Assembly (NCBI RefSeq): GCF_002742265.1
Contig: NZ_MDGL01000126.1
Location: 1-64,000 of the forward strand
Direction of reading: 5' to 3'
Length of the DNA: 64,000 nucleotides
Origin: Maribacter sp. 4G9
Lineage (GTDB): Bacteria; Bacteroidota; Bacteroidia; Flavobacteriales; Flavobacteriaceae
Part shown: positions 1-64,000 of the stretch, one piece after another
How positions within the stretch are numbered: position 1 is the first letter of the stretch
Layout: each line of letters begins with the position of its first letter
Program-made: the position numbers and the translations under genes
Notes under the pieces: model-generated
Told to the model about the DNA's origin: nothing
Seen by the model: the letters and a program-made list of their open reading frames with translations, nothing else
Database searches by the model: none

Positions 1-99
1 GATGCCGCGTTTTTGGAGTGCCTTCAAAAAACCGTTGAGCTCGTCACCGGTCTTGAACTGTTTAAAAAAATTGTCGTCGAATAATTCCTCGTTCTTCAT
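1..99 (-). CDS. IS256-family transposase, N-terminal fragment (runs off the window)
   Basis: Reading the minus strand from the ATG at 99-97 gives 33 codons without a stop to the window edge. The translation starts MKNEELFDDNFFKQFKTGDE and continues to an LQKRGI segment. I recognise this as the N-terminus of Bacteroidota IS256 (mutator-type) transposases, where it normally leads into a conserved segment reading roughly EKMLEGELDAHLGY. The DDE catalytic core would lie outside the window, so whether the element is intact cannot be judged. The DNA between the start codon and position about 184 holds a large palindrome and a probable terminal repeat, as expected at the 5' end of an insertion sequence. 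Confidence 0.75.
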   Translation of the reverse strand, partial: MKNEELFDDNFFKQFKTGDELNGFLKALQKRGI

Positions 100-121
100 A
101 ATGGTGTGAAAATTTAAAGTT

Positions 122-157
122 AAAAAAATAGCGGGGGCATGCCCCCGCTATTTTTTT
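122..157. terminator. 36-bp perfect palindrome upstream of the transposase start
   Basis: The palindrome is perfect over 36 bases: a run of seven A, a GC-rich core of GCGGGGGCA facing TGCCCCCGC, then a run of seven T. Either strand would form a very stable hairpin followed by a U tract, so it reads as a bidirectional rho-independent terminator. It lies 23 bp before the transposase ATG, where it would block read-through from outside promoters. That protective role is known for other insertion sequences and is inferred here. Confidence 0.7.
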
Positions 158-302
158 ATTTACACACTTTATGAGATAGTCCCGTAAAAAAAGACATTAT
201 TCGGTTTATAAACAAGAACTTTTCTAGCCCGTTCAAGTGTTCACAGGCCATTTCTTTACGATTTACATTTCTAAACTTTTAAACGGCCTAATAATACATT
301 AC

Positions 303-887
303 CTAGAGTTTTGTACTGTCATTACCAGTGGTATTCACTTTGTTTTTTCCTCTTCTATCTATTTCCAATGCCCTTTTATAAAAATCTCTAAATTTCTCCT
401 TGTTGTATTTCGCTCGCATAGCAGATAGCACATCTGCCAATCCTAAACTGGTCCAATCCCATAACATAGTATCAAAATTGTACTTGTACATCTGCTTACC
501 AACTTCGGTGTGGATTTTGTCAATTTCCTTTTTTTCGATTCCGTTTTCGAGTAGTCTTTCCTGAACTAATTTTTCATTTGCTGCCGTAAACTCCGTGTCG
601 AGATAGGGTTCCAAAATCCAATCCCAATTCCAGCTATGCTCAGATAAAACGATATCATTATTCTCGGCAAATCTCTTCAAACACTCTTTCTTTTCTGAGG
701 ATACAAAAACAATATCACCTGCAACATAAATTTTACAAATTCCGAATTCAACACAAATGGATTGGATCTCATCAGCTTTAATCCGTTTTTCTGGATATGC
801 AAAGGAAGGCTCAAAGGGATATTCGGTTATCAGAATAAAATTTTCGTGAATATTGGATTTTCCTATGCCACAGAGTAAGTTTTTCAT
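303..887 (-). CDS. Hypothetical protein, 194 aa
   Basis: I do not recognise a family. The frame is open further upstream to 980, but I chose the ATG at 887 because from there the sequence (MKNLLCGIGKSNIHENFILI) looks like a normal cytoplasmic start, while the extra upstream residues look like translated noncoding DNA. The protein is soluble-looking and charged, with no signal peptide or membrane segment. It has an aromatic stretch (HSWNWDWILEPYLD) and a C-terminal basic helix. It stands alone between the IS end and a gene-poor segment, with no operon partner. The setting suggests an acquired orphan gene. Confidence 0.6.
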   Translation of the reverse strand: MKNLLCGIGKSNIHENFILITEYPFEPSFAYPEKRIKADEIQSICVEFGICKIYVAGDIVFVSSEKKECLKRFAENNDIVLSEHSWNWDWILEPYLDTEFTAANEKLVQERLLENGIEKKEIDKIHTEVGKQMYKYNFDTMLWDWTSLGLADVLSAMRAKYNKEKFRDFYKRALEIDRRGKNKVNTTGNDSTKL

Positions 888-925
888 TTCATATATTAAA
901 ATATTAAAAATAGCTCTATTTAACA

Positions 926-976
926 TGAGTTCGACGTAAGAACTCACGCAATATAACATTCCGCCTAACTTTAGGC
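926..976 (-). repeat. attC-like paired inverted repeats (weak)
   Basis: On the minus strand a GCCTAA / TTAGGC inverted repeat (976-963) is followed about 15 bp later by a 7-bp inverted repeat, TGAGTTC / GAACTCA (946-926). The GTTAGGC part fits the GTTRRRY core of integron attC sites. The opposite RYYYAAC box is imperfect and in an unexpected position, so this may be only a cruciform. It lies directly upstream of the orphan gene at 303-887. Confidence 0.25.
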
Positions 977-1166
977 TCATAAACCGAAAGCAATTAATAG
1001 GCTTCTAGAAAAAATTATTTTAGAATCAACTCATTCCTCTTATTTTGAACATAAAACTTCTAGTTGAATTAGAATCAAGCACTTTCTATTTGAGATGATT
1101 TATTGATAATAGTTTCAATATCTTCCTTCAAAAAGTTAGAACCCTGTCCGTTTGAGGTCACGAATA

Positions 1167-1225
1167 AATAGTTCAAAAAGAAAAAACGCCAAGTTTGCTT
1201 GAGCGTTTTTTTGTTTGAACTATTT
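1167..1225. terminator. Long hairpin, possible bidirectional terminator
   Basis: A 12-bp perfect outer stem (1167-1178 region with 1214-1225) encloses a second stem built from AAAAAACGC pairing with GCGTTTTTT around a CAAG / CTTG tip. Poly-T follows the inner stem on either strand. No gene ends immediately next to it. It may be a remnant of a mobile element or a terminator of a lost gene. Confidence 0.45.
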
Positions 1226-1394
1226 TCAACGCAGAGCATTGTAGGTATAGCTAGTATGCAATAACTACTGAACTCTCTATTTTTTGCAAGGAACGCCCGT
1301 GGAAAGTCGCTTTGCCAAATTACCTCGCTTGCAAGAATGAATCAACAAGAAGTTGAATACGAAGAAAATCTGTCTGAATAAGTAATCTTATTAC

Positions 1395-2375
1395 TTACTT
1401 CCTTTTATCCAAAATATCCGAAACGATCATTTTGGCATGTATTCTTGAATTTTCAATAAACCATTTGTGGGTTTCCATCCCCCCGCAGATTACACCGGCC
1501 AAATAAAGATTTTTAACATTGGTTTCCATCGTTTCCGGATTATACTCCGGTAGCCGTTTCTCGTCTTCTGAAATATGGATGCCCAACATTTTTAAGAATT
1601 CAAAATTAGGTTTATATCCAGTAAGAGCCAGTACAAAATCATTGGGCAAACTTTGGGTCTCCCCTTTTTCGATGCTAATTTCTATGGAATCCTCATGGAT
1701 GGCCTTCACCGTACTACTAAAATACGCCTTGATACTTTTTTCCTCGATCCTGTTAATAATATCTGGCCGTACCCAATACTTTACGCGCTGACCAACTTCC
1801 GGCCCCCTTATGACCAACGTAACTTCCGCACCCTTTCTCCAACATTCCAAAGCCGCATCTATGGCACTATTACTGGCTCCTATTACAGCTACCTTTTGAC
1901 CGGCATAATAGTGTGGGCTTCCGTAGTAATGGGCTACTTTTTCCAAATCCTCACCCGGAACGTTCAGTAAATTGGGAATATCATAAAAACCTGTGGCCAC
2001 GATAACGTTTTTGCCCTCATAGGTACCCTTGCTCGTTCTTACTTGAAAGGTATCGGCAACTTTTTGAACATCAAGGACTTTTTCAAATAAGTGTATGTTG
2101 AGTTTATTGGCAGTTACAATTCTTCGGTAATACTCCAGGGCTTCGTCTCGCTTCGGTTTGGCCTCTTTGCTGATAAATGGGATGTCGTCAATTTCCAATC
2201 TCTCCGAAGAGGAAAAGAACTGCATATTGGCGGGGTAATTGAACAAGGAATTCACAATAGGCCCCTTTTCCAAAATGACGTAGGATAATCCTTTTTTTTG
2301 GGCTTCCAATCCACAGGCAATGCCAATTGGCCCTCCTCCAATGATTACGATATTAAACAAATCCATGCTGCCCAT
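1395..2375 (-). CDS. ypdA: YpdA-family bacillithiol disulfide reductase-like flavoprotein
   Basis: This is a 326-residue FAD/NAD(P)-dependent oxidoreductase. An N-terminal FAD-binding motif GGGPIGIAC (residues 13-21) includes the cysteine that is conserved in YpdA. A second dinucleotide motif, VIGASNSAID, sits at about 164-173, and a C-terminal NLYLAGVICGG segment contacts FAD. The CxxC redox pair of thioredoxin reductases is absent, as expected for YpdA. In families that make bacillithiol, YpdA reduces bacillithiol disulfide with NADPH. The ATG at 2375 gives the usual family length; the longer open frame upstream is A/T-rich noncoding DNA and contains a promoter match at 2408-2436. Transcribed alone, divergent from the CBS gene. 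Confidence 0.85.
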   Translation of the reverse strand: MGSMDLFNIVIIGGGPIGIACGLEAQKKGLSYVILEKGPIVNSLFNYPANMQFFSSSERLEIDDIPFISKEAKPKRDEALEYYRRIVTANKLNIHLFEKVLDVQKVADTFQVRTSKGTYEGKNVIVATGFYDIPNLLNVPGEDLEKVAHYYGSPHYYAGQKVAVIGASNSAIDAALECWRKGAEVTLVIRGPEVGQRVKYWVRPDIINRIEEKSIKAYFSSTVKAIHEDSIEISIEKGETQSLPNDFVLALTGYKPNFEFLKMLGIHISEDEKRLPEYNPETMETNVKNLYLAGVICGGMETHKWFIENSRIHAKMIVSDILDKRK

Positions 2376-2407
2376 TTTATTGAAGTAAAATTCAATTTTG
2401 AAAAGTA

Positions 2408-2436
2408 CAAAACTAGGTATTTTAAATAAGAAACAA
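2408..2436 (-). promoter_or_regulatory. Bacteroidota-type promoter of ypdA
   Basis: On the minus strand a TTG at 2436-2434 and a TAGTTTTG at 2415-2408 are separated by 18 bp. They match the -33 TTG and -7 TAnnTTTG consensus of this phylum with good spacing. The transcript would start near 2402, giving a leader of about 27 nt before the ATG at 2375. Confidence 0.55.
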
Positions 2437-2546
2437 GATTTGAAATGATATTGAAAAAGTCGCAAAATCCTTTCTATAAATGATTTTTATCATGCTTTAA
2501 GTATTCGAATTGAACGACCTTTAAGTAACAATTAAAAACCAAAGTT

Positions 2547-2972
2547 ATGAGTTTAAGACATAGAGTGCCCGTTTCGACCATTATGACAAAAAAGATTATC
2601 ACGTTGAACAGCAATGATCAATTGGAAACTGCAGAGCGCTTGTTCAAACAGCACCATATCCGGCATATTCCGGTTGTGGAAGGGGATAGGATCATCGGGA
2701 TGTTGAGCTTGACGGATTTGCTTCGCATAAGTTTTGCCGATGGTGCCTACGAAGAAGATGCAGATGTGGAGACCATCGTTTACAACATGTTCACCATTTC
2801 ACAGGTGATGGCCAAGAATCTAAAGAGTGTTTCTTCCGATACAACGATCAAGGAAGTGGCCGAAATCTTGTCGCATAATGAATTTCATGCGCTACCGGTG
2901 GTGGATGGAGAGACCTTGGTAGGAATCGTGACCACTACAGATTTGATAAAGTACCTCTTGGAGCAGTATTAG
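2547..2972 (+). CDS. CBS-domain protein (two CBS domains)
   Basis: The 141-residue protein consists almost entirely of a Bateman pair. CBS1 covers about residues 8-65, with IRHIPVVEGDRIIGMLSLTD. CBS2 covers about 80-141, with FHALPVVDGETLVGIVTTTD. Such pairs bind adenosine nucleotides and act as sensors. No fused catalytic, channel or DNA-binding domain is present, so the effector partner is unknown. It is divergent from ypdA and convergent with rpe, sharing a bidirectional terminator with it. A plain ATG start after an A-rich leader is used. Confidence 0.85.
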   Translation: MSLRHRVPVSTIMTKKIITLNSNDQLETAERLFKQHHIRHIPVVEGDRIIGMLSLTDLLRISFADGAYEEDADVETIVYNMFTISQVMAKNLKSVSSDTTIKEVAEILSHNEFHALPVVDGETLVGIVTTTDLIKYLLEQY

Positions 2973-2988
2973 TTTTTAGGATAAAAAT

Positions 2989-3027
2989 AAAGGTGGTCAA
3001 TATCGTTTACCGATTATTGACCACCTT
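2989..3027. terminator. Bidirectional terminator shared by the CBS gene and rpe, one arm inside rpe
   Basis: A perfect 13-14 bp stem is formed by AAAGGTGGTCAATA (2989-3002) and its complement at about 3015-3027. The loop contains the rpe stop codon (TAA at 3009-3007), so the hairpin arm at 3015-3027 encodes the last residues of Rpe. T runs flank both sides. It serves the plus-strand CBS gene and the minus-strand rpe. Confidence 0.8.
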
Positions 3028-3699
3028 TTGTTCGTAGTTTCCATCTGCCGCACGTTTCAAGTCCAGAATTGTTTGCGCCGGATTTTCACTTTTAAAAACG
3101 AAACTGCCCGCCACCAATACATCGGCACCAGCTTCGGTTAGTTTTTTGGCATTTTCTGAGGTTACGCCCCCATCGATTTCTATGAGGGCCGTAGCCTTTT
3201 TTATATTGATAAGCTCTTTTAGGGCTTTAATTTTTACATAGGTGTTATCGATAAAGGATTGTCCCCCAAATCCAGGGTTCACACTCATGAGCAATACTAA
3301 ATCAATATCGTTGATGATATCCTCCAATAAATTGATATTACTATGTGGATTTAGAGATACCCCAGCCTTCATCCCTTTTGCTTTAATCGCCTGTATAGTT
3401 CGGTGTAGATGGGTACATGCTTCGTAGTGAACCGTCAGGATAGAGGCTCCTAGTTCAGCAAATGTATTAATATAGCGGTCAGGGTCAACAATCATCAAAT
3501 GTACATCCAAGGGTTTGGTAGCATGTTTTTGAATGGCTTTGATAACGGGCATCCCATACGAAATGTTTGGAACGAAAACCCCGTCCATGACATCGATATG
3601 GTGCCAATCGGCATCACTATTGTTAACCATTTCGACGTCACGCCTTAAATTTCCGAAATCCGCTGCAAGTAGAGATGGGGCTATTTTTGTTTTTCGCAT
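3007..3699 (-). CDS. rpe: Ribulose-phosphate 3-epimerase
   Basis: Converts D-ribulose 5-phosphate to D-xylulose 5-phosphate in the pentose phosphate pathway. The 230-residue TIM barrel is of normal length and carries IAPSLLAADF at the start. The metal-binding set is visible: His34 and Asp36 in HHIDVMDGVFVPN, His67 in DVHLMI, and the later Asp in EIDGGV. A flexible phosphate-binding loop SVNPGFGGQ is present. The last residues are encoded within the terminator hairpin. It follows the exported-protein cluster on the same strand with a 67-bp gap, so it may be co-transcribed or have its own promoter. Confidence 0.97.
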   Translation of the reverse strand: MRKTKIAPSLLAADFGNLRRDVEMVNNSDADWHHIDVMDGVFVPNISYGMPVIKAIQKHATKPLDVHLMIVDPDRYINTFAELGASILTVHYEACTHLHRTIQAIKAKGMKAGVSLNPHSNINLLEDIINDIDLVLLMSVNPGFGGQSFIDNTYVKIKALKELINIKKATALIEIDGGVTSENAKKLTEAGADVLVAGSFVFKSENPAQTILDLKRAADGNYEQKVVNNR

Positions 3700-3766
3700 T
3701 TTGTATCCGCTATATTATCATGCAAAAATAGTGATTTGAGTTTTGCATAACCCAATGTGATTCGCT

Positions 3767-4750
3767 TTACGGTCTCATTTTTTCAAAGTAATTTATCAAA
3801 TCATTTTCCGCCGCTATATATCCAAAAGAACTCCATGAGGGGCTATCCACTAAATCCAACATTATCTCTTTGGCTTTTTCTTTTTCGTTATTATAAAAAT
3901 ACCAGTTAGAAAGTCCATAGGCCACCGCATCGTTCGATGGATTTCCGGATTTGTTTCGTAGAAGGGAGTCTATTGGAATCAATCCTTTGTACAATTTACA
4001 AAGTTCATAATAGCTTTGGTTTTCAATTACATCCATTTTTTCGGTAATAGGTTCCAACATTTCATTTGCCAATGTTTCGTTTCCAAGTCTGCGTTGTATC
4101 ATATATAGCCAATGAGTGCTTGAAACTATATTATCATCCAGCTCTCCTGATTTCCTACAGTTTAGATACGCATCAAATGCTTTTTCATAGTCGTGTACTA
4201 GATAATACGCCAAACCCAAATGATACCAGATATTTCCGTGTAGTGTGCTTACCGGAATGTTCATGGCATTTGGCATCCCATCGGGTTCAATTTCGTTGGG
4301 CTTTCCTTCGATGAGGTTTTTTGCTTTCTCCAAATCTGAGATTGCCTTGCCAAATTCCCGTATGGAGATATATCGGTGTCCGCGATGTCGGAAAAAACGG
4401 GCGTCCTCAGGGAATTTCTCGATTCCTTTTGAATATAAGGCAATGGCATCTTCATACTTTCCAAGATAGGCGGTCCGTCTTCCGTACCAAATCAGGGCAT
4501 CGGCGCTATTGGGATTGCTTTCATAGACTTGTTTCGCCTCTACGTATTGGGTCAACATTTTCTCGGAAGGCTCGGGAATACCGAATTCCTTGCCCAATGG
4601 GGTAATGAATCGATCAGATGTTCCCTGGAAAAGGGTTACCGTCTCCGTAGCTTCCGTTTTTTCCTTTTTAATTTCTCTGCAACCGGTAAAAACCATCGTT
4701 AAACCCAATAGCAAAAATGCCTGGCCGACCGGAATTCTATATATACTCAT
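3767..4750 (-). CDS. TPR-repeat lipoprotein
   Basis: The 327-residue protein starts with a lipoprotein signal (MSIYRIPVGQAFLLLGLTMVFTGC, lipobox VFTGC), so it is probably anchored in an outer or inner membrane facing the periplasm. Tetratricopeptide-like helical repeats are visible between about residues 60 and 240, for example ALIWYGRRTAYLGKYEDAIALYSKGIE split into the usual A and B helices. No enzyme motif is seen. It begins 2 bp after the stop of the propeller protein at 4753-7857, implying one transcript and a related role, perhaps a scaffold. The substrate or partner is unknown. Confidence 0.8.
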   Translation of the reverse strand: MSIYRIPVGQAFLLLGLTMVFTGCREIKKEKTEATETVTLFQGTSDRFITPLGKEFGIPEPSEKMLTQYVEAKQVYESNPNSADALIWYGRRTAYLGKYEDAIALYSKGIEKFPEDARFFRHRGHRYISIREFGKAISDLEKAKNLIEGKPNEIEPDGMPNAMNIPVSTLHGNIWYHLGLAYYLVHDYEKAFDAYLNCRKSGELDDNIVSSTHWLYMIQRRLGNETLANEMLEPITEKMDVIENQSYYELCKLYKGLIPIDSLLRNKSGNPSNDAVAYGLSNWYFYNNEKEKAKEIMLDLVDSPSWSSFGYIAAENDLINYFEKMRP

Positions 4751-4752
4751 GA

Positions 4753-7700
4753 CTATTCCCCAATTTGAACCGCTTTTTTTCCCGCTTTTTCCAATATGGC
4801 ATTGACCTCGGGCAATTGAGAACCCATTACTTTGTTCAAATTTGACAAGAGGGTTTCAAGTTCCGCAGAAAGTTCTTTAAAAACCTTATAGGCCCCGTCA
4901 GTAGGTCTGGCATCTCCGGTCTCAACGCTTCTACGTAAGGAGGAAAGACGATTGTTCAACTTGATCGGAAAATTCAGAGGATCTTGAGGGGACTGGTTCT
5001 TAACTTGATATAGTTTTTCTTCAATGGCCGTCAAACTATCTAAAAAAGGAGCGACTTTTCGCTTAAAATTGGAACCTGAAAGTGCCTCTTTTTGCGCGTT
5101 CAATTGTTCGCGAACCAGGCGTATTTTAATAACCGCTTCATTCGCGGCACTGGTCTTGTTCATAATCTTATTGGCCAGTTCAAATTGTTCTTGAAGATCG
5201 GCTTTGGTTATACCCTTTAAATTGGGGTTCATTTCTATGTCGAAAGTAAATGTTTCTTCATAGTCGCCTGTTTTCATTTTCACTTTGTAAGTCCCTAAGG
5301 GAGCTTTTGGTCCTCTTTGGGGTCGACCGCTCCAAATGATCATTCCGTCGAAAACCGTCGCGCCGGGGTAACGTAAATCCCATGTGAATGTATTTAGGCC
5401 TTTTGCCGTTGTGGGTTTTGACGACCCCCCTCGTTCCCACCAAGGGGCGTCCGGGTCTTTTTCATATTTAGGCTTACTACCCGTAAAAGTGTCGATAATC
5501 ATATTATTTGCATCCAATATTTCGAAAGTAATCGTGTCTTGTTCAGATTTGAGATAATATTGGATGGTTGCATCGCTGATTCCACGAATGGCGTTCTTCG
5601 GTTTGAATAGCACGGCATCTTGTTCCTTCATTTCTGGTTTGTACTGCCTTAAAGGTTGTATATCGTCCAAGATCCAAAATCCACGGCCGTGGGTTCCAAG
5701 TACAACATCATTGTCCTTAATTACCAAATCTCTTACAGGTGTATCGGGCAGTTTTAACTGGAGGCTTTGCCATAAATCCCCATCGTTTATTGAGAAATAG
5801 ACACCATGTTCCGTGGCAAGAAACAAAAGCCCTTCCCTAACGGGATCTTCCCGAACCGCCCTCGCAAAATGTCCATCGGAAATTCCGTTGATTATCTTCT
5901 TCCATGTTTTTCCATAATCATGGGTCTTAAAAACATAAGGCTGCCTGTCATCGACCTGATATCGGTTTGCCGCAACATACAAGGTTCCGGGGTTATGTAC
6001 CGATTCATCAATTATGCTTACCCTTGAAAATTTTGGTAAATCTTCTGGGGTAATATCTTCCCAATTCTTTCCGCCATCCCTAGTGATATGTATTTTCCCA
6101 TCATCAGAACCTGCCCAAATAGTATTGATATCATGGGTTGATGGTGCAAGAGCGAAAACCGTTGCATAAATTTCCGGCCCATTCATATCCATTGTAATTA
6201 CACCGCCCGTTTTTCCCAAAGTGGAAGGGTCGGCATAGGTTAGATCGGGACTTATCTTTTCCCATGACTGGCCGTCGTCCGTTGTTTTCCAAACATGTTG
6301 GGAACAGGTGTACATTACATTTGGATCTTGGGGAGCAAACATGATAGGAAAAGTCCACTGCCAACGTTCGGGCAGTGCACTTGCCGGTTCGCCCGAGAAA
6401 AATCTCGGATATACCTGTATGTCCCGGGTTTGGCCATTGCTTCTATCGTAACGTGTTAAAAGAGCACCTTGGCTACCTGCATAAAAAATATCCTTTTTAA
6501 CTGGGTGTTGTGTGATCCATCCGCTCTCGCCACCACCTACGGCATAATACCACCCATGATTTGGCCCATGGGCTTGCATATGGTCCCAGCCATCGCTGGG
6601 CATGGCCAATGTACTATTGTCCTGTTGGGCACCTGCTACGTGATATGGCACATCATTGGTAGCCGTGACATGATAAAACTGTGTAGTAACGTAATCTTCC
6701 TCCGTCCAGGTTTTTCCACCGTTAATACTAACGACACTGCCACCATCATTTGATGAAACCATTCGATCTGGATTGTTTGGATCAATCCATAAGTCATGAT
6801 TATCCCCGTGAGGCACTTTTATTTCTGTATCGAAAGTTTTTCCACTGTCGGTAGATTTCCAGAAATCGACATTTAGGCAATAGACCGTTTCCTTGTCCAT
6901 AGGATCGGCATAAATTCGCGAGTAATAAAATGCACGTTGCCGCAATTTTCGCTCATCGTTGGTTCTTTCCCAAGTTTTTCCACCATCATCGGAACGGAAA
7001 ACACCGCCTTCATTGGCCTCTACGATGGCCCAAACGCGGTTGGAATCTACAGGGGAAACGGTAACACCTATTTTTCCGATAGGTGGTGCGGGCATTCCCT
7101 CGTTGCTGGTTAGATCGTTCCAGGTATCCCCTCCATCAGTGGATTTCCATAATTTGGAATCGCCACCACCACCCCACATTTTCCAAGCTTTTCGTTGTAC
7201 TTCCCAAGTGCTGGCATACAGAACATCTGGATTGTTGCGGTCGATAATCAAGTCCACTGCTCCAGCTTTGGGGCTCACGTATAAAACTTTTTCCCAAGTT
7301 TCGCCACCATTTGTGCTTTTAAAGACCCCTCGTTCTTCATTATCGCCATAGGGGTGTCCCAAAGCGGCCACATAGACAATGTCTGCATTTGTAGGATGAA
7401 TCCGGATTCTAGCAATGGCCTGAGTTTCCTCCAAACCCAAATGCTTCCAGGTTTCACCTGCATCCGTGGATTTATACACACCATCCCCTTGTGTAATACT
7501 TCCCCTCAGCTGTACCTCACCCATTCCAATATATACAATATCCGGGTTGGTTTCGGCAATTGCTACGGCACCCACTGAAGAACTGGTAACCTGCCCGTCA
7601 GTGACGGGTTTCCATTCGTTGCCACCATCAGTGGTCTTCCATAAACCGCCACCTGTGGCCCCAAAGTAATATTCATTGGGTCTGGATGGGCTTCCCGCAG

Positions 7701-7857
7701 CACCTAGAGATCTTCCACCACGTGCCGGACCTATATTGCGCCATTCCAGTTGTTCGTAAAACGATGGGTCAATGGGTAGCTCTTCCGTTTGAGAAAAAGC
7801 GAACGTTACACAAAAAATAAAAATAACGATTAGTGGAGTTTTGTACTTTGAATTCAT
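4753..7857 (-). CDS. Secreted BNR/VPS10 (sortilin-like) beta-propeller protein
   Basis: The 1034-residue protein starts with a classical signal peptide (MNSKYKTPLIVIFIFCVTFAFSQ). From about residue 30 to 700 it carries a long series of Asp-box/BNR-type blades: TTDGGNEW, STDAGETW, STNGGETW, STDGGDTW, SDDGGKTW, INGGKTW, TTDDGQSW, TRDGGKNW, THDYGKTW. These correspond to the sortilin (VPS10) or WD40/YVTN/BNR-like propeller families, often annotated as glycosyl hydrolase in Bacteroidota. About 300 C-terminal residues contain a beta-rich domain and a helical bundle. No T9SS sorting domain is recognisable at the C-terminus. It lies between the heme-propeller lipoprotein and the TPR lipoprotein. Substrate unknown. 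Confidence 0.85.
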   Translation of the reverse strand: MNSKYKTPLIVIFIFCVTFAFSQTEELPIDPSFYEQLEWRNIGPARGGRSLGAAGSPSRPNEYYFGATGGGLWKTTDGGNEWKPVTDGQVTSSSVGAVAIAETNPDIVYIGMGEVQLRGSITQGDGVYKSTDAGETWKHLGLEETQAIARIRIHPTNADIVYVAALGHPYGDNEERGVFKSTNGGETWEKVLYVSPKAGAVDLIIDRNNPDVLYASTWEVQRKAWKMWGGGGDSKLWKSTDGGDTWNDLTSNEGMPAPPIGKIGVTVSPVDSNRVWAIVEANEGGVFRSDDGGKTWERTNDERKLRQRAFYYSRIYADPMDKETVYCLNVDFWKSTDSGKTFDTEIKVPHGDNHDLWIDPNNPDRMVSSNDGGSVVSINGGKTWTEEDYVTTQFYHVTATNDVPYHVAGAQQDNSTLAMPSDGWDHMQAHGPNHGWYYAVGGGESGWITQHPVKKDIFYAGSQGALLTRYDRSNGQTRDIQVYPRFFSGEPASALPERWQWTFPIMFAPQDPNVMYTCSQHVWKTTDDGQSWEKISPDLTYADPSTLGKTGGVITMDMNGPEIYATVFALAPSTHDINTIWAGSDDGKIHITRDGGKNWEDITPEDLPKFSRVSIIDESVHNPGTLYVAANRYQVDDRQPYVFKTHDYGKTWKKIINGISDGHFARAVREDPVREGLLFLATEHGVYFSINDGDLWQSLQLKLPDTPVRDLVIKDNDVVLGTHGRGFWILDDIQPLRQYKPEMKEQDAVLFKPKNAIRGISDATIQYYLKSEQDTITFEILDANNMIIDTFTGSKPKYEKDPDAPWWERGGSSKPTTAKGLNTFTWDLRYPGATVFDGMIIWSGRPQRGPKAPLGTYKVKMKTGDYEETFTFDIEMNPNLKGITKADLQEQFELANKIMNKTSAANEAVIKIRLVREQLNAQKEALSGSNFKRKVAPFLDSLTAIEEKLYQVKNQSPQDPLNFPIKLNNRLSSLRRSVETGDARPTDGAYKVFKELSAELETLLSNLNKVMGSQLPEVNAILEKAGKKAVQIGE

Positions 7858-7946
7858 ATTGGTGTTGGTTTTATTTATTTTAAAATGATAAAAAATATAA
7901 GATGAAAATTACTGGTTCTGTAGCTTGTAATTAATGGAATAGCAAT

Positions 7947-10589
7947 CTATTCTAGGTTTTCATTTTCATTATACGACTCGTGATTTTCATCCCCACCCGA
8001 CAGTAAATATTTAAATAGGTCCTTTACCTCTTGCTCGTTGAGTCGGTTCAACAAGCCGCCTGGCATCGGTGAGATTGGAGAGGGCCCGCGTTCGGATACC
8101 TCTTCTTTTTTTATGGTTATTGTATAGGTTTCATTAAAGGGATTTGGCATTAATTCAATTTTGTCCTCATTTTCGGATTTAATTCTACCTGCCAAGATTT
8201 TACCATCACTTAATTGAAATAGGGTATTTGCATATTGGTCCGAAATCTCATCGCTGGGACTGGCAATAGCATTGATTAGGTCGTACGTGCCAAATTTAGT
8301 GAAGGCTTGCGTAAGGTCTGGTCCTGAGGCCCCGCCTTCACCTCTCATTCTATGGCAAAGGATACACATGGCAGCTTCAAAGGCCCTTTTTCCATCTTCG
8401 TAGGAATCTCCTTTTAGGTCTTCGTTCCAAACTATGTTCTGGAGGTCTCCAGCCATGTACGTATTGCCAGGTCCTATGGGTTGGGGAAGATCGGCCACGG
8501 CACTTGACGGGGAGTATTCTCCAGATATTTCCTTGAAGTATTCTTTTTCGGCTTCGGGTACATGGGACATGGCCCTTTGACGTACGTTTTCCATGTAAGC
8601 CTTAAAGCTCATACCTCCTTTGCTGTCAAGAACATCATAAAACCATTTAAAATACGTTTCCCGTAAATCCTTTGTCCATCCTTTATCGGCATTGCTCAAA
8701 AGCATGCCATAATAAATGGCCTCACTAGGGGGCATTTGTGCTACGACCTCCCTAATGATTTCACCATATTGTTCGCTCCTGAGGGTGGTTTCCTCGTCCA
8801 ACAGTTCGATACCATCCGAAACTGTTTTTTCTTCAGTATGTTTAAGTAGTTGTTCGACCAATCCCTCCGTAATCCCATCAGCTTCCAAATAAAGAAGGAT
8901 CTGACTTAATTCCTTGTTTACGCTGTTGTTGGCATGGGGAAAGTAGCGATTTAGTTTTTTGGCTATGGCATTTCCCGTGGAACCGGCCGGCTTGCCCATT
9001 CTTATAAAGGAGAGTGAATAGGCACGTAGAAGAGCCAATCGATTATCATCAGAAAGAGTTTCCAGGTTAAGCGGTTCCAATTTTTGATAAATCAATTGTT
9101 GGTTTTGTGGTTCGTCCGTTCTAGCTAGGGCAATACTTGCATTGATAAGCTTTGTAGCATCGGTTTCTGAAGTAAATCGGTCTTTCCAAGCATTGAAATC
9201 GGCATGCTCCAGGACCATACGCGAAGCATATCGTATAAAACGATCGTCGTGGCCCAAATTTTCCCAAGCTAAGGCCAGTCCTTCCCCGTTTGTGTTTTTT
9301 TGAAAGGATTCCAAAGTTTGGCGAAGTTCCCGTAACTGCTTGTTGTCCTCATTGACCGCTACATCTGTTTCGGCCATGACCTCACCCTCATAGGATAAAC
9401 GATAAAGATGTGAATCCAAGTTTCGCCCTCCGGTGGCAAAGTAAAGATTACCGTCAGAACCGGAAATCATATCAGTAAGGGGCAATGGAGTTCCAGAAAA
9501 GAACTGTTCCCTTTTAGCTTCATAGCTACTACCTTTAGGAATTAAATCAATAAAATACACCGTTCCAAAACTCCAATCCATTACCAATAGCCCATTTTTG
9601 TATTTTGAAGGGAAATTTAAGGACGCGGAAGAAAGGACAGCCGTGGGCGAGCCCTGCTCCAAGTTATGTACGGCCGGAAGATTATCCGGGTAGTAAGCGG
9701 GCCATTTCCCAGAACCTGTACGCCATCCATATTCACTTCCCGGTACCACGTGGCAAATACGCGTAGGCCTATACCAAGGCATACCAATGTCCCATTCCAT
9801 ATCAGAATCATAGGTAAAAAGTTCCCCATCGTTGTTGAAGGCAATATCAAAAGGGTTTCTATAGCCTGCCGATATCAATTCCCATTCGGTACCATCAGGT
9901 TTGAATTTAGCTACCCAACCCCCTGGTGCCTTAATATCGTTGGCATGGCCCCTAGCATCCAAGTAGGTAGGTATCAAGTTGTCCTCGTTCCAGTTGTTGG
10001 GCAACCTGCTGTTGTTCTTTATAGTATCCGGAACCAAGGTGTGGTTACCGGCAATGAAGTAAATTTCATTTCCATCCGGAGATAAAACCAAACTGTGCGG
10101 CCCATGCTCCCCATCGCCCTCCAATCTCAAAAGCATCTTGCTTTGGTCCAAAACCCCGTCGCCATTGGTGTCTTCAATTCTGTAAATACCGCTACCAAAA
10201 TTGGAATCTTCCTCCCATCTTTTATTTACGGACACATATAAGCTATTGAATGCCCAAAGTAATCCATGAGCTTGCCCAATCTCAATATCCAACGGAGATA
10301 TATCCTCCTTGGAAAGTTGCTCCCCGGTTTTGGGAGGGGTAAAGGAGTAAATTTTACCATATTGGTCACAGGAATAGATTATGCCATTGGGACCTTGGGC
10401 CAAAGACACCCAAGAGCCTTGATCATGGGCACTGGGATGATAGATTTCCTCTAGTGAAAAACCATCGGGAATATTGAACTTGATTTCAGAGGCTTGGTCG
10501 GCTGCCTCTTTCTTGGTTTCGGTCTTACAGGCATAGGTTATCACAACTAGTGTTAATATTGCGATGAACCGAAGAAAATAATTTTTCAT
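7947..10589 (-). CDS. Beta-propeller (L-sorbosone/glucose dehydrogenase-like) lipoprotein with C-terminal heme c domain
   Basis: The 880-residue protein has a lipoprotein signal ending in VVITYAC. Residues about 35-420 form a propeller of the membrane-bound dehydrogenase/PQQ-type class (SGSDGNLYFATGGRNLDSHLYRL and similar blades). A helical HEAT-like middle follows, then a cytochrome c-like segment with one CxxCH heme site (MCILCHRMRGEGGASGPDLT). The tail contains Pirellula-type features: IASPSDEISDQY, DGKILAGRI, SPMPGGLLNRL and a DLFKYLL end, matching the putative heme-binding family TIGR02603. Probably a periplasmic oxidoreductase acting on a sugar or sugar-like substrate. The start ATG at 10589 has no competitor. 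First gene of a three-gene exported cluster. Confidence 0.85.
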   Translation of the reverse strand: MKNYFLRFIAILTLVVITYACKTETKKEAADQASEIKFNIPDGFSLEEIYHPSAHDQGSWVSLAQGPNGIIYSCDQYGKIYSFTPPKTGEQLSKEDISPLDIEIGQAHGLLWAFNSLYVSVNKRWEEDSNFGSGIYRIEDTNGDGVLDQSKMLLRLEGDGEHGPHSLVLSPDGNEIYFIAGNHTLVPDTIKNNSRLPNNWNEDNLIPTYLDARGHANDIKAPGGWVAKFKPDGTEWELISAGYRNPFDIAFNNDGELFTYDSDMEWDIGMPWYRPTRICHVVPGSEYGWRTGSGKWPAYYPDNLPAVHNLEQGSPTAVLSSASLNFPSKYKNGLLVMDWSFGTVYFIDLIPKGSSYEAKREQFFSGTPLPLTDMISGSDGNLYFATGGRNLDSHLYRLSYEGEVMAETDVAVNEDNKQLRELRQTLESFQKNTNGEGLALAWENLGHDDRFIRYASRMVLEHADFNAWKDRFTSETDATKLINASIALARTDEPQNQQLIYQKLEPLNLETLSDDNRLALLRAYSLSFIRMGKPAGSTGNAIAKKLNRYFPHANNSVNKELSQILLYLEADGITEGLVEQLLKHTEEKTVSDGIELLDEETTLRSEQYGEIIREVVAQMPPSEAIYYGMLLSNADKGWTKDLRETYFKWFYDVLDSKGGMSFKAYMENVRQRAMSHVPEAEKEYFKEISGEYSPSSAVADLPQPIGPGNTYMAGDLQNIVWNEDLKGDSYEDGKRAFEAAMCILCHRMRGEGGASGPDLTQAFTKFGTYDLINAIASPSDEISDQYANTLFQLSDGKILAGRIKSENEDKIELMPNPFNETYTITIKKEEVSERGPSPISPMPGGLLNRLNEQEVKDLFKYLLSGGDENHESYNENENLE

Positions 10590-10645
10590 GGATAATAAGT
10601 TGGTCTTTTAGATAGCTAAAAGATACAAAACTTACGTTTAGGAAT

Positions 10646-11098
10646 TTAATGTAATTGTCTTAGACCTTCATACACCGTAATGGCAACTGCATTTGCCAAA
10701 TTTAGGCTCCTCACGTGGGTACTGTAAAGCGGGATTTTAAAGACATTACGGGTATTTCTTTCCAAAATATCATTGGAAAGCCCACTGGATTCCTTGCCAA
10801 AAAGGAGAAATGTATTTTCTGTATATGTTGCATCCCAATGGTTTTTTGAACCATGGGAGGAAAAAAATAGCATTTTTTCCTCTTTATGGGATTCAAAAAA
10901 TTCCTTCTGATTTTCATACTCCCTAATATTTAGATGTTGCCAATAATCCAAGCCGGCCCTTTTCAAACGTTTATCCGAAATTTCAAATCCGTAGGGTTTA
11001 ACCAAGTGAAGGTTGCAGCCCGTAGCCAAGGCAAGCCTGCCTATATTCCCTGTATTGGTATGGATTTCCGGTTCAATAAGAACAATATGAAGTGCCAT
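10646..11098 (-). CDS. trmL: tRNA (cytidine/uridine-34-2'-O)-methyltransferase, TrmL type
   Basis: A short SPOUT (trefoil-knot) methyltransferase of 150 residues with the three family motifs: NTGNIGRLALATGCNLHLVK near the N-terminus, FGKESSGLSNDIL in the middle, and RSLNLANAVAITVYEGL at the knot. TrmL methylates the wobble ribose of certain leucine tRNAs using SAM. The longer frame begins with TTG at 11104; I prefer the ATG at 11098, giving MALHIVLIEPEIH. That start lies 2 bp after the VF530 stop, so the two are probably translationally coupled and belong to the pullulanase transcript. Confidence 0.93.
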   Translation of the reverse strand: MALHIVLIEPEIHTNTGNIGRLALATGCNLHLVKPYGFEISDKRLKRAGLDYWQHLNIREYENQKEFFESHKEEKMLFFSSHGSKNHWDATYTENTFLLFGKESSGLSNDILERNTRNVFKIPLYSTHVRSLNLANAVAITVYEGLRQLH

Positions 11099-11100
11099 GT

Positions 11101-11313
11101 TCAACGCAAGGTTTTTAAATAGAGGTTTTCAACTTTTTTCCTGGCCCAGGGTGTTCGCCTTAGAAACGAAAGGCTTGATTTTATTGATGGATCGTTCTTA
11201 AAACAATTGATATTTATTTCTTCCGATAGTTCTTCCCATGAATATACTTGGGTAAGATGTTCTAAAATATCTACCAGTTTTACCCCATGGAGCGGATTGT
11301 TTTTTTGAGTCAT
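11101..11313 (-). CDS. VF530 (DUF2132) family DNA-binding-like small protein
   Basis: A 70-residue protein starting [20 protein letters not shown] and containing the family hallmark [19 protein letters not shown] near the C-terminus. VF530/DUF2132 proteins are small and helical with an SAP-like or DNA-binding fold; their cellular role is not established. The ATG at 11313 is chosen because upstream residues in the open frame overlap the pullulanase 3' end and are not conserved-looking. It begins 4 bp after the pullulanase stop and ends 2 bp before trmL, so it is the middle gene of a tight operon. Confidence 0.88.
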
Positions 11314-11317
11314 GGTG

Positions 11318-13300
11318 TCAATTTTTAAATGCGATGAGCATGGATATGGGAGGAATATCAACATACTCCTGAATGGTTTTGGAACCCTCAAAATCAAAAG
11401 TATTTTTATATATGGCCAATTTGTAGGCTTCCTTAAGTGGATATCGATAGGGTTCCTTTCTTGCGTTATAGATTACAAGTATTTCTTTCCATGTATCGCC
11501 GCTGGTCTGGTTCTCCAAGGTATACGAAATGAGGCCATCGGCTACCATTTGAAACCTTAGTTTCTCGTTTACCTCTTTGGTACTTTCCAATGAAAACGAC
11601 GGATGTTCCTTTCGCAATGCTATCAGGTTTTTATAATATTCAAAAACAGCTTGATTGGTTTTTTTCAAGTTCCAATCTATTTGATTGATGCTATCTGAAA
11701 GATTATAGGAATTGTGTGCTCCTTGTTTGGTTCTCAAAAATTCTACGCCTGCATGCAAAAATGGGGTGCCCTGGGAAGTCAAAACAATGGCATTGGCCAA
11801 TGTATGCATGGCAATTAGTTCTTCTTGGCTCGCGGACGGATCGGAGATTTTTAATTTATCGTACAAGGTATGGTTGTCATGACAAGAAGTATAGGAAATA
11901 GATTGACAAGGTTCTTTGGCCCAAGGAGCCTTGGAATAATTTACACTGTTATAGTTGATTTGAGGATGTTTTATTCCGCCTACAAGTCCAAACTTTATGG
12001 ATTCCTCTTTTTTGGTTCCTCCGTTTACAAAACCCGTATCCATATCATCGAAAACCGAACCTTTTAGTCCATCCCTAATATCGTCACTGAACGCAGCAAT
12101 TTCAGGCAATTGCTGCATGTGCTTTTTTAAGGCTCTTTTTTCCTCTGGCAGCGGAGAGTCTTTTGCTGTCCACCCTTCACCATATAAAAGCGCATTGGGA
12201 TTGACTTTTTTTATGGCCGAGGCTATTTCGTTCATGGTATCCATATCGTGGATGCCCATTAAATCGAAACGAAATCCGTCTATATGATATTCTTCGGTCC
12301 AATATAATAAGGACTCCAACATGAATTTTTTCATCATGGTCCTTTCTGATGCCGTTTCATTGCCGCAAGCGGCCGCATCTGAATAGCTGCCATCTTCGTT
12401 ATGCCGATAATAATAACCGGGTACCTCTTGATTAAAAAGCGATTTCTCAGTCTTGCCCGTATGGTTGTAGACCACATCCAGAATCACCCCTATACCGTTA
12501 TCGTGAAATGATTTTACCATTTGTTTGAATTCCTTTATTCGGACCGAAGCGTTATAAGGGTCGGTCGAATAAGAACCTTCCGGTACATTGTAATTTTTGG
12601 GATCGTATCCCCAGTTAAATTGGGGTGTATCCAGTTTTGTTTCGTCAATGGAATAGTGGTCAAAGGAGGGTAGCAAATGCACATGGGTAATGCCAAGCTC
12701 CTTAAGATGGCCAATGCCTGTTTTGACATTTTCAGGCCCCAGGGTGCCCAGTTCTCCCAACCCGATGAATTTTCCCTTATGCTCCACGCCAGATTGCGGG
12801 TGAATGGTCATGTCCCTTACATGCAATTCATAGATTATTGCCTTATTGGGTGTATCCAAGATAGGCCCTTCGTCATTTTCCCATCCCAAAGGGTTTGTAG
12901 ATTCCATATCCAAGACCATGGCCTTATGGCCATTCACCCCTATGGCCATGGCGTAAATACCTGGGGTTTCGTTTAACCAAGTGCTCCCAATTTTTACTTG
13001 AAAGGTATAGTAGGTACCATGTAGGTCGCCCTGAACTTTTTTTGACCAAACCCCATTATCCGTTGATTTCATGGCAAGGGTTTCCTTAATAGGGGAATAG
13101 TTACCGTTCTCGAAAAAATTAATCTTCACTTCCTTGGCGGTGGGCGCCCATAATTTGAATTCCGTGACGTCTTTGGTATAGTACGGCCAAAGGTTTTCAT
13201 CAGAGGCGGTAGGGTAGGAGTCGTAGTCTTTTAAAGCGAATTTGGGATTACAGGAAATAATCAATACAGTTGAAATTAGAAGAATTGAAAATAACTTCAT
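11318..13300 (-). CDS. pulA: Type I pullulanase lipoprotein (GH13)
   Basis: Debranching enzyme for alpha-1,6 links in pullulan, starch or glycogen fragments. The 660-residue protein begins with a lipoprotein signal ([17 protein letters not shown]), so it is surface or periplasmic. A CBM48-like N-terminal beta domain ([20 protein letters not shown]) precedes the GH13 barrel. The pullulanase hallmark appears as [17 protein letters not shown]. Catalytic segments are visible: VVYNHTG (region I), DGFRFDLMG (nucleophile Asp), LLYGEGW (acid/base Glu) and [11 protein letters not shown] (transition-state His/Asp). I chose the ATG at 13300 over the upstream frame start at 13339 because it places the signal peptide at the N-terminus. 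No SusCD pair is nearby. Confidence 0.93.
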
Positions 13301-13387
13301 AAATGTGGTACTTAATGTCAATATAAGAAAGATATTCAAATCGCTAATACCATGAAATGTATGTTTTATGGAAATAATAAAATGAAA

Positions 13388-13412
13388 AAACTCCGGTAAT
13401 CAGCCGGAGTTT
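13388..13412 (-). terminator. Terminator downstream of rpoD
   Basis: A 9-bp perfect stem, AAACTCCGG / CCGGAGTTT, with a 7-base loop, is followed on the minus strand by a T run. It lies 110 bp beyond the rpoD stop, in the gap before the pullulanase promoter region. Confidence 0.7.
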
Positions 13413-13522
13413 ATTCATCAATCAAAAAACGAACAGTCATGATAAACTGTTTGTAATCTTAAAATTACAACTAATATGCCAAATTTCCAATTTAGGGAAT
13501 CTTTAACGTGTAATTTTTATTG

Positions 13523-14386
13523 TTAACCTAAATATGTCTTAAGTATCTTACTTCTAGATGTATGTTTTAACCTACGAATTGCCTTTTCCTTGATTTGGCG
13601 AACCCTTTCCCTAGTCAGGTCAAAAGTTTCACCTATTTCCTCCAAGGTCATGGAATGTTGGCCTGCAAGCCCAAAATAGAGCCTAATAACATCGGCCTCT
13701 CTTGGGGTAAGTGTTTCAAGGGCCCTTTCAATTTCTGTGCGAAGGGATTCATGTAACAATTCCCTATCCGGATTTGGAGACTCCCCACTGCGCAATACAT
13801 CGTAAAGGTTGGAATCCTCACCATCGATCAAAGGAGCATCCATGGATACGTGACGACCCGAGTTTTTCAAGGATTGCTTTACATCTTCTACGGTCATGTC
13901 CAATTCCTTGGCAATTTCCTCTGCAGATGGTACACGCTCATGTGCTTGCTCCAAGAAAGCAAAGGTTTTGTTGATCTTGTTTATAGATCCAATTTTGTTC
14001 AGTGGCAAGCGAACGATACGGGACTGTTCTGCCAATGCCTGTAATATAGATTGACGGATCCACCATACGGCGTAGGAGATAAACTTAAATCCCCGCGTTT
14101 CGTCAAAACGCTGTGCAGCTTTGATCAGACCAAGGTTCCCCTCATTGATCAAATCCGGTAAAGTAAGACCTTGGTTTTGGTACTGCTTAGCAACGGATAC
14201 CACGAATCTAAGGTTGGCTTTCGTCAGTTTTTCAAGAGCGATTTGGTCGCCTGCCTTGATGCGTTGTGCCAACTCTACTTCTTCATCAGCGGTAATCAAG
14301 TCCACTTTTCCAATTTCTTGCAAGTACTTGTCCAAGGATGCGGTCTCCCTATTGGTGACCTGTTTTGTAATCTTAAGCTGTCTCAT
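13523..14386 (-). CDS. rpoD: Primary RNA polymerase sigma factor (RpoD/SigA)
   Basis: The 287-residue sigma-70 protein has region 1.2 ([20 protein letters not shown]), region 2 with [20 protein letters not shown] and [15 protein letters not shown], region 3, and region 4.2 with a helix-turn-helix [20 protein letters not shown]. It lacks region 1.1 and the non-conserved insert of proteobacterial RpoD, which is normal for Bacteroidota. The phylum's primary sigma factor recognises TTG / TAnnTTTG promoters, consistent with several promoter matches in this window. Single gene with its own terminator; the ATG at 14386 is the only sensible start. Confidence 0.96.
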
Positions 14387-14500
14387 TAAAATAAATTAAG
14401 TTCAATTTGCATAGACTGCATATACTTATACGTAAATTTTCATGGAATGTTACAATAGGGTATAAAAAAGTTCAATTAATCGATAAAATGAATAAAAATA

Positions 14501-14530
14501 GCCCCAACAGATATTTGTTGGGGCTTTTTA
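14501..14530 (-). terminator. Terminator of pnp
   Basis: A perfect 9-bp stem GCCCCAACA / TGTTGGGGC with a 6-base loop lies about 25 bp after the pnp stop. T-rich sequence follows on the minus strand. Confidence 0.8.
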
Positions 14531-14548
14531 CATTTAAAAGATCGGGAA

Positions 14549-16780
14549 TTAATCCCTTCTTGGTTTTCTATCGCGATCGCGGTTCCTGTCGTTTCCACGA
14601 CGATCGTCCCTACGTCTATTATCGCTATTGTCACGTGGGGGTCTTTCCTTAAAACCTTCGGGTTTTGGTAAAAGAGCCTTACGGGAAACCTTGTCCTTTT
14701 TAGTTCTAGGGTCGAGTCCAAAATATTTTACATCAAAGACATCTCCCATGTTCACTACATCGGACACATTCTCCGTACGTTCCCAGGCCAATTCGGATAC
14801 ATGAAGTAGCACTTCGTTCCCAGGAGCATCCATATATTCAACAACGGCACCAAAATCCAACATTTTAATGACCTTCACTTCATAAACGCTACCTACTTCA
14901 GGCTTGAACATCAGCGAATCGATTTTTGCCAAGACAGCATCGATTCCCGCTTGATTTGTTCCCAAGATTTCAACGATACCCTCTTCTGTAACAGGATCCT
15001 CATTGATAACAATGGTCGTTTTGGTTTCTTTTTGTAGTTCTTGAATAACTTTTCCTCCTGGTCCAATCAAGGCCCCGATAAATTCGTTAGGAATGATACG
15101 TGTGACCATTTTTGGTGCATGGGGTTTTACATCCTCCCTTGGTGCATCAATGGTTTCCACTAATTTTTCAAGAATATGTAAACGCCCGTCACGAGCTTGC
15201 TTTAAGGCTTTCACCAAAATTTCATAGGACAGGCCTTTCACTTTTATATCCATTTGGCAAGCCGTGATACCATCTGCGGTACCCGTTACCTTAAAGTCCA
15301 TATCGCCCAAGTGATCTTCATCTCCCAAAATATCCGAAAGCACGGCATATTTACCAGATTCAGTATCGGTAATCAATCCCATGGCAATACCGGAAACCGG
15401 TTTTTTTAATTGAACACCGGCATCCATCAAGGCCATAGTACCAGAACAAACCGTTGCCATGGATGAGGAACCATTAGACTCCAACACTTCGGATACGACC
15501 CTTACTGTGTAAGGACAGTCTTCGGGAACCATACCTTTTAAGGCTCTTTGGGCCAAGTTACCGTGACCGACTTCCCTTCTGGAAGTTCCACGGATCGGTC
15601 TGGCTTCCCCTGTTGAAAATGGAGGGAAATTATAGTGTAGGTAGAAACGCTCTTCCCCTTCTTGAGAGGGCATATCTATTTGGTTGGCGTCTCTGGAAGT
15701 ACCTAAGGTTACCGTAGCCAATGCTTGGGTTTCACCTCGTGTAAAGATAGCAGAACCATGGGTTGATGGTAAATAGTCCACCTCACACCAAATTGGGCGA
15801 ATTTCGTTTGTTTTTCTTCCGTCCAATCGTAAGCCTTCGTTCAAGGTAAGGTCCCTTACTGCATTTTTTTCGGCCTTGTAGAAATATTTGGAGATCAATC
15901 CACCATATTCTTCTTGTTCCTCTTCGGAAAATGAAGCGATAACTTCTTCCTTTATGGCATCAAACGCCGCACTTCTTTCGTGCTTTGCAGAACCGGCCTT
16001 TGCAATTTCATATACCTTATCGTACGCAAGGGCGTGAACTTTTTTAGCTAAATCCTCATCTTCCCTTTCCGGCTCATATTCACGGACTTCTTTTTTTCCG
16101 AAGGATTCTGCCAATCGCACTTGAGCGGCACATTGAACCTTGATGGCTTCGTGAGCGAATTTGATGGCCTCCGTCATTTCCTCCTCGGAAATTTCATCCA
16201 TTTCACCTTCTACCATCATAACGGAGTCCGCCGATGCACCGATGACCATGTCGATATCGGATTCTTTCAATTGCGCAAACGATGGGTTTATAACGAACTC
16301 ACCGTTCACCCTTCCTACCCTTACTTCTGAAATGGGACATTCAAAAGGAAAGTCAGATAATTGGATGGCCGCGGATGCTGCCAAACCTGCCATAGCGTCC
16401 GGCATCACGTCCTCGTCATGGGACATCAATTGAATCATTACCTGGGTTTCTGAATGATAATCTTTTGGGAATAATGGTCGCAATACACGATCTACTAAAC
16501 GCATGGTCAAAACTTCACCATCGCTGGGACGGGCTTCTCTTTTGAAAAATCCGCCAGGGTAACGTCCTGCAGCGGCAAATTTTTCGCGGTAGTCTACTGT
16601 TAGTGGAAGAAAATCCACGTCGCTTTGTTTGTAATTGGAAACGACCGTACATAATAACATACATTTTCCAGATTGAACGACTACAGAACCATGGGCCTGT
16701 TTTGCCAATTTTCCGGTTTCGATAGAAATCTCCCTACCGTCACCAAGGTCAATGACCTCTCTAAATACTTTTGGAATCAT
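14549..16780 (-). CDS. pnp: Polyribonucleotide nucleotidyltransferase (PNPase)
   Basis: Phosphorolytic 3'-5' exoribonuclease and RNA-tailing enzyme. The 743 residues show the full domain order: RNase PH core 1 (from about residue 10, with [20 protein letters not shown]), an all-helical linker, RNase PH core 2 (from about 315, with [15 protein letters not shown] and the [13 protein letters not shown] region), a KH domain ([18 protein letters not shown], about 565), an S1 domain ([13 protein letters not shown], about 630) and a very basic Arg/Asp-rich tail. The tail may bind RNA. It follows rpsO in the order rpsO-pnp that is conserved across bacteria. The 5' leader has two hairpins (16793-16813 and 16831-16850), suggesting RNA-level control. 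Confidence 0.98.
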
Positions 16781-16792
16781 AAAATTTGATTA

Positions 16793-16850
16793 AAACCTGA
16801 CGCGTTCAGGTTTGTTAAACAATGGTCTTTCCGACATTTTTTATGGTCGG
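16793..16850 (-). promoter_or_regulatory. Two hairpins in the pnp leader
   Basis: An 8-bp perfect stem (AAACCTGA / TCAGGTTT, 16793-16813) sits about 12 bp before the pnp ATG. A second stem (CCGAC / GTCGG with an A/T loop, 16831-16850) lies just upstream. In enterobacteria the pnp leader hairpin is cut by RNase III and then used for autoregulation by PNPase. A similar role here is only inference. The leader also contains CA/AAC-rich direct repeats (16852-16870 region). Confidence 0.4.
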
Positions 16851-16943
16851 GGTTGTTGTGTTGTTGTGTGGACCAATGAAAAACTGTGTGTAGCTTTTTG
16901 TGTGTGCCTATTTTTACTCCTTAGACTTGGAGGCTATTTTTGA

Positions 16944-16973
16944 AAAAAGGGGATGGTCAACCATCCCCTTTTT
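16944..16973 (-). terminator. Terminator or attenuator between rpsO and pnp
   Basis: A perfect stem of GGGGATGG / CCATCCCC flanked by A and T runs lies 5 bp after the rpsO stop. It probably ends most rpsO transcripts before pnp, possibly leaving some read-through. Confidence 0.8.
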
Positions 16974-16977
16974 CAAT

Positions 16978-17247
16978 TTATTTTCTAATACCAAGCTCTT
17001 TGATAAGCTCCCTGTATTTTACAATATCTTTCTTTTTAAGATAATCCAATAAACTTCTACGTTTACCTACCAATTTCACCAAAGATCTTTCTGTGTTGTA
17101 ATCTTTGTGATTTTGTTTAAGGTGACCGGTCAAATGGTTGATACGGTGTGTGAACAAAGCTATTTGTCCTTCGGTAGAACCTGTGTTCTCCGCTTTTCCG
17201 CCATGCTTTTTAAAGATGTCGGCTTTTATTTCCTTGGTTAAATACAT
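16978..17247 (-). CDS. rpsO: 30S ribosomal protein S15
   Basis: Binds the central domain of 16S rRNA early in 30S assembly. The 89-residue length is exact for S15, and the hallmark GSTEGQIALFTHRINHLTGHLKQNHKD followed by RRSLLDYLKKKD is present (given here in two parts of the conserved block). Encoded directly upstream of pnp, with a terminator hairpin between them. The ATG at 17247 follows an A/T-rich leader without a strong Shine-Dalgarno site, as usual in this phylum. Confidence 0.97.
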   Translation of the reverse strand: MYLTKEIKADIFKKHGGKAENTGSTEGQIALFTHRINHLTGHLKQNHKDYNTERSLVKLVGKRRSLLDYLKKKDIVKYRELIKELGIRK

Positions 17248-17348
17248 TCCAATATTGTTTTAAATGATTTTTATGTATCCGATTGATTTTCAATCAGGGC
17301 GCAAAGATATATCTTTTTTTTGATTCAAAACGACCTTTTTATGGGTCC

Positions 17349-18227
17349 TTAGACTTTTGCCTTTCTTATGGGTTGATTTTGGATCAAATCGATGTACAGA
17401 TTGATATTCTTTTTTAAGTCCTTGCGGTGCGATATAAAATCCAAAAATCCATGTTCCAGCAGAAATTCAGAGGATTGGAAGCCATCCGGCAACTCTTTAC
17501 CGGTGGTGTCCTTAACGACCCTAGGCCCCGCAAAACCTATCAAAGCTCCGGGCTCCGCAATATTGATATCGCCCAACATTGCATAGGAAGCCGTGGTGCC
17601 GCCCGTAGTTGGATCTGTACATAAAGATATGTAAGGCAAGCCAGCATCTGCCAATTGGGCCAATTTTGCAGAGGTTTTTGCCAACTGCATTAAGGATAAT
17701 GCTGCTTCCATCATCCTAGCTCCCCCAGATTTGGAGATCATTACAAATGGCACCTTTTTCTTAATGGCATGATCGATACCCCTAGCAATTTTTTCACCTA
17801 CCACACTGCCCATGGATCCGCCAATAAAGGCAAAATCCATACAACAGATTACAATATCCTTTCCCAAGGATTTTCCAAAACCAGTACGTACAGCATCTGT
17901 GAGACCGGTTTTTTTCTGGGCGGCCTTTAAACGGTCCGCATATTTTTTGGTATCCTCAAATTTTAAAGGGTCCTTCGAAGAAAGTTTGGCGTCCAGTTCC
18001 GTGAACTTATTGTCGTCAAACAGGATCTGGAAATACTCCTTGCTCCCAATTCGAACGTGGTAGTCATCTTCCGGACTAACATAAAAGTTTTTGGCAAGGT
18101 CCTCTGATTCTACAATCTTACCTGTAGGGGATTTGTACCAAAGACCTTTTGGGGTGTCCTTTTTTTGTTCCGTAGAAGTCTGGATTCCTTTTTCCTTTCT
18201 TTTAAACCAAGCCGTCATGTCTTCCAT
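17349..18227 (-). CDS. accD: Acetyl-CoA carboxylase carboxyltransferase subunit beta
   Basis: Transfers the carboxyl group from biotin to acetyl-CoA to form malonyl-CoA, together with AccA. The 292-residue protein has the crotonase-like carboxyltransferase fold, with [18 protein letters not shown] and [20 protein letters not shown]. The usual N-terminal zinc ribbon is degenerate: the segment [20 protein letters not shown] carries no CxxC pairs, and the only cysteines lie in the catalytic domain ([14 protein letters not shown]). This variation may be common in Flavobacteriia. It begins 23 bp after fbaA on the same strand, so they form an fbaA-accD operon. An alternative start exists at Met4. 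Confidence 0.94.
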
Positions 18228-18250
18228 TTAAAACGTTATCGACAGAATTA

Positions 18251-19318
18251 TTACAGTGTGTTCACATTATTGAGGTCCTCAAAGGCCTTCTTTAAGCGCT
18301 CTACAAAGGTATTTTCACCCTGTCTCAACCAAACCCTTGGATCATAAAACTTTTTATTTGGTTCATCGGCACCCTTAGGATTTCCGATCTGGGACTGTAA
18401 ATAATCCTTGTTGTCCTGCACATAGTCCCTTACACCCGCTAAAAAGGCATATTGTAAATCCGTATCGATGTTCATTTTAATTACACCGTAGCTAATACCC
18501 TCCCTAATTTCCTCGAGGGAGGAACCTGATCCACCGTGGAATACAAAGTCAATATGATTGTGTCCTACCCCGTATTTTTCAGATATATATTCTTGCGAAT
18601 TTTTGAGGATTTTTGGTGTGAGTTTCACGTTACCTGGTTTGTATACGCCATGAACATTTCCAAAAGCGGCGGCAATGGTAAATCTGTGGCTTACTTTGGA
18701 AAGTTCCTCATAGGCATAAGCGACTTCCTCAGGCTGTGTATATAATTTTGAATCGTCCACATCAGAATTGTCCACTCCATCTTCCTCTCCTCCGGTGATA
18801 CCCAATTCTATCTCCAATGTCATCCCCATTTTGCTCATGCGCTCAAGGTAACCTTTGCAGATTTCGATATTCTCCTCCAATGGCTCTTCTGATAAATCGA
18901 TCATGTGCGAACTGAACAGAGATTTACCTGTTTCGGCATAATGCTTTTCACTGGCATCCAACAATCCATCTATCCAAGGAAGCAGTTTTTTGGCACAATG
19001 GTCCGTATGCAAGATTACCGTGGCACCGTAGGCCTCCGCTAACTGATGAACGTGTTTTGCACCCGCTATAGCACCTTGTATCGCTGCATTTTGGCCTTCA
19101 TTGGAAAGTCCTTTACCAGCATTAAACTGTGCACCTCCATTTGAGAATTGGATGATGACCGGTGCCTTTAAGCTTGCAGCGGTTTCAAGCACCCCGTTAA
19201 TGGTATTGGAACCTATGACGTTTACCGCCGGCAATGCAAAACCTTTTTCTTTTGCGTACTTAAAAATTTCCTGTACCTGATCTCCGGTAGCTACTCCCGG
19301 TTTAATATTGTGGGCCAT
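18251..19318 (-). CDS. fbaA: Class II fructose-bisphosphate aldolase
   Basis: Cleaves fructose 1,6-bisphosphate to dihydroxyacetone phosphate and glyceraldehyde 3-phosphate. The 355 residues fit the long E. coli-type class II form. Visible zinc and active-site segments are VILHTDHCAKKLLPWIDGL, a LEIELGITGGEEDGVDN stretch, FGNVHGVYKPGN and VFHGGSGSSLEEI. It heads the fbaA-accD operon and has a -7-like TACTTTTG box about 40 bp upstream (19364-19357) without a clear -33 partner. Confidence 0.97.
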   Translation of the reverse strand: MAHNIKPGVATGDQVQEIFKYAKEKGFALPAVNVIGSNTINGVLETAASLKAPVIIQFSNGGAQFNAGKGLSNEGQNAAIQGAIAGAKHVHQLAEAYGATVILHTDHCAKKLLPWIDGLLDASEKHYAETGKSLFSSHMIDLSEEPLEENIEICKGYLERMSKMGMTLEIELGITGGEEDGVDNSDVDDSKLYTQPEEVAYAYEELSKVSHRFTIAAAFGNVHGVYKPGNVKLTPKILKNSQEYISEKYGVGHNHIDFVFHGGSGSSLEEIREGISYGVIKMNIDTDLQYAFLAGVRDYVQDNKDYLQSQIGNPKGADEPNKKFYDPRVWLRQGENTFVERLKKAFEDLNNVNTL

Positions 19319-19356
19319 AATTTTTGTGGGTCTAATTAGTTTCTTATAATGTGCAA

Positions 19357-19364
19357 CAAAAGTA
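19357..19364 (-). promoter_or_regulatory. Possible -7 element of fbaA
   Basis: TACTTTTG on the minus strand fits TAnnTTTG and lies 38-45 bp upstream of the fbaA start. No TTG occurs at the expected -33 distance, so the call is weak. Confidence 0.35.
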
Positions 19365-19379
19365 ATAAAACAATTAAAC

Positions 19380-22031
19380 TTAGAAGGGATAGTTTATACC
19401 AATTTGCAGTACTGAATTCGCGAAATTGTAATCCCTGAACCATCTTTTGGAAGGAATTTCTGCTGGATTATAGGTTTTAAAACCAAGGTCCAACCTAAAT
19501 AAAAAGTAGGTAAAATCATATCGCAGGCCAAAGCCCGATCCTAAGGCAATATCCTTTAAGGATTCAAGACCGTTGAAGGTAGCATCCCTGTTTTGTACAT
19601 CATCAAAGACATTCCAAATATTACCGGCATCGGCAAAAACGGCTCCGTTCAAATCACCGAACAAAGAAAAACGGTACTCGAGGTTTAAGGCTAATTTTAA
19701 ATTTGCTTCATTAAAGTCGTTCAGGGCCGAAGTCCTTCCAGGACCCAGGGAATATGGAAACCAGGCCCTATTATCGTTTGAACCTCCTGCAAAGTAACTG
19801 CGAACAAAAGGAATGTTATTGGAATTTCCATACGGAATGGCGATGCCAAAAAAGCTTCGTGCGGCCAACACATTGGATCTGGAAAGGTCCCAATACTTGA
19901 CATAATCGAACTCCGTTTTTATGTATTGGGAAAAGGGCACGTTAAAAACGAGGAGTTGTCCATCCTCATTTTCGTTAAAAGGTAGAATGTTGGAAAAGCC
20001 AGAAAGTAGGTTTCCGGCACTTTCTATCTTGAATCTGAATTGATAAAAATTGTTGTCAAGGATACCGTTACGATTGTTTTTATTAAAGGTATAATTGGTT
20101 GTAAAAATGAGGTTGTTCTCCGTTAGGCGCTGCCTGCGTTCCTCTATTCTGCTAACTTGCCTAAGCGTTTCGGTAGTAATTGGCGAAACGGTTCCATTAA
20201 GAATTGCCTGAGTAAACCCGGTAGTTCCATCTGGGGTATCCGGATTGTCATCAGGAACCAACAGTCTAGGATTTTGTGAACCTTCCACGGTCTCGAATAA
20301 AGGCTCCAGTTCTGGGAAAACCTGTGCGGAATCCGTTGGGTCGTTTGGGTCTAAGTACCCGTCGTAGTCATCCGCAAGGGCGTCCAATTGGTCGTAAGTG
20401 GTTCTGTAGACGCTGAAAAATCTGTTTCTATTGACGTTTCTAACAAATTGAATATTCAATAACTCAACGGCGTGTTTTTTAAAATCGTTTGGTGACCAAT
20501 TATAACCCAAAACGGTGTTGAAGGTCTGTTTGTCCAATCCAATGTTCTTTTGAAAACTGGTTCCAATGGCTACCCTTGTTTTTGGTAAGGTATAGTTGGG
20601 TATGATGTTGGACGTGTTTATGAAGGGAAACCAAATTCTTGGAAAATCAAGGGAGATATCCGCACCTATTTCCGAGAAAAAATCATCTGGGAAAATATCC
20701 GTACTCAAAAGGCCAAAGGTACCATCTGCGGAGATGCTCAAATTCTCCGCTCCCTTAAAAATATTCCGAATTAATAGGGAGGCACCTATACCTACACCGA
20801 TCCTACGTAAATTGGACCTACTTACCTCAAAATTCGTTCCTAGGGAATATTTGGATTTTGGGGCGAGGTATATGTTGGTGTTCACCAAGTTTTGGACGCT
20901 GTCTTCTTCAAAGATAATATTGGGGTACTTAAAAATATTCAGGCTGTTCAACTGCCTTGAAGTCCTGATCTTGTCCAGGTCCCTATAGATACTATCCTTT
21001 TCAAAGAAAATGGCATCGGCCAAAGTCTTTGGCTTGATCTTAAATTTTCCCGAGTAGTAAATATTCAGGTCCTTGTATTGAACGGAGTCCAGCGTAGACA
21101 AGTCGGTATTTGATAAAAAATTGGTATACACATTAATTTTGTTGATTTTCTCGACCCTATAATCCGAAGTTGTAACCTGATTTTCGCCTCGTCTTCTTAA
21201 ATCCCCAATATTCAAATTAATATTCATTTTTTGGTCGTCCGAAGCCCTTACTGTATCCCTTTCGATATCAAATGTGATCGAACTCTCTTGAAAGTTTCGA
21301 ATCCCACTGTTCCTGAAAATGGCAGTTAACCTTTCCCTTTCCAATGTAAAATTGTTCAAATCGAATTGTTCCCCTTTTTTAACAAGGGAAGCATCGGCAT
21401 GCAAAAAATAAAGCGAATCGATTGCCTTTGAAGAAATGTCGTTTGAGAGGGAATCAATGTAATAAGGTCTGCCCAAGCTTATGCGGTAATCGATTGCGGC
21501 CTTTCTTTTTCTGTTGGTCGTATCAATGTTATAGGTGGTCCTATTATTAAAATATCCTTTACTGTTATAGAAAGCACTTAACCTTTCCAGGCTTCTTCTG
21601 GTTTGTGTTGTGTCCAAAATAACGGGAGCTTCCCCCACATCCTTCAGCCACACGCTCAGACCTTTGACCAAAAAGGATTCACCCAGCCTATCTACCTGTT
21701 TTTCCGAAAGAATTTTTTCGAGTCTTTCCTTTCTTTTGGATTTTTTATTGAGCCATGCTTGGTACAGGGAATCTGGATTCTCCTTCGCTAAATTGTAAAG
21801 GTTGAGCCGCAAAGGATACCCTAATATAGCGGTGTTGGTCTTTTGATATAGAAGACTTTGAAGGTCCTCGTTGTTCACCTTGACAGAATCGACCAAAATG
21901 GTATTTTTAACTATCAAATACTCAGTTTCCTCTACCTTTTTAAGAGAATTGCAGGAGGTAATACCTATTGCCAGTAGCAAGATTAAGCTTATTTTAGCTA
22001 TGTAGTATTTATAGCATGCTACGGTCTTCAT
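19380..22031 (-). CDS. tamL: TamL-type outer-membrane assembly lipoprotein (BamA/TamA superfamily)
   Basis: The 883-residue protein starts with a lipoprotein signal ending at LAIGITSC (Cys27), followed by POTRA-like periplasmic segments (VKNTILVDSVKVNNEDLQSL, then repeats with SAFYNSKGYFNNRTTYNIDT). The last 400 or so residues form a D15/Omp85-type barrel, with RSYFAGGSNDNRAWFPYSLG as the lid-like motif and a C-terminal aromatic strand. TamL is the Bacteroidota lipoprotein counterpart of TamA and works with TamB in outer-membrane biogenesis. I chose the ATG at 22031; the frame start at 22040 is a TTG. Divergent from the TrmH-type gene with only 24 bp between the starts. Confidence 0.88.
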   Translation of the reverse strand: MKTVACYKYYIAKISLILLLAIGITSCNSLKKVEETEYLIVKNTILVDSVKVNNEDLQSLLYQKTNTAILGYPLRLNLYNLAKENPDSLYQAWLNKKSKRKERLEKILSEKQVDRLGESFLVKGLSVWLKDVGEAPVILDTTQTRRSLERLSAFYNSKGYFNNRTTYNIDTTNRKRKAAIDYRISLGRPYYIDSLSNDISSKAIDSLYFLHADASLVKKGEQFDLNNFTLERERLTAIFRNSGIRNFQESSITFDIERDTVRASDDQKMNINLNIGDLRRRGENQVTTSDYRVEKINKINVYTNFLSNTDLSTLDSVQYKDLNIYYSGKFKIKPKTLADAIFFEKDSIYRDLDKIRTSRQLNSLNIFKYPNIIFEEDSVQNLVNTNIYLAPKSKYSLGTNFEVSRSNLRRIGVGIGASLLIRNIFKGAENLSISADGTFGLLSTDIFPDDFFSEIGADISLDFPRIWFPFINTSNIIPNYTLPKTRVAIGTSFQKNIGLDKQTFNTVLGYNWSPNDFKKHAVELLNIQFVRNVNRNRFFSVYRTTYDQLDALADDYDGYLDPNDPTDSAQVFPELEPLFETVEGSQNPRLLVPDDNPDTPDGTTGFTQAILNGTVSPITTETLRQVSRIEERRQRLTENNLIFTTNYTFNKNNRNGILDNNFYQFRFKIESAGNLLSGFSNILPFNENEDGQLLVFNVPFSQYIKTEFDYVKYWDLSRSNVLAARSFFGIAIPYGNSNNIPFVRSYFAGGSNDNRAWFPYSLGPGRTSALNDFNEANLKLALNLEYRFSLFGDLNGAVFADAGNIWNVFDDVQNRDATFNGLESLKDIALGSGFGLRYDFTYFLFRLDLGFKTYNPAEIPSKRWFRDYNFANSVLQIGINYPF

Positions 22032-22055
22032 AGAAATCAAAAATACATCATTTGA

Positions 22056-22778
22056 ATGGTTGTAAAAAGTGAATTGAAACTTATAAAAAACCTACAGCAA
22101 AAAAAATACCGAAATGAAAAAGGCCTCTTTGTGATGGAAGGCAAAAAGGCCGTGGAAGAATTGCTGGAGTCCGGGTTTGAGGTTTTTAAACTGTACTCCA
22201 TGGACCAAAAATTAAGGGGTTCCATGGCTTCACAGGTGCAAGCTATTTCCATGAAGGAACTAAAACAGGTCAGTAGCCTAAAAAATCCAAACGGGGTTCT
22301 GGGGGTTTTCCATAAAAAATCAATTTCTGGTGTACATATGGATGGCTGGACCCTTGTTCTCGATGATGTACAAGATCCTGGAAATTTGGGAACTATCATA
22401 AGGTTGTGCGACTGGTTTGGGATTGAAAACCTCATTTGTTCCAAGGAAACCGTAGATTGTTACAATCCAAAGGTCTTACAGGCGACCATGGGCTCCATTG
22501 CCCGTGTCAACATTTTTTACATGGACCTGGCCGAGTTTTTAAAATCCGCCCAAGTGCCTGTTTTTGGCACCTTTATGGAAGGCGATAATATCTATAAAAC
22601 AAAGCTGCCCGAAAAGGGCATTCTGATTATGGGTAATGAGGGTAACGGCATTTCTGAACCTATCCGAAGTCTTTGCAGCCATGAAATAAGTATTCCCCAG
22701 TTTGGAAAAAAAACAACGGAAAGTTTAAACGTAGCTACCGCCACCGCAATTTTTTTGAACGAAATCAAACGTAGGTAG
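22056..22778 (+). CDS. TrmH/SpoU-family RNA 2'-O-methyltransferase
   Basis: A SPOUT methyltransferase of 240 residues. The N-terminal substrate-binding segment (YRNEKGLFVMEGKKAVEELL) resembles the L30e-like domain of RlmB/TsnR proteins. The knot motifs are LDDVQDPGNLGTIIRLCDWF, LIMGNEGNGISEPI and LNVATATAIFLNEI. The target is probably a 23S rRNA ribose, but the exact nucleotide cannot be inferred. Its start is 24 bp from tamL, so the two divergent promoters must overlap. Confidence 0.9.
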   Translation: MVVKSELKLIKNLQQKKYRNEKGLFVMEGKKAVEELLESGFEVFKLYSMDQKLRGSMASQVQAISMKELKQVSSLKNPNGVLGVFHKKSISGVHMDGWTLVLDDVQDPGNLGTIIRLCDWFGIENLICSKETVDCYNPKVLQATMGSIARVNIFYMDLAEFLKSAQVPVFGTFMEGDNIYKTKLPEKGILIMGNEGNGISEPIRSLCSHEISIPQFGKKTTESLNVATATAIFLNEIKRR

Positions 22779-22793
22779 TAAGCTTGGGTACTT

Positions 22794-23522
22794 CTATTCA
22801 AAGGTGAAATTGATGAATATACCCCTGGATTTCATGGAGTCTATGTTCCCCGTCCATGGACTATTTGGATCGTTGTCCCTAATTAATTCATCGGTCAGGG
22901 CAAAAACCCCTCTAATGGATGGACTGAATTTAAAATATTCCAAATAGAAATCGATACCAAAGCCCAATTCGTAGTTATACACCCATTTTGTCATCCTAAA
23001 GGTGTTCGAAAGATTATCGTCCAAACTCGCTTCATTGCTTCCTAAATTCAACGACATGGAGCCTCCGCCTATTAAAAAAGGTTTCCAATTGCCCAGTCTT
23101 TTGGTACTTACCTTTAGTAACAAGGGGAAATTTATATAGGTGGATTTTACTTCCCTTAACGCATCCCTATCCTCCTCCAATAAGGGCGAAGGAAACCCCA
23201 AGAGTCTTGATGTGTAATGAAGGCCGGGCTCCAACCGTACATCCAGGAATTCATTGATCCGCATTTCGCCGATCAAACCCACATTAAAACCTAAAGATTT
23301 GGCTACCTGTACCGTGGTAAGGTCCTTGCCGTTGGCATCAAATCCCAAATCGTCCTTATATTCAAACTTGAAATCATACTGGTTCAGGCCTAAAAAATAG
23401 CCCAAGTTAAGGAATTTTTTGTCCTCGTTCTCCTTATTTAAAACGGGGTTTTCATTGAATTGACCAAATAGGGCCGGGGTGAATAACAATACTCCCAAAC
23501 ATGTGAAAAACAAATTCTTCAT
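22794..23522 (-). CDS. porT: PorT-family outer-membrane protein of type IX secretion
   Basis: The 242-residue beta-barrel-like protein has a signal peptide (MKNLFFTCLGVLLFTPALFGQ). It consists of alternating amphipathic strands ending in GIFINFTFE. PorT (SprT in gliding flavobacteria) is needed for T9SS secretion and gliding. The placement directly after ubiE, 23 bp downstream on the same strand, is the arrangement I know from other Flavobacteriia and supports the assignment. No enzymatic motifs. Confidence 0.85.
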   Translation of the reverse strand: MKNLFFTCLGVLLFTPALFGQFNENPVLNKENEDKKFLNLGYFLGLNQYDFKFEYKDDLGFDANGKDLTTVQVAKSLGFNVGLIGEMRINEFLDVRLEPGLHYTSRLLGFPSPLLEEDRDALREVKSTYINFPLLLKVSTKRLGNWKPFLIGGGSMSLNLGSNEASLDDNLSNTFRMTKWVYNYELGFGIDFYLEYFKFSPSIRGVFALTDELIRDNDPNSPWTGNIDSMKSRGIFINFTFE

Positions 23523-23545
23523 TTACTAAAATGTCAGTCGTTGTG

Positions 23546-24280
23546 CTACCCTTGTTTTTTGGCGACGTAAATAGAGGATACGCCAAAAGTTTGAGGTTTG
23601 TTCGCTACATCTATAAACCCGATTTCCCGCAAAATATTGTTGAAGTTTTCGCCATGGGGAAACGCAGCGGCAGATTCGCTGAGGTAGCCGTACGCAGAAT
23701 TGTCCTTTGAAAACAGTTTTCCTATCAGGGGAAGCATGTATTTGGTGTAGATGCCGTATCCTTGTTTGTAAGGGGTTTTTGTGGGGACCGAAGTTTCTAG
23801 AATGACCAGTGTTCCTCCTGGTCTTAAAACACGGAGTATCTCCTCTAGACCTTTTTCAAGATTTTCAAAGTTTCGAACACCAAATGAAACGGTGACGGCA
23901 TCAAAGGAATTGGATTCGAATTCAAGATTTTCACTATCACCAACAACCATTTCAATAATAGGGGACAGTTTTTTTTCTTTTATTTTTTTTTCACCTACGG
24001 AAAGCATTCCAGGGGAAATATCCAGACCTATAATTTTTTTTGCCCCTGTTTTTACCATGGCGATCGCCAAATCCCCAGTACCGGTTGCAATATCCAAAAT
24101 AGTATTGGGCGATTCCTCCTTTAAGATGGTGACAACCTTTTTTCTCCATTTGATGTCAATACCAAAGGAAATGACGCGATTTAGGCCATCATAATCCGTA
24201 GAAATGGTATCGAACATTTTAGTGACCTGCTCCTTTTTTCCCAAGTTGGAGTCCTTATATGGGGTAACTTTTTTTGCCAT
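23546..24280 (-). CDS. ubiE: Demethylmenaquinone methyltransferase (UbiE/MenG)
   Basis: Last step of menaquinone synthesis: SAM-dependent C-methylation of demethylmenaquinone. The 244-residue class I methyltransferase has motif [46 protein letters not shown] and [15 protein letters not shown]. Menaquinone fits the electron acceptor expected for the NQR encoded downstream in the window. The ATG at 24280 ([16 protein letters not shown]) is preferred over the longer open frame from 24343. First gene of a ubiE-porT pair. Confidence 0.95.
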
Positions 24281-24380
24281 CTGCAAAATTTTTGGCAAAG
24301 ATACGATATAGAAGAAGGTTCCATGAAATTTTGGCACATTCATTAAACGATCAAATCCTTCTTAAAAGCTTGAAAATAAA

Positions 24381-24409
24381 TTGAAAGCTCATAAAATTAT
24401 GTAATTTTG
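24381..24409 (+). promoter_or_regulatory. Bacteroidota-type promoter upstream of trkA
   Basis: A TTG at 24381-24383 and TAATTTTG at 24402-24409 are separated by 18 bp, matching the phylum consensus well. Transcription would start near 24415, giving an unusually long leader of nearly 100 nt before the trkA ATG. Confidence 0.6.
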
Positions 24410-24511
24410 TACCCATCAATTTACTTACTTGTAAAACATAGCTGCCGATCTAAGAAGGTTGGAATCTGGAACCAATTAAAAGTTTCCGATGAGGCTAGCT
24501 TAAGAATTTAA

Positions 24512-25861
24512 ATGAAAATAATTATTGCCGGAGCTGGTGAAGTTGGATTTCATTTGGCGAAATTACTATCCTACGAATCCCAGAACATTACGTTGATCGA
24601 TACCGATAAGGAAAGTCTGGCGTATGCGGACAACCACTTGGACATTAGGGTGCTAAGAGGGGATGCCACGTCCATTTCCATTTTAAAGGATGCTTCGGTT
24701 CAGGATTCCGAACTCGTTATTGGGGTAACTTCTTCCGAGACCACTAATCTGACCCTGTGTATGTTGGCAAAACAACTGGGATGCAAACGGACTATCGCCA
24801 GAATCTCCAATACGGAATTTATAGATAATAAAGAATTGCTAAAATTTTCTGAACTCGGCATAGATGAACTAATTTCCCCGGAAGAACTCGCCGCTACGGA
24901 AATACAGTTACTGCTGAACAAATCTGCATTTAACGATACTTATGAATTTGAGGAAGGTGAGTTGATAATGGTAGGTGTTTCCCTGCCAAAATCGGCCCCG
25001 TTCGTCGGGAAAATGGTAAAGGAGGCGGCCAAGGTATTTCCGGAGTTGCACTTTATGCCCATTGCCCTTCAACGATTGGGAACACAGTATACGGTCATAC
25101 CTCGTGGTGATACCTATTTCAAGGAAGGAGATCAGGTTTATTTTATCACTGTCAAGGAAGGGGTGGATGAGCTTTATAAACTCACAGGTAAGAAGAAGGA
25201 GGATATTAAAAACGTTATGATTCTTGGCGGGAGTAAAGTTGGTTATAAAACGGCCCGGGATCTATGTTCCAGACGTTTCAACGTAAAATTGATAGAGAAG
25301 AATAAAGAAAAGGCCTTTGATTTGGCCGATGACCTTCCCAATGCACTGGTTATTAACGGTGATGGTAGAAATGTAGAGTTGTTGGACGAGGAAAGTTTGG
25401 AATCCATGGATGCTTTTATAGCGGTTACCGGGAACTCAGAAACCAATATCATGTCCTGTTTGGTGGCCAAATCCAAACATATCAAGAAAACAATCGCCTT
25501 GGTGGAGAACATGGATTATTTTCAATTGTCACATTCCATTGGAATAGATACCCTGATTAACAAAAAGCTTTTGGCGGCCAACAATATTTTCCGGCATATA
25601 CGTAGGGGCGAAGTAGTGGCCTTGATGCGTTTGAACAATCTAAATGCTGAAATTTTGGAATTTATAGTAAAAAAGAATTCCAAGGTAACAGGATCCACCA
25701 TTAGGGATTTGAACTTTCCAAAGAACGCGACCATTGGAGGTGTAGTAAGGGATGGTGAAGGAATCATAGCCTTGGGTGGTTTTACTATCAAGGAAGGCGA
25801 TAGGGTAGTTGTTTGCTGTCATCCTGAACAGATTCCTAAAATAGAACGAATGTTCCTATAG
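24512..25861 (+). CDS. trkA: Trk potassium uptake regulatory subunit TrkA
   Basis: Peripheral NAD-binding gating subunit of the Trk K+ transporter. The 449 residues contain two RCK units. The first starts at residue 1 with the Rossmann motif IIAGAGEVGFHLAKLL and a TrkA-C domain near 140-220. The second begins near 232 with VMILGGSKVGYKTARDL and ends with another TrkA-C domain. The stop is followed 1 bp later by the trkH start, so the two are co-translated. A promoter match lies 100 bp upstream. Confidence 0.96.
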   Translation: MKIIIAGAGEVGFHLAKLLSYESQNITLIDTDKESLAYADNHLDIRVLRGDATSISILKDASVQDSELVIGVTSSETTNLTLCMLAKQLGCKRTIARISNTEFIDNKELLKFSELGIDELISPEELAATEIQLLLNKSAFNDTYEFEEGELIMVGVSLPKSAPFVGKMVKEAAKVFPELHFMPIALQRLGTQYTVIPRGDTYFKEGDQVYFITVKEGVDELYKLTGKKKEDIKNVMILGGSKVGYKTARDLCSRRFNVKLIEKNKEKAFDLADDLPNALVINGDGRNVELLDEESLESMDAFIAVTGNSETNIMSCLVAKSKHIKKTIALVENMDYFQLSHSIGIDTLINKKLLAANNIFRHIRRGEVVALMRLNNLNAEILEFIVKKNSKVTGSTIRDLNFPKNATIGGVVRDGEGIIALGGFTIKEGDRVVVCCHPEQIPKIERMFL

Positions 25862-25862
25862 C

Positions 25863-27356
25863 ATGCGCTTGAATTCTAGAATCATTTTTCATCTAATGGG
25901 GCTGTTGCTTCTTTGTAACGGTGGCTTTATGTTATTGGCTGCCTTGGTAAGTGGTATTTATAATGATGGGGCAACGTTGAGCATAACCTTGGCGTCCGTG
26001 GCGACCATGTTTGCGGGTGTCTTCGCCATGTACTATACCAGGGGCCATAGGAAAGAGGTCAAACAAAAGGAAGGCTATATCATCGTTACCTTTGGATGGT
26101 TGGTCATGTCAATTTCAGGAACGCTTCCCTATATTTTTTCCGGAGCTGTACCGGGTATTACCAATGCCTTCTTTGAAACGGTTTCAGGATATACGACCAC
26201 GGGTGCATCCATTATGGATGATATTGAATCCATGCCGGAGGGTATCCTTTTCTGGCGAAGCCTTACGCATTGGATAGGAGGGATGGGTATCATCGTTCTG
26301 GCCATAGCTATTTTACCGCTTTTGGGAATTGGTGGTATGCAATTGTTTTCAGCTGAAGCACCTGGACCGAGTGCCGATAAATTGCACCCCCGTATTACGG
26401 ATACAGCCAAGCGGTTATGGTTGATTTACTTGGGATATACCATAGCTGAAACCATTCTGTTAAAGTTGGCGGGAATGTCATTTTTTGATGCCATTAACCA
26501 TGCCTTAGCTACCCTTTCCACTGGAGGTTTCTCCACAAAGAATGCGAGTATTGCCTATTGGAACAACCAGCCTTTGATACAGTATATAATCATCGTATTT
26601 ATGTTTTTGGCGGGAAGCAATTTTGTGATGAGCTATTTTGCCTTTAAGGGAAAGGTACAGCGCATTTTGAAGGATGAGGAATGGAAGTATTATTCCCTAG
26701 CCATTGTGATATTTTCCATTGTTGTGGCCGGGGTTATCTATTTTCAGGCCAATATTACCGAAGAAACGCCGGGATATCCTATGGTTCTAGGTAAAGCCGA
26801 AAGTTCTTTTAGGCATGCCACCTTTCAGGTAATTTCTGTAATTACCACAACGGGCTTTGTAAGTGCCGACTTTACCCAATGGACACCTTTTTTGACCGTT
26901 TTCTTTTTTGGATTGTTTTTTATGGGGGGCTCTGCGGGTTCCACATCGGGCGGTATAAAGATCATGCGACACCTCTTGATAATCAAGAACGGACTTTTGG
27001 AGTTCAAAAGAACCTTACACAGTAACGCTATTATACCTGTACGCTACAATAATAAAACCGTGAAAGAGAAGATAGTTTATAATATTATAGGCTTCTTTGT
27101 GCTATACATGTTGCTCTTTATTATCGGGGCGCTCGTTCTGGGTATGCTTGGTCTCGATTTTGAGTCGGCCGTGGGGGGAGCGGCATCCTCATTAGGTAAC
27201 GTTGGGCCTGCATTGGGCAGTTTAAATCCGGTGAGTAATTTTAATAGTTTACCTGCTTTGGCCAAGTGGTGGTGCGGGTTTTTGATGTTGGCCGGAAGAT
27301 TGGAGCTTTTCACTGTCCTTATTTTGTTGAATCCCTATTTTTGGAAAAGAACATAA
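25863..27356 (+). CDS. trkH: Trk potassium uptake membrane subunit TrkH
   Basis: The 497-residue integral membrane protein has about ten hydrophobic helices and the four pore loops typical of TrkH/KtrB: SGYTTTGASIMDD, ALATLSTGGFST, VISVITTTGFVSADF and AASSLGNVGPALG. Each contains the filter Gly. It forms the ion path and is gated by TrkA, encoded immediately upstream. Length is normal. Followed by a terminator shared with the convergent aminotransferase gene. Confidence 0.96.
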   Translation: MRLNSRIIFHLMGLLLLCNGGFMLLAALVSGIYNDGATLSITLASVATMFAGVFAMYYTRGHRKEVKQKEGYIIVTFGWLVMSISGTLPYIFSGAVPGITNAFFETVSGYTTTGASIMDDIESMPEGILFWRSLTHWIGGMGIIVLAIAILPLLGIGGMQLFSAEAPGPSADKLHPRITDTAKRLWLIYLGYTIAETILLKLAGMSFFDAINHALATLSTGGFSTKNASIAYWNNQPLIQYIIIVFMFLAGSNFVMSYFAFKGKVQRILKDEEWKYYSLAIVIFSIVVAGVIYFQANITEETPGYPMVLGKAESSFRHATFQVISVITTTGFVSADFTQWTPFLTVFFFGLFFMGGSAGSTSGGIKIMRHLLIIKNGLLEFKRTLHSNAIIPVRYNNKTVKEKIVYNIIGFFVLYMLLFIIGALVLGMLGLDFESAVGGAASSLGNVGPALGSLNPVSNFNSLPALAKWWCGFLMLAGRLELFTVLILLNPYFWKRT

Positions 27357-27383
27357 TTATATTAAGCGTCGTCTTAAAAAGGA

Positions 27384-27416
27384 AAAAGCCCATAAATTGA
27401 ATTATGGGCTTTTTTT
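27384..27416. terminator. Bidirectional terminator between trkH and the aminotransferase gene
   Basis: An 11-bp stem, AAAAGCCCATA facing a complementary arm ending in a run of seven T, with a short loop. T runs occur on both strands, so it can end both convergent transcripts. Confidence 0.85.
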
Positions 27417-27436
27417 AAGGTATTTTCTAATTTGGT

Positions 27437-28627
27437 TTATGAAAGCGATTTCTTAATTCTGGCCATGGCTTCCTCGATTTCCTTGACCGAAGCCGCATAA
27501 GAAATCCGAATACAATTTCCATTGCCAAAGGCATCGCCCGTCACCGTAGCTACGTTGGCATGTTCCAACAAGTACATGGCAAAATCAGATGCATTGTTGA
27601 TTTTTGTACCGTTCAAAGTTTTTCCAAAATACGCTGTTACATCGGGATAAACATAAAAGGCCCCTTGCGGTTCATTGCATTTAAATCCTGGGATATCGTT
27701 CAGTAAGTCCAAAATTAGCTTTCTGCGCTTCTTGAATTCATCCACCATGTACTGGATACGGTCCGGGGACTCTTCTAAGGCGGTGATGACCGCTCGTTGT
27801 GCAATACAGTTGGCACCGCTAGTTACTTGTCCCTGCAATTTGTTACAGGCCCTGGCAATGTAGGTAGGTGCACCAATATAACCAATCCTCCATCCGGTCA
27901 TGGCGAATGCCTTTGCTACTCCGTTTACGGTAACTGTTCGGTCGTACATATCCTCAAACTCGGCCATAGAGGCATGTTTGGTGACACCGTAATTAATATG
28001 CTCGTAAATTTCGTCACTGACCACAATGATTTGCGGATACTTCTGAAGCACATCTGCCAATGCCCTTAATTCTTCCTTGCTATAAATAGAACCACTAGGG
28101 TTACAGGGAGAACTATACCAAAGCATTTTTGTTTTTGGTGTAATGGCATCTTCCAATTCTTGAGGAGTCATTTTAAAATCGTTCTCCAAGGTGGTGGGCA
28201 CCTCTACTGGTACACCATCGGCCAGTTGGACAATATCGGCATAACTAACCCAATATGGGCAAGGTAAAATAACTTCGTCCCCTTCATTGATCATGGCTTG
28301 GGCAACGTTATAAAGTGATTGCTTGGCCCCCGTTGAGACTACAATTTGGGAAGGGTCATAGGTTAAATTATTGTCCCTTTTGAATTTTGTGATGATGGCA
28401 CTTTTTAACTCTGCATACCCGTCGACCGGCGTATAGGCACTATAGTTGTCATTGATTGCCTGAATCGCTGCGTCTTTAATATAATCCGGGGTGTTGAAGT
28501 CCGGTTCGCCCAAACTTAAACCAATAATATCTTTGCCTGCCGTTTTAAGCTCTCGGGCTTTTGCGGCCATTTCCAATGTTGCGGAAGGAGTAAGGCTGTT
28601 TATCCTGTCCGAAAGTTGATTGCTCAT
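27437..28627 (-). CDS. PLP-dependent aspartate-type aminotransferase (class I)
   Basis: The 396-residue fold-type I aminotransferase shows LSLGEPDFNTPDYI near residue 40, the Asn-Pro-Ser turn SSPCNPSGSIYSKEE, SDEIYEHINY, and the Schiff-base lysine region NGVAKAFAMTGWRIGYIG. The C-terminal substrate-binding segment GNCIRISYAAS contains the carboxylate-binding Arg. This set is typical of AspC/AspB-type enzymes that use aspartate and 2-oxoglutarate. The gene lies 13 bp downstream of the desaturase gene and is probably on the same transcript. Confidence 0.92.
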   Translation of the reverse strand: MSNQLSDRINSLTPSATLEMAAKARELKTAGKDIIGLSLGEPDFNTPDYIKDAAIQAINDNYSAYTPVDGYAELKSAIITKFKRDNNLTYDPSQIVVSTGAKQSLYNVAQAMINEGDEVILPCPYWVSYADIVQLADGVPVEVPTTLENDFKMTPQELEDAITPKTKMLWYSSPCNPSGSIYSKEELRALADVLQKYPQIIVVSDEIYEHINYGVTKHASMAEFEDMYDRTVTVNGVAKAFAMTGWRIGYIGAPTYIARACNKLQGQVTSGANCIAQRAVITALEESPDRIQYMVDEFKKRRKLILDLLNDIPGFKCNEPQGAFYVYPDVTAYFGKTLNGTKINNASDFAMYLLEHANVATVTGDAFGNGNCIRISYAASVKEIEEAMARIKKSLS

Positions 28628-28640
28628 ATGTATAAAATTA

Positions 28641-29741
28641 CTAGTACTGTAAAGTAGGCTGTTTACCTAACTCCTTAAGGTGTTTGAAGTGCGAAATTAT
28701 AGCTTTTCTAGTAGTTTTATATTCGTGATATGGTAAATTAAATTCTTTCGCAGTCTGTTTCACAATTTTTGAAATTTTTGTGTAATGGATGTGACTGATG
28801 TTAGGAAATATGTGATGTTCAACTTGATGGTTCAAGCCTCCTGTAAACCAATTTACGATTCTATTCTTGGTACCAAAATTTACCGTGGTGAATAGTTGAT
28901 GGATGGCCCAAGTATTTTTCATCGTGCCGCTTTCATCAGGGAGTGGTGTTTCTGCGTGGTCAACAATATGTGCCAATTGGAACACTACGCTCAGAATCAC
29001 GCCGGCCACATAATGCATCAAGAAGAATCCAATGAGGATTTTCCACCAAGCTATATCCAAAACCAACATGGGCAATACAATCCATATGGTAACATAAAGT
29101 ATTTTGGTTATGATCAATGTGCTCCAGTTTATGGTAGCACTTGGCAATTTACCATAGGCCAGTTTACGTTTCATATACCTGTACATTTGTTGAAAATCCG
29201 TAGTAATGGCCCAATTAAATGTTAGCAATCCATAAAGGAATACGGAATAGAAATGCTGAAATTTGTGGTACTTTTTCCATTCGGCATGCTTGGAAAAACG
29301 CAGAATCCTGCCAGCTTCCATATCTTCATCATGCTCGTGGATGTTGGTGTACGTATGGTGCAAGACATTATGCTGAACCTGCCAGTTATAGACATTTCCG
29401 GCAAGAATGTAAATACTACTGCCCATGATTTTGTTTACCCATTTCTTATTGGAGTAGGAACCATGGTTGCCATCATGCATAACGTTCATGCCTACACCTG
29501 CCATGCCTATACCCATGATAATAGTAAGTAGGATATTGGCCCAGTTGGGAAGCCCCAAGGTTAAAATCAGAAAATACGGGGCCAAAAACAGGGTAAACAT
29601 GACTATCGTCTTTAAATGGAGTTTCCAGTTTCCTGTTTTCTTTATTTTATTTTTGTTAAAGTAATCGTTCACCCTTGCATTGAGGGTTTTAAAGAACTGT
29701 GTTGAATCCTTTCTGGGGAATCTAATGGTTTTGTTTTCCAT
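28641..29741 (-). CDS. Membrane fatty acid desaturase (acyl-lipid/linoleoyl-CoA type)
   Basis: Introduces a double bond into a fatty acyl chain using a di-iron centre. The 366-residue protein has four or so hydrophobic segments and three histidine boxes: HDGNHGSY (89-96), HNVLHHTYTN (124-133) and NHQVEHHIFPNISH near residue 310. The QxxHH third box is that of front-end or acyl-lipid desaturases, but no fused cytochrome b5 domain is present, so electrons must come from elsewhere. Co-directional with the aminotransferase gene and divergent from rsmG. Confidence 0.92.
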   Translation of the reverse strand: MENKTIRFPRKDSTQFFKTLNARVNDYFNKNKIKKTGNWKLHLKTIVMFTLFLAPYFLILTLGLPNWANILLTIIMGIGMAGVGMNVMHDGNHGSYSNKKWVNKIMGSSIYILAGNVYNWQVQHNVLHHTYTNIHEHDEDMEAGRILRFSKHAEWKKYHKFQHFYSVFLYGLLTFNWAITTDFQQMYRYMKRKLAYGKLPSATINWSTLIITKILYVTIWIVLPMLVLDIAWWKILIGFFLMHYVAGVILSVVFQLAHIVDHAETPLPDESGTMKNTWAIHQLFTTVNFGTKNRIVNWFTGGLNHQVEHHIFPNISHIHYTKISKIVKQTAKEFNLPYHEYKTTRKAIISHFKHLKELGKQPTLQY

Positions 29742-29862
29742 AAACGGTAATCTTTGTTTCTAAAAATAACGCAAAGGATATCCTAATAGTTTGGTAGGTT
29801 GATTAAAAAAGAAATCTTTGCACAAGTGAATATATAAATTTTATTATAATACAAATATACGG

Positions 29863-30498
29863 ATGACTGCCGAAACCATTTTCAAATATTTTCCCAATTT
29901 ATCAGAAGTGCAACAGAATCAAATAATTCTTTTGGAAGAACTGTACAAGGATTGGAACCAAAAGATCAATGTAGTTTCCAGGAAGGACATCGATGAACTC
30001 TACTTGAGGCACGTACTGCATTCTTTGGGAATAGCCAAGGTCCAGGCTTTCAATGATGGAGCCGAAATTTTGGATGTAGGCACTGGTGGAGGTTTTCCGG
30101 GAGTTCCCCTCGCTATCCTCTACCCGAATGTGAAATTCACGCTTGTGGATTCCATAGGTAAAAAAATCAAGGTGGTAGATGAGGTAGTGGAAGGTCTAAA
30201 ACTGGAAAATGTGCAAACGGTAAATTCTAGGGTGGAGGAAGTCCCAAAGCAGTTTGATTTTATTGTAAGCAGGGCAGTGGCCGCCATGCCAACATTTGTG
30301 CATTGGGTAAAGGGAAAAATCAAAAAAGAGTCCCTGCATGAAAGAAGAAATGGTATTTTGTATTTGAAAGGTGGTGATTTAATGGGTGAGTTGGAGGCTT
30401 ATAGAAATGCGGAAACCTTTGAACTTGCAGACTATTTTGAAGACGAATTCTTTGAAACGAAGAAGGTGGTTTATCTCCCGCTGAAATTTAAGGGTTAA
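29863..30498 (+). CDS. rsmG: 16S rRNA (guanine-527-N7)-methyltransferase RsmG
   Basis: The 211-residue class I methyltransferase carries the RsmG signatures: VVSRKDIDELYLRHVLHSLG, the SAM loop EILDVGTGGGFPGVPLAIL, VDSIGKKIKVVDEV and FIVSRAVAAMPTFVHW. It methylates G527 in the decoding centre of 16S rRNA; loss gives low-level streptomycin resistance in other bacteria. Here it is a single gene, without the usual proteobacterial gid/par neighbours. Confidence 0.96.
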   Translation: MTAETIFKYFPNLSEVQQNQIILLEELYKDWNQKINVVSRKDIDELYLRHVLHSLGIAKVQAFNDGAEILDVGTGGGFPGVPLAILYPNVKFTLVDSIGKKIKVVDEVVEGLKLENVQTVNSRVEEVPKQFDFIVSRAVAAMPTFVHWVKGKIKKESLHERRNGILYLKGGDLMGELEAYRNAETFELADYFEDEFFETKKVVYLPLKFKG

Positions 30499-30725
30499 CA
30501 GTTACAAACTGAGTAGACCATAATAGCTTAGGCGATATTTCTTCGCATATTTTTTCAATCGGTTCCAAAAATGTATTCGAATGCAGCAAAAATAGAGCTT
30601 AGTAATTTGATATGTTTTAAATAAAGTATTCATAATCAATTGTAAAATTCGACATAAAACATTTAGTTTACAATTAATTAACGTTAAATTTACATTTAAA
30701 TTATAGGCAAGATTGATTGTAGGCA

Positions 30726-30757
30726 TAAAAAAAGCGCCGAATTGGCGCTTTTTACTC
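30726..30757. terminator. Terminator between rsmG and the DinB-like gene
   Basis: An AAAAAAAGCGCC / GGCGCTTTTT hairpin with a 5-base loop lies 17 bp after the minus-strand DinB-like stop. T runs on both strands mean it could also stop rsmG transcripts. Confidence 0.8.
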
Positions 30758-30773
30758 ATAGTTCTGTAAGGAA

Positions 30774-31289
30774 TTATTCGCTCCAGGGCGGAACAACATT
30801 ATTGGATCTTGCATACGCAATTAACTGACCTTTATGTTCACCATTGTGCTCCATTATGATCAAAAGACCTCCTAATTTGTTCATTTTCATAAAGCCAAAA
30901 TCAACTTCGCTTCCCAATTCACTGCTTTCTACCTCACCTACTTTGTCCAATACCCAGGCATTGGATTTTTTTAGGGCGGCAATAATATTTTTCTTTCCAG
31001 TTATTTTTGTCAATCCCATTACATCGACCTCTTCGGGTGGGGCAAATCCCATTTTTGATCCAATAAAATAGTTGGACCCTGCAACATGAAGGAGTGCTTC
31101 GGCAACTGAATTAACGCCCTCCATAGGTCTCCAATCATATTGTTCCTCAGAAAAGGCCTCGGCAAGTTGTATCACTTGATCTTGATTGCCCTTGAGTAGC
31201 CCTTGGATGGTGCTCTGTGTTAAATTTTCCTGTGCATGTGCAAAACCAATTGCCATGACCATACATAGGAGCGAAACTAATTTTTTCAT
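30774..31289 (-). CDS. Exported DinB-superfamily protein
   Basis: The 171-residue protein starts with a signal peptide (MKKLVSLLCMVMAIGFAHAQ). A four-helix DinB/YfiT-type bundle follows. Likely metal-site histidines occur in AEALLHVAGSNYF and in MEHNGEHKGQLIAYARSNNV near the C-terminus. DinB-fold proteins in this phylum include metal-dependent thiol transferases, but an exported version has no known substrate. It lies downstream of pruA in the same direction, separated by about 108 bp with a hairpin at 31311-31341. Confidence 0.82.
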   Translation of the reverse strand: MKKLVSLLCMVMAIGFAHAQENLTQSTIQGLLKGNQDQVIQLAEAFSEEQYDWRPMEGVNSVAEALLHVAGSNYFIGSKMGFAPPEEVDVMGLTKITGKKNIIAALKKSNAWVLDKVGEVESSELGSEVDFGFMKMNKLGGLLIIMEHNGEHKGQLIAYARSNNVVPPWSE

Positions 31290-31397
31290 TTAAAATGTTT
31301 TTAAAGGTTGAAGGTGTTTCCAGATTTTCCAAAAACACCTTTTAAATGTAATCAAAATCTTTGTTAATTAGTTCTTAGTTTGTTAAAATTCAAATAC

Positions 31398-33026
31398 TTA
31401 ACCTAAAAAAGGGTATCTGTAATCCTCTGGTGTCACAAACGTCTCCTTTATCAATCTTGGGGAGACCCATCTTAATAGATTTTGTGCCGACCCGGCCTTA
31501 TCGTTGGTTCCAGAAGCTCTGGCGCCACCAAAAGGTTGCTGGCCTACTACCGCTCCAGTAGGTTTGTCATTGATATAAAAGTTTCCTGCACAATTTTGCA
31601 ATGCCTTGGTGGCTTCGTCAATTGCATAGCGATCTTGGGAAAGTACCGCTCCCGTTAACGCATATTCAGAAGTACTATCTACCAACTCCAATGTTTTGGA
31701 CCATTCTGTGTCTTCGTATACGTATACAGTTACCACTGGGCCAAAAAGCTCTGTTTCCATGGTGGTATAATGCGGGTTCGTGGTTAAAATAACTGTCGGT
31801 TCTATGAAATATCCTTTTGATTTATCATATCCTCCGCCAACAATGATTTCTGCTTCCTTATCATTTTTTGCTTGATCGATATACTTGGCTAGTTTATCAA
31901 ACGAACCTTCATGAATGACGGCGGTTATAAAATTGCCCATATCTTCAGGAGAACCTGGTTTGTTAAACGATTCCATATCTTTTTTGACGAACTCAAGAAT
32001 TTCCTCTGAAGTCGATTTTGGTAGATACACCCTTGAAGCCGCACTACATTTCTGTCCTTGGAATTCAAAAGCCCCCCGAGTGATTGCTGTAGCAACTTGC
32101 TTTGGTTTTGCCGTAGGGTGCGCAATGATAAAATCCTTTCCCCCGGTTTCCCCTACAATCCTTGGATAGGTTTTATATTTGTGGATGTTATTGCCAATTT
32201 GTTTCCAAAGTTCCTTGAATACATGTGTTGATCCCGTAAAATGAATACCCGAAAAATCAGGACTGGCCAATATTGTTTCGGTGATCATTACCGGATCCCC
32301 ATACACCACATTGATAACGCCATCGGGCAAACCGGCTTCTTTAAATACGTCCACGATTACCTTCGCTGAGAAAATTTGGCTGTCACTAGGTTTCCATACC
32401 ACTACGTTCCCCATCATGGCGGCGCTAGCCGGCAGATTTCCGGCAATGGCCGTAAAGTTGAACGGTGTAATGGCGTAAACGAAGCCTTCGAGAGGCCTAT
32501 ATTCAACACGGTTCCAAATGCCTTCGGACGAGTAAGGTTGCTCCTCATAAATTTGGGACATATATTCCACATTGAACCGCAGAAAGTCAATAAGTTCACA
32601 GGCGGAATCAATCTCCGCTTGATGGATGGTTTTTGACTGCGCCAACATAGTGGCAGCGTTGATTTTTGCCCTATACGGTCCGGCAATAAGTTCGGCAGCT
32701 TTAAGGAAAACGGCCGCTCTTTGTTCCCAGGTCAAATTCGCCCATGCCCTTCTGGAATCGAGGCAATTGGAAATGGCATCTTCTATATGCTTTTTTTCGG
32801 CGACATGATAATGGCCCAAAATGTGTTGATGGTCGTGCGGAGGGGACATTGGCTTGGTATTACCTGTCCTTATCTCGTTATGCCCAATATACATGGGTAC
32901 ATCAATTGTACTATTGTAATAAGATTTGTATTGTCTTAAGACTTCGTCACGCTCAGGTGTGCTTGGCGCATAGCTTTTGATTGGCTCATTAATGGCGGCC
33001 GGTACTTGAAAAAATCCTTTGCCCAT
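31398..33026 (-). CDS. pruA: L-glutamate gamma-semialdehyde dehydrogenase (delta-1-pyrroline-5-carboxylate dehydrogenase)
   Basis: Second step of proline catabolism: oxidises glutamate semialdehyde to glutamate with NAD+. The 542-residue aldehyde dehydrogenase includes YAITPFNFTAIAGNLPASAA, the Glu region RIVGETGGKDFIIAHP, and the catalytic Cys327 in FEFQGQKCSAASRVYLP. The C-terminal GQQPFGGARASGTNDKAG block is typical of the monofunctional P5CDH branch. The ATG at 33026 (MGKGFFQVPAAINEPIKSYA) is used; the slightly longer frame begins with TTG. No proline dehydrogenase gene is in the window. Confidence 0.96.
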   Translation of the reverse strand: MGKGFFQVPAAINEPIKSYAPSTPERDEVLRQYKSYYNSTIDVPMYIGHNEIRTGNTKPMSPPHDHQHILGHYHVAEKKHIEDAISNCLDSRRAWANLTWEQRAAVFLKAAELIAGPYRAKINAATMLAQSKTIHQAEIDSACELIDFLRFNVEYMSQIYEEQPYSSEGIWNRVEYRPLEGFVYAITPFNFTAIAGNLPASAAMMGNVVVWKPSDSQIFSAKVIVDVFKEAGLPDGVINVVYGDPVMITETILASPDFSGIHFTGSTHVFKELWKQIGNNIHKYKTYPRIVGETGGKDFIIAHPTAKPKQVATAITRGAFEFQGQKCSAASRVYLPKSTSEEILEFVKKDMESFNKPGSPEDMGNFITAVIHEGSFDKLAKYIDQAKNDKEAEIIVGGGYDKSKGYFIEPTVILTTNPHYTTMETELFGPVVTVYVYEDTEWSKTLELVDSTSEYALTGAVLSQDRYAIDEATKALQNCAGNFYINDKPTGAVVGQQPFGGARASGTNDKAGSAQNLLRWVSPRLIKETFVTPEDYRYPFLG

Positions 33027-33112
33027 GGTCAATTTTTATTTTTAAAATTAGTAGTTGACCAAAAGTACTAAAAGGGTATTGCACTAAAAACTAAATTGAG
33101 GTTAAAAGCTAT

Positions 33113-33499
33113 TTAGTTTAAGGCAAAAGGCACACTGAATTTGAATGTTGGGATGTAGACCCTAAAATTTTCCGTCGTAGAGAAATTTATCATGTTGTAA
33201 TGACCTTTCATGGCTCCAATGGGCGAGGTTAAAAGACACCCAGAATTATAAGTGTGTGACTCCCCGGGCTTTATTACGGGTTTTTTTCCGATTACGCCTT
33301 CGCCATCCAAAGTTTCAACATCGTTCAAGGAGTCATAGATCCTCCAATGGCGAGAGGTAAGTTGAACGGAATCCTTACTTTGGTTCTCTATCGTTATGGT
33401 ATATCCAAAAGCATAATGCATCTTGTAATTCTTGAAGAAGGTGCCTTCAAAATTCGTTTTGACCGAAATCTTAATGCCTTTGGTAACTTGTGTTGTCAT
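33113..33499 (-). CDS. apaG: ApaG family protein
   Basis: A 128-residue single-domain fibronectin-III-like protein. The family core is visible as HYAFGYTITIENQSKDSVQL, SRHWRIYDSLNDVETLDGEG and PVIKPGESHTYNSGCLL, ending with GHYNMINFSTTENFRVYIP. ApaG is linked to Co2+/Mg2+ phenotypes in enterobacteria, but its molecular function is not settled. It lies 5 bp after the DUF3667 gene and is probably part of the same transcript. Confidence 0.94.
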   Translation of the reverse strand: MTTQVTKGIKISVKTNFEGTFFKNYKMHYAFGYTITIENQSKDSVQLTSRHWRIYDSLNDVETLDGEGVIGKKPVIKPGESHTYNSGCLLTSPIGAMKGHYNMINFSTTENFRVYIPTFKFSVPFALN

Positions 33500-33504
33500 A
33501 ATTC

Positions 33505-34635
33505 TTAATAGGTGAATATACTTCCTGCAAACAATAGTGCAGCTCCTACAAAAGCTAAAATAACGAAAATAGTATTTAGGAAAATATATTTAACAATAGT
33601 TTTAAACCTACCTTGATCATAAAAATTTCGCATGGCCTTATACAGGTAAACTGCAAAAATCAAGATAAAAATACCATTGGTGTCTATCCCAAAAACACTA
33701 TTGATCAAATAGCTAATAATGAGCAAGATAAAGAACAATGATTGATTGTGGAAACTAAAGGTCAAATGATCGGTATAAGTATGTTTTTTTCTGATATAGG
33801 CCAACCAAATGAAAAGGGAGAACACCGGTAAAAAGAAAAATGTGGTAAATGGCAATTTTGAAAAAACGGAACTCAAATAGGCCCCTGGCTGTCTTTTTAC
33901 CCGGATCAAACTTTGCGCCATATTGAAGGATACATTGTTGTGCCAATAGCCTTCAATTGAATACTTTTCCCTCACTTCATCAAAGACGTATAAGGTGTCC
34001 TTTTGGATCAAGGTTGAAAATATTTCCCGTTTGCGAAACAAAGAACCTAAAAGGGATTTTTCAGAAGCAGCCTCAATTTGTTTTTTTGGGTCGGCAAGGA
34101 TAATGGAATCCTTAACCCGCATTTGTTCGGAAATTAACTCTTTGAGTTCCAAGGAGTCCAATTGGGCCATGATTTGTTCCGTGTCCTTCTCTGATTCCCC
34201 AAAATCAAATTCTTCCATAAGAGAGCTTCCAAAATTGATAGGGAGTTGGTTGGACTCAGAGCCAAATCGATTTAATCGTTCAAAATTGCTGGAAAAACCA
34301 ACCAAAAGAAAGTAAATGATGGCCAAGCTCAGAAGAAACCTAAAGGGGTTTGTATAGGAAACACGTTGCCCGGAGATATACGCCTTGGTAATTCTACCGG
34401 GGCGCAATAGGAGTGACCCAAGGGTCCTGAACAATTTGGAATCGTAGGAAATAATATTGGAAAAAAATTCCTCGAAAAAATCCTTTAGTGTCAACTTTTT
34501 GGTACTGTTGGCCTGTGAACAATTTGGGCAGTACTTGTCACTAATATCCAATGGGTGACCACAGTTCAGGCATTCTACCCCCCTATATCGCAGTTGGTAA
34601 CGGCCTTTTGTATTAACACTTGGTTTGGTCTCCAT
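33505..34635 (-). CDS. DUF3667 membrane protein with N-terminal zinc ribbon
   Basis: The 376-residue protein opens with a zinc-ribbon of two CxxC knuckles (CLNCGHPLDISDKYCPNC, about residues 18-37). The DUF3667 hallmark LTLKDFFEEFFSNIISYDSK leads into GSLLLRPGRITKAYISGQRV. Several membrane helices follow, with a soluble helical insertion at about 130-230. Function unknown. It lies 30 bp after the plug gene and 5 bp before apaG. Confidence 0.85.
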   Translation of the reverse strand: METKPSVNTKGRYQLRYRGVECLNCGHPLDISDKYCPNCSQANSTKKLTLKDFFEEFFSNIISYDSKLFRTLGSLLLRPGRITKAYISGQRVSYTNPFRFLLSLAIIYFLLVGFSSNFERLNRFGSESNQLPINFGSSLMEEFDFGESEKDTEQIMAQLDSLELKELISEQMRVKDSIILADPKKQIEAASEKSLLGSLFRKREIFSTLIQKDTLYVFDEVREKYSIEGYWHNNVSFNMAQSLIRVKRQPGAYLSSVFSKLPFTTFFFLPVFSLFIWLAYIRKKHTYTDHLTFSFHNQSLFFILLIISYLINSVFGIDTNGIFILIFAVYLYKAMRNFYDQGRFKTIVKYIFLNTIFVILAFVGAALLFAGSIFTY

Positions 34636-34665
34636 GGGTTGTTGGCTTATTGGGGACCCTTGAAA

Positions 34666-35916
34666 TCAGTTGCTAATGGTTCTGGAATTTGTTGAGCCCA
34701 CTCCTATAATACTATCGTAAAGGTCTCCAAAATTTCTGTAATATACCAAGATCAAATAATTGTTTTCCGTAAAATGGAAATTACCGCCAACAGTGTTCAA
34801 ATTTATTTCCCCGGCATCGTTCTTGGTAACGTATTTGTAATTGTAAAATCCTTGTTTTAATACCAAGGTGGCCTCCATCATTCCTGTCTCCTGATTATAT
34901 AGCATTTTGTTTTCTTCGGATAGGTCATAGTTGTTGAATTTTCCAAAAATATAGACATCGTCAAGTCCCAAGACTTCCGTATACGGAAGACTAAAATGGA
35001 CTTTGGTGTATTCTGCCTCCCTAGAGACATCGTCGCCTTGCAAGGTCCTAATGACAAAGTCACCATTAATATCAGGAAAATAGGTGTACGGCTCATTGGC
35101 CCTAAAATTATCACTAAAGAGATAATGATTGTAAAGGCGATCCCCTATTTCTATTCTTGCAATTTGAGAACTGGGTGCGCGCAAATCACTGGTGTCGAAC
35201 AATAAATATTCGTTACCCCCAAAGAATGCGGTTTCTTGGTCATATCTATAGACCAATTCTGATCCCAAGGTAAATTGAGGTTTTATATCATAGATGGCAT
35301 TGTCCCAATAATTGTTCTGAATTAGGGCCACTTTCACCTCTTTTTGGGGGTTTACCAATTGAAAATTACCCGGATTGATTCTAAAGTGAACCACTTGCTT
35401 TTCGTTCAGAAAATTAAAATCCCGCGAACGCTTCACCTCCGCACCTACTTTAACAATATCCTTATATACGATAAACCTTCTTGAGAATTGGAGTTCGTAA
35501 CTGTTGTTATAAATTTCAATTAGAAAATTACCGGTTACCTTGAGGCGCACATTTTCGTTAGGGATGGTGAGCTGGTAATTGGAATAGGTCTCCAACGTAG
35601 TGTAACTGTTCTCGTAATTTATGATACGTTGGTTGTCTATACCATCCAAGTATTGGGATTTTAGCAGGTCCGAAGGAGTCCAGTCATAATCACAGTGAAT
35701 AATTTTATAATAGTAATCCTGTTCATTTGCCAAGAGGTCGTCAAATTCCAGCTTAATGGTTTCCCCAATCTGTACCACGGGGAATTGATCGTCCGTAGTC
35801 CCCCTGAATACGATTGACTTAATATGGTCGGGCGGGTTTTTTTCCTTTTGGACCTGGGCAATCATACTTTGTAAGCAAAGTATACTTAAGGATATTTGTT
35901 TAAGGAATAATCGCAT
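34666..35916 (-). CDS. Type IX secretion system plug protein (DUF5103)
   Basis: The 416-residue exported protein begins with a hydrophobic signal (MRLFLKQISLSILCLQSMIAQ). It has the all-beta architecture of DUF5103, with IKSIVFRGTTDDQFPVVQIG, HCDYDWTPSDLLKSQYLDG, a central DIVKVGAEVKRSRDFNFL block and a C-terminal FGKFNNYDLSEENKMLYN domain. The family corresponds to the protein that plugs the SprA/Sov translocon from the periplasmic side in Flavobacterium johnsoniae. First gene of the plug-DUF3667-apaG cluster. With porT it shows that this genome runs T9SS. Confidence 0.85.
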   Translation of the reverse strand: MRLFLKQISLSILCLQSMIAQVQKEKNPPDHIKSIVFRGTTDDQFPVVQIGETIKLEFDDLLANEQDYYYKIIHCDYDWTPSDLLKSQYLDGIDNQRIINYENSYTTLETYSNYQLTIPNENVRLKVTGNFLIEIYNNSYELQFSRRFIVYKDIVKVGAEVKRSRDFNFLNEKQVVHFRINPGNFQLVNPQKEVKVALIQNNYWDNAIYDIKPQFTLGSELVYRYDQETAFFGGNEYLLFDTSDLRAPSSQIARIEIGDRLYNHYLFSDNFRANEPYTYFPDINGDFVIRTLQGDDVSREAEYTKVHFSLPYTEVLGLDDVYIFGKFNNYDLSEENKMLYNQETGMMEATLVLKQGFYNYKYVTKNDAGEINLNTVGGNFHFTENNYLILVYYRNFGDLYDSIIGVGSTNSRTISN

Positions 35917-36067
35917 TTAACAATAATATTTAGCTTAAAGGTAAACAAAAAGGATGCCTAAAAAATTTACCTCGATGGAATGCCTAAATTATGGTTAATT
36001 ATTATGAAAACTTTTCATTTAGTAGTAAATTCGCACCAAATTTTGTTAACCTAAGGTCTACAATAAT

Positions 36068-37420
36068 ATGTCAAAGGACATTCGAATTAAAAAAGGACTG
36101 GATATCAATTTGGTAGGCGCTGCCGAATTGTCTACTTCAAAAGCGGTCTTGAGCAATGTTTACACAATCAATCTTAATGATTTTCACGGAATAACTCCAA
36201 AGATGTTATTGAAGGAAGGGGCCGAGGTAAAAGCTGGAGAGCCCTTATTCTACAATAAAGGTAATGAGGAGATGCTGTTCGTTTCCCCTGTTAGTGGGGA
36301 ATTGGTTGAAATAGAAAGGGGCGCACGAAGAAGAATCCTCAAGGTAAAGATTTTGGCCGATAAGAACCAAGAGGTAATCGAGCACAAAAAAATGGATTTG
36401 GAAAAGGCATCAGGGCAGGATATTAAGGCCGCTCTTTTGAAATCTGGATGCTGGCCTTTTGTTAAACAACGTCCCTATGACGTAATTGCCGATCCCAAAA
36501 CAACGCCCAAGGCAATTTTTATTTCAGGCTATGCAACAGCTCCCTTGGCGGCTGACTTGGATTATGTGTTAAAAGGAAAGGAAGAAGAATTACAGGCGGC
36601 CATATCCGCTTTGGTAAAACTTACGCCCGGAAAAATTCATGTTTCCGTGGGTGCTTCGGGAAATTCTCCTTTGGCCGGTCTAAAAGGTGTGGAGCTGCAT
36701 AAGGTTTCTGGTCCACATCCTGCAGGATTGGTAGGTACACAGATAAACAAAATTGACCCTATCAATAAAGGTGAGTTGGTATGGACCGTATCCCCTCAGG
36801 ATCTGGTCATCATCGGGGAATATTTCTTAACAGGAAAGTTCAATGCGGAAAGAATTGTGGCCTTGGCAGGTTCATCCGTTAAATCCCCTAAATACTACAC
36901 TACGAAAATTGGTGCTGAAATTTCTACTTTTTTATATGCCAGTGGTGTAAACGAAGAAAACTTCAGGGTCATTAACGGCGATGTTCTAACAGGATCAAAA
37001 AGCGGGCCTGACGGACATTTGGGATTTTATAACAATGCTGTAACCGTTATCCCGGAAGGGGATGATTATGAATTATTTGGATGGAACAAACCTATTTTCA
37101 ATAAAGTCTCAACAACGAGGGCTTTGACTTTTTCATGGTTGCAACCCAACAAGAAGTATGACTTGACCACGAACACCAATGGCGAACACAGGGCATTTGT
37201 GGTAACAGGACAGTATGAAGAGGTTTTTCCAATGGATATCTACCCGTTACAGCTTTTAAAGGCATGTATGGTTCAAGACTTGGATGAAATGGAACAACTA
37301 GGACTTTATGAAGTTGCACCAGAGGATTTTTCTTTAACTGAGTTTATTTGTATTTCCAAACAACCCCATCAAAAAATCATTCGTGAAGGATTGGATTTAT
37401 TGCAAAAAGAAATAGGATAA
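36068..37420 (+). CDS. nqrA: Na+-translocating NADH:quinone reductase subunit A
   Basis: Cytoplasmic, quinone-interacting subunit of the respiratory Na+ pump. The 450-residue protein matches NqrA from the start (IRIKKGLDINLVGAAELS), with PKMLLKEGAEVKAGEPLFYN resembling a biotinyl-lipoyl-like domain, then GPHPAGLVGTQINKIDPIN and PLQLLKACMVQDLDEMEQLG near the C-terminus. It is the first gene of an uninterrupted nqrABCDEF operon. The gap to nqrB is 3 bp. No clean TTG / TAnnTTTG promoter could be placed in the 150 bp upstream; TAAATTCG near 36023 is one base off. Confidence 0.97.
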   Translation: MSKDIRIKKGLDINLVGAAELSTSKAVLSNVYTINLNDFHGITPKMLLKEGAEVKAGEPLFYNKGNEEMLFVSPVSGELVEIERGARRRILKVKILADKNQEVIEHKKMDLEKASGQDIKAALLKSGCWPFVKQRPYDVIADPKTTPKAIFISGYATAPLAADLDYVLKGKEEELQAAISALVKLTPGKIHVSVGASGNSPLAGLKGVELHKVSGPHPAGLVGTQINKIDPINKGELVWTVSPQDLVIIGEYFLTGKFNAERIVALAGSSVKSPKYYTTKIGAEISTFLYASGVNEENFRVINGDVLTGSKSGPDGHLGFYNNAVTVIPEGDDYELFGWNKPIFNKVSTTRALTFSWLQPNKKYDLTTNTNGEHRAFVVTGQYEEVFPMDIYPLQLLKACMVQDLDEMEQLGLYEVAPEDFSLTEFICISKQPHQKIIREGLDLLQKEIG

Positions 37421-37423
37421 GAT

Positions 37424-38686
37424 ATGAGCTTAAAAAGTAAAATGCATGAGTTAAAACTGAAGTATCAGGGTAAAAAGATGGCGCCTGCCTTCAATGCCTT
37501 CCATACATTTTTGTTTACTCCTAATGAAACTACCCATGGCGGTACGCATGTAAAGGCGGCCGATGATTTAAAGAGAACCATGAACACGGTTATCATGGCA
37601 CTTGTACCCGTGCTTATTTTTTCCATGTTCAATGCAGGATACCAACACTTTGCCGCTATTGATGCGGCTAATGGAACGCCGCGTAGTTTGTCTTTGTTCG
37701 AAAACTTTTTGACATGGGATAATTTTTGGATCGGTATAATTAAGGTCTTACCGTTAGTAATCGTGTCCTATGGTGTGGGCCTTATTGTTGAGTTTATATT
37801 TGCTGTTATAAAAGGCCATGAAGTAGAAGAGGGATACTTGGTAACGGGAATGTTGGTTCCCTTGATCGTTCCGGTGGATACCCCGCTCTGGATGTTGGCC
37901 GTTGCCGTAGTTTTTGGCGTGGTAATCGGTAAGGAAGTATTTGGTGGTACAGGTATGAATATTTTGAATCCTGCACTTACTATACGGGCCTTTCTATTTT
38001 TCGCCTACCCTACATGGATGAGTGGTGACAAGGTTTGGGTACACGGTGCCGTGGAAAGGGCCGGTGGCCCGGATGCCATATCCGGCGAGACCATTCTTGG
38101 GTCTTTGGCCCAAAATGCAGATATAAGCTATTCCGTCTCGGACATGTTCTTTGGTTTTATACCTGGTTCAGTGGGAGAAACTTCTACGCTTTTGATTTTG
38201 ATCGGAGGGCTCTTTTTGGTTTTTAGTAAGATTGCTAGTTGGAGGATAATGTTGAGTGCCATCATCGGTTCCCTGGTCATGGGATTCATTTTTAACCAAG
38301 TTGTAGAATTTGGTTGGATAACCGAAACCAGCAAATTTTATGGCTTGATGAGTTTTGATTTTTGGAAACACCTAATTGTAGGTGGTTTGGCATTTGGTAT
38401 TGTCTACATGGCGACAGATCCTGTAACGGGTTCGCAGACCAATCGGGGAAAATGGATTTACGGCTTCTTTATCGGTTTTATTTCGGTAATGATAAGGGTT
38501 TTCAACCCCGCTTATCCAGAGGGAGTTTTCTTGGCGATACTTTTGATGAACGTATTCGCGCCTACCATTGATCATTATGTGGTGAAGGCCAACATAAATA
38601 GGAGAATGAAAAGATTTAAGAATGCCGTTGTGCTTCCAAAGGATACGGACGGTAAGGCTGAAGAACTAAAAGTAGAAACGGTTTAA
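37424..38686 (+). CDS. nqrB: Na+-translocating NADH:quinone reductase subunit B
   Basis: The 420-residue membrane subunit has about ten transmembrane helices and carries one covalent FMN in characterised homologues. The signature GGTGMNILNPALTIRAFLFF is present. The flavin-attachment region reads PDAISGETILGSLAQN. The acceptor threonine is retained (Thr223), but the usual SGAT is SGET here. The MATDPVTGSQTNRGKWIYG motif near the C-terminus is conserved. Flavinylation would be done by the ApbE encoded downstream. Confidence 0.97.
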   Translation: MSLKSKMHELKLKYQGKKMAPAFNAFHTFLFTPNETTHGGTHVKAADDLKRTMNTVIMALVPVLIFSMFNAGYQHFAAIDAANGTPRSLSLFENFLTWDNFWIGIIKVLPLVIVSYGVGLIVEFIFAVIKGHEVEEGYLVTGMLVPLIVPVDTPLWMLAVAVVFGVVIGKEVFGGTGMNILNPALTIRAFLFFAYPTWMSGDKVWVHGAVERAGGPDAISGETILGSLAQNADISYSVSDMFFGFIPGSVGETSTLLILIGGLFLVFSKIASWRIMLSAIIGSLVMGFIFNQVVEFGWITETSKFYGLMSFDFWKHLIVGGLAFGIVYMATDPVTGSQTNRGKWIYGFFIGFISVMIRVFNPAYPEGVFLAILLMNVFAPTIDHYVVKANINRRMKRFKNAVVLPKDTDGKAEELKVETV

Positions 38687-38688
38687 TT

Positions 38689-39438
38689 ATGGCAATCAAT
38701 ACAGATAAAAATGTATACACCGTGGTTTTTGCCTCGGTTATGGTAATCGTGGTAGGGTCCATACTCGCTTTTTTGGCCACTGGATTAAGTGGTCGAATCA
38801 ACGAGAATATGCGTTTTGAGAAACAGCAAAACATTCTTTATGCCATGGGAATCAACGATAATGTTGATGAAGGAAGCGTAAATTTTGTCCCTACGGATAT
38901 TGTGGAAGATAAGTTTTCCCAATATATAACCGAGCAAATTATAATTAAAGGGGACCAGATTGTAGATAATGACGAGGCGTATCTAATTGATATGAAAAAG
39001 CAATTGGCCTTGGCAAAAAAAGGTGAAACACCTGAATTGCCCTTGTTCATTGGTGAAAAGGACGGAAAGAAGTTTTACGTGATTCCAATGTACGGGAAAG
39101 GATTATGGGACGATATCTGGGGATACATCGCTTTGGATGATAAAATGATCGTTCAAGGGGTATTTTTTGATCACAAGGGTGAAACCCCTGGTCTGGGAGC
39201 TAACATTAACCAGCGTTATTTCATGGATGATTTCACTGGGGAAAGTATCATGGCTGGTACCAGATATGCAGGAATCAATGTGGCAAAAGGGAATAACGAC
39301 CCCCTTAACAATGATAAAGAGGATAACGAAGTGGATGCCTTGGCCGGAGCCACCATCACAGGAAATGGAGTATCTGCCATGATTAAGGAAACTTTGAATC
39401 TTTACAAAGATTATTTAAAAACTATTAGAACAAATTAA
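38689..39438 (+). CDS. nqrC: Na+-translocating NADH:quinone reductase subunit C
   Basis: The 249-residue subunit has one N-terminal transmembrane helix and a periplasmic flavin domain. The ApbE target motif is DALAGATITGNGVSAMI, with the FMN threonine at about residue 224. The preceding GETPGLGANINQRYFMDDF block is typical of NqrC/RnfG. Starts 2 bp after nqrB and ends 1 bp before nqrD. Confidence 0.96.
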   Translation: MAINTDKNVYTVVFASVMVIVVGSILAFLATGLSGRINENMRFEKQQNILYAMGINDNVDEGSVNFVPTDIVEDKFSQYITEQIIIKGDQIVDNDEAYLIDMKKQLALAKKGETPELPLFIGEKDGKKFYVIPMYGKGLWDDIWGYIALDDKMIVQGVFFDHKGETPGLGANINQRYFMDDFTGESIMAGTRYAGINVAKGNNDPLNNDKEDNEVDALAGATITGNGVSAMIKETLNLYKDYLKTIRTN

Positions 39439-39439
39439 T

Positions 39440-40087
39440 ATGGGACTTTTATCAAAAAAGGATGCAAATCTAATTAAGGATCCATTAGCGGATAATAACC
39501 CTATTACCATTCAGGTATTGGGAATCTGTTCCGCATTGGCCATTACCGCTGAACTTAAGGCTTCCGTTGTTATGGCAATTGCAGTAATGTTCGTTTTAGG
39601 TCTAGGAAACGTGGTTATTTCTGCGATGCGGAATATCATCCCATCAAAAATCAGAATTATCGTCCAGCTAATCGTGGTTGCAACCTTAGTAATTGTAGTG
39701 GATCAAGTACTCAAAGCTTTTGCCTATCCATTAAGTAAAACGCTCTCTGTATTTGTTGGATTGATTATTACCAACTGTATCATCATGGGGCGTTTTGAGG
39801 CTTTTGCATTAGGTAACGGGCTTTGGAGATCGTTTTTGGACGGAATTGGTAACTCATTAGGGTATGGCATTATTTTGGTAATCGTAGGTTTTTTTAGGGA
39901 ACTATTGGGGTCTGGAACTCTTTTTGGATATCCAGTATTTGGTGACCCTATAGAGAAAACCGGTCTGTATTCCTTTGGTTATGAGAATAACGGGTTTATG
40001 ATCATACCACCTGCGGCCTTGATTGTAGTGGGAATCATAATTTGGGTACAGCGATCCAGAAATCCTGCTTTGGTAGAAGAGAATTAA
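39440..40087 (+). CDS. nqrD: Na+-translocating NADH:quinone reductase subunit D
   Basis: A 215-residue integral membrane subunit with six predicted helices, homologous to RnfE. Conserved segments are NPITIQVLGICSALAITAEL, a TNCIIMGRFEAFALGNG half-repeat with its buried Cys, and GILVIVGFFRELLGSGTLFG-like residues. NqrD and NqrE are inverted in the membrane and share an intramembrane iron site through conserved cysteines. Gap to nqrE is 21 bp. Confidence 0.96.
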   Translation: MGLLSKKDANLIKDPLADNNPITIQVLGICSALAITAELKASVVMAIAVMFVLGLGNVVISAMRNIIPSKIRIIVQLIVVATLVIVVDQVLKAFAYPLSKTLSVFVGLIITNCIIMGRFEAFALGNGLWRSFLDGIGNSLGYGIILVIVGFFRELLGSGTLFGYPVFGDPIEKTGLYSFGYENNGFMIIPPAALIVVGIIIWVQRSRNPALVEEN

Positions 40088-40108
40088 GAACATACTTATA
40101 AATATATT

Positions 40109-40870
40109 ATGTTAGAACATATAGAATTGTTTTTTAGGTCCATTTTTATTGACAATATGGTATTCGCCGTGTTCTTGGGAATGTGTTCCTATTTGGCGGT
40201 ATCCAAAAAAGTGGCAACGGCCGTTGGTCTTGGTGCAGCAGTAATATTTGTACTCGCGGTAACCGTTCCCTTGAATTGGTTATTGGATAGATACCTTCTA
40301 CAAGAAGGCGCATTGTCGTGGTTGGGCCCGGAATACGCGGATTACAATCTAAGTTTCCTTTCATTCATCTTGTTCATTGCAACCATTGCTACTATGGTTC
40401 AATTAGTGGAGATAGTGGTTGAAAAATTTTCTCCATCGTTGTATAATTCTTTGGGTATCTTCCTGCCTTTGATTGCAGTAAACTGCGCTATTCTAGGTGG
40501 GTCTCTTTTTATGCAATCCAGACAGATCGAAACATTCGGACTAGCTTTTAATTATGGTCTTAGTTCCGGTATAGGTTGGTTTTTGGCGATTTTGGCCATA
40601 GCGGCCATCCGTGAAAAAATAAGATATTCCAATGTTCCTGCGCCATTAAGGGGTTTGGGGATTACCTTTATTATAACCGGTTTAATGGGGATAGGGTTTC
40701 AAAGCTTTGGAGGTATGTTGACAGGTGGTGATGATGCAGCAGAAGAGGCCCAGGAAACCGTACATATTGAAGCACCCAAGGAGGTAAAGATAGAAACACC
40801 AACAAAAGAGGTAACTGAAAATAATTCTGAGATGGACGAGAAGGAAATCTCCTATAACGACGTAAAATAA
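40109..40870 (+). CDS. nqrE: Na+-translocating NADH:quinone reductase subunit E, with an acidic C-terminal extension
   Basis: The 253-residue membrane subunit is paired with NqrD. The first 200 residues are standard: FIDNMVFAVFLGMCSYLAVS, LPLIAVNCAILGGSLFMQ and LRGLGITFIITGLMGIGFQS. About 45 additional hydrophilic residues follow (from GGDDAAEEAQETVHIEAPKE to the end), rich in Glu and Lys and probably disordered. Typical NqrE ends near residue 200. The extension probably lies on one membrane face. Gap to nqrF is 5 bp. Confidence 0.95.
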   Translation: MLEHIELFFRSIFIDNMVFAVFLGMCSYLAVSKKVATAVGLGAAVIFVLAVTVPLNWLLDRYLLQEGALSWLGPEYADYNLSFLSFILFIATIATMVQLVEIVVEKFSPSLYNSLGIFLPLIAVNCAILGGSLFMQSRQIETFGLAFNYGLSSGIGWFLAILAIAAIREKIRYSNVPAPLRGLGITFIITGLMGIGFQSFGGMLTGGDDAAEEAQETVHIEAPKEVKIETPTKEVTENNSEMDEKEISYNDVK

Positions 40871-40875
40871 AAGGC

Positions 40876-42183
40876 ATGATTTTAGCTGCAAGTACAGGCG
40901 GAACAATTTTGATTACGGTAGTCGCTTTCTTAATCCTACTGATGATATTAGTGGCTTTGTTATTGTTCACAAAGGAAAAACTATCACCATCCGGACCCGT
41001 AACTATCACTATAAATGGTGAGAAAAAAATAGAAGTAGGTTCTGGAAGTTCCTTACTTTCAACGTTGGGAAACCAAAAAATATTCTTGCCTTCCGCTTGT
41101 GGTGGAGGAGGTACCTGCATTCAATGTGAGTGCCATGTATTATCCGGTGGTGGTGAGGCTTTGCCCACGGAAACACCTCATTTCTCTAAAAAGGAATTGA
41201 ACCATGGTGCCCGTTTGGCTTGTCAAGTGAAGGTAAAGCAGGATATGGAGATTACCATTCCCGAAGAGGTTTTTGGGATAAAGAAATGGAATGCCAAGGT
41301 CGTAAGGAATTATAACGTTGCTTCTTTCATTAAGGAATTTGTGGTGGAAATCCCTGAGGATATGAACTATAAGGCTGGTGGCTATATTCAAATAGAAATA
41401 CCGGAATGTGAGATAAAATATTCTGATATAGATATCACTGCGCATCCAGAGGAACACGAAACACCCGATAAATTTCAGGCGGAATGGGATAAATTCAATC
41501 TGTGGCCTTTGGTTATGAAAAATCCTGAAACTGTTGAAAGGGCATACTCTATGGCCTCTTATCCAGCAGAGGGACGTGAAATTATGCTGAATGTGCGTAT
41601 TGCTACACCACCATGGGATAGATCTAAAAATGGATGGATGGATGTAAACCCAGGAATTGCTTCATCGTATATATTCAGCTTAAAGCCAGGGGATGATTGT
41701 ATCATATCCGGACCTTACGGTGAATTTTTTATTAATGAGTCAGATGCCGAAATGTTATATGTGGGTGGTGGAGCCGGTATGGCCCCTATGCGTTCCCATC
41801 TATATCATCTCTTCAAGACGTTGAAGACAAAAAGAAAAGTGACCTACTGGTATGGTGGTAGGTCCAAGAGGGAACTTTTTTACTTAGATCACTTCTATCA
41901 GCTCGAAAAAGAGTTTTCCAACTTCAAGTTTTATTTGGCCCTTTCAGAGCCTTTGGAGGAAGACAATTGGAAAGTTAAGGAAGACATCGACGCACCAGGG
42001 GATGGCTTCGTAGGGTTTATCCATAACTGTGTAATCGACAATTATTTGAGTAAACATGAATCTCCAGAGGATATTGAATTATATTTCTGTGGACCTCCTC
42101 TAATGAACAAGGCAGTTCAGAAAATGGGAGAGGATTTCGGTATTCCCGATGAAAATATTCGATTCGACGATTTCGGAGGTTAA
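40876..42183 (+). CDS. nqrF: Na+-translocating NADH:quinone reductase subunit F
   Basis: Entry point for electrons from NADH. The 435-residue protein has an N-terminal membrane helix (residues 8-31) and a [2Fe-2S] ferredoxin domain with Cys75, Cys81, Cys84 and Cys116 (SACGGGGTCIQCECHV). An FAD-binding segment with RAYSMASYPAE follows, then an NADH-binding domain with YVGGGAGMAPMRSH and a terminal FDDFGG. Last subunit gene of the operon, followed 22 bp later by a strong terminator. Confidence 0.97.
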   Translation: MILAASTGGTILITVVAFLILLMILVALLLFTKEKLSPSGPVTITINGEKKIEVGSGSSLLSTLGNQKIFLPSACGGGGTCIQCECHVLSGGGEALPTETPHFSKKELNHGARLACQVKVKQDMEITIPEEVFGIKKWNAKVVRNYNVASFIKEFVVEIPEDMNYKAGGYIQIEIPECEIKYSDIDITAHPEEHETPDKFQAEWDKFNLWPLVMKNPETVERAYSMASYPAEGREIMLNVRIATPPWDRSKNGWMDVNPGIASSYIFSLKPGDDCIISGPYGEFFINESDAEMLYVGGGAGMAPMRSHLYHLFKTLKTKRKVTYWYGGRSKRELFYLDHFYQLEKEFSNFKFYLALSEPLEEDNWKVKEDIDAPGDGFVGFIHNCVIDNYLSKHESPEDIELYFCGPPLMNKAVQKMGEDFGIPDENIRFDDFGG

Positions 42184-42205
42184 GGATATAGAAAGCAAAA
42201 AAAGG

Positions 42206-42238
42206 AAAAACCGATATGCCAACATATCGGTTTTTTTT
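42206..42238 (+). terminator. Terminator after nqrF
   Basis: A perfect 13-bp stem with ACCGATATG and its complement around a 4-base loop, followed by a run of eight T. It separates the nqr operon from the two following genes on the same strand. Confidence 0.85.
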
Positions 42239-42317
42239 GGAAAAGAATTTATAGGATACACTGAATTCGATAATTTTTCAGTTCATTACCTAAGGATGGT
42301 TCTAATAGTTTGAAACA

Positions 42318-42683
42318 ATGAAACCATTATCAGAACAGGAACTTCATAATTTGGCCATGAATTTGGTAGGAAAGCAACTGGAGGGGGATGGGTACGAATT
42401 CTTGGCAGTGAATAGCGAACTTCGAAAGAATCCGCAATTCGTTTGTATCAAGGAAAAGAAGATGAGTTTTGTTGTGGTAAAGGCAATCGAATACCCCGGA
42501 GACCCCCTGGATTTGGATTTTTTTAGGGCAGATCTATATAAAATGAGGGATCATGCACTAAAATTTGAGGCTAAAACCTTTTATGCGCCCGTAGGTTTGG
42601 TGAATGCAAAGGATTACAATCTGCCTGTATACCTTAACGAAGAGTATATAGTGGATTATGAAGGATTAATAGAAATTGAATAA
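42318..42683 (+). CDS. Small conserved NQR-linked protein, function unknown
   Basis: A 121-residue soluble protein (MKPLSEQELHNLAMNLVGKQ), with a middle reading FVCIKEKKMSFVVVKAIEYP and an end reading VYLNEEYIVDYEGLIEIE. Homologues in Flavobacteriia are often labelled NADH:quinone reductase subunit F, but this protein has no Fe-S cysteines, FAD or NADH motif, so I think that label is a neighbourhood error. It overlaps the apbE start in a TAATG junction and follows nqrF after a terminator, suggesting a role in NQR assembly or flavinylation. That role is inference. Confidence 0.8.
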   Translation: MKPLSEQELHNLAMNLVGKQLEGDGYEFLAVNSELRKNPQFVCIKEKKMSFVVVKAIEYPGDPLDLDFFRADLYKMRDHALKFEAKTFYAPVGLVNAKDYNLPVYLNEEYIVDYEGLIEIE

Positions 42684-43681
42684 TGAGGAAATGGATTTGT
42701 TTGGCAGGAGTACTTTTTGTTTTTTCCTGTAATAAAGGGATTGTACGAAATCAAACAAGGGGAGAGGCACTTGGTACGACTTTCAATATTATATATCTAG
42801 CAAGTGAGGAGTTGGATTTAGAGAAGAATATTGATTCCGTTTTTACTGCTGTAAATAAATCTCTATCGACCTATATTCCAGATTCCGATATTTCAAAAAT
42901 AAATGGGGGCGATAGTCTTGTCGTTGTGGATAACATGTTCCGGGAAGTTTTTGAGCTATCAAGAAAGGTCCATAAGGAAACAAGGGGGTATTTTGACCCA
43001 ACCGTGGGCACACTGGTCAATGCATGGGGCTTCGGTCCCGGGGAACAAATCGCTATGGACAGCTTGGCGGTGGATAGTTTGTTGGGTTATGTAGGGTTCA
43101 AAAAGGTCTCGCTTACTTCGCAGAATAGAATCGTTAAGGATAATCCCAATATCTATTTCGATTTTAATGCCATAGCCAAAGGATATGCCATAGATAGGTT
43201 GGCGGTTATGCTTGATCAAAAAGGCATTCAAAATTATCTGGTGGAAGTAGGTGGTGAAGTAGTGGCAAAGGGAACAAATTTGGAAAAGGAAAAGCCTTGG
43301 GTCGTGGGTATTGACGATCCACAAGCGGAAGAAGGTAGACAATTGAAGCTATTGATAAACATGTCCGATAAGGCCCTGGCCTCATCCGGTAACTATAGAA
43401 AATATAGGGTGGATAGTACTACAGGTAAAAAATATGTACATACCATTGATCCTATTACCGGTTACACTAAAAACTCAAATACGTTAGGGGTCACTATACT
43501 GGCGAATGATTGTGCTACGGCCGATGCCTATGCAACGGCATTTATGGCCATGGATTTGCACGAGGCTTTTAAGGTAATAAACTATAATAAGGACTTGGAA
43601 GCTTATATAATCTATTTGGACGAAAAAGGGGTTACCCAAGAATTTTTGACCAATGGGTTTAAGGCACTCTTGGTAGAGTGA
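42683..43681 (+). CDS. apbE: FAD:protein FMN transferase (ApbE)
   Basis: Attaches FMN covalently to Ser/Thr of target motifs in NqrB and NqrC. The 332-residue lipoprotein begins with a signal ending in VLFVFSC. ApbE features are NQTRGEALGTTFNIIY, FDFNAIAKGYAIDRLA, VEVGGEVVAKGTN, SSGNYRKYRVD, the metal-site region YVHTIDPITGYTKNS and ATADAYATAFMAM. Its start overlaps the stop of the small NQR-linked gene. Genetic linkage to nqr agrees with its substrates. Confidence 0.95.
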   Translation: MRKWICLAGVLFVFSCNKGIVRNQTRGEALGTTFNIIYLASEELDLEKNIDSVFTAVNKSLSTYIPDSDISKINGGDSLVVVDNMFREVFELSRKVHKETRGYFDPTVGTLVNAWGFGPGEQIAMDSLAVDSLLGYVGFKKVSLTSQNRIVKDNPNIYFDFNAIAKGYAIDRLAVMLDQKGIQNYLVEVGGEVVAKGTNLEKEKPWVVGIDDPQAEEGRQLKLLINMSDKALASSGNYRKYRVDSTTGKKYVHTIDPITGYTKNSNTLGVTILANDCATADAYATAFMAMDLHEAFKVINYNKDLEAYIIYLDEKGVTQEFLTNGFKALLVE

Positions 43682-44446
43682 TTATTTTTTCACCAAGGGG
43701 ATAATTTCTCCATTTGCCAATCTATATTTTTCAATTTCCTCTTGTGCCATTTTGGATGTCATGTTTATTTCCTCGACCTTAAAACCTATAGATCTCAGCT
43801 TTTCAAAATAGTCCCTGCCATAAATTCGCACATGGTCGTATTGACCGAATATTTTGGCTCTTTCTCTTTTATCGATGATGGAATTGTCCTCAAAGGTTTT
43901 TTCCCTTTGTAAGTCCTGCGGGATTTGAAAAACACCCCATCCGCCCGGTTTTAAAATCCTATAAAGTTCCTCCATGGCCTTGGTGTCATTGGGAATATGC
44001 TCCAGAACATGGTTGCATAGAATCACATCAAACCTGTTGCTTTCAAATGGCAGATTACAAATGTCCGCTTTAACGTCTGCCAAAGGCGAATTTAGGTCGG
44101 TTGTAACGTACTCCAGGTTTTTAAGTTCTCTAAATCTTTTATAAAAGGCCTGTTCCGGGGCAAAGTGCAATACCCTCAGGTTGTCTTGAAAAAAATTGGT
44201 GTTCTTTTTCAAAAAGAGCCATAACAGTCTGTGTCTTTCCAAAGAAAGGGTGGAAGGGGAAAGCACATTTTCCCTAGGATTTTCGTAGCCATAAGGCAGA
44301 AAACTGCGGAAGGTCCTACCGTCTATAGGGTCTTGGTATTTGTTACCTGAATAATACAATACCAGTAATGGCCTAACCAAATAGCTTATTTTGATAAGCA
44401 GAGGTCTTGGTATAAGGTTTAGATAAAATTTGAAGATTTTTTTCAT
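43682..44446 (-). CDS. Class I SAM-dependent methyltransferase
   Basis: The 254-residue protein has a basic, hydrophobic N-terminus, then a class I methyltransferase core: LRVLHFAPEQAFYKRF in the motif I position, VTTDLNSPLADVKADI, the DVILCNHVLEHIPND motif of Methyltransf_11, and ILKPGGWGVFQIPQ. The substrate cannot be told. The stop directly abuts the convergent apbE stop. It is the third gene after gpmI and map on the same strand, 71 bp after map. Confidence 0.85.
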   Translation of the reverse strand: MKKIFKFYLNLIPRPLLIKISYLVRPLLVLYYSGNKYQDPIDGRTFRSFLPYGYENPRENVLSPSTLSLERHRLLWLFLKKNTNFFQDNLRVLHFAPEQAFYKRFRELKNLEYVTTDLNSPLADVKADICNLPFESNRFDVILCNHVLEHIPNDTKAMEELYRILKPGGWGVFQIPQDLQREKTFEDNSIIDKRERAKIFGQYDHVRIYGRDYFEKLRSIGFKVEEINMTSKMAQEEIEKYRLANGEIIPLVKK

Positions 44447-44517
44447 CTACCCAAAAAACGAGGATCGTTGTTTTCCGATTAAAATCGGGTCATCTCTATA
44501 TAACATTTGAAAAATAC

Positions 44518-45336
44518 TCAAGATCGTATTTTTGTCTGTCTAAACTCATTCTCCTCATCAGATATGATACCTAGGGCATCATAAATATATTGGAAGGTGG
44601 ATAGTAACTCCGGCTTTCCGTTTACGATGGCTACATTGTGCTCAAAATGGGCACTGGGTGCTCCATCCGCGGTAAGAATGGTCCAACCGTCCTTCAGTTG
44701 TTTTATGTTTTTGGTTCCCATGTTGATCATAGGTTCAATGGCCACGGTCATGCCCTCAACAAACTTTTTACCACGCCCTCTTTTGCCATAATTGGGCATT
44801 TCCGGACTTTCATGCAGTTTTTTGCCCAGTCCATGTCCCACAAGTTCACGTACCACACCATAGCCATGGCTTTCACAATAGTTTTGAATGGCATAGCCTA
44901 CATCGCCAACGCGGTTACCGGCCTTAAATTCCCGAATACCAATATAAAGGGATTCTTTCGCTACTTTCAATAACCGTTTTACTTCCGGGGCCACTTCGCC
45001 AACCTCAAAAGTGTAGGCATGGTCGCCGTAAAAGCCATTTTTTAATGCCCCACAATCTACGGATATAATATCCCCATCCTTCAAGGGTTCGGCATTTGGA
45101 ATACCATGTACCACTTGGGCGTTTGGGCTCATGTTCAAAGTATTTGGAAAATCGTACATTCCTAAAAAACCGGGCTCCGCGCCATGGTCCCGTATAAACG
45201 TCTCCGCCAATTGATCTAGATATAATGCGTTGACCCCTGGTTTAATTTCCGAAGCCAACATGCCCAAGGTTTTTGATACAATCAGGGCGCTTTCACGCAT
45301 GAGTTCTATTTCTTCCGCCGATTTTATTTTTACCAT
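44518..45336 (-). CDS. map: Type I methionine aminopeptidase
   Basis: Removes the initiator methionine from nascent proteins using two metal ions. The 272-residue pita-bread fold shows the ligand set in order: His in AQVVHGIPNAEPL, Asp in DIISVDCGALKNG, Asp in GFYGDHAYTF, His in RELVGHGLGKKLHESPEMPNY-type block, Glu in VAIEPMINMG and Glu in AHFEHNVAIVNG. No N-terminal extension. It starts 31 bp after gpmI and is probably co-transcribed. Confidence 0.96.
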   Translation of the reverse strand: MVKIKSAEEIELMRESALIVSKTLGMLASEIKPGVNALYLDQLAETFIRDHGAEPGFLGMYDFPNTLNMSPNAQVVHGIPNAEPLKDGDIISVDCGALKNGFYGDHAYTFEVGEVAPEVKRLLKVAKESLYIGIREFKAGNRVGDVGYAIQNYCESHGYGVVRELVGHGLGKKLHESPEMPNYGKRGRGKKFVEGMTVAIEPMINMGTKNIKQLKDGWTILTADGAPSAHFEHNVAIVNGKPELLSTFQYIYDALGIISDEENEFRQTKIRS

Positions 45337-45367
45337 AACTGCAAAAGTACGCTTATTTTGGATTTGG

Positions 45368-46888
45368 CTAGTCCACCAGTGATTTTTGGGTCATGTAAGG
45401 GGATTGCGCCACACCCATGAGTTTTAATATTGTTGGGGCTATATCGCCCAGTACCCCGTCCCTAATGTTTTTAATGTCCTTGTCTACTAGAATAAGCGGA
45501 ACAGGATTGGTGGTATGTGCCGTATTTGGGGAGCCATCCGGGTTTACCATGGTTTCGCAGTTTCCATGGTCCGCTATGACCAGCACGGAATAGTCATTTT
45601 CTATAGCGGCAGTGATGACATCCTTTGCACAGGAATCCACGGTTTCACAAGCTTTTATAGCGGCTTCCATAACCCCTGTATGGCCTACCATATCCGGATT
45701 TGCAAAATTCAGGCAAACAAAATCCACCTCACCTTTTTTTAGTTCGGGAATAATGGCATCCCTAATATCATATGCACTCATTTCGGGCTGAAGGTCATAG
45801 GTAGCCACTTTCGGTGAGGGACATAAAAGCCTTTTTTCACCCTCAAAGGGTACTTCCCGTCCACCGCTAAAGAAAAACGTCACATGGGGATATTTCTCGG
45901 TTTCCGCGATTCTAATCTGTTTCTTATTGGCATTGGCAAGTACTTCGCCCAAGGTTTCCTTTATGTTTTCCTTATCGTAAACAACATGAACCCCTTTGAA
46001 GGAATCGTCATAGTTCGTCATGGTTACATAATAAAGATTTAGCTTATGCATGTTTTGCTCGTGCATATCTTCCTGGCTAAGCACTTGGGTAAGTTCCCTA
46101 CCCCGGTCCGTTCTAAAATTGAAGAATATGACCACATCGCCATCCTTGATCTGACCTATAGGGTCGCCCAAGTCATCTACCATTACGATCGGTTCTACAA
46201 ATTCATCGGTAATGTTATTGTCATAGCTTTCCTGTATACTTTGAACAATATTTGTGGATTTTTCACCATCGGCATTGACCATGACATCATAGGCCTTTTT
46301 TACGCGTTCCCAACGCTTATCACGGTCCATGGCAAAGTACCTCCCTACCACTGATGCCAATTGGGCTTTCTTTCCAGAACAAAAGGAAACCAAATCCTCC
46401 AAAAAACCGATGCCACTCTTTGGATCAACGTCCCTCCCATCCGTAAAGGCATGTATATACATGTTTTCAAGTCCGGAGTTCAAACCAGCAGAAATCAATC
46501 CTTTCAAATGGTCTATATGGCTATGTACCCCGCCGTTACTTAAAAGACCTAGAAAATGTACAGGCCTGTTATTTTCATTGGCATATTTGAAAGCAGACTT
46601 TAATACCGGTTCATCCTTTAAAGTATCATCCTTTACGGCCAAATTGATTTTTGCCAGATCTTGATAGACGATTCTACCGGCACCCAAGTTCATGTGCCCA
46701 ACCTCGCTATTGCCCATTTGGCCTTCCGGAAGCCCAACGTTCATGCCGTCAGTAAGTAAATTGGCATTGGGGTATTTCTTGTACAAACTGTCAATAAAAG
46801 GCGTATTGGCCTTGTCAACTGCAGAAACGCTGGGGTCTGGGGATTTCCCCCATCCGTCCAATATCATTAATATAACTTTCTTGTTCAT
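45368..46888 (-). CDS. gpmI: 2,3-bisphosphoglycerate-independent phosphoglycerate mutase
   Basis: Interconverts 3- and 2-phosphoglycerate through a phosphoserine intermediate with two Mn2+. The 506-residue alkaline-phosphatase-like enzyme has MILDGWGKSPDPSVSAVDKA at the start and the catalytic Ser in GQMGNSEVGHMNLGAG. Metal ligands appear in NFANPDMVGHTG and VIADHGNCETMVN. Full family length. First gene of gpmI-map-methyltransferase, with a -7-like element 26-33 bp upstream. Confidence 0.97.
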   Translation of the reverse strand: MNKKVILMILDGWGKSPDPSVSAVDKANTPFIDSLYKKYPNANLLTDGMNVGLPEGQMGNSEVGHMNLGAGRIVYQDLAKINLAVKDDTLKDEPVLKSAFKYANENNRPVHFLGLLSNGGVHSHIDHLKGLISAGLNSGLENMYIHAFTDGRDVDPKSGIGFLEDLVSFCSGKKAQLASVVGRYFAMDRDKRWERVKKAYDVMVNADGEKSTNIVQSIQESYDNNITDEFVEPIVMVDDLGDPIGQIKDGDVVIFFNFRTDRGRELTQVLSQEDMHEQNMHKLNLYYVTMTNYDDSFKGVHVVYDKENIKETLGEVLANANKKQIRIAETEKYPHVTFFFSGGREVPFEGEKRLLCPSPKVATYDLQPEMSAYDIRDAIIPELKKGEVDFVCLNFANPDMVGHTGVMEAAIKACETVDSCAKDVITAAIENDYSVLVIADHGNCETMVNPDGSPNTAHTTNPVPLILVDKDIKNIRDGVLGDIAPTILKLMGVAQSPYMTQKSLVD

Positions 46889-46913
46889 CCTTGGGTCGTA
46901 AAATAGTGTTCAT

Positions 46914-46921
46914 CAAAAATA
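46914..46921 (-). promoter_or_regulatory. Possible -7 element of gpmI
   Basis: TATTTTTG on the minus strand fits TAnnTTTG and lies 26 bp upstream of the gpmI ATG. No TTG is found at the expected -33 position. Confidence 0.35.
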
Positions 46922-47116
46922 ATAGGATTCCCTAAGTATAACTAATACATACAGACTCTTTTTAAATCATAATATGAATTTGTTAAAAAGGCCCAAGCTA
47001 AATTATGGCCATTGTTAAAATTTAGTTATATAAGTGTTAATCCTGTAACATATGATCATAAGGCCCGTCTATAATTATATAAGAACAATCTATTCATCAA
47101 TTAAAATTCATTCATC

Positions 47117-47509
47117 ATGAAAAAAACAATCCTAACGTTGTCCATGGCGGCTTTGTTCATGGGCACGGGTCTTATGGCCAACGAAACATCCATCAAAAAT
47201 CACGATATCTTGGAGAGCGGCAAAACGAGCTATGATATTAGTTCTTTTTGCAAGGCTGTCATGCAGGGTGATATTGAAACGGTTGCGCGAATGATAGAAC
47301 TAGGGGAAGACATCGACAAAAAATCCTTGGGCATGACGCCTGCCATGTTTGCGGCGCGCTATAATAAGGCCGAAGTGCTTCAATTGCTCATTGACCATGG
47401 TGCCGACTTGAAAATTAAGAGTAACCAAGGTTTTTCGGTATTTAAATATGCCGAACTTTCAAATGCCGCCGATGCACTCGCTGTATTGGAAAGCGCTATG
47501 GGCAGTTAA
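47117..47509 (+). CDS. Secreted ankyrin-repeat protein, paralog 1
   Basis: A 130-residue protein with a signal peptide (MKKTILTLSMAALFMGTGLMA). About two and a half ankyrin repeats cover residues 45-128, including SLGMTPAMFAARYNKAEVLQ and LLIDHGADLKIKSNQGFSV. Ankyrin repeats bind proteins; the partner is not evident. It is closely related to the next gene at 47797-48183, so the pair arose by tandem duplication. Each copy has its own terminator, suggesting separate expression. Confidence 0.88.
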   Translation: MKKTILTLSMAALFMGTGLMANETSIKNHDILESGKTSYDISSFCKAVMQGDIETVARMIELGEDIDKKSLGMTPAMFAARYNKAEVLQLLIDHGADLKIKSNQGFSVFKYAELSNAADALAVLESAMGS

Positions 47510-47536
47510 GATTTTAGAAACCATCAATCAAAAGGC

Positions 47537-47578
47537 GAAAGGCCTGTTCGCGAATTAGAGAGAATAGGCCTTTTTTAT
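47537..47578 (+). terminator. Terminator after ankyrin paralog 1
   Basis: AAAGGCCTGTTC pairs with GAATAGGCCTTT (one G-T pair) around a 12-base loop, followed by a T run, 28 bp after the stop. Confidence 0.7.
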
Positions 47579-47748
47579 ATTAAAGGAAATTGCAAAAACT
47601 GTCCTGACCGACCGACAAAAACGATTCTGAATATCCAATTTTTCTGAGCGAGGAAAATGTAACTGCAAAACATGTTAAGGGAATGATGGTCATTGTTAAT
47701 TTTTTATTATTATTTTCTTAAAATGAATTATTCATAATATTTGTTGTT

Positions 47749-47756
47749 TAATTTTG
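47749..47756 (+). promoter_or_regulatory. Possible -7 element of ankyrin paralog 2
   Basis: TAATTTTG matches TAnnTTTG and lies 41-48 bp before the ATG at 47797. The -33 box is not clear. The surrounding A/T-rich stretch (47690-47790) is typical of a promoter region. Confidence 0.4.
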
Positions 47757-47796
47757 TTGATATAACAAAAATGTTTAACAATCTAATGTCCTATTT

Positions 47797-48183
47797 ATGA
47801 AAAAAATATTATTACTAACCGTGGCCATAGGGATTTTGAGTTTTTCAAACTCTTATGGTAAAGTCAATTTTGATACCACTACAAACCATGTAACGATAGT
47901 AACTTTAAACGATAATATTAATTCATTGTGCAAAGCAGCCATGCAAGGGGATGTGGAGAAAGTTAGAAGTTTGCTCGCCACTGGCGAAAGTGTAAACGAA
48001 AAGTCCTTGGGAATGACTCCCGCCATGTATGCGGCAAGGTACAACAAGGCCGAAGTTTTAAAAGTATTACTACTGAACCAAGCCAATTTGAACATTAAGA
48101 GTGACCAGGGCTATACGGTAAAGGACTATGCTGAAATGTCCAAGGCGACAGAAGTTTTGGAAGTTTTAAATTCCAACTCTTGA
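47797..48183 (+). CDS. Secreted ankyrin-repeat protein, paralog 2
   Basis: A 128-residue protein with a signal peptide (MKKILLLTVAIGILSFSNSYG) and ankyrin repeats from about residue 45 to 126, for example SLGMTPAMYAARYNKAEVLK. The repeat part is very similar to paralog 1 while the first 40 residues differ. That suggests the binding module is constrained and the leader region is free. It has its own promoter-like box and terminator. Confidence 0.88.
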   Translation: MKKILLLTVAIGILSFSNSYGKVNFDTTTNHVTIVTLNDNINSLCKAAMQGDVEKVRSLLATGESVNEKSLGMTPAMYAARYNKAEVLKVLLLNQANLNIKSDQGYTVKDYAEMSKATEVLEVLNSNS

Positions 48184-48208
48184 TTTTTAGGGTGTTTATT
48201 TGAATTAG

Positions 48209-48241
48209 AAAAAAAGCCCATCGATTTCGATGGGCTTTTTT
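48209..48241. terminator. Bidirectional terminator between ankyrin paralog 2 and the small membrane protein
   Basis: A perfect stem, AAAAAGCCCATCGA with its complement, joined by a 2-base loop and flanked by T runs on both strands. Confidence 0.85.
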
Positions 48242-48285
48242 ATTTAAAATGTTCGCTCCATAGTGTTCAAGTAAAAGAGCAACCA

Positions 48286-48453
48286 TTAAAATTCAAAACC
48301 GTTCAATGCCCTATGCATAAAAGCATATACGGCCATAAACAACATCAAGGCGCAAAATACGGAGTAGACCTTTAAGATCACCACCAATATTTCCGGTTTG
48401 CAATTTTCAAATGCGCCAACATAAAGATTCTTAAAGTGTGTCAGTGTTCCCAT
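48286..48453 (-). CDS. Small membrane protein, DUF6747-like
   Basis: A 55-residue protein starting MGTLTHFKNLYVGAFENCKP, with one hydrophobic helix (about residues 25-47) and ending FMHRALNGFEF. The layout resembles the small DUF6747 proteins of Flavobacteriaceae, as far as I can tell from memory. The ATG at 48453 is chosen over an upstream frame start at 48477. Function unknown. It is convergent with the ankyrin pair and shares their terminator. Confidence 0.6.
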   Translation of the reverse strand: MGTLTHFKNLYVGAFENCKPEILVVILKVYSVFCALMLFMAVYAFMHRALNGFEF

Positions 48454-48614
48454 TATAGTGTCTTGTTTAGATACCAAAAAACCTTTGGCATGTATTACTA
48501 AATCAAAGCTATAAGGGTCAAATTTTAGTAGTTAAAGCGATTCGGGAATTATAAATATAATGAAAAGAACAAGGTATCTTCAGTATAAAACCGATTATCC
48601 GCAAAATTTAACGT

Positions 48615-49382
48615 TTAACCTTCGTTCCTATATTTTTCTATGGCTTCCCTAATTTTTTCGATCCTGTTTTCCGGGTCGGGATGTGTACTCTGAAATTCAG
48701 GGACCCGGTTTGGCCCGGCGGCCGCCTTTAATATTTCCATGACCTTGATCATTTCATTGGGGTCATAACCTGATTGGATCATGAACAAGACGCCCAGTTC
48801 GTCACTTTCCAACTCATCATCCCTACCATTGGTAAGCAGGGTATTTTGGCCGATGCTGCCCACAATATCCCCCATGTCCGCACCCACGGAAGCGCCCATG
48901 GTTACGGTTTGCCAGAAGGTACTTTCGGCTATTCTTTCCGCGGAATGCCTGCCAATGACATGCCCTATTTCATGGCCCAAAACCCCTGCAAGTTGGGCCT
49001 CGTTCAATTGGCGAAAGAGGGCATAGGTGATAAAACACTGTCCGCCCGGCAAGGCAAAGGCGTTTATGGTCCTGTCATCGGCCAATAGGTGAAAGTCGTA
49101 CTTATAAGGGGTTTCCCTGGCAATGCTGCTGCTTACCAACCGGTTGCCAACGGCATCCACAAAGGCCTGTAATTTTTCATCGGGGTAGAGCCCACCGTGC
49201 TGTTGCGCCATCTCTGGAGCACTTTGCAGTCCTATGGCAATTTCCTGCTCCGGAGACATGTTAATGGTTTGGGAACGTCCTGTATACGGGTTCTCCTCTT
49301 TGTTGTTGCATTTTTGGATAAAGGCGAAGGCCACAATGGCCAAACCGATAAAGATTCGGATTTTCCAACTTCCTCTTCTCAT
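48615..49382 (-). CDS. Exported M48-family zinc metalloprotease
   Basis: The 255-residue protein has an N-terminal hydrophobic segment (residues 8-22), probably a signal peptide or anchor, followed by Cys25, which might be lipidated though the lipobox is atypical. The zinc site HEIGH is at 137-141, and the third ligand Glu192 is in ELESDELG. INAFALPGGQCFITYALF upstream is typical of the BepA/LoiP-like group. Such peptidases act in outer-membrane quality control. Single gene with the M15 gene upstream on the same strand. Confidence 0.9.
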   Translation of the reverse strand: MRRGSWKIRIFIGLAIVAFAFIQKCNNKEENPYTGRSQTINMSPEQEIAIGLQSAPEMAQQHGGLYPDEKLQAFVDAVGNRLVSSSIARETPYKYDFHLLADDRTINAFALPGGQCFITYALFRQLNEAQLAGVLGHEIGHVIGRHSAERIAESTFWQTVTMGASVGADMGDIVGSIGQNTLLTNGRDDELESDELGVLFMIQSGYDPNEMIKVMEILKAAAGPNRVPEFQSTHPDPENRIEKIREAIEKYRNEG

Positions 49383-49424
49383 GATGTTAGTGTTCTAAAT
49401 AGCAGAACCTAAGATACAAAAGAG

Positions 49425-50153
49425 TTACAGAAGTGCCCTATTTATGTCTAAAATATTGTTTTGAATGTAACTACGTAGGAAAGCCCGTGTAAAATTTTCG
49501 GCACCAAAAAAATCCTCTTTCTCAAGTAGGGCCACTATGTTGATTCCTCTATAGGCTTCCAACATGGGAATGGACAAGGGGGCATAGCTATAATGCCACG
49601 GTTCGTATTTGAAACCCCTTCGTTTTGGGTCGTCCGTATATACTAGATAATAACCATAGGTTTCAGAATGCTCGTCCATCCATAACTTAAAGTCCTCAAA
49701 AGGGCCTCCGTTGCCATATTTTTCCAAATCGAGCACATCGCCGTCTACCTTTCTATAGCCGTCTATAATATCGGCATCCGTGCCCCAGTGGTGCCTGCTG
49801 GTACCGGGAATGGTGGAATATTCGATTATTTTTTCAACCGCCGCCATGGGTTCCATACCTTCATCGGTATAGGTGATGTATTTGCGTTCAAAAATGCCTT
49901 CCTGTCTGCTAAAATCCCGGAAGCTGGAAACAATTTTTAGGTCGATACCGTCTGAATACGCCGCTTTTTTCATCTCCAAAAATGCGTCATGGGCCTCTTT
50001 CCGTAGATTGATGTCCTTGCCAAAAAGTTCAATGCGCGCTTTTCCCATCAATTCCGCCGTGGAATAGCCCATTTCCTGCATGAATAGATTGGGAAGCAAG
50101 GAAAGCCCTAAGGCCGCTCCGCCACTTTTTTGGATAAAGGATCTTCTCTTCAT
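49425..50153 (-). CDS. M15-family D-Ala-D-Ala carboxypeptidase-like protein with Tat-like signal
   Basis: The 242-residue protein begins MKRRSFIQKSGGAALGLSLL, a twin-arginine-like signal (RRSFIQK), so it may be exported folded by Tat. The VanY/M15 zinc motif is SRHHWGTDADI (residues 119-129), and the second ligand region is FKYEPWHYSY near residue 195. Substrate is probably peptidoglycan stem peptides, acting as a carboxypeptidase or endopeptidase. Lies 42 bp upstream of the M48 gene on the same strand. Confidence 0.88.
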   Translation of the reverse strand: MKRRSFIQKSGGAALGLSLLPNLFMQEMGYSTAELMGKARIELFGKDINLRKEAHDAFLEMKKAAYSDGIDLKIVSSFRDFSRQEGIFERKYITYTDEGMEPMAAVEKIIEYSTIPGTSRHHWGTDADIIDGYRKVDGDVLDLEKYGNGGPFEDFKLWMDEHSETYGYYLVYTDDPKRRGFKYEPWHYSYAPLSIPMLEAYRGINIVALLEKEDFFGAENFTRAFLRSYIQNNILDINRALL

Positions 50154-50318
50154 TTTTTGTTTTGTTTCCGATAGGTCAAATGATACCTATTAAAATTAAT
50201 CAAAATTATCGTTTAGACCGATTCCATCCGAATCGCACGACAAGTATATAACGTTCAAACGGCCCGAAATATTACCCCTTATCCAAATCTAATTGCGTGC
50301 CAAGTTTTGGGATAAAAC

Positions 50319-51479
50319 CTATCTGGCGAGGTACAGAAAGCCCTGATACTTTAAATCAAGGTCCAACATGTCTATCGTATAAAAATACACCCCAATGGGT
50401 AGGCCTTCTTCCCGACCAAATATAATGTTGCCAACATTTGAAAAACCGTCGAATTCGTCCACGTAGTTCGCCTGTTCGAACACTTTTAGCCCAAAACGGT
50501 CGTAGATGCGCACCATATTGTTGGGCGATTCCGCCAACTCCTCCACAAAAAAACGGTCGTTGATGCCGTCCCCGTTGGGCGAAACAAAAAAGTTGTCCAG
50601 GGTAAGTACCTCTTTTTCCAAAGGCTCAAAAGGTATTTGGGACACCCCTAAGGTGATGATTTCATAATCGTTGGGAATAAAGGTTGCCGAAGTTGTAAAT
50701 CCCTGTTCCAGATCGCCCGTAACAAAGGAGGCCTCCAAATTGATCCACCGTTGGGACACTTTGCTCCACCCCACGGGAATGATGGTGGTGGGGTCATCGG
50801 TAAGGTTGGCCATGTTGCTGTCCCTGTTCCAGGAAATGGAAATCGTAGAAGGTACACTGCCCTCCAATCGCCAAAACTCCATATTGGAAACGGCTGCAAT
50901 GTCTATGTCCAATTCCTCGATGTTGAAGTTGCCCGGTATGACCGACTGTGTACTTGGGTTTTGGAAAAAATAAGCACATTTGGCAAAGAGATTGACGCTC
51001 TCAGAATTCAGGGACAAGGGTCGTAAGGCATCGTTGCTCCCTACCGGAAACATAAAATTCTGTTTGTTGGCAATGGCGGCATAGCCGTTAATTTTCTGTA
51101 GGTTGCCCTCTCCGTTATAAAAGGCATCTCCCAAAAAGTTGTAATACACGGCAGGGTTCGCCTTTGGTGTAAAAACATCCCCGAAAATAAAATTGGTATT
51201 ATTGGTGGTATCCAGACCCAAAGTCAAGATTAGGTCGTTTTCAACCGCCACTTCCACATCGTAAAACAATGGGACCACGGTACCAAAAACCGAAACGTTC
51301 TCCCCGTAAAACCCCACAAGCCCGCGGTTTCCATCAAAAGGGGCATCATTGATAAGATCGGTGTGGAAGCCCAAGCTGCCGCCCTCATGTATACGCATAT
51401 TGCCATTGTTGTATAGCACGGTCTGGGCTGTAACACAAACCAAGGAAAAGAATGCAATGATGTTGAGAACTCTATTCAT
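50319..51479 (-). CDS. Secreted protein with type B T9SS C-terminal (gliding-associated) domain
   Basis: The 386-residue protein has a signal peptide (MNRVLNIIAFFSLVCVTAQ). A beta-rich body follows. The last 90 residues form a CHU_C/gliding-motility-associated C-terminal domain: FFVSPNGDGINDRFFVEEL, VRIYDRFGLKVFEQANY and GVYFYTIDMLDLDLKYQGF. This is a type B sorting domain, exported by T9SS to the cell surface. Its ATG overlaps the stop region of the repeat-protein gene by 8 bp (51472-51479), so translation is coupled and the two are likely partners. Confidence 0.88.
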   Translation of the reverse strand: MNRVLNIIAFFSLVCVTAQTVLYNNGNMRIHEGGSLGFHTDLINDAPFDGNRGLVGFYGENVSVFGTVVPLFYDVEVAVENDLILTLGLDTTNNTNFIFGDVFTPKANPAVYYNFLGDAFYNGEGNLQKINGYAAIANKQNFMFPVGSNDALRPLSLNSESVNLFAKCAYFFQNPSTQSVIPGNFNIEELDIDIAAVSNMEFWRLEGSVPSTISISWNRDSNMANLTDDPTTIIPVGWSKVSQRWINLEASFVTGDLEQGFTTSATFIPNDYEIITLGVSQIPFEPLEKEVLTLDNFFVSPNGDGINDRFFVEELAESPNNMVRIYDRFGLKVFEQANYVDEFDGFSNVGNIIFGREEGLPIGVYFYTIDMLDLDLKYQGFLYLAR

Positions 51480-52155
51480 TTTCTTTTGCTAATAGGATTT
51501 GAATGGCTTTTACCTGTTCCTTTAAGGCGTCCAATTCTTTGGAAAGTGCTTGGTTTTCTTCCTGCAAGGTCTCGATTTTCTTTTCCTGTTCTATGGTATG
51601 GAGGAAGAGTTCTTCTATTTTTTCAAGGTTTTGCAAATTTGATTTGCTCAAGTTCCAGGCGCCTTCTTTTTTGGCAGTAGCCGCCGAAGTCACCCCGGGG
51701 AGATGGTTATTAGCCTTAATGAATTGTTCGATTTCTTTTAGAGATTCAAAACGATATGTTTCATTAATTGTTGATGTACCCAAGAAATATTTTTGGAAGA
51801 CGTAGTCGGGTACAAGTGCATTTCCATTCAGTAAAATATCCGCGCCCGAAGTAATCCCCGCAGTTGCATTTATTTGGGCTGTAAAAATTGGATTAATTTT
51901 TGAACCGTCTATTGCTGCTCCAGGGGCAATATCTTCGTTTAATATAGTTCCGTTTAAAATCTCACCAGTTTCGACCGAGTCATCAGCTAAATCATCCGCG
52001 TTAATACTAGCATCAATTATTCTTGCGGAATTTATTGAATTCGCGGCGATGCTCAATGGTGTGCCGGTCTGTCCATCTCCATCGAGTGTGGCATCTGATA
52101 TTACCGCACCTGCTGTCGGTGCCGCCCATGTTGCCACTCCACCTGCGCCGCCCAT
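51472..52155 (-). CDS. C-terminal part of the large repeat protein, out of frame with the main part
   Basis: Open frame of 227 codons. The first residues (GGVATWAAPTAGAVISDATL) continue the repeat pattern of the upstream frame. The end is a conserved Bacteroidota surface or tail-fibre-like module: YRFESLKEIEQFIKANNHLP, then a coiled coil (EELFLHTIEQEKKIETLQEE to the end). The nominal ATG at 52155 lies inside a repeat and is not a natural start. It is separated from the main frame only by the 26-bp duplication at 52121-52172. In the repaired frame it forms residues up to 1660. It overlaps the downstream T9SS cargo gene by 8 bp. Confidence 0.75.
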   Translation of the reverse strand: MGGAGGVATWAAPTAGAVISDATLDGDGQTGTPLSIAANSINSARIIDASINADDLADDSVETGEILNGTILNEDIAPGAAIDGSKINPIFTAQINATAGITSGADILLNGNALVPDYVFQKYFLGTSTINETYRFESLKEIEQFIKANNHLPGVTSAATAKKEGAWNLSKSNLQNLEKIEELFLHTIEQEKKIETLQEENQALSKELDALKEQVKAIQILLAKENE

Positions 52156-55100
52156 GTTGCCACTCCACCTGCCGTGGTCAATACCTCTCCGTCTGCGCCG
52201 GGAGCGATTTTGGCCTCGGTGACATTGGCGTCCAGAATGTTCGCTGTTTCAATGGCGTTTGCAGCGATGTCAGCGTTTGCGATAGTACCATCGAGAATTT
52301 GGCCCGTTGAGATTCCTCCGATTGGTACCGAAAGGTCGGTTGCGTTTCCGTCCCCAGTTATCGTAGTTCCGTCCGTGGATACGGCACCTGCTGTCGGTAC
52401 CGCCCATGTTGCCACTCCACCTGCCGTGGTAAGTACCTCGCCGTCTGCGCCGGGAGCGATTTTGGCCTCGGTGACATTGGCGTCCAGAATGTTCGCTGTT
52501 TCAATGGCGTTTGCAGCGATGTCAGCGTTTGCGATAGTACCATCGAGAATTTGGCCCGTTGTGATTCCTCCGATTGGCACCGAAAGGTCGGTTGCGTTTC
52601 CGTCCCCGGTTATCGTGGTACCGTCCGTGGACACGGCACCTGTTGTCGGTGCCGCCCATGTTGCCACTCCACCTGCCGTGGTCAATACCTCTCCGTCTGC
52701 GCCGGGAGCGATTTTGGCCTCGGTGACATTGGCGTCCAGAATGTTCGCTGTTTCAATGGCGTTTGCAGCGATGTCAGCGTTTGCGATAGTACCATCGAGA
52801 ATTTGGCCCGTTGTGATTCCTCCGATTGGCACTGAAAGGTCGGTTGCGTTTCCGTCCCCAGTTATCGTGGTACCGTCCGTGGACACGGCACCTGCTGTCG
52901 GTGCCGCCCATGTTGCCACTCCACCTGCGGTGGTAAGTACCTCCCCGTCCGCGCCGGGAGCGATTTTGGCCTCGGTGACATTGGCGTCCAGAATGTTTGC
53001 CGTTTCAATGGCGTTTGCAGCAATATCTTCGTTGGCGATTGTGCCATCCGCTATCCTTGCAGAATTTATTGAATTGTCCGCGATACTAAGTGGCGTTCCA
53101 GTTTGCCCATCGCCTGTAAGCGTGGCATCAGTATTTATGGCTCCTCCAGTGGGAGCATCAATCCAGTCCGTTTGAGTGCCCGTAGAAGATAATATTTGAC
53201 CCGGAGTTCCAGCATCACCGTCTTTATCTAAAAGTAGGTTCTCAAGGGTTAGACTTTGAAATATGGTAACGTTTGTATTGCCTCCGTCTTCCTCCATTCT
53301 TAATGCTTCAACTCCACCAACAGCAAAACCAATTTCATCAGCGGCTGGTCTAAACATACCCGTATTGGCATCATCACCTGTACTGAAACTATATGCTGGC
53401 TCTGCTACAGTACCTCCTGTTGATGAAAATTGATTTCCCCTAATTTCACCGGCGACATCTAATTTACGTTCAGGGGTGTTGGTCCCAATACCCAGGCGGT
53501 TCAATCCTGTGTCCCAAAAAAGTTGAGCATTATTTTCTGAAACCTCTCCAGTTGCATCGGCAAAAAATATTGATCCGGTAACACCCGTTAAACTTCCGGG
53601 TACATCCTGCCATGCTACCCCAGTTCCAGTAGAGGTCAAAACTTGCCCATTTGTTCCAACGGCATTTGAATTATCGGCTACCAATCCACCCAGTTGTAGG
53701 CGTTCGGGAACCAAAACATTGGTGGTTCCAGCTGTATTTGTAACAGTCAAAGCCCTTATATTTCCTGCGGTAAGGCTTACCAAATCTGGGGTAAATTCAT
53801 CAAAATGTAGTCCCGTTTCCAAATTGCCATTAAAATAAAAACCTAGGGGGCTAGCCGTTGCGAAACCATTACTCAACGTAGTTCCATCGACATGTAATGC
53901 GGCGGCAGCATTAAAAGCAGGGTTTTGTGAAATCCCAATAGTTCCTGTTCCTAAAAAAGTTAGGGCATTGGCACCAAAGTTGTAAATGCGATCTTCATTG
54001 TCTTGGGTAAGATCGTCAGTTGCTAAATTGGAGACTGCTAAGGTATTGTCAGCCCAGATAACATCAGTGCCATTGGTCGTAAGAATTTGTCCATCTAATC
54101 CCTCAGCTATTTTTTCTATTGTTATACTATTATTTGCCAAGTCATCCGTTGCAATGGACAAATCAGTGACTTCCGCTGAAGTGATGGCGTCTACTGTAAT
54201 GGTTGCCAAACCGGTATTGTCCAATGTAACATCGCCACTTATAGTTCTTTCCTGAGGTGTATTTGTGGCATCTCCAATCAAAATGGTCGCATTTGTTAAT
54301 GTGGGAACTCCGGTACCATCGGTTCTGTCTTCTGCTACAATCCAACCCCCGGTACCTGCATTGGCCGTGGCATCCCATTTAATTATTTGACCGTCAGCTG
54401 CTCCATTTTGATTGATATCTTCCAGCAAAATCGTTCCATTCCCAATCTCTCCTGTTCCAATGGTCCCAACGGTAAACTCATTTCCTAAAGTTCCGTCACC
54501 CGTTATTGTTGTTTGATCGGCTAATTCTATAGAACCCCCTCCACCTGAAAGGGCAGCGTCGATTCCCGCAAGATGGGCTTCCACATCGGGAGTTCCGGCT
54601 GTGTAGTTCGTTGGCGCTGCTGTCACCGCCACCTCGGCAGCGTCCTGATCATCGGTATTATCCAAGTAAGGAGTTAAATCAATCGGCGTTGCCGCGGCGT
54701 TGTTCGTAATTGTAAGTATGTCGGTCGTAAGGTCCAAGTCCTGAATCTCGTCGGTTGGGTTTCCTCCGGCAGCAAGGGCAGCGTCGATTCCCGCAAGATG
54801 GGCTTCCACATTGGGAGTTCCGGCTGTGTAGTTCGTTGGCGCTGCCGTTACGAGCACTTCATCAGCATCTTGGTCATCAGAGTTTATTTGATTAATGGGA
54901 ATTTGTAAAGTTCCTCCTGCATCAGTTAATTCAATATTTAATCCATTAATAATAAATGTTTGATTTAACTCATCTGTCGGTACTCCCCCGCCGGCAGCCA
55001 CAATATTGTCATCTACGTATTTTTTTGTTGCAGCGTCCTGTAGGTCTGTTGGATCTAATAAGTTTTTTATTTGGAGGGTGTTGGCGTCTGTCCCTTGTGC

Positions 55101-56480
55101 TAAAACCTGTGCTAGGTTTTGGTTGCCTCCAGCATTGGCATCTACATAGGCTCTAGTCGCTGCATCCTGAGGATCAGTTGGGTCTAACAAATTTTTAATT
55201 TGAAGCGCATTGGCGTCTGTTCCTTGGGCTAAAACTTGTGCGAGATTTTGTTCATCAAGGTCTGTTTTTATATATCCTAATGCCGTTATATCGGCGTCGG
55301 ACAATTGGGTATTTGTGTCGATATCTGTTAGCGGGACGGCCAGTGTTCCTGCTACATCGGTTAACCGTAATTCTCCACCCGCCACCTCAAAAGTTTGGTT
55401 TTGTTCATTTATTGGATCGCTTCCTCCAGATGTTACGATATCCGCGATTTCGGTATCTATATATCCCTTAGTAGCGGCATCTTGGTCATCCACTGGTGTA
55501 CCTATGTTTTTAATTAATAAGCCACCCGCATCGTTCCCGTCCGCTAAAACTTCATTGATATTTTGAAGTTCGTTATCGGGTTCGGCATCCGCATCGTTGA
55601 CGTTTAAGGTTATTTCATTTCCATTCAGAATTGCAATATTTCCAGGGGTGTTGTCCGAATCAATTGTCTGGTTGTCACTCCCAGTATTGTTTAAAAAGCT
55701 CAAATCGATTTCATTGCCATTCTCTATTTGTAAACGGTTATCAGGGGTTAACGTCAAGGTTTGGTCATCAGACCCTACCAAAGCTTCCAAGTTGATACTA
55801 TTGCTTCCCGTTCCCGTTGCCGGGTTAAGGGTCAACGTATTGGAATCCTTATCAAAGGTCAATTCGTATAGCTCATTCTGGTTCTGCCAATCCGGGATCC
55901 CATTTATGTTGGTCGTCAATATTTGAATTGGCCCTGCAATAGCCATATCACGAGATTCGATGGTTCGATCTATGATCGCATCAGAATCCACGGATTCCGT
56001 TGCAAGTTCATCCGGGCCTACGGCAGCATCCCCCAGTTTATTCCTTCCAATCGAATTATCCTGTATGTCCACACCGTTGATGCCGCCATCAGCAATTTGT
56101 TCGGTACGTATACTATTGGTGGCCACTTCCAGATTATAGTTGCCCTGGGTCTGTGTAATGGCGATGGTGCTTCTAAGGTTTTCAATGGGATCGTTAGTAA
56201 GGGTAAAGCTTACGGCATCGCAGAGATTTACCCATTGGGCACCGTCGTAATAATGGATACATTCCGTATCCGTATTGTACACCAAGCCCCCACGCTGTGG
56301 TGTTATGGTCTCCATTTGTAACGTGGAAACTTTCGAAATTACGAGTACCCTGGAGCTGCTCTCCAGTTCCAATAAAGAGCTTGGGTCAATGTTCTGGGGA
56401 TTGTCGCCAATTTTAATCTGTGCCACGGCTGCCATGGTAGCCATGCACAAAACAAAGGAGAGTATAAAGAGACGTTTCAT
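52101..56480 (-). CDS. Very large secreted repeat protein (main frame, truncated by a frameshift)
   Basis: The 1459-residue frame begins with a signal peptide (MKRLFILSFVLCMATMAAVAQ). It is low in Lys, Cys and aromatic residues and rich in Asp, Asn, Thr and Gly, like phage-tail-fibre or adhesin shafts. Repeats of several ages are visible: LAQVLAQGTDANALQIKNLL twice (about residues 415-500), VTAAPTNYTAGTPNVEAHLA twice (about 530-640), and a C-terminal array of near-identical 84-residue units containing IAPGADGEVLTTAGGVATW. The frame ends in an unrelated 14-residue tail after the duplication. Removal of 26 bp joins it to 51472-52155. No T9SS domain is seen on the main frame. Confidence 0.8.
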   Translation of the reverse strand: MKRLFILSFVLCMATMAAVAQIKIGDNPQNIDPSSLLELESSSRVLVISKVSTLQMETITPQRGGLVYNTDTECIHYYDGAQWVNLCDAVSFTLTNDPIENLRSTIAITQTQGNYNLEVATNSIRTEQIADGGINGVDIQDNSIGRNKLGDAAVGPDELATESVDSDAIIDRTIESRDMAIAGPIQILTTNINGIPDWQNQNELYELTFDKDSNTLTLNPATGTGSNSINLEALVGSDDQTLTLTPDNRLQIENGNEIDLSFLNNTGSDNQTIDSDNTPGNIAILNGNEITLNVNDADAEPDNELQNINEVLADGNDAGGLLIKNIGTPVDDQDAATKGYIDTEIADIVTSGGSDPINEQNQTFEVAGGELRLTDVAGTLAVPLTDIDTNTQLSDADITALGYIKTDLDEQNLAQVLAQGTDANALQIKNLLDPTDPQDAATRAYVDANAGGNQNLAQVLAQGTDANTLQIKNLLDPTDLQDAATKKYVDDNIVAAGGGVPTDELNQTFIINGLNIELTDAGGTLQIPINQINSDDQDADEVLVTAAPTNYTAGTPNVEAHLAGIDAALAAGGNPTDEIQDLDLTTDILTITNNAAATPIDLTPYLDNTDDQDAAEVAVTAAPTNYTAGTPDVEAHLAGIDAALSGGGGSIELADQTTITGDGTLGNEFTVGTIGTGEIGNGTILLEDINQNGAADGQIIKWDATANAGTGGWIVAEDRTDGTGVPTLTNATILIGDATNTPQERTISGDVTLDNTGLATITVDAITSAEVTDLSIATDDLANNSITIEKIAEGLDGQILTTNGTDVIWADNTLAVSNLATDDLTQDNEDRIYNFGANALTFLGTGTIGISQNPAFNAAAALHVDGTTLSNGFATASPLGFYFNGNLETGLHFDEFTPDLVSLTAGNIRALTVTNTAGTTNVLVPERLQLGGLVADNSNAVGTNGQVLTSTGTGVAWQDVPGSLTGVTGSIFFADATGEVSENNAQLFWDTGLNRLGIGTNTPERKLDVAGEIRGNQFSSTGGTVAEPAYSFSTGDDANTGMFRPAADEIGFAVGGVEALRMEEDGGNTNVTIFQSLTLENLLLDKDGDAGTPGQILSSTGTQTDWIDAPTGGAINTDATLTGDGQTGTPLSIADNSINSARIADGTIANEDIAANAIETANILDANVTEAKIAPGADGEVLTTAGGVATWAAPTAGAVSTDGTTITGDGNATDLSVPIGGITTGQILDGTIANADIAANAIETANILDANVTEAKIAPGADGEVLTTAGGVATWAAPTTGAVSTDGTTITGDGNATDLSVPIGGITTGQILDGTIANADIAANAIETANILDANVTEAKIAPGADGEVLTTAGGVATWAVPTAGAVSTDGTTITGDGNATDLSVPIGGISTGQILDGTIANADIAANAIETANILDANVTEAKIAPGADGEVLTTAGGVATWAAQVEWQHGRHRQQVR
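52105..53045 (-). repeat. Tandem array of 252-bp (84-codon) repeats
   Basis: The same landmark (the GCCGTGGT or GCGGTGGT step) occurs at 52171, 52423, 52675 and 52927, exactly 252 bp apart. The units are nearly identical at DNA level, including synonymous positions, so they are recent or homogenised. Units correspond to NILDANVTEAKIAPGADGEV through IANADIAANAIETA. Because 252 is a multiple of 3, all six frames look periodic, which also produces a long antisense open frame. Confidence 0.95.
52121..52172 (-). repeat. Exact 26-bp tandem duplication causing a frameshift
   Basis: Bases 52121-52146 and 52147-52172 are identical 26-mers (GCCGCCCATGTTGCCACTCC plus ACCTGC). The other 252-bp units have this 26-mer once. 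An extra 26 bp shifts the frame by two. The span 51472-56480 is 5009 bp; minus 26 it is 4983 bp, exactly 1661 codons including the stop, so deleting one copy restores a single frame. Confidence 0.95.
54551..55260 (-). repeat. Older, diverged internal repeats in the large repeat gene
   Basis: Two pairs of direct repeats are visible. One lies at about 54551-54658 and 54776-54884 (encoding VTAAPTNYTAGTP and VEAHLAGIDAAL). The other lies at about 55030-55125 and 55150-55245 (encoding LAQVLAQGTDAN and LQIKNLLDPTD). They have diverged more than the 252-bp units, so the gene has grown by repeated duplication. Confidence 0.8.
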
Positions 56481-56513
56481 ATAGTGCTATTTGACTTGAA
56501 AATAGTGGGAAAA

Positions 56514-56540
56514 CAAAAATAGGATTATCTATAGGCCAAA
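56514..56540 (-). promoter_or_regulatory. Possible promoter of the large repeat gene
   Basis: On the minus strand a TTTG at 56540-56537 and TATTTTTG at 56521-56514 are separated by 15 bp, a little short for the phylum consensus. The ATG at 56480 would follow a leader of about 25-30 nt. Confidence 0.4.
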
Positions 56541-56648
56541 CCTTTTTTTAGCGTTAAAATGATAGCTCTTTAGGACAAAATGTATGTTAAATCGGTTGAA
56601 ATGAATGTAGTAACCTCTTAGGTTGTACCGTATTGGATACGTATTTTG

Positions 56649-56718
56649 AAGTACGTACAAGAAATTAACAAAAGTTTATTTGTCGGATTTTTTTTAAAAT
56701 CGGTACATGTACGTACTT
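56649..56718. promoter_or_regulatory. 11-bp inverted repeat in front of the envelope operon (candidate operator)
   Basis: AAGTACGTACA at 56649-56659 is repeated in inverted orientation as TGTACGTACTT at 56708-56718, with 48 bp between. Each half is itself almost palindromic around GTACGTAC, which suits a dimeric regulator binding at two sites. The downstream copy lies just upstream of the -7 box at 56743-56750. Bound protein could also influence the divergent repeat gene. Confidence 0.5.
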
Positions 56719-56742
56719 TATCTTCACTAAATAGGACTTGCC

Positions 56743-56750
56743 TATCTTTG
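56743..56750 (+). promoter_or_regulatory. -7 element of the envelope operon
   Basis: TATCTTTG matches TAnnTTTG and lies 22-29 bp before the ATG at 56772. A convincing TTG at -33 is missing, which suggests dependence on an activator binding at the nearby inverted repeat. Confidence 0.5.
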
Positions 56751-56771
56751 ACAAGTTCATACAAACACATT

Positions 56772-57515
56772 ATGGCCAAGAACTTACTATCGTCCCTTTT
56801 ATTCCTCTTCATTTGTTTTTCCCATGCACAGGATGATGGGAGAAGACTTATTTACGGACATGTTTTGTATAAAAACGTGGACGTGCCCAACGAATATGTG
56901 ATCAACTCTACCAGCGAAGAGGCCACGGAGACGGATGAGGACGGTGAGTTTGCCATTCGGGTTAAGGAAGGTGACGAGCTGGTCTTTACGGCCGTGAATT
57001 ATCAGTACCAAATAGTGAAGATTACTCCGGAAATCCTGGAGAAAAATAGGATCATCGTGAGCGTAAACGAGAAGATTACAGAATTGGACGAAGTGGTCGT
57101 CACCCCCGAAAACGAGGAGCGCTTTTTGCAACTGAGGAACGAAGAGTTCAAAGAGGTGGAATATGAGATCGACCGTAGTACCGAGGTTCAAAATATTGCC
57201 CTTTCCCAAACGGAGCGGGGGATGCAGGACGGACTCAATTTCGTGAACATTTTTAAGGCTATTTTCAAAGCCAAGGCGGATGCCCCGGACGACGGCCCTC
57301 AGGTAGCGGTAAGCGACGTGCTTAGAAGGGTTTATGACAACCGGTTTTTTATGGAGGACCTACAATTGACCCAGAGCCAAATCGAACCTTTTTTGACCTA
57401 TTGCGACCAAAAATTACCGGCCAGGTCCCTTTTGCGTAAGGAAAACGAATTTCAATTGATCGATTCGCTGGTGAATCTGAGTAAATCTTTCCGAGAAAAC
57501 CTGAATGAGGACTAA
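56772..57515 (+). CDS. Exported carboxypeptidase-like regulatory-domain protein, copy 1
   Basis: A 247-residue protein starting MAKNLLSSLLFLFICFSHAQ (signal peptide). Residues about 25-110 form a CarboxypepD_reg-like beta domain: LIYGHVLYKNVDVPNEYVIN, ATETDEDGEFAIRVKEGDEL and EKITELDEVVVTPE, the same module that opens SusC-type receptors, but no barrel follows. A helical C-terminal half has no recognised family. The ATG at 56772 is chosen over the longer open frame from 56646, which would include promoter DNA. Its end overlaps the next gene by 11 bp. Confidence 0.85.
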   Translation: MAKNLLSSLLFLFICFSHAQDDGRRLIYGHVLYKNVDVPNEYVINSTSEEATETDEDGEFAIRVKEGDELVFTAVNYQYQIVKITPEILEKNRIIVSVNEKITELDEVVVTPENEERFLQLRNEEFKEVEYEIDRSTEVQNIALSQTERGMQDGLNFVNIFKAIFKAKADAPDDGPQVAVSDVLRRVYDNRFFMEDLQLTQSQIEPFLTYCDQKLPARSLLRKENEFQLIDSLVNLSKSFRENLNED

Positions 57516-58278
57516 GTTCCTTTTGATTATTCTCTTCCCCGTTCTGGCTTTTTCGCAAACCTGGGAAACCAAAAATTTAAAAGGCAGGGTCACCAGCAAG
57601 GATGGGGACGTGGCGGCCACCCACGTGTTGAATATTACCACACAAAAGGCTGGCATTACGGATATCAATGGCTTTTTTAGCATTTCGGTGCACTTGAACG
57701 ATACCCTGGTTTTTTCGGCCGTGCAGTTCAAGAAAAAGCGCATTGTGGTCACGCCCGCCATTTTTGCAAGCTCAACCATTGAAGTGCCTTTGGACGAGGC
57801 CTTGGAAGAACTAGATGAGGTGGTGGTTACCCCGTATAACCTTTCCGGAGATATATCTAAGGATCTACAAATTTTGAATACGGAACCCGTGGTCACCACC
57901 TCCACCTTGGGCTTGCCAAACGCCTATGTTAGGGTTCCTACCAAAGCGGAACGGGAACTTTACGAAGCCACCTCTGGAGGGATAGGTATTCCTTTGAATC
58001 CTATTCTAAATGGTATTTCCGGAAGGACCAAAATGCTCAAAAAGCGGGTTGAACGAGATAATTTGTACGACCGGACAGGACGTGTCCGTGAATTCTATGC
58101 CGATTCCCTCTACCAAACGGAACTGAAGATTCCAAAGGAAAGGACCGATGACTTTTTCTATTTTTGTGAGGTGGATTCCGCTTTTCAAACGGTGGTGGAT
58201 ACCCACGACCTGATTCAAATTTGGGAATTCCTTGAAAAAAAAAGTTTGGTCTATAGAAAGAATAATGGGTTAGACTAG
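57505..58278 (+). CDS. Exported carboxypeptidase-like regulatory-domain protein, copy 2
   Basis: A 257-residue protein with a signal peptide (MRTKFLLIILFPVLAFSQ) and the same N-terminal beta domain (LKGRVTSKDGDVAATHVLNI, ITDINGFFSISVHLNDTLVF, LEELDEVVVTPYN). The rest differs from copy 1 and is mostly helical. The start lies inside the end of copy 1 (11-bp overlap in GAATGAGG), so translation is coupled. Both may be envelope components working with the M1 peptidase encoded two genes later. Confidence 0.85.
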   Translation: MRTKFLLIILFPVLAFSQTWETKNLKGRVTSKDGDVAATHVLNITTQKAGITDINGFFSISVHLNDTLVFSAVQFKKKRIVVTPAIFASSTIEVPLDEALEELDEVVVTPYNLSGDISKDLQILNTEPVVTTSTLGLPNAYVRVPTKAERELYEATSGGIGIPLNPILNGISGRTKMLKKRVERDNLYDRTGRVREFYADSLYQTELKIPKERTDDFFYFCEVDSAFQTVVDTHDLIQIWEFLEKKSLVYRKNNGLD

Positions 58279-58325
58279 CGGGATTCTTGGCATATCGTTT
58301 GTATAGAAATGACTAAATAAAAAAA

Positions 58326-58832
58326 ATGAAACATTTAAAAAAGGGACTGTTCCTAGTACTGCTGCCCTTGTTGGCCTTTACGGCGGCTCATAAATTCTAT
58401 ATAAGCGTCACCAATGTCGGGTATTCCAAAAAGGAAGATGCCCTTCAGGTCATTACCCGTGTTTTTTTGGACGATATGAACGCTGTTCTAAGGGAACGTT
58501 ATGGTATTGATCCACAATTGGGTACGGCTGCCGAAAGCGAGATGGACCGGGACTATTTGGAGAAGTATCTGCGTTCCAAATTCATCGTTGAAATAGATGG
58601 CAAAAAGGTGGATTATACCTTTTTGGGAAAGAAGTATGATTCGGATATGGTTATTTGCTATATCGAAGTTCCCAAGATAAACCTCCCGGAAGTTTCCAGC
58701 ATTGCCATTACCAATGAAATGCTTACGGATTTGTTCGACGACCAACAGAACGTGGTCCATTTTAAGATAAACGGACAAAAAAGGAGTTTTATCCTTGTAA
58801 AATCCGATACTAAAGGAATGTTAAATTTATAA
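58326..58832 (+). CDS. DUF6702-family exported protein
   Basis: The 168-residue protein starts with a signal peptide (MKHLKKGLFLVLLPLLAFTAA), then HKFYISVTNVGYSKKEDALQ, which I recognise as the DUF6702 opening. A beta-sheet rich domain follows, with VITRVFLDDMNAVLRERYGI and IDGKKVDYTFLGKKYDSDMV. Function unknown; in Flavobacteriia it is usually encoded next to an M1 peptidase, as here. 47 bp after copy 2 and 60 bp before the peptidase. Confidence 0.85.
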   Translation: MKHLKKGLFLVLLPLLAFTAAHKFYISVTNVGYSKKEDALQVITRVFLDDMNAVLRERYGIDPQLGTAAESEMDRDYLEKYLRSKFIVEIDGKKVDYTFLGKKYDSDMVICYIEVPKINLPEVSSIAITNEMLTDLFDDQQNVVHFKINGQKRSFILVKSDTKGMLNL

Positions 58833-58892
58833 CGTATGTTAAGAAATTCTTTAAAAAACTTTAATTTCCCGCGCACTAAAACGAACATAAAA

Positions 58893-61202
58893 ATGAGAAA
58901 ACTTAAGTACATTTTTGCCGCTCTTTTATTTTTGGTGGCTGCTGTATCCTTTGCACAGGAGACAGAGCAACAGAAAAGGGAGCCAGGCCATTACAATCAA
59001 AGCAAGTTCAAGCAGTTGTATGAGGAATTTGCTACCCCAAATACCTATCGTTCTGCATCGGGTGCCCCGGGTCCCGATTATTATCAGCAACAGGCGGACT
59101 ATAAGATGGATATCACCTTGGACGATAAAAATGCCAAAATCTTTGGTGAGGAGACCATCACCTATACCAACAATTCCCCAGATGACCTGGAGTATCTTTG
59201 GTTACAGTTAGATCAGAACGTACGGGCCAAGGACTCAAAAGCGCCCTTAAGAAACGGGGATGGAGTTCAATTGGCCGAGCCACCAAGCTCTTTTGCTTCA
59301 AAGCATATGGGAGAACCTTTTGACGGTGGTTTCAATATCGATTATGTAAAGGATGCATCTGGAAAGGAACTGCCTTATACCGTCAACTTCACGATGATGC
59401 GTGTGGATATTCCAACACCTTTAAAGAGTGGGGAGCAATATACTTTTTCCGTAAAATGGAACTATAACATTCCCGATCATACGGTAAACCGTGCTCGTTC
59501 CGGCTATGAATATTTTGCAAAGGACGGTAACCGTGCCTATGTCATTGCCCAATTCTTTCCAAGAATGGCCGTTTACAGCGATGTGGAGGGATGGCAAAAC
59601 CATCAGTTCTGGGGCAGTGGTGAATTCGCACTTACTTTTGGAAATTATGAGGTAAACATAACCGTGCCCGCAGACCATATTTTGGATGGTACAGGCGTGC
59701 TGCAGAATCGCAAGGAAGTGTATTCCAAGGAAATGATGCAACGCTATGAGAAGGCCGTAAAATCCTATGACAAGCCCGTTATCATTGTCACCCAAGAAGA
59801 GGTGGAAGCCGCAGAAAAGGGCTTTTCGAATAAGACAAAGACTTGGAAACTTAAGGCTGAAAACGTTCGTGACTTCGCTTTTGCAACTTCCCGAAAGTTT
59901 ATTTTGGATATGCAAGCTGTCAAAATAGGAAATAGGGACGTGATGGCTGTATCCATGTATCCAAAGGAAGGAAACCCCTTATGGGAGGAATATTCCACGA
60001 AGGTGGTTGCCCATACATTGAGGTCTTATTCCGCACATACCTTTGATTATCCCTATCCCAAGGCCATCTCCGTACACGCTAAGAATCAGGGAATGGAGTA
60101 TCCTATGATTTGTTGGAACTACGGTAGGCCCAATGAGGACGGCACCTATTCGGATAGGGTAAAATACGGGATGATGAGCGTAATCATCCATGAGGTGGGA
60201 CATAACTTCTTCCCCATGATCGTGAATTCCGATGAGCGTCAGTGGGGCTGGATGGACGAGGGTCTGGATACCTTTATGCAGTACATGGCGGAACAGGAGT
60301 TTGGGGAAGCGTTTCCTGAAGCTATCGCTCCCAATGACAAATACCCTTCCAGAAGAGGTGACCCGGCGAAAATCGTTCCGTACATGAGCGGGGACCAAAG
60401 TACCATTTCGCCCATCATGTCCAATCCGGAAAATGTCTACCAATTGGGCCCCAATGCCTATGCCAAGCCCGCTACCGCATTGAATATTTTAAGGGAGACC
60501 GTTATGGGCAGGGAGCTATTTGACCATGCCTTTAAAACCTATGCACAACGTTGGATGTTCAAACACCCAACCCCTGAGGATTTCTTCAGGACCATGGAAG
60601 ACGCCTCTGCGGTGGACTTGGATTATTTTTGGAGAGGATGGTTCTATACTACGGATTATGTGGACATCGGTGTAAAAGGTATCAAGAAATACTACGTGAC
60701 GGACAAACCCACCAAGAAAATGCAGGAATATATGGCCGCCCGTAACATCACGGAGGCAGATTTGCCCCCGTTGGTATATCTGGCCGAAGAGGATAGCGAG
60801 GATTTTGATGCCAACTTAAAAGGAAAATCCCCATCAGAAAGTTCGCAAACACTCAAGGAATTTATGATGGACAACATGACCGCCGAAGAAAGGGCGGCCG
60901 TGAAAGAGCCTAAATATTTTTATGAGATTATCTATGATAAGCCAGGAGGCATCCCTATGCCCTTGATCGTGGAGTATACCTATGCCGATGGCACTACCCA
61001 AAACATCACCTATCCCGCTGAAATTTGGAGGAAGAACGATGCCGAAGTGAGTATCGTAGTTTCTTCTTCTACAGAGTTAACAGGTATCGTTGTAGATCCA
61101 AAAATGGAAACAGCGGATATAGACACTACCAACAATTCCTGGCCTAAGAAAGAGGAACAAAACGACTTTGACAAGTTCAAGGAAAATATCAAAGGAAAAT
61201 AA
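58893..61202 (+). CDS. Exported M1-family metallopeptidase
   Basis: The 769-residue protein has a signal peptide (MRKLKYIFAALLFLVAAVSFAQ). It has an aminopeptidase N-like N-terminal domain (YKMDITLDDKNAKIFGEETI) and a gluzincin domain with HEVGHNFFP (433-441) and third ligand Glu456 in GWMDEGLDTF, giving HEXXH-x18-E. The usual M1 exopeptidase GxMEN motif reads QGMEYPMICW here, so the peptide-end specificity may differ. The ATG at 58893 is used; the frame start at 58836 adds an implausible leader. Last gene of the operon, followed by a terminator. Confidence 0.92.
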   Translation: MRKLKYIFAALLFLVAAVSFAQETEQQKREPGHYNQSKFKQLYEEFATPNTYRSASGAPGPDYYQQQADYKMDITLDDKNAKIFGEETITYTNNSPDDLEYLWLQLDQNVRAKDSKAPLRNGDGVQLAEPPSSFASKHMGEPFDGGFNIDYVKDASGKELPYTVNFTMMRVDIPTPLKSGEQYTFSVKWNYNIPDHTVNRARSGYEYFAKDGNRAYVIAQFFPRMAVYSDVEGWQNHQFWGSGEFALTFGNYEVNITVPADHILDGTGVLQNRKEVYSKEMMQRYEKAVKSYDKPVIIVTQEEVEAAEKGFSNKTKTWKLKAENVRDFAFATSRKFILDMQAVKIGNRDVMAVSMYPKEGNPLWEEYSTKVVAHTLRSYSAHTFDYPYPKAISVHAKNQGMEYPMICWNYGRPNEDGTYSDRVKYGMMSVIIHEVGHNFFPMIVNSDERQWGWMDEGLDTFMQYMAEQEFGEAFPEAIAPNDKYPSRRGDPAKIVPYMSGDQSTISPIMSNPENVYQLGPNAYAKPATALNILRETVMGRELFDHAFKTYAQRWMFKHPTPEDFFRTMEDASAVDLDYFWRGWFYTTDYVDIGVKGIKKYYVTDKPTKKMQEYMAARNITEADLPPLVYLAEEDSEDFDANLKGKSPSESSQTLKEFMMDNMTAEERAAVKEPKYFYEIIYDKPGGIPMPLIVEYTYADGTTQNITYPAEIWRKNDAEVSIVVSSSTELTGIVVDPKMETADIDTTNNSWPKKEEQNDFDKFKENIKGK

Positions 61203-61216
61203 TCAAGATTTATTTT

Positions 61217-61248
61217 GAAAAAGCCCTGTTAAAGAACAGGGCTTTTTT
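61217..61248 (+). terminator. Terminator of the envelope operon
   Basis: AAAAGCCCTGTT pairs perfectly with AACAGGGCTTTT around a 4-base loop, followed by more T, 14 bp after the M1 peptidase stop. Confidence 0.85.
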
Positions 61249-61280
61249 ATTGCGCATCTAAACTTGATTATATTTGTAGT

Positions 61281-61619
61281 ATGATTTCAATACATTTTTT
61301 ATTCATAAGTGGTGCCGAAATATTCTTCATCCTATTTATAGTGGTGATGGTATTTGGGGCGGATAAAATTCCTGGTATCGCCAAGGGATTGGGTAAGGGC
61401 ATGAGACAATTGAGGGATGCCACGGATGATATCAAAAGGGAAATACAGCGTAGTGCCGATAAGCAGGGAATAGACACCAGTGTCATCACGGATATCCAAA
61501 AGGATATCGATGATGTAAAGAGTAGTATAGATTCCGGTATCACCAAGGACATTAAAAAGGAGTTTGGTGAGGTTGGCAAAAAAATAGGGGACATATCCGG
61601 AACCGTTAAAAGAAAGTAG
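61281..61619 (+). CDS. tatA: Twin-arginine translocase TatA/TatE subunit
   Basis: A 112-residue protein with one N-terminal transmembrane helix (residues about 8-27, SGAEIFFILFIVVMVFGADK), the hinge KIPGIAKGLGKGMRQLRDAT and a charged amphipathic and coiled C-terminal tail, as in TatA of this phylum. It polymerises at the TatC receptor to pass folded proteins. tatC is not in the window. A TATATTTG box sits only 4 bp before the ATG, with TTG at 61250-61252, which raises the possibility of a leaderless transcript. The next gene, a PAP2 phosphatase, starts 8 bp after the stop. Confidence 0.92.
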   Translation: MISIHFLFISGAEIFFILFIVVMVFGADKIPGIAKGLGKGMRQLRDATDDIKREIQRSADKQGIDTSVITDIQKDIDDVKSSIDSGITKDIKKEFGEVGKKIGDISGTVKRK

Positions 61620-61627
61620 TCGCGTCT

Positions 61628-62200
61628 ATGTGGGACCTACTTTTGGAATGGGACCAAAAAATTTTGATATTCCTCAATAATCTGGGTACGGAACCGTACG
61701 ATACCTTCTGGCAAACCCTCACAAAATATCCACCTTGGATTCCGCTTTTTATCCTTTTTCTTTTCCTGATTTTCAAGTCAAGACCTTGGAAGGAAGCTCT
61801 AGGATTGTTATTCGTTCTTGGCATCATGGTTTTGTTCGTGGAGACCTTTTCCAACCTGACCAAATTGGTTGTAGAACGGTTACGGCCCAATAATGATGAA
61901 GCAGTCAAATCCCTTATTCGGGTTTTGGCAAACCCTTCGAGCTATAGTTTTTTTTCTGGACATGCCGCTATGTCATTTTCGGTGACATCCTTCCTTTATT
62001 TTTCTTTGAGAAAACGTTGCCGGTGGATTTGGATATGCTACGTATGGCCACTCCTTTTTGTTGCAAGCCGTATCTATTTGGGGGTACACTATCCCTCGGA
62101 TATCCTCGTGGGGGCCTTGTTTGGACTACTTTCGGCTTGGATATTTCAGGTATTATATTTGAACCTTATTTTACCCTACTTAAAGTCAAACCGTCCCTAA
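61628..62200 (+). CDS. PAP2-family membrane phosphatase
   Basis: The 190-residue integral membrane protein has the three acid-phosphatase signatures: KLVVERLRP (KX6RP, around residue 80), SFFSGHAAM, and SRIYLGVHYPSD (SRX5HX3D). Candidate substrates are undecaprenyl pyrophosphate or phosphatidyl phosphates. Its 3' end overlaps the convergent O-methyltransferase gene by 35 bp. It lies 8 bp after tatA, so it is probably co-transcribed. Confidence 0.92.
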   Translation: MWDLLLEWDQKILIFLNNLGTEPYDTFWQTLTKYPPWIPLFILFLFLIFKSRPWKEALGLLFVLGIMVLFVETFSNLTKLVVERLRPNNDEAVKSLIRVLANPSSYSFFSGHAAMSFSVTSFLYFSLRKRCRWIWICYVWPLLFVASRIYLGVHYPSDILVGALFGLLSAWIFQVLYLNLILPYLKSNRP

Positions 62201-62807
62201 TGGGCAATAATACGGTATCCAGTTTAGGGTGGTTGTTCAATTTTTTGTTGTAATCCAATAAGACTTTTGTGGCTTTGTCCTTTTTATCCAAGGGCTCCAC
62301 AACCTTTCCTGACCACAGGACATTATCGGATAGAATTACGCTCCCCGGTTTTGTCTTTGGAAGCACGGCTTCCAAATAGTTGTCATATTGTTTTTTTTCG
62401 GCATCGATGAATACCAGATCGAAGGTAAAATCCAGATCGGGAATGATGTTCAGGGCATCCCCAACATGCTGGTGTATGTGTTTCCCATAACCACTCTTAT
62501 CAAAATAGGTACGCTGCATTTCATGTAGTTCCGGGTTGATGTCAATGGTGTGCAATGCGCCATCCTGCTGTAACCCTTCGGCCAAACAAAGTGCCGAATA
62601 TCCAGTATAGGTACCTATTTCCAAAATGTATCGGGGGTTGACAAGTTTTGAAAGTAAGCTTAATACCCTTCCTTGAAATCGGCCTGTCAACATTCTTGGC
62701 TGAACGACCTTTAGGTGGGTTTCACGGGTAAGTTCCCTTAAAAGCTCTGGCTCGTCCTGGGAATTATCGGCCAAATAATCTTCCAGTACCTGTGATAGAA
62801 AATGCAT
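62166..62807 (-). CDS. Class I O-methyltransferase (catechol/caffeoyl-CoA type)
   Basis: The 213-residue methyltransferase has RMLTGRFQGRVLSLLSKLVN, motif I ILEIGTYTGYSALCLAEGL, HTIDINPELHEMQRTYF, and the metal-binding DLVFIDAEKKQYDNYLEAVL and ILSDNVLWSGKVVEP segments of the O-methyltransferase 3 family. Substrate unknown, probably a small catechol-like compound. The last 11 codons overlap the end of the PAP2 gene on the other strand. Divergent from the GNAT gene, with 45 bp between the starts. Confidence 0.92.
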   Translation of the reverse strand: MHFLSQVLEDYLADNSQDEPELLRELTRETHLKVVQPRMLTGRFQGRVLSLLSKLVNPRYILEIGTYTGYSALCLAEGLQQDGALHTIDINPELHEMQRTYFDKSGYGKHIHQHVGDALNIIPDLDFTFDLVFIDAEKKQYDNYLEAVLPKTKPGSVILSDNVLWSGKVVEPLDKKDKATKVLLDYNKKLNNHPKLDTVLLPIRDGLTLSRVK

Positions 62808-62852
62808 AATTTCTTTTTACAAAAATAGCTTTTTAAGCCTTATTTTTAAACG

Positions 62853-63344
62853 ATGGAAAACGTCACAATGGAAAAGGGAATTTCTATTCGGGAAGCAGAA
62901 ATCAAGGACCTTCCTACACTTCTGAAATTTGAACAGGAAATTATTCTGGCGGAACGTCCTATGGATCCAACCATTCGAAAGGGCCGTGTAAATTATTATG
63001 ACCTTGGGGAATTGATCACCTCCAAAGAGGCACAGGTGCTTGTTGCTTGTTCCGGTTTGCAAGTGGTTGCCAGTGGGTATGCCAGGATCAAGGAGGCGCG
63101 TCATTATCTGGATCACAGCCTTTATGGTTATTTGGGGTTCATGTATACCCTCCCGGAGTATAGGGGCAGGGGAATTAACGCTAAAATAATCGAGGGACTC
63201 AAAAATTGGGTATTGTCAATAGGGCTTACTGAAATACGATTAACCGTTTATGATGACAATGAACCCGCTCTACGTGCCTATGAAAAGGTTGGTTTCAAAA
63301 AACATATTGTTGAAATGAGGTTAGCGACTGATCCCAACTCCTAA
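62853..63344 (+). CDS. GNAT-family N-acetyltransferase
   Basis: The 163-residue protein starts MENVTMEKGISIREAEIKDL (an internal Met6 is also possible). The GNAT core is clear: GYLGFMYTLPEYRGRGINAK, with the acetyl-CoA pyrophosphate loop YRGRGINAKII (about residues 108-118), and a C-terminal LTVYDDNEPALRAYEKVGFK motif. The acceptor is unknown; the sequence is near the RimI-like group. Single gene between the O-methyltransferase and kynU. Confidence 0.9.
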   Translation: MENVTMEKGISIREAEIKDLPTLLKFEQEIILAERPMDPTIRKGRVNYYDLGELITSKEAQVLVACSGLQVVASGYARIKEARHYLDHSLYGYLGFMYTLPEYRGRGINAKIIEGLKNWVLSIGLTEIRLTVYDDNEPALRAYEKVGFKKHIVEMRLATDPNS

Positions 63345-63490
63345 ATCTGATTGTGCCCATGCTTTTCCTTTGTTCGTATATAGCTACTTTTACAAGATGG
63401 AAATGATTTGCAATCCTGGGTTTCCACCTTTTCTTGGGAATCCAATTGCGCCCAATTTTAGCAAGGGTTTATTTTTATAAAAATTGAAGT

Positions 63491-64000
63491 ATGGAGTTTA
63501 GAAACACCTTGGAGTTTTCCCTGGAAATGGATAAAAATGATGCGTTGGCCAAGTATCGGGAAGAGTTTGTCTATCCAAAAGTGAACGGTAAGGAGGTTAT
63601 TTATTTTACCGGAAATTCGTTGGGGCTTCAGCCAAAACGTGCCAAGACTTTTGTGGATGATATCATGACGGACTGGGCGAATTTGGGCGTAGAGGGCCAT
63701 TTTTATGCCGATAAACCTTGGTGGGACTATCACGAACGATTGATTCCTCCTTTGGCCAAAGTAGTAGGTGCAAAGCCTAAAGAGGTCACGGTCATGAACA
63801 CCTTGAGCGTAAACCTTCACTTCTTAATGGTCTCTTTTTATACGCCAAATTCAAAGCGATACAAAATACTATGCGAGGAAAAGGCTTTTCCTAGCGATCA
63901 ATATATGCTTCACAGTCAGGTGCGTTATCATGGGTTCGACCCTGGGGATGCCATCGTTGAGGTCAAAAAACGTGCTGGTGAGCATTACTGGCGAACCGAG
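63491..64000 (+). CDS. kynU: Kynureninase, N-terminal part (runs off the window)
   Basis: The 170 codons from ATG 63491 stay open to the window edge. The sequence shows the kynureninase start VIYFTGNSLGLQPKRAKTFV, then WANLGVEGHFYADKPWWDYH and KEVTVMNTLSVNLHFLMVSF. KynU hydrolyses kynurenine or 3-hydroxykynurenine to an anthranilate and alanine with PLP. The lysine that binds PLP would be beyond the edge. 146 bp of noncoding DNA separates it from the GNAT gene. Confidence 0.92.
   Translation, partial: MEFRNTLEFSLEMDKNDALAKYREEFVYPKVNGKEVIYFTGNSLGLQPKRAKTFVDDIMTDWANLGVEGHFYADKPWWDYHERLIPPLAKVVGAKPKEVTVMNTLSVNLHFLMVSFYTPNSKRYKILCEEKAFPSDQYMLHSQVRYHGFDPGDAIVEVKKRAGEHYWRTE

Follow-up and report, generated by a model that had tools for sequence, protein, structure and literature searches.

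The split fibre-like gene and its neighbours

The window, by which we mean the whole 64,000-nucleotide stretch of the Maribacter sp. 4G9 genome analysed here, carries on its minus strand a fibre-like gene that is split between two open reading frames. ORF1 (52101..56480, 1459 aa) encodes the N-terminal part of the fibre-like protein, which starts with a signal-peptide-like sequence (by inspection), and a repeat body that includes an array of 252-bp units (84 codons each) at 52147..53048 (minus strand; 3.6 copies, 95% matches). ORF2 (51472..52155, 227 aa), on the same strand and in a different frame, encodes a terminal repeat unit with homology to the array (residues 7-80, 58% identity, E 1.6e-17) and a conserved C-terminal module (51475..51810, minus strand; PDYVFQKYF..., with a long C-terminal helix); it has no signal-peptide-like start, and its first ATG lies inside a copy of a 26-mer at 52147-52172. 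Overlapping ORF2 by 8 bp, the downstream partner gene (50319..51479, minus strand) encodes a secreted-type protein whose C-terminus is a type IX secretion domain (CHU_C / Bac_Flav_CTERM), matched in profile searches to PF13585 (E 1.5e-22) and TIGR04131 (E 1.5e-9). The 4G9 assembly, a draft in 196 contigs, totals 4.6 Mb and is 99.98% complete.

Elsewhere in the window, the contig start (1-183) lies in a repeat that is common to the ends of six other 4G9 contigs and is probably a mobile element. Tandem related genes lie at 47117-48183, where one M. flavus protein matches both 47117-47506 (82%) and 47908-48180 (59%), and the ORF at 47797-48183 appears ankyrin-repeat-like by inspection. Beside the fibre gene, two secreted-type proteins with CarboxypepD_reg_2-like domains are encoded next to each other at 56778-58278 with a slight overlap, the match of the second falling just under the Pfam cut-off.

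A 26-bp duplication at the array edge

An earlier sequence-only reading of the window had claimed two identical 26-mers standing side by side, and these were found on the minus strand at 52121-52146, adjoining the terminal unit, and at 52147-52172, at the array end. Other array units carry the 26-mer singly, again as that reading had it, at 52651 and 52903 exactly and at 52399 with 1 mismatch. The whole 4G9 assembly contains 4 exact copies, every one in this array, and 100 shuffles gave 0 matches to the 26-mer. The 163 bp starting at 52147 are identical to 52651-52813, and this length is the longest exact internal repeat of the array. Since 26 leaves a remainder of 2 on division by three and ORF1 and ORF2 occupy different frames, the reading frame depends on the copy number of the 26-mer. 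The frame shift between the two minus-strand ORFs that had been claimed is present, and the accompanying calculation (5009 - 26 = 4983 = 3 x 1661) is correct as arithmetic alone.

The same reading had attributed the duplication to slipped-strand mispairing within the array, an origin that the period and edges of the repeat do not support. With an array period of 252 bp, a slip by one unit would not give a 26-bp repeat. Slipped-strand duplications are expected to carry a short direct repeat at their edges, and 0 microhomology is unusual among them; the repeat in 4G9 has no such edge repeat, amounting to exactly 2.00 copies with 0 bp of microhomology and no further matching base on either side. 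As it has neither edge microhomology nor a period that is a multiple of that of the array, slippage is a poor account of how the duplication arose. Slippage on a 7-bp direct repeat, spaced 33 bp apart at the junction, was also considered and rejected, as it would yield a 33-bp, in-frame change.

The gene is a single frame in relatives

A search of the genus gave a match to the downstream protein in 34 of 35 other genomes, and 30 loci were fetched (L068-L097), leaving out G021 (no match) and G008, G043, G009 and G049 (distant or partial matches). These loci were chosen by the downstream partner gene, and in all 30 the upstream frame ends beside that partner. The whole fibre gene is one open frame in the 17 gap-free loci, five of which come from single-contig assemblies (G007, G012, G046, G048 and G001). 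A contig end falls inside the gene in 8 of the 30 loci and an N gap in 4; the frame stays open across the 8-N gap of G042, and the flanking sides lie in different frames in G002, G006 and G004. The gene is broken in one of the 30, G010, an error-rich assembly.

One relative, G040, shares the array and the terminal unit with 4G9 but carries them in one frame, and its downstream protein is 90-91% identical to that of 4G9. Across the junction, ~600 bp of G040 DNA align with 4G9, interrupted by a single gap of 26 bp and differing elsewhere by substitutions only. The earlier suggestion of one gene split by the duplication is borne out accordingly: G040 spans the junction minus the 26 bp, and the 17 gap-free relatives have the gene in one frame, which argues for a single ancestral gene.

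The locus was compared among relatives, a check of the kind that had been proposed, and the comparison did not support a phase switch: the two-copy state occurs in 4G9 alone among the genomes examined, and G040 has one copy. Inexact matches to the 26-mer with <=5 mismatches were found among the 30 loci only in G040, at 3 sites, none adjacent to another. No exact out-of-frame tandem duplication of period 10-399 was present in the 30 loci (12 incomplete), and over this set no unstable repeat of that kind proved to be conserved. Arrays detected by TRF within the fibre gene of relatives have periods divisible by three, with the sole exception of G010. There, TRF reported an out-of-frame period-100 repeat at the gene break (L097 8277-8496, gene-oriented), and this was weighed and rejected as a second case: by eye, both ~100-bp copies look like ordinary ~99-bp units with an extra base each. 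We set G010 aside as error-rich, since its neighbouring gene contains 2 TAA stops and the assembly is 81% complete; the out-of-frame ~100-bp units in this single-contig assembly probably reflect uncorrected base errors.

A fibre-like body with a conserved C-terminal module

Similarity to tail-fibre families is confined to short stretches of the body: parts of ORF1 match tail-fibre-type profiles (phrog_28766, E 2.5e-9; phrog_1640, E 6.8e-9), and residues 276-351 match phage tail spike chains (9m4d, E 1.6e-6). Neither ORF1 nor ORF2 had a match above cut-off in Pfam or NCBIfam, and the type IX sorting domain was found only in the downstream partner. The C-terminal module aligns across 14 sequences with 62% mean column identity and has matches in 56 of 149 sampled family genomes, 4G9 included. 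It is predicted, at low to moderate confidence, to form a small fold and a ~55-residue helix; in the model of a 144-aa piece (51475-51906; mean pLDDT 60, pTM 0.37), the helix covers residues 88-142. The likely reading is a secreted fibre whose C-terminal module probably serves in trimerisation or forms the tip.

Three of the 30 relatives' loci (G044, G023 and G041) have intact frames that end without the C-terminal module, and their C-termini had no Pfam match at E 0.1. Where the module is present, its identity to that of 4G9 is highest in G007 (88%), G014 (81%) and G047 (79%), and stands at 68% in G005 and G040; for the downstream protein, the corresponding values are 78%, 75% and 80%, with 91% in G005 and 90% in G040. 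Trees were built from 27 rows, leaving out G010 and the three module-less loci, the module contributing 113 columns. The module and downstream-gene trees agree in the main. In the module tree, 4G9 groups with G007 and G014 (support 92/94, short of the starred level), G047 lies near G005 and apart from 4G9, and a clade of 4G9, G005 and G040 is rejected (AU p 0.005). In the downstream-gene tree, 4G9, G005 and G040 form a clade at 100/100 and the grouping of 4G9 with G007 and G014 is rejected (AU p 1.4e-15). We caution that these AU p values are indicative only, because the groups were chosen after the identities had been seen and the module has just 113 columns. The tip has a history different from that of the neighbouring gene, and its exchange between species is the simplest reading.

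Comparison with known switching systems

Waite et al. (2001, 2003) reportedly described sequence duplications that arise spontaneously within capsule genes of Streptococcus pneumoniae (the type 3 locus, cap8E and tts). The passages available from two later papers state that capsule loss in pneumococcal culture was traced to a tandem duplication within wchA (PMC4022640, citing Waite et al. 2003) and that capsule was lost and regained in one pneumococcal culture (PMC3541774, citing Waite et al. 2003). The likeness to 4G9 lies in a surface product that is turned off when part of an open frame is duplicated in tandem; the difference is that reversion and phenotype were shown by experiment in pneumococcus, whereas 4G9 offers one static draft sequence. 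Simple-sequence-repeat contingency loci resemble the 4G9 gene in that a change in repeat number shifts the frame of a surface gene, but they consist of many short units, as against two 26-bp copies in 4G9. Repeat number sets the switching rate, according to a timeline entry for Campylobacter (2012) in a review (PMC11868660), in whose main text, as available, the words 'tandem' and 'duplication' do not occur. Phage tail-fibre-like modular fibres share with the 4G9 gene a repeat body, a conserved N-terminus and an exchangeable C-terminal part; unlike phage tail fibres, the 4G9 gene is conserved through the genus, and its neighbour encodes a type IX-secreted protein.

Recent mutation, assembly error or phase switch

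The best explanation, and one to which we give slightly better than even credence, is a recent, accidental and private 26-bp duplication in the sequenced strain that breaks a conserved fibre-like gene. We infer that the duplication is present in the cell's DNA and is not an assembly slip; it would be recent, since its copies are identical and the C-terminal part is undecayed. The status of the genome as a 196-contig draft and the absence of edge microhomology, unusual for a slippage duplication, count against this reading, and the main rival is an assembly error in which two pieces were joined at the array edge without merging a 26-bp overlap, the real gene being in one frame. Such an artefact is a serious contender, at somewhat below even likelihood. 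It is favoured by the position of the duplication, where the array meets the terminal unit, and by the contig end (8) or N gap (4) inside the fibre gene in 12 of the 30 relatives' loci, which marks the gene as hard to assemble. The sampled 4G9 contigs stop ~180-185 bp inside repeats, and the overlaps found at their ends are of this length (one pair shared 24 bp, in the interior and not at the end). This is not far above the 163 bp of the array's longest exact repeat, which favours an artefact; that 163 bp is still below the length at which these contigs break counts against one. None of 27 contig ends (of 196 contigs; 6 of the ends read as uniform sequence) showed a 26-bp end overlap. Against an artefact also stand the freedom of the window from N and the size of the duplicated stretch, whose 52 bp would, depending on read length, be short enough for a single read to cover.

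The part of the assembly that was scanned likewise speaks against an artefact, since nothing like this duplication turned up elsewhere in its 849,129 bases (18% of 4G9). That scan sought exact tandem duplications of period 10-129, dropping units that repeat a shorter unit and missing duplications across stretch ends; it gave one other, of 12 bp and in frame, so that the 26-bp duplication is the sole out-of-frame one inside an open frame. A control scan of 461,940 bases of G005 and G040 gave three duplications, of 10, 12 and 14 bp, the 12-bp one in frame and the others in no sizeable open frame. When M. flavus ORFs of at least 90 aa, not all of which need be genes, were compared with the window, 75 of 92 matched at >50% identity and the 17 without such a match were not judged. 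Three were flagged, namely the fibre gene, a paralogue in tandem and a gene that runs off the window end, and no further frame break was found among the 75. With no other frame break in these 75 ORFs and nothing comparable in the 849,129 bases scanned, general sequencing error is disfavoured and was rejected as the cause. A fixed pseudogene is not supported either, since the C-terminal part is conserved and has no stop.

That a reversible change in 26-mer copy number yields full-length and C-terminally truncated fibres within one population is, in our assessment, improbable. The adjacent 26-bp copies are perfect and out of frame, the protein is of a surface type, the downstream part is undecayed and the pneumococcal capsule-gene duplications (Waite et al. 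2003, as cited in the passages above) offer a precedent, all of which would suit such a switch. Yet none of the 30 relatives' loci (12 incomplete) showed an exact tandem duplication whose period, in the range 10-399, is indivisible by three, which tells against a switch as an evolved property. The in-gene TRF periods of relatives, divisible by three outside error-rich G010, point the same way; there is no microhomology to favour re-duplication, and a module-less cell would probably make a null product rather than an alternative one. The phase switch is possible but unsupported, and nothing in the sequences compared indicates that the duplication was selected as one. As the two 26-bp copies are perfect, the 4G9 allele may revert at low frequency, and by analogy collapse of the two copies to one is plausible. 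It is very unlikely, in our estimation, that the array edge is a recombination hot spot that swaps C-terminal tips between Maribacter species, with the duplication arising as a side effect through which a single population can switch between fibres with and without a tip.

Discussion

The recent accidental duplication that we favour would have struck a conserved gene which, in Maribacter, encodes a modular, fibre-like secreted protein and has as its partner the gene of a type IX-secreted protein. An accidental 26-bp tandem duplication at the array edge in the sequenced strain would shift the frame and leave a 1459-residue product without the conserved C-terminal module. This truncated product is probably non-functional or unstable, and we infer that it has lost its function.

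To our knowledge, which rests on a non-exhaustive search and on sources available in part, a duplication-type off-switch is known as a kind only from pneumococcal capsule genes. If it is real and reversible, the 4G9 duplication would place an off-switch of this type in the surface fibre of a marine flavobacterium. As things stand, we mostly draw a caution from it: where the gene is repetitive and the genome a draft, one broken frame is only weak evidence of phase variation. Better supported is the finding that the fibre tip has a history unlike that of its neighbour, which bears on the diversification of surface fibres in marine bacteria.
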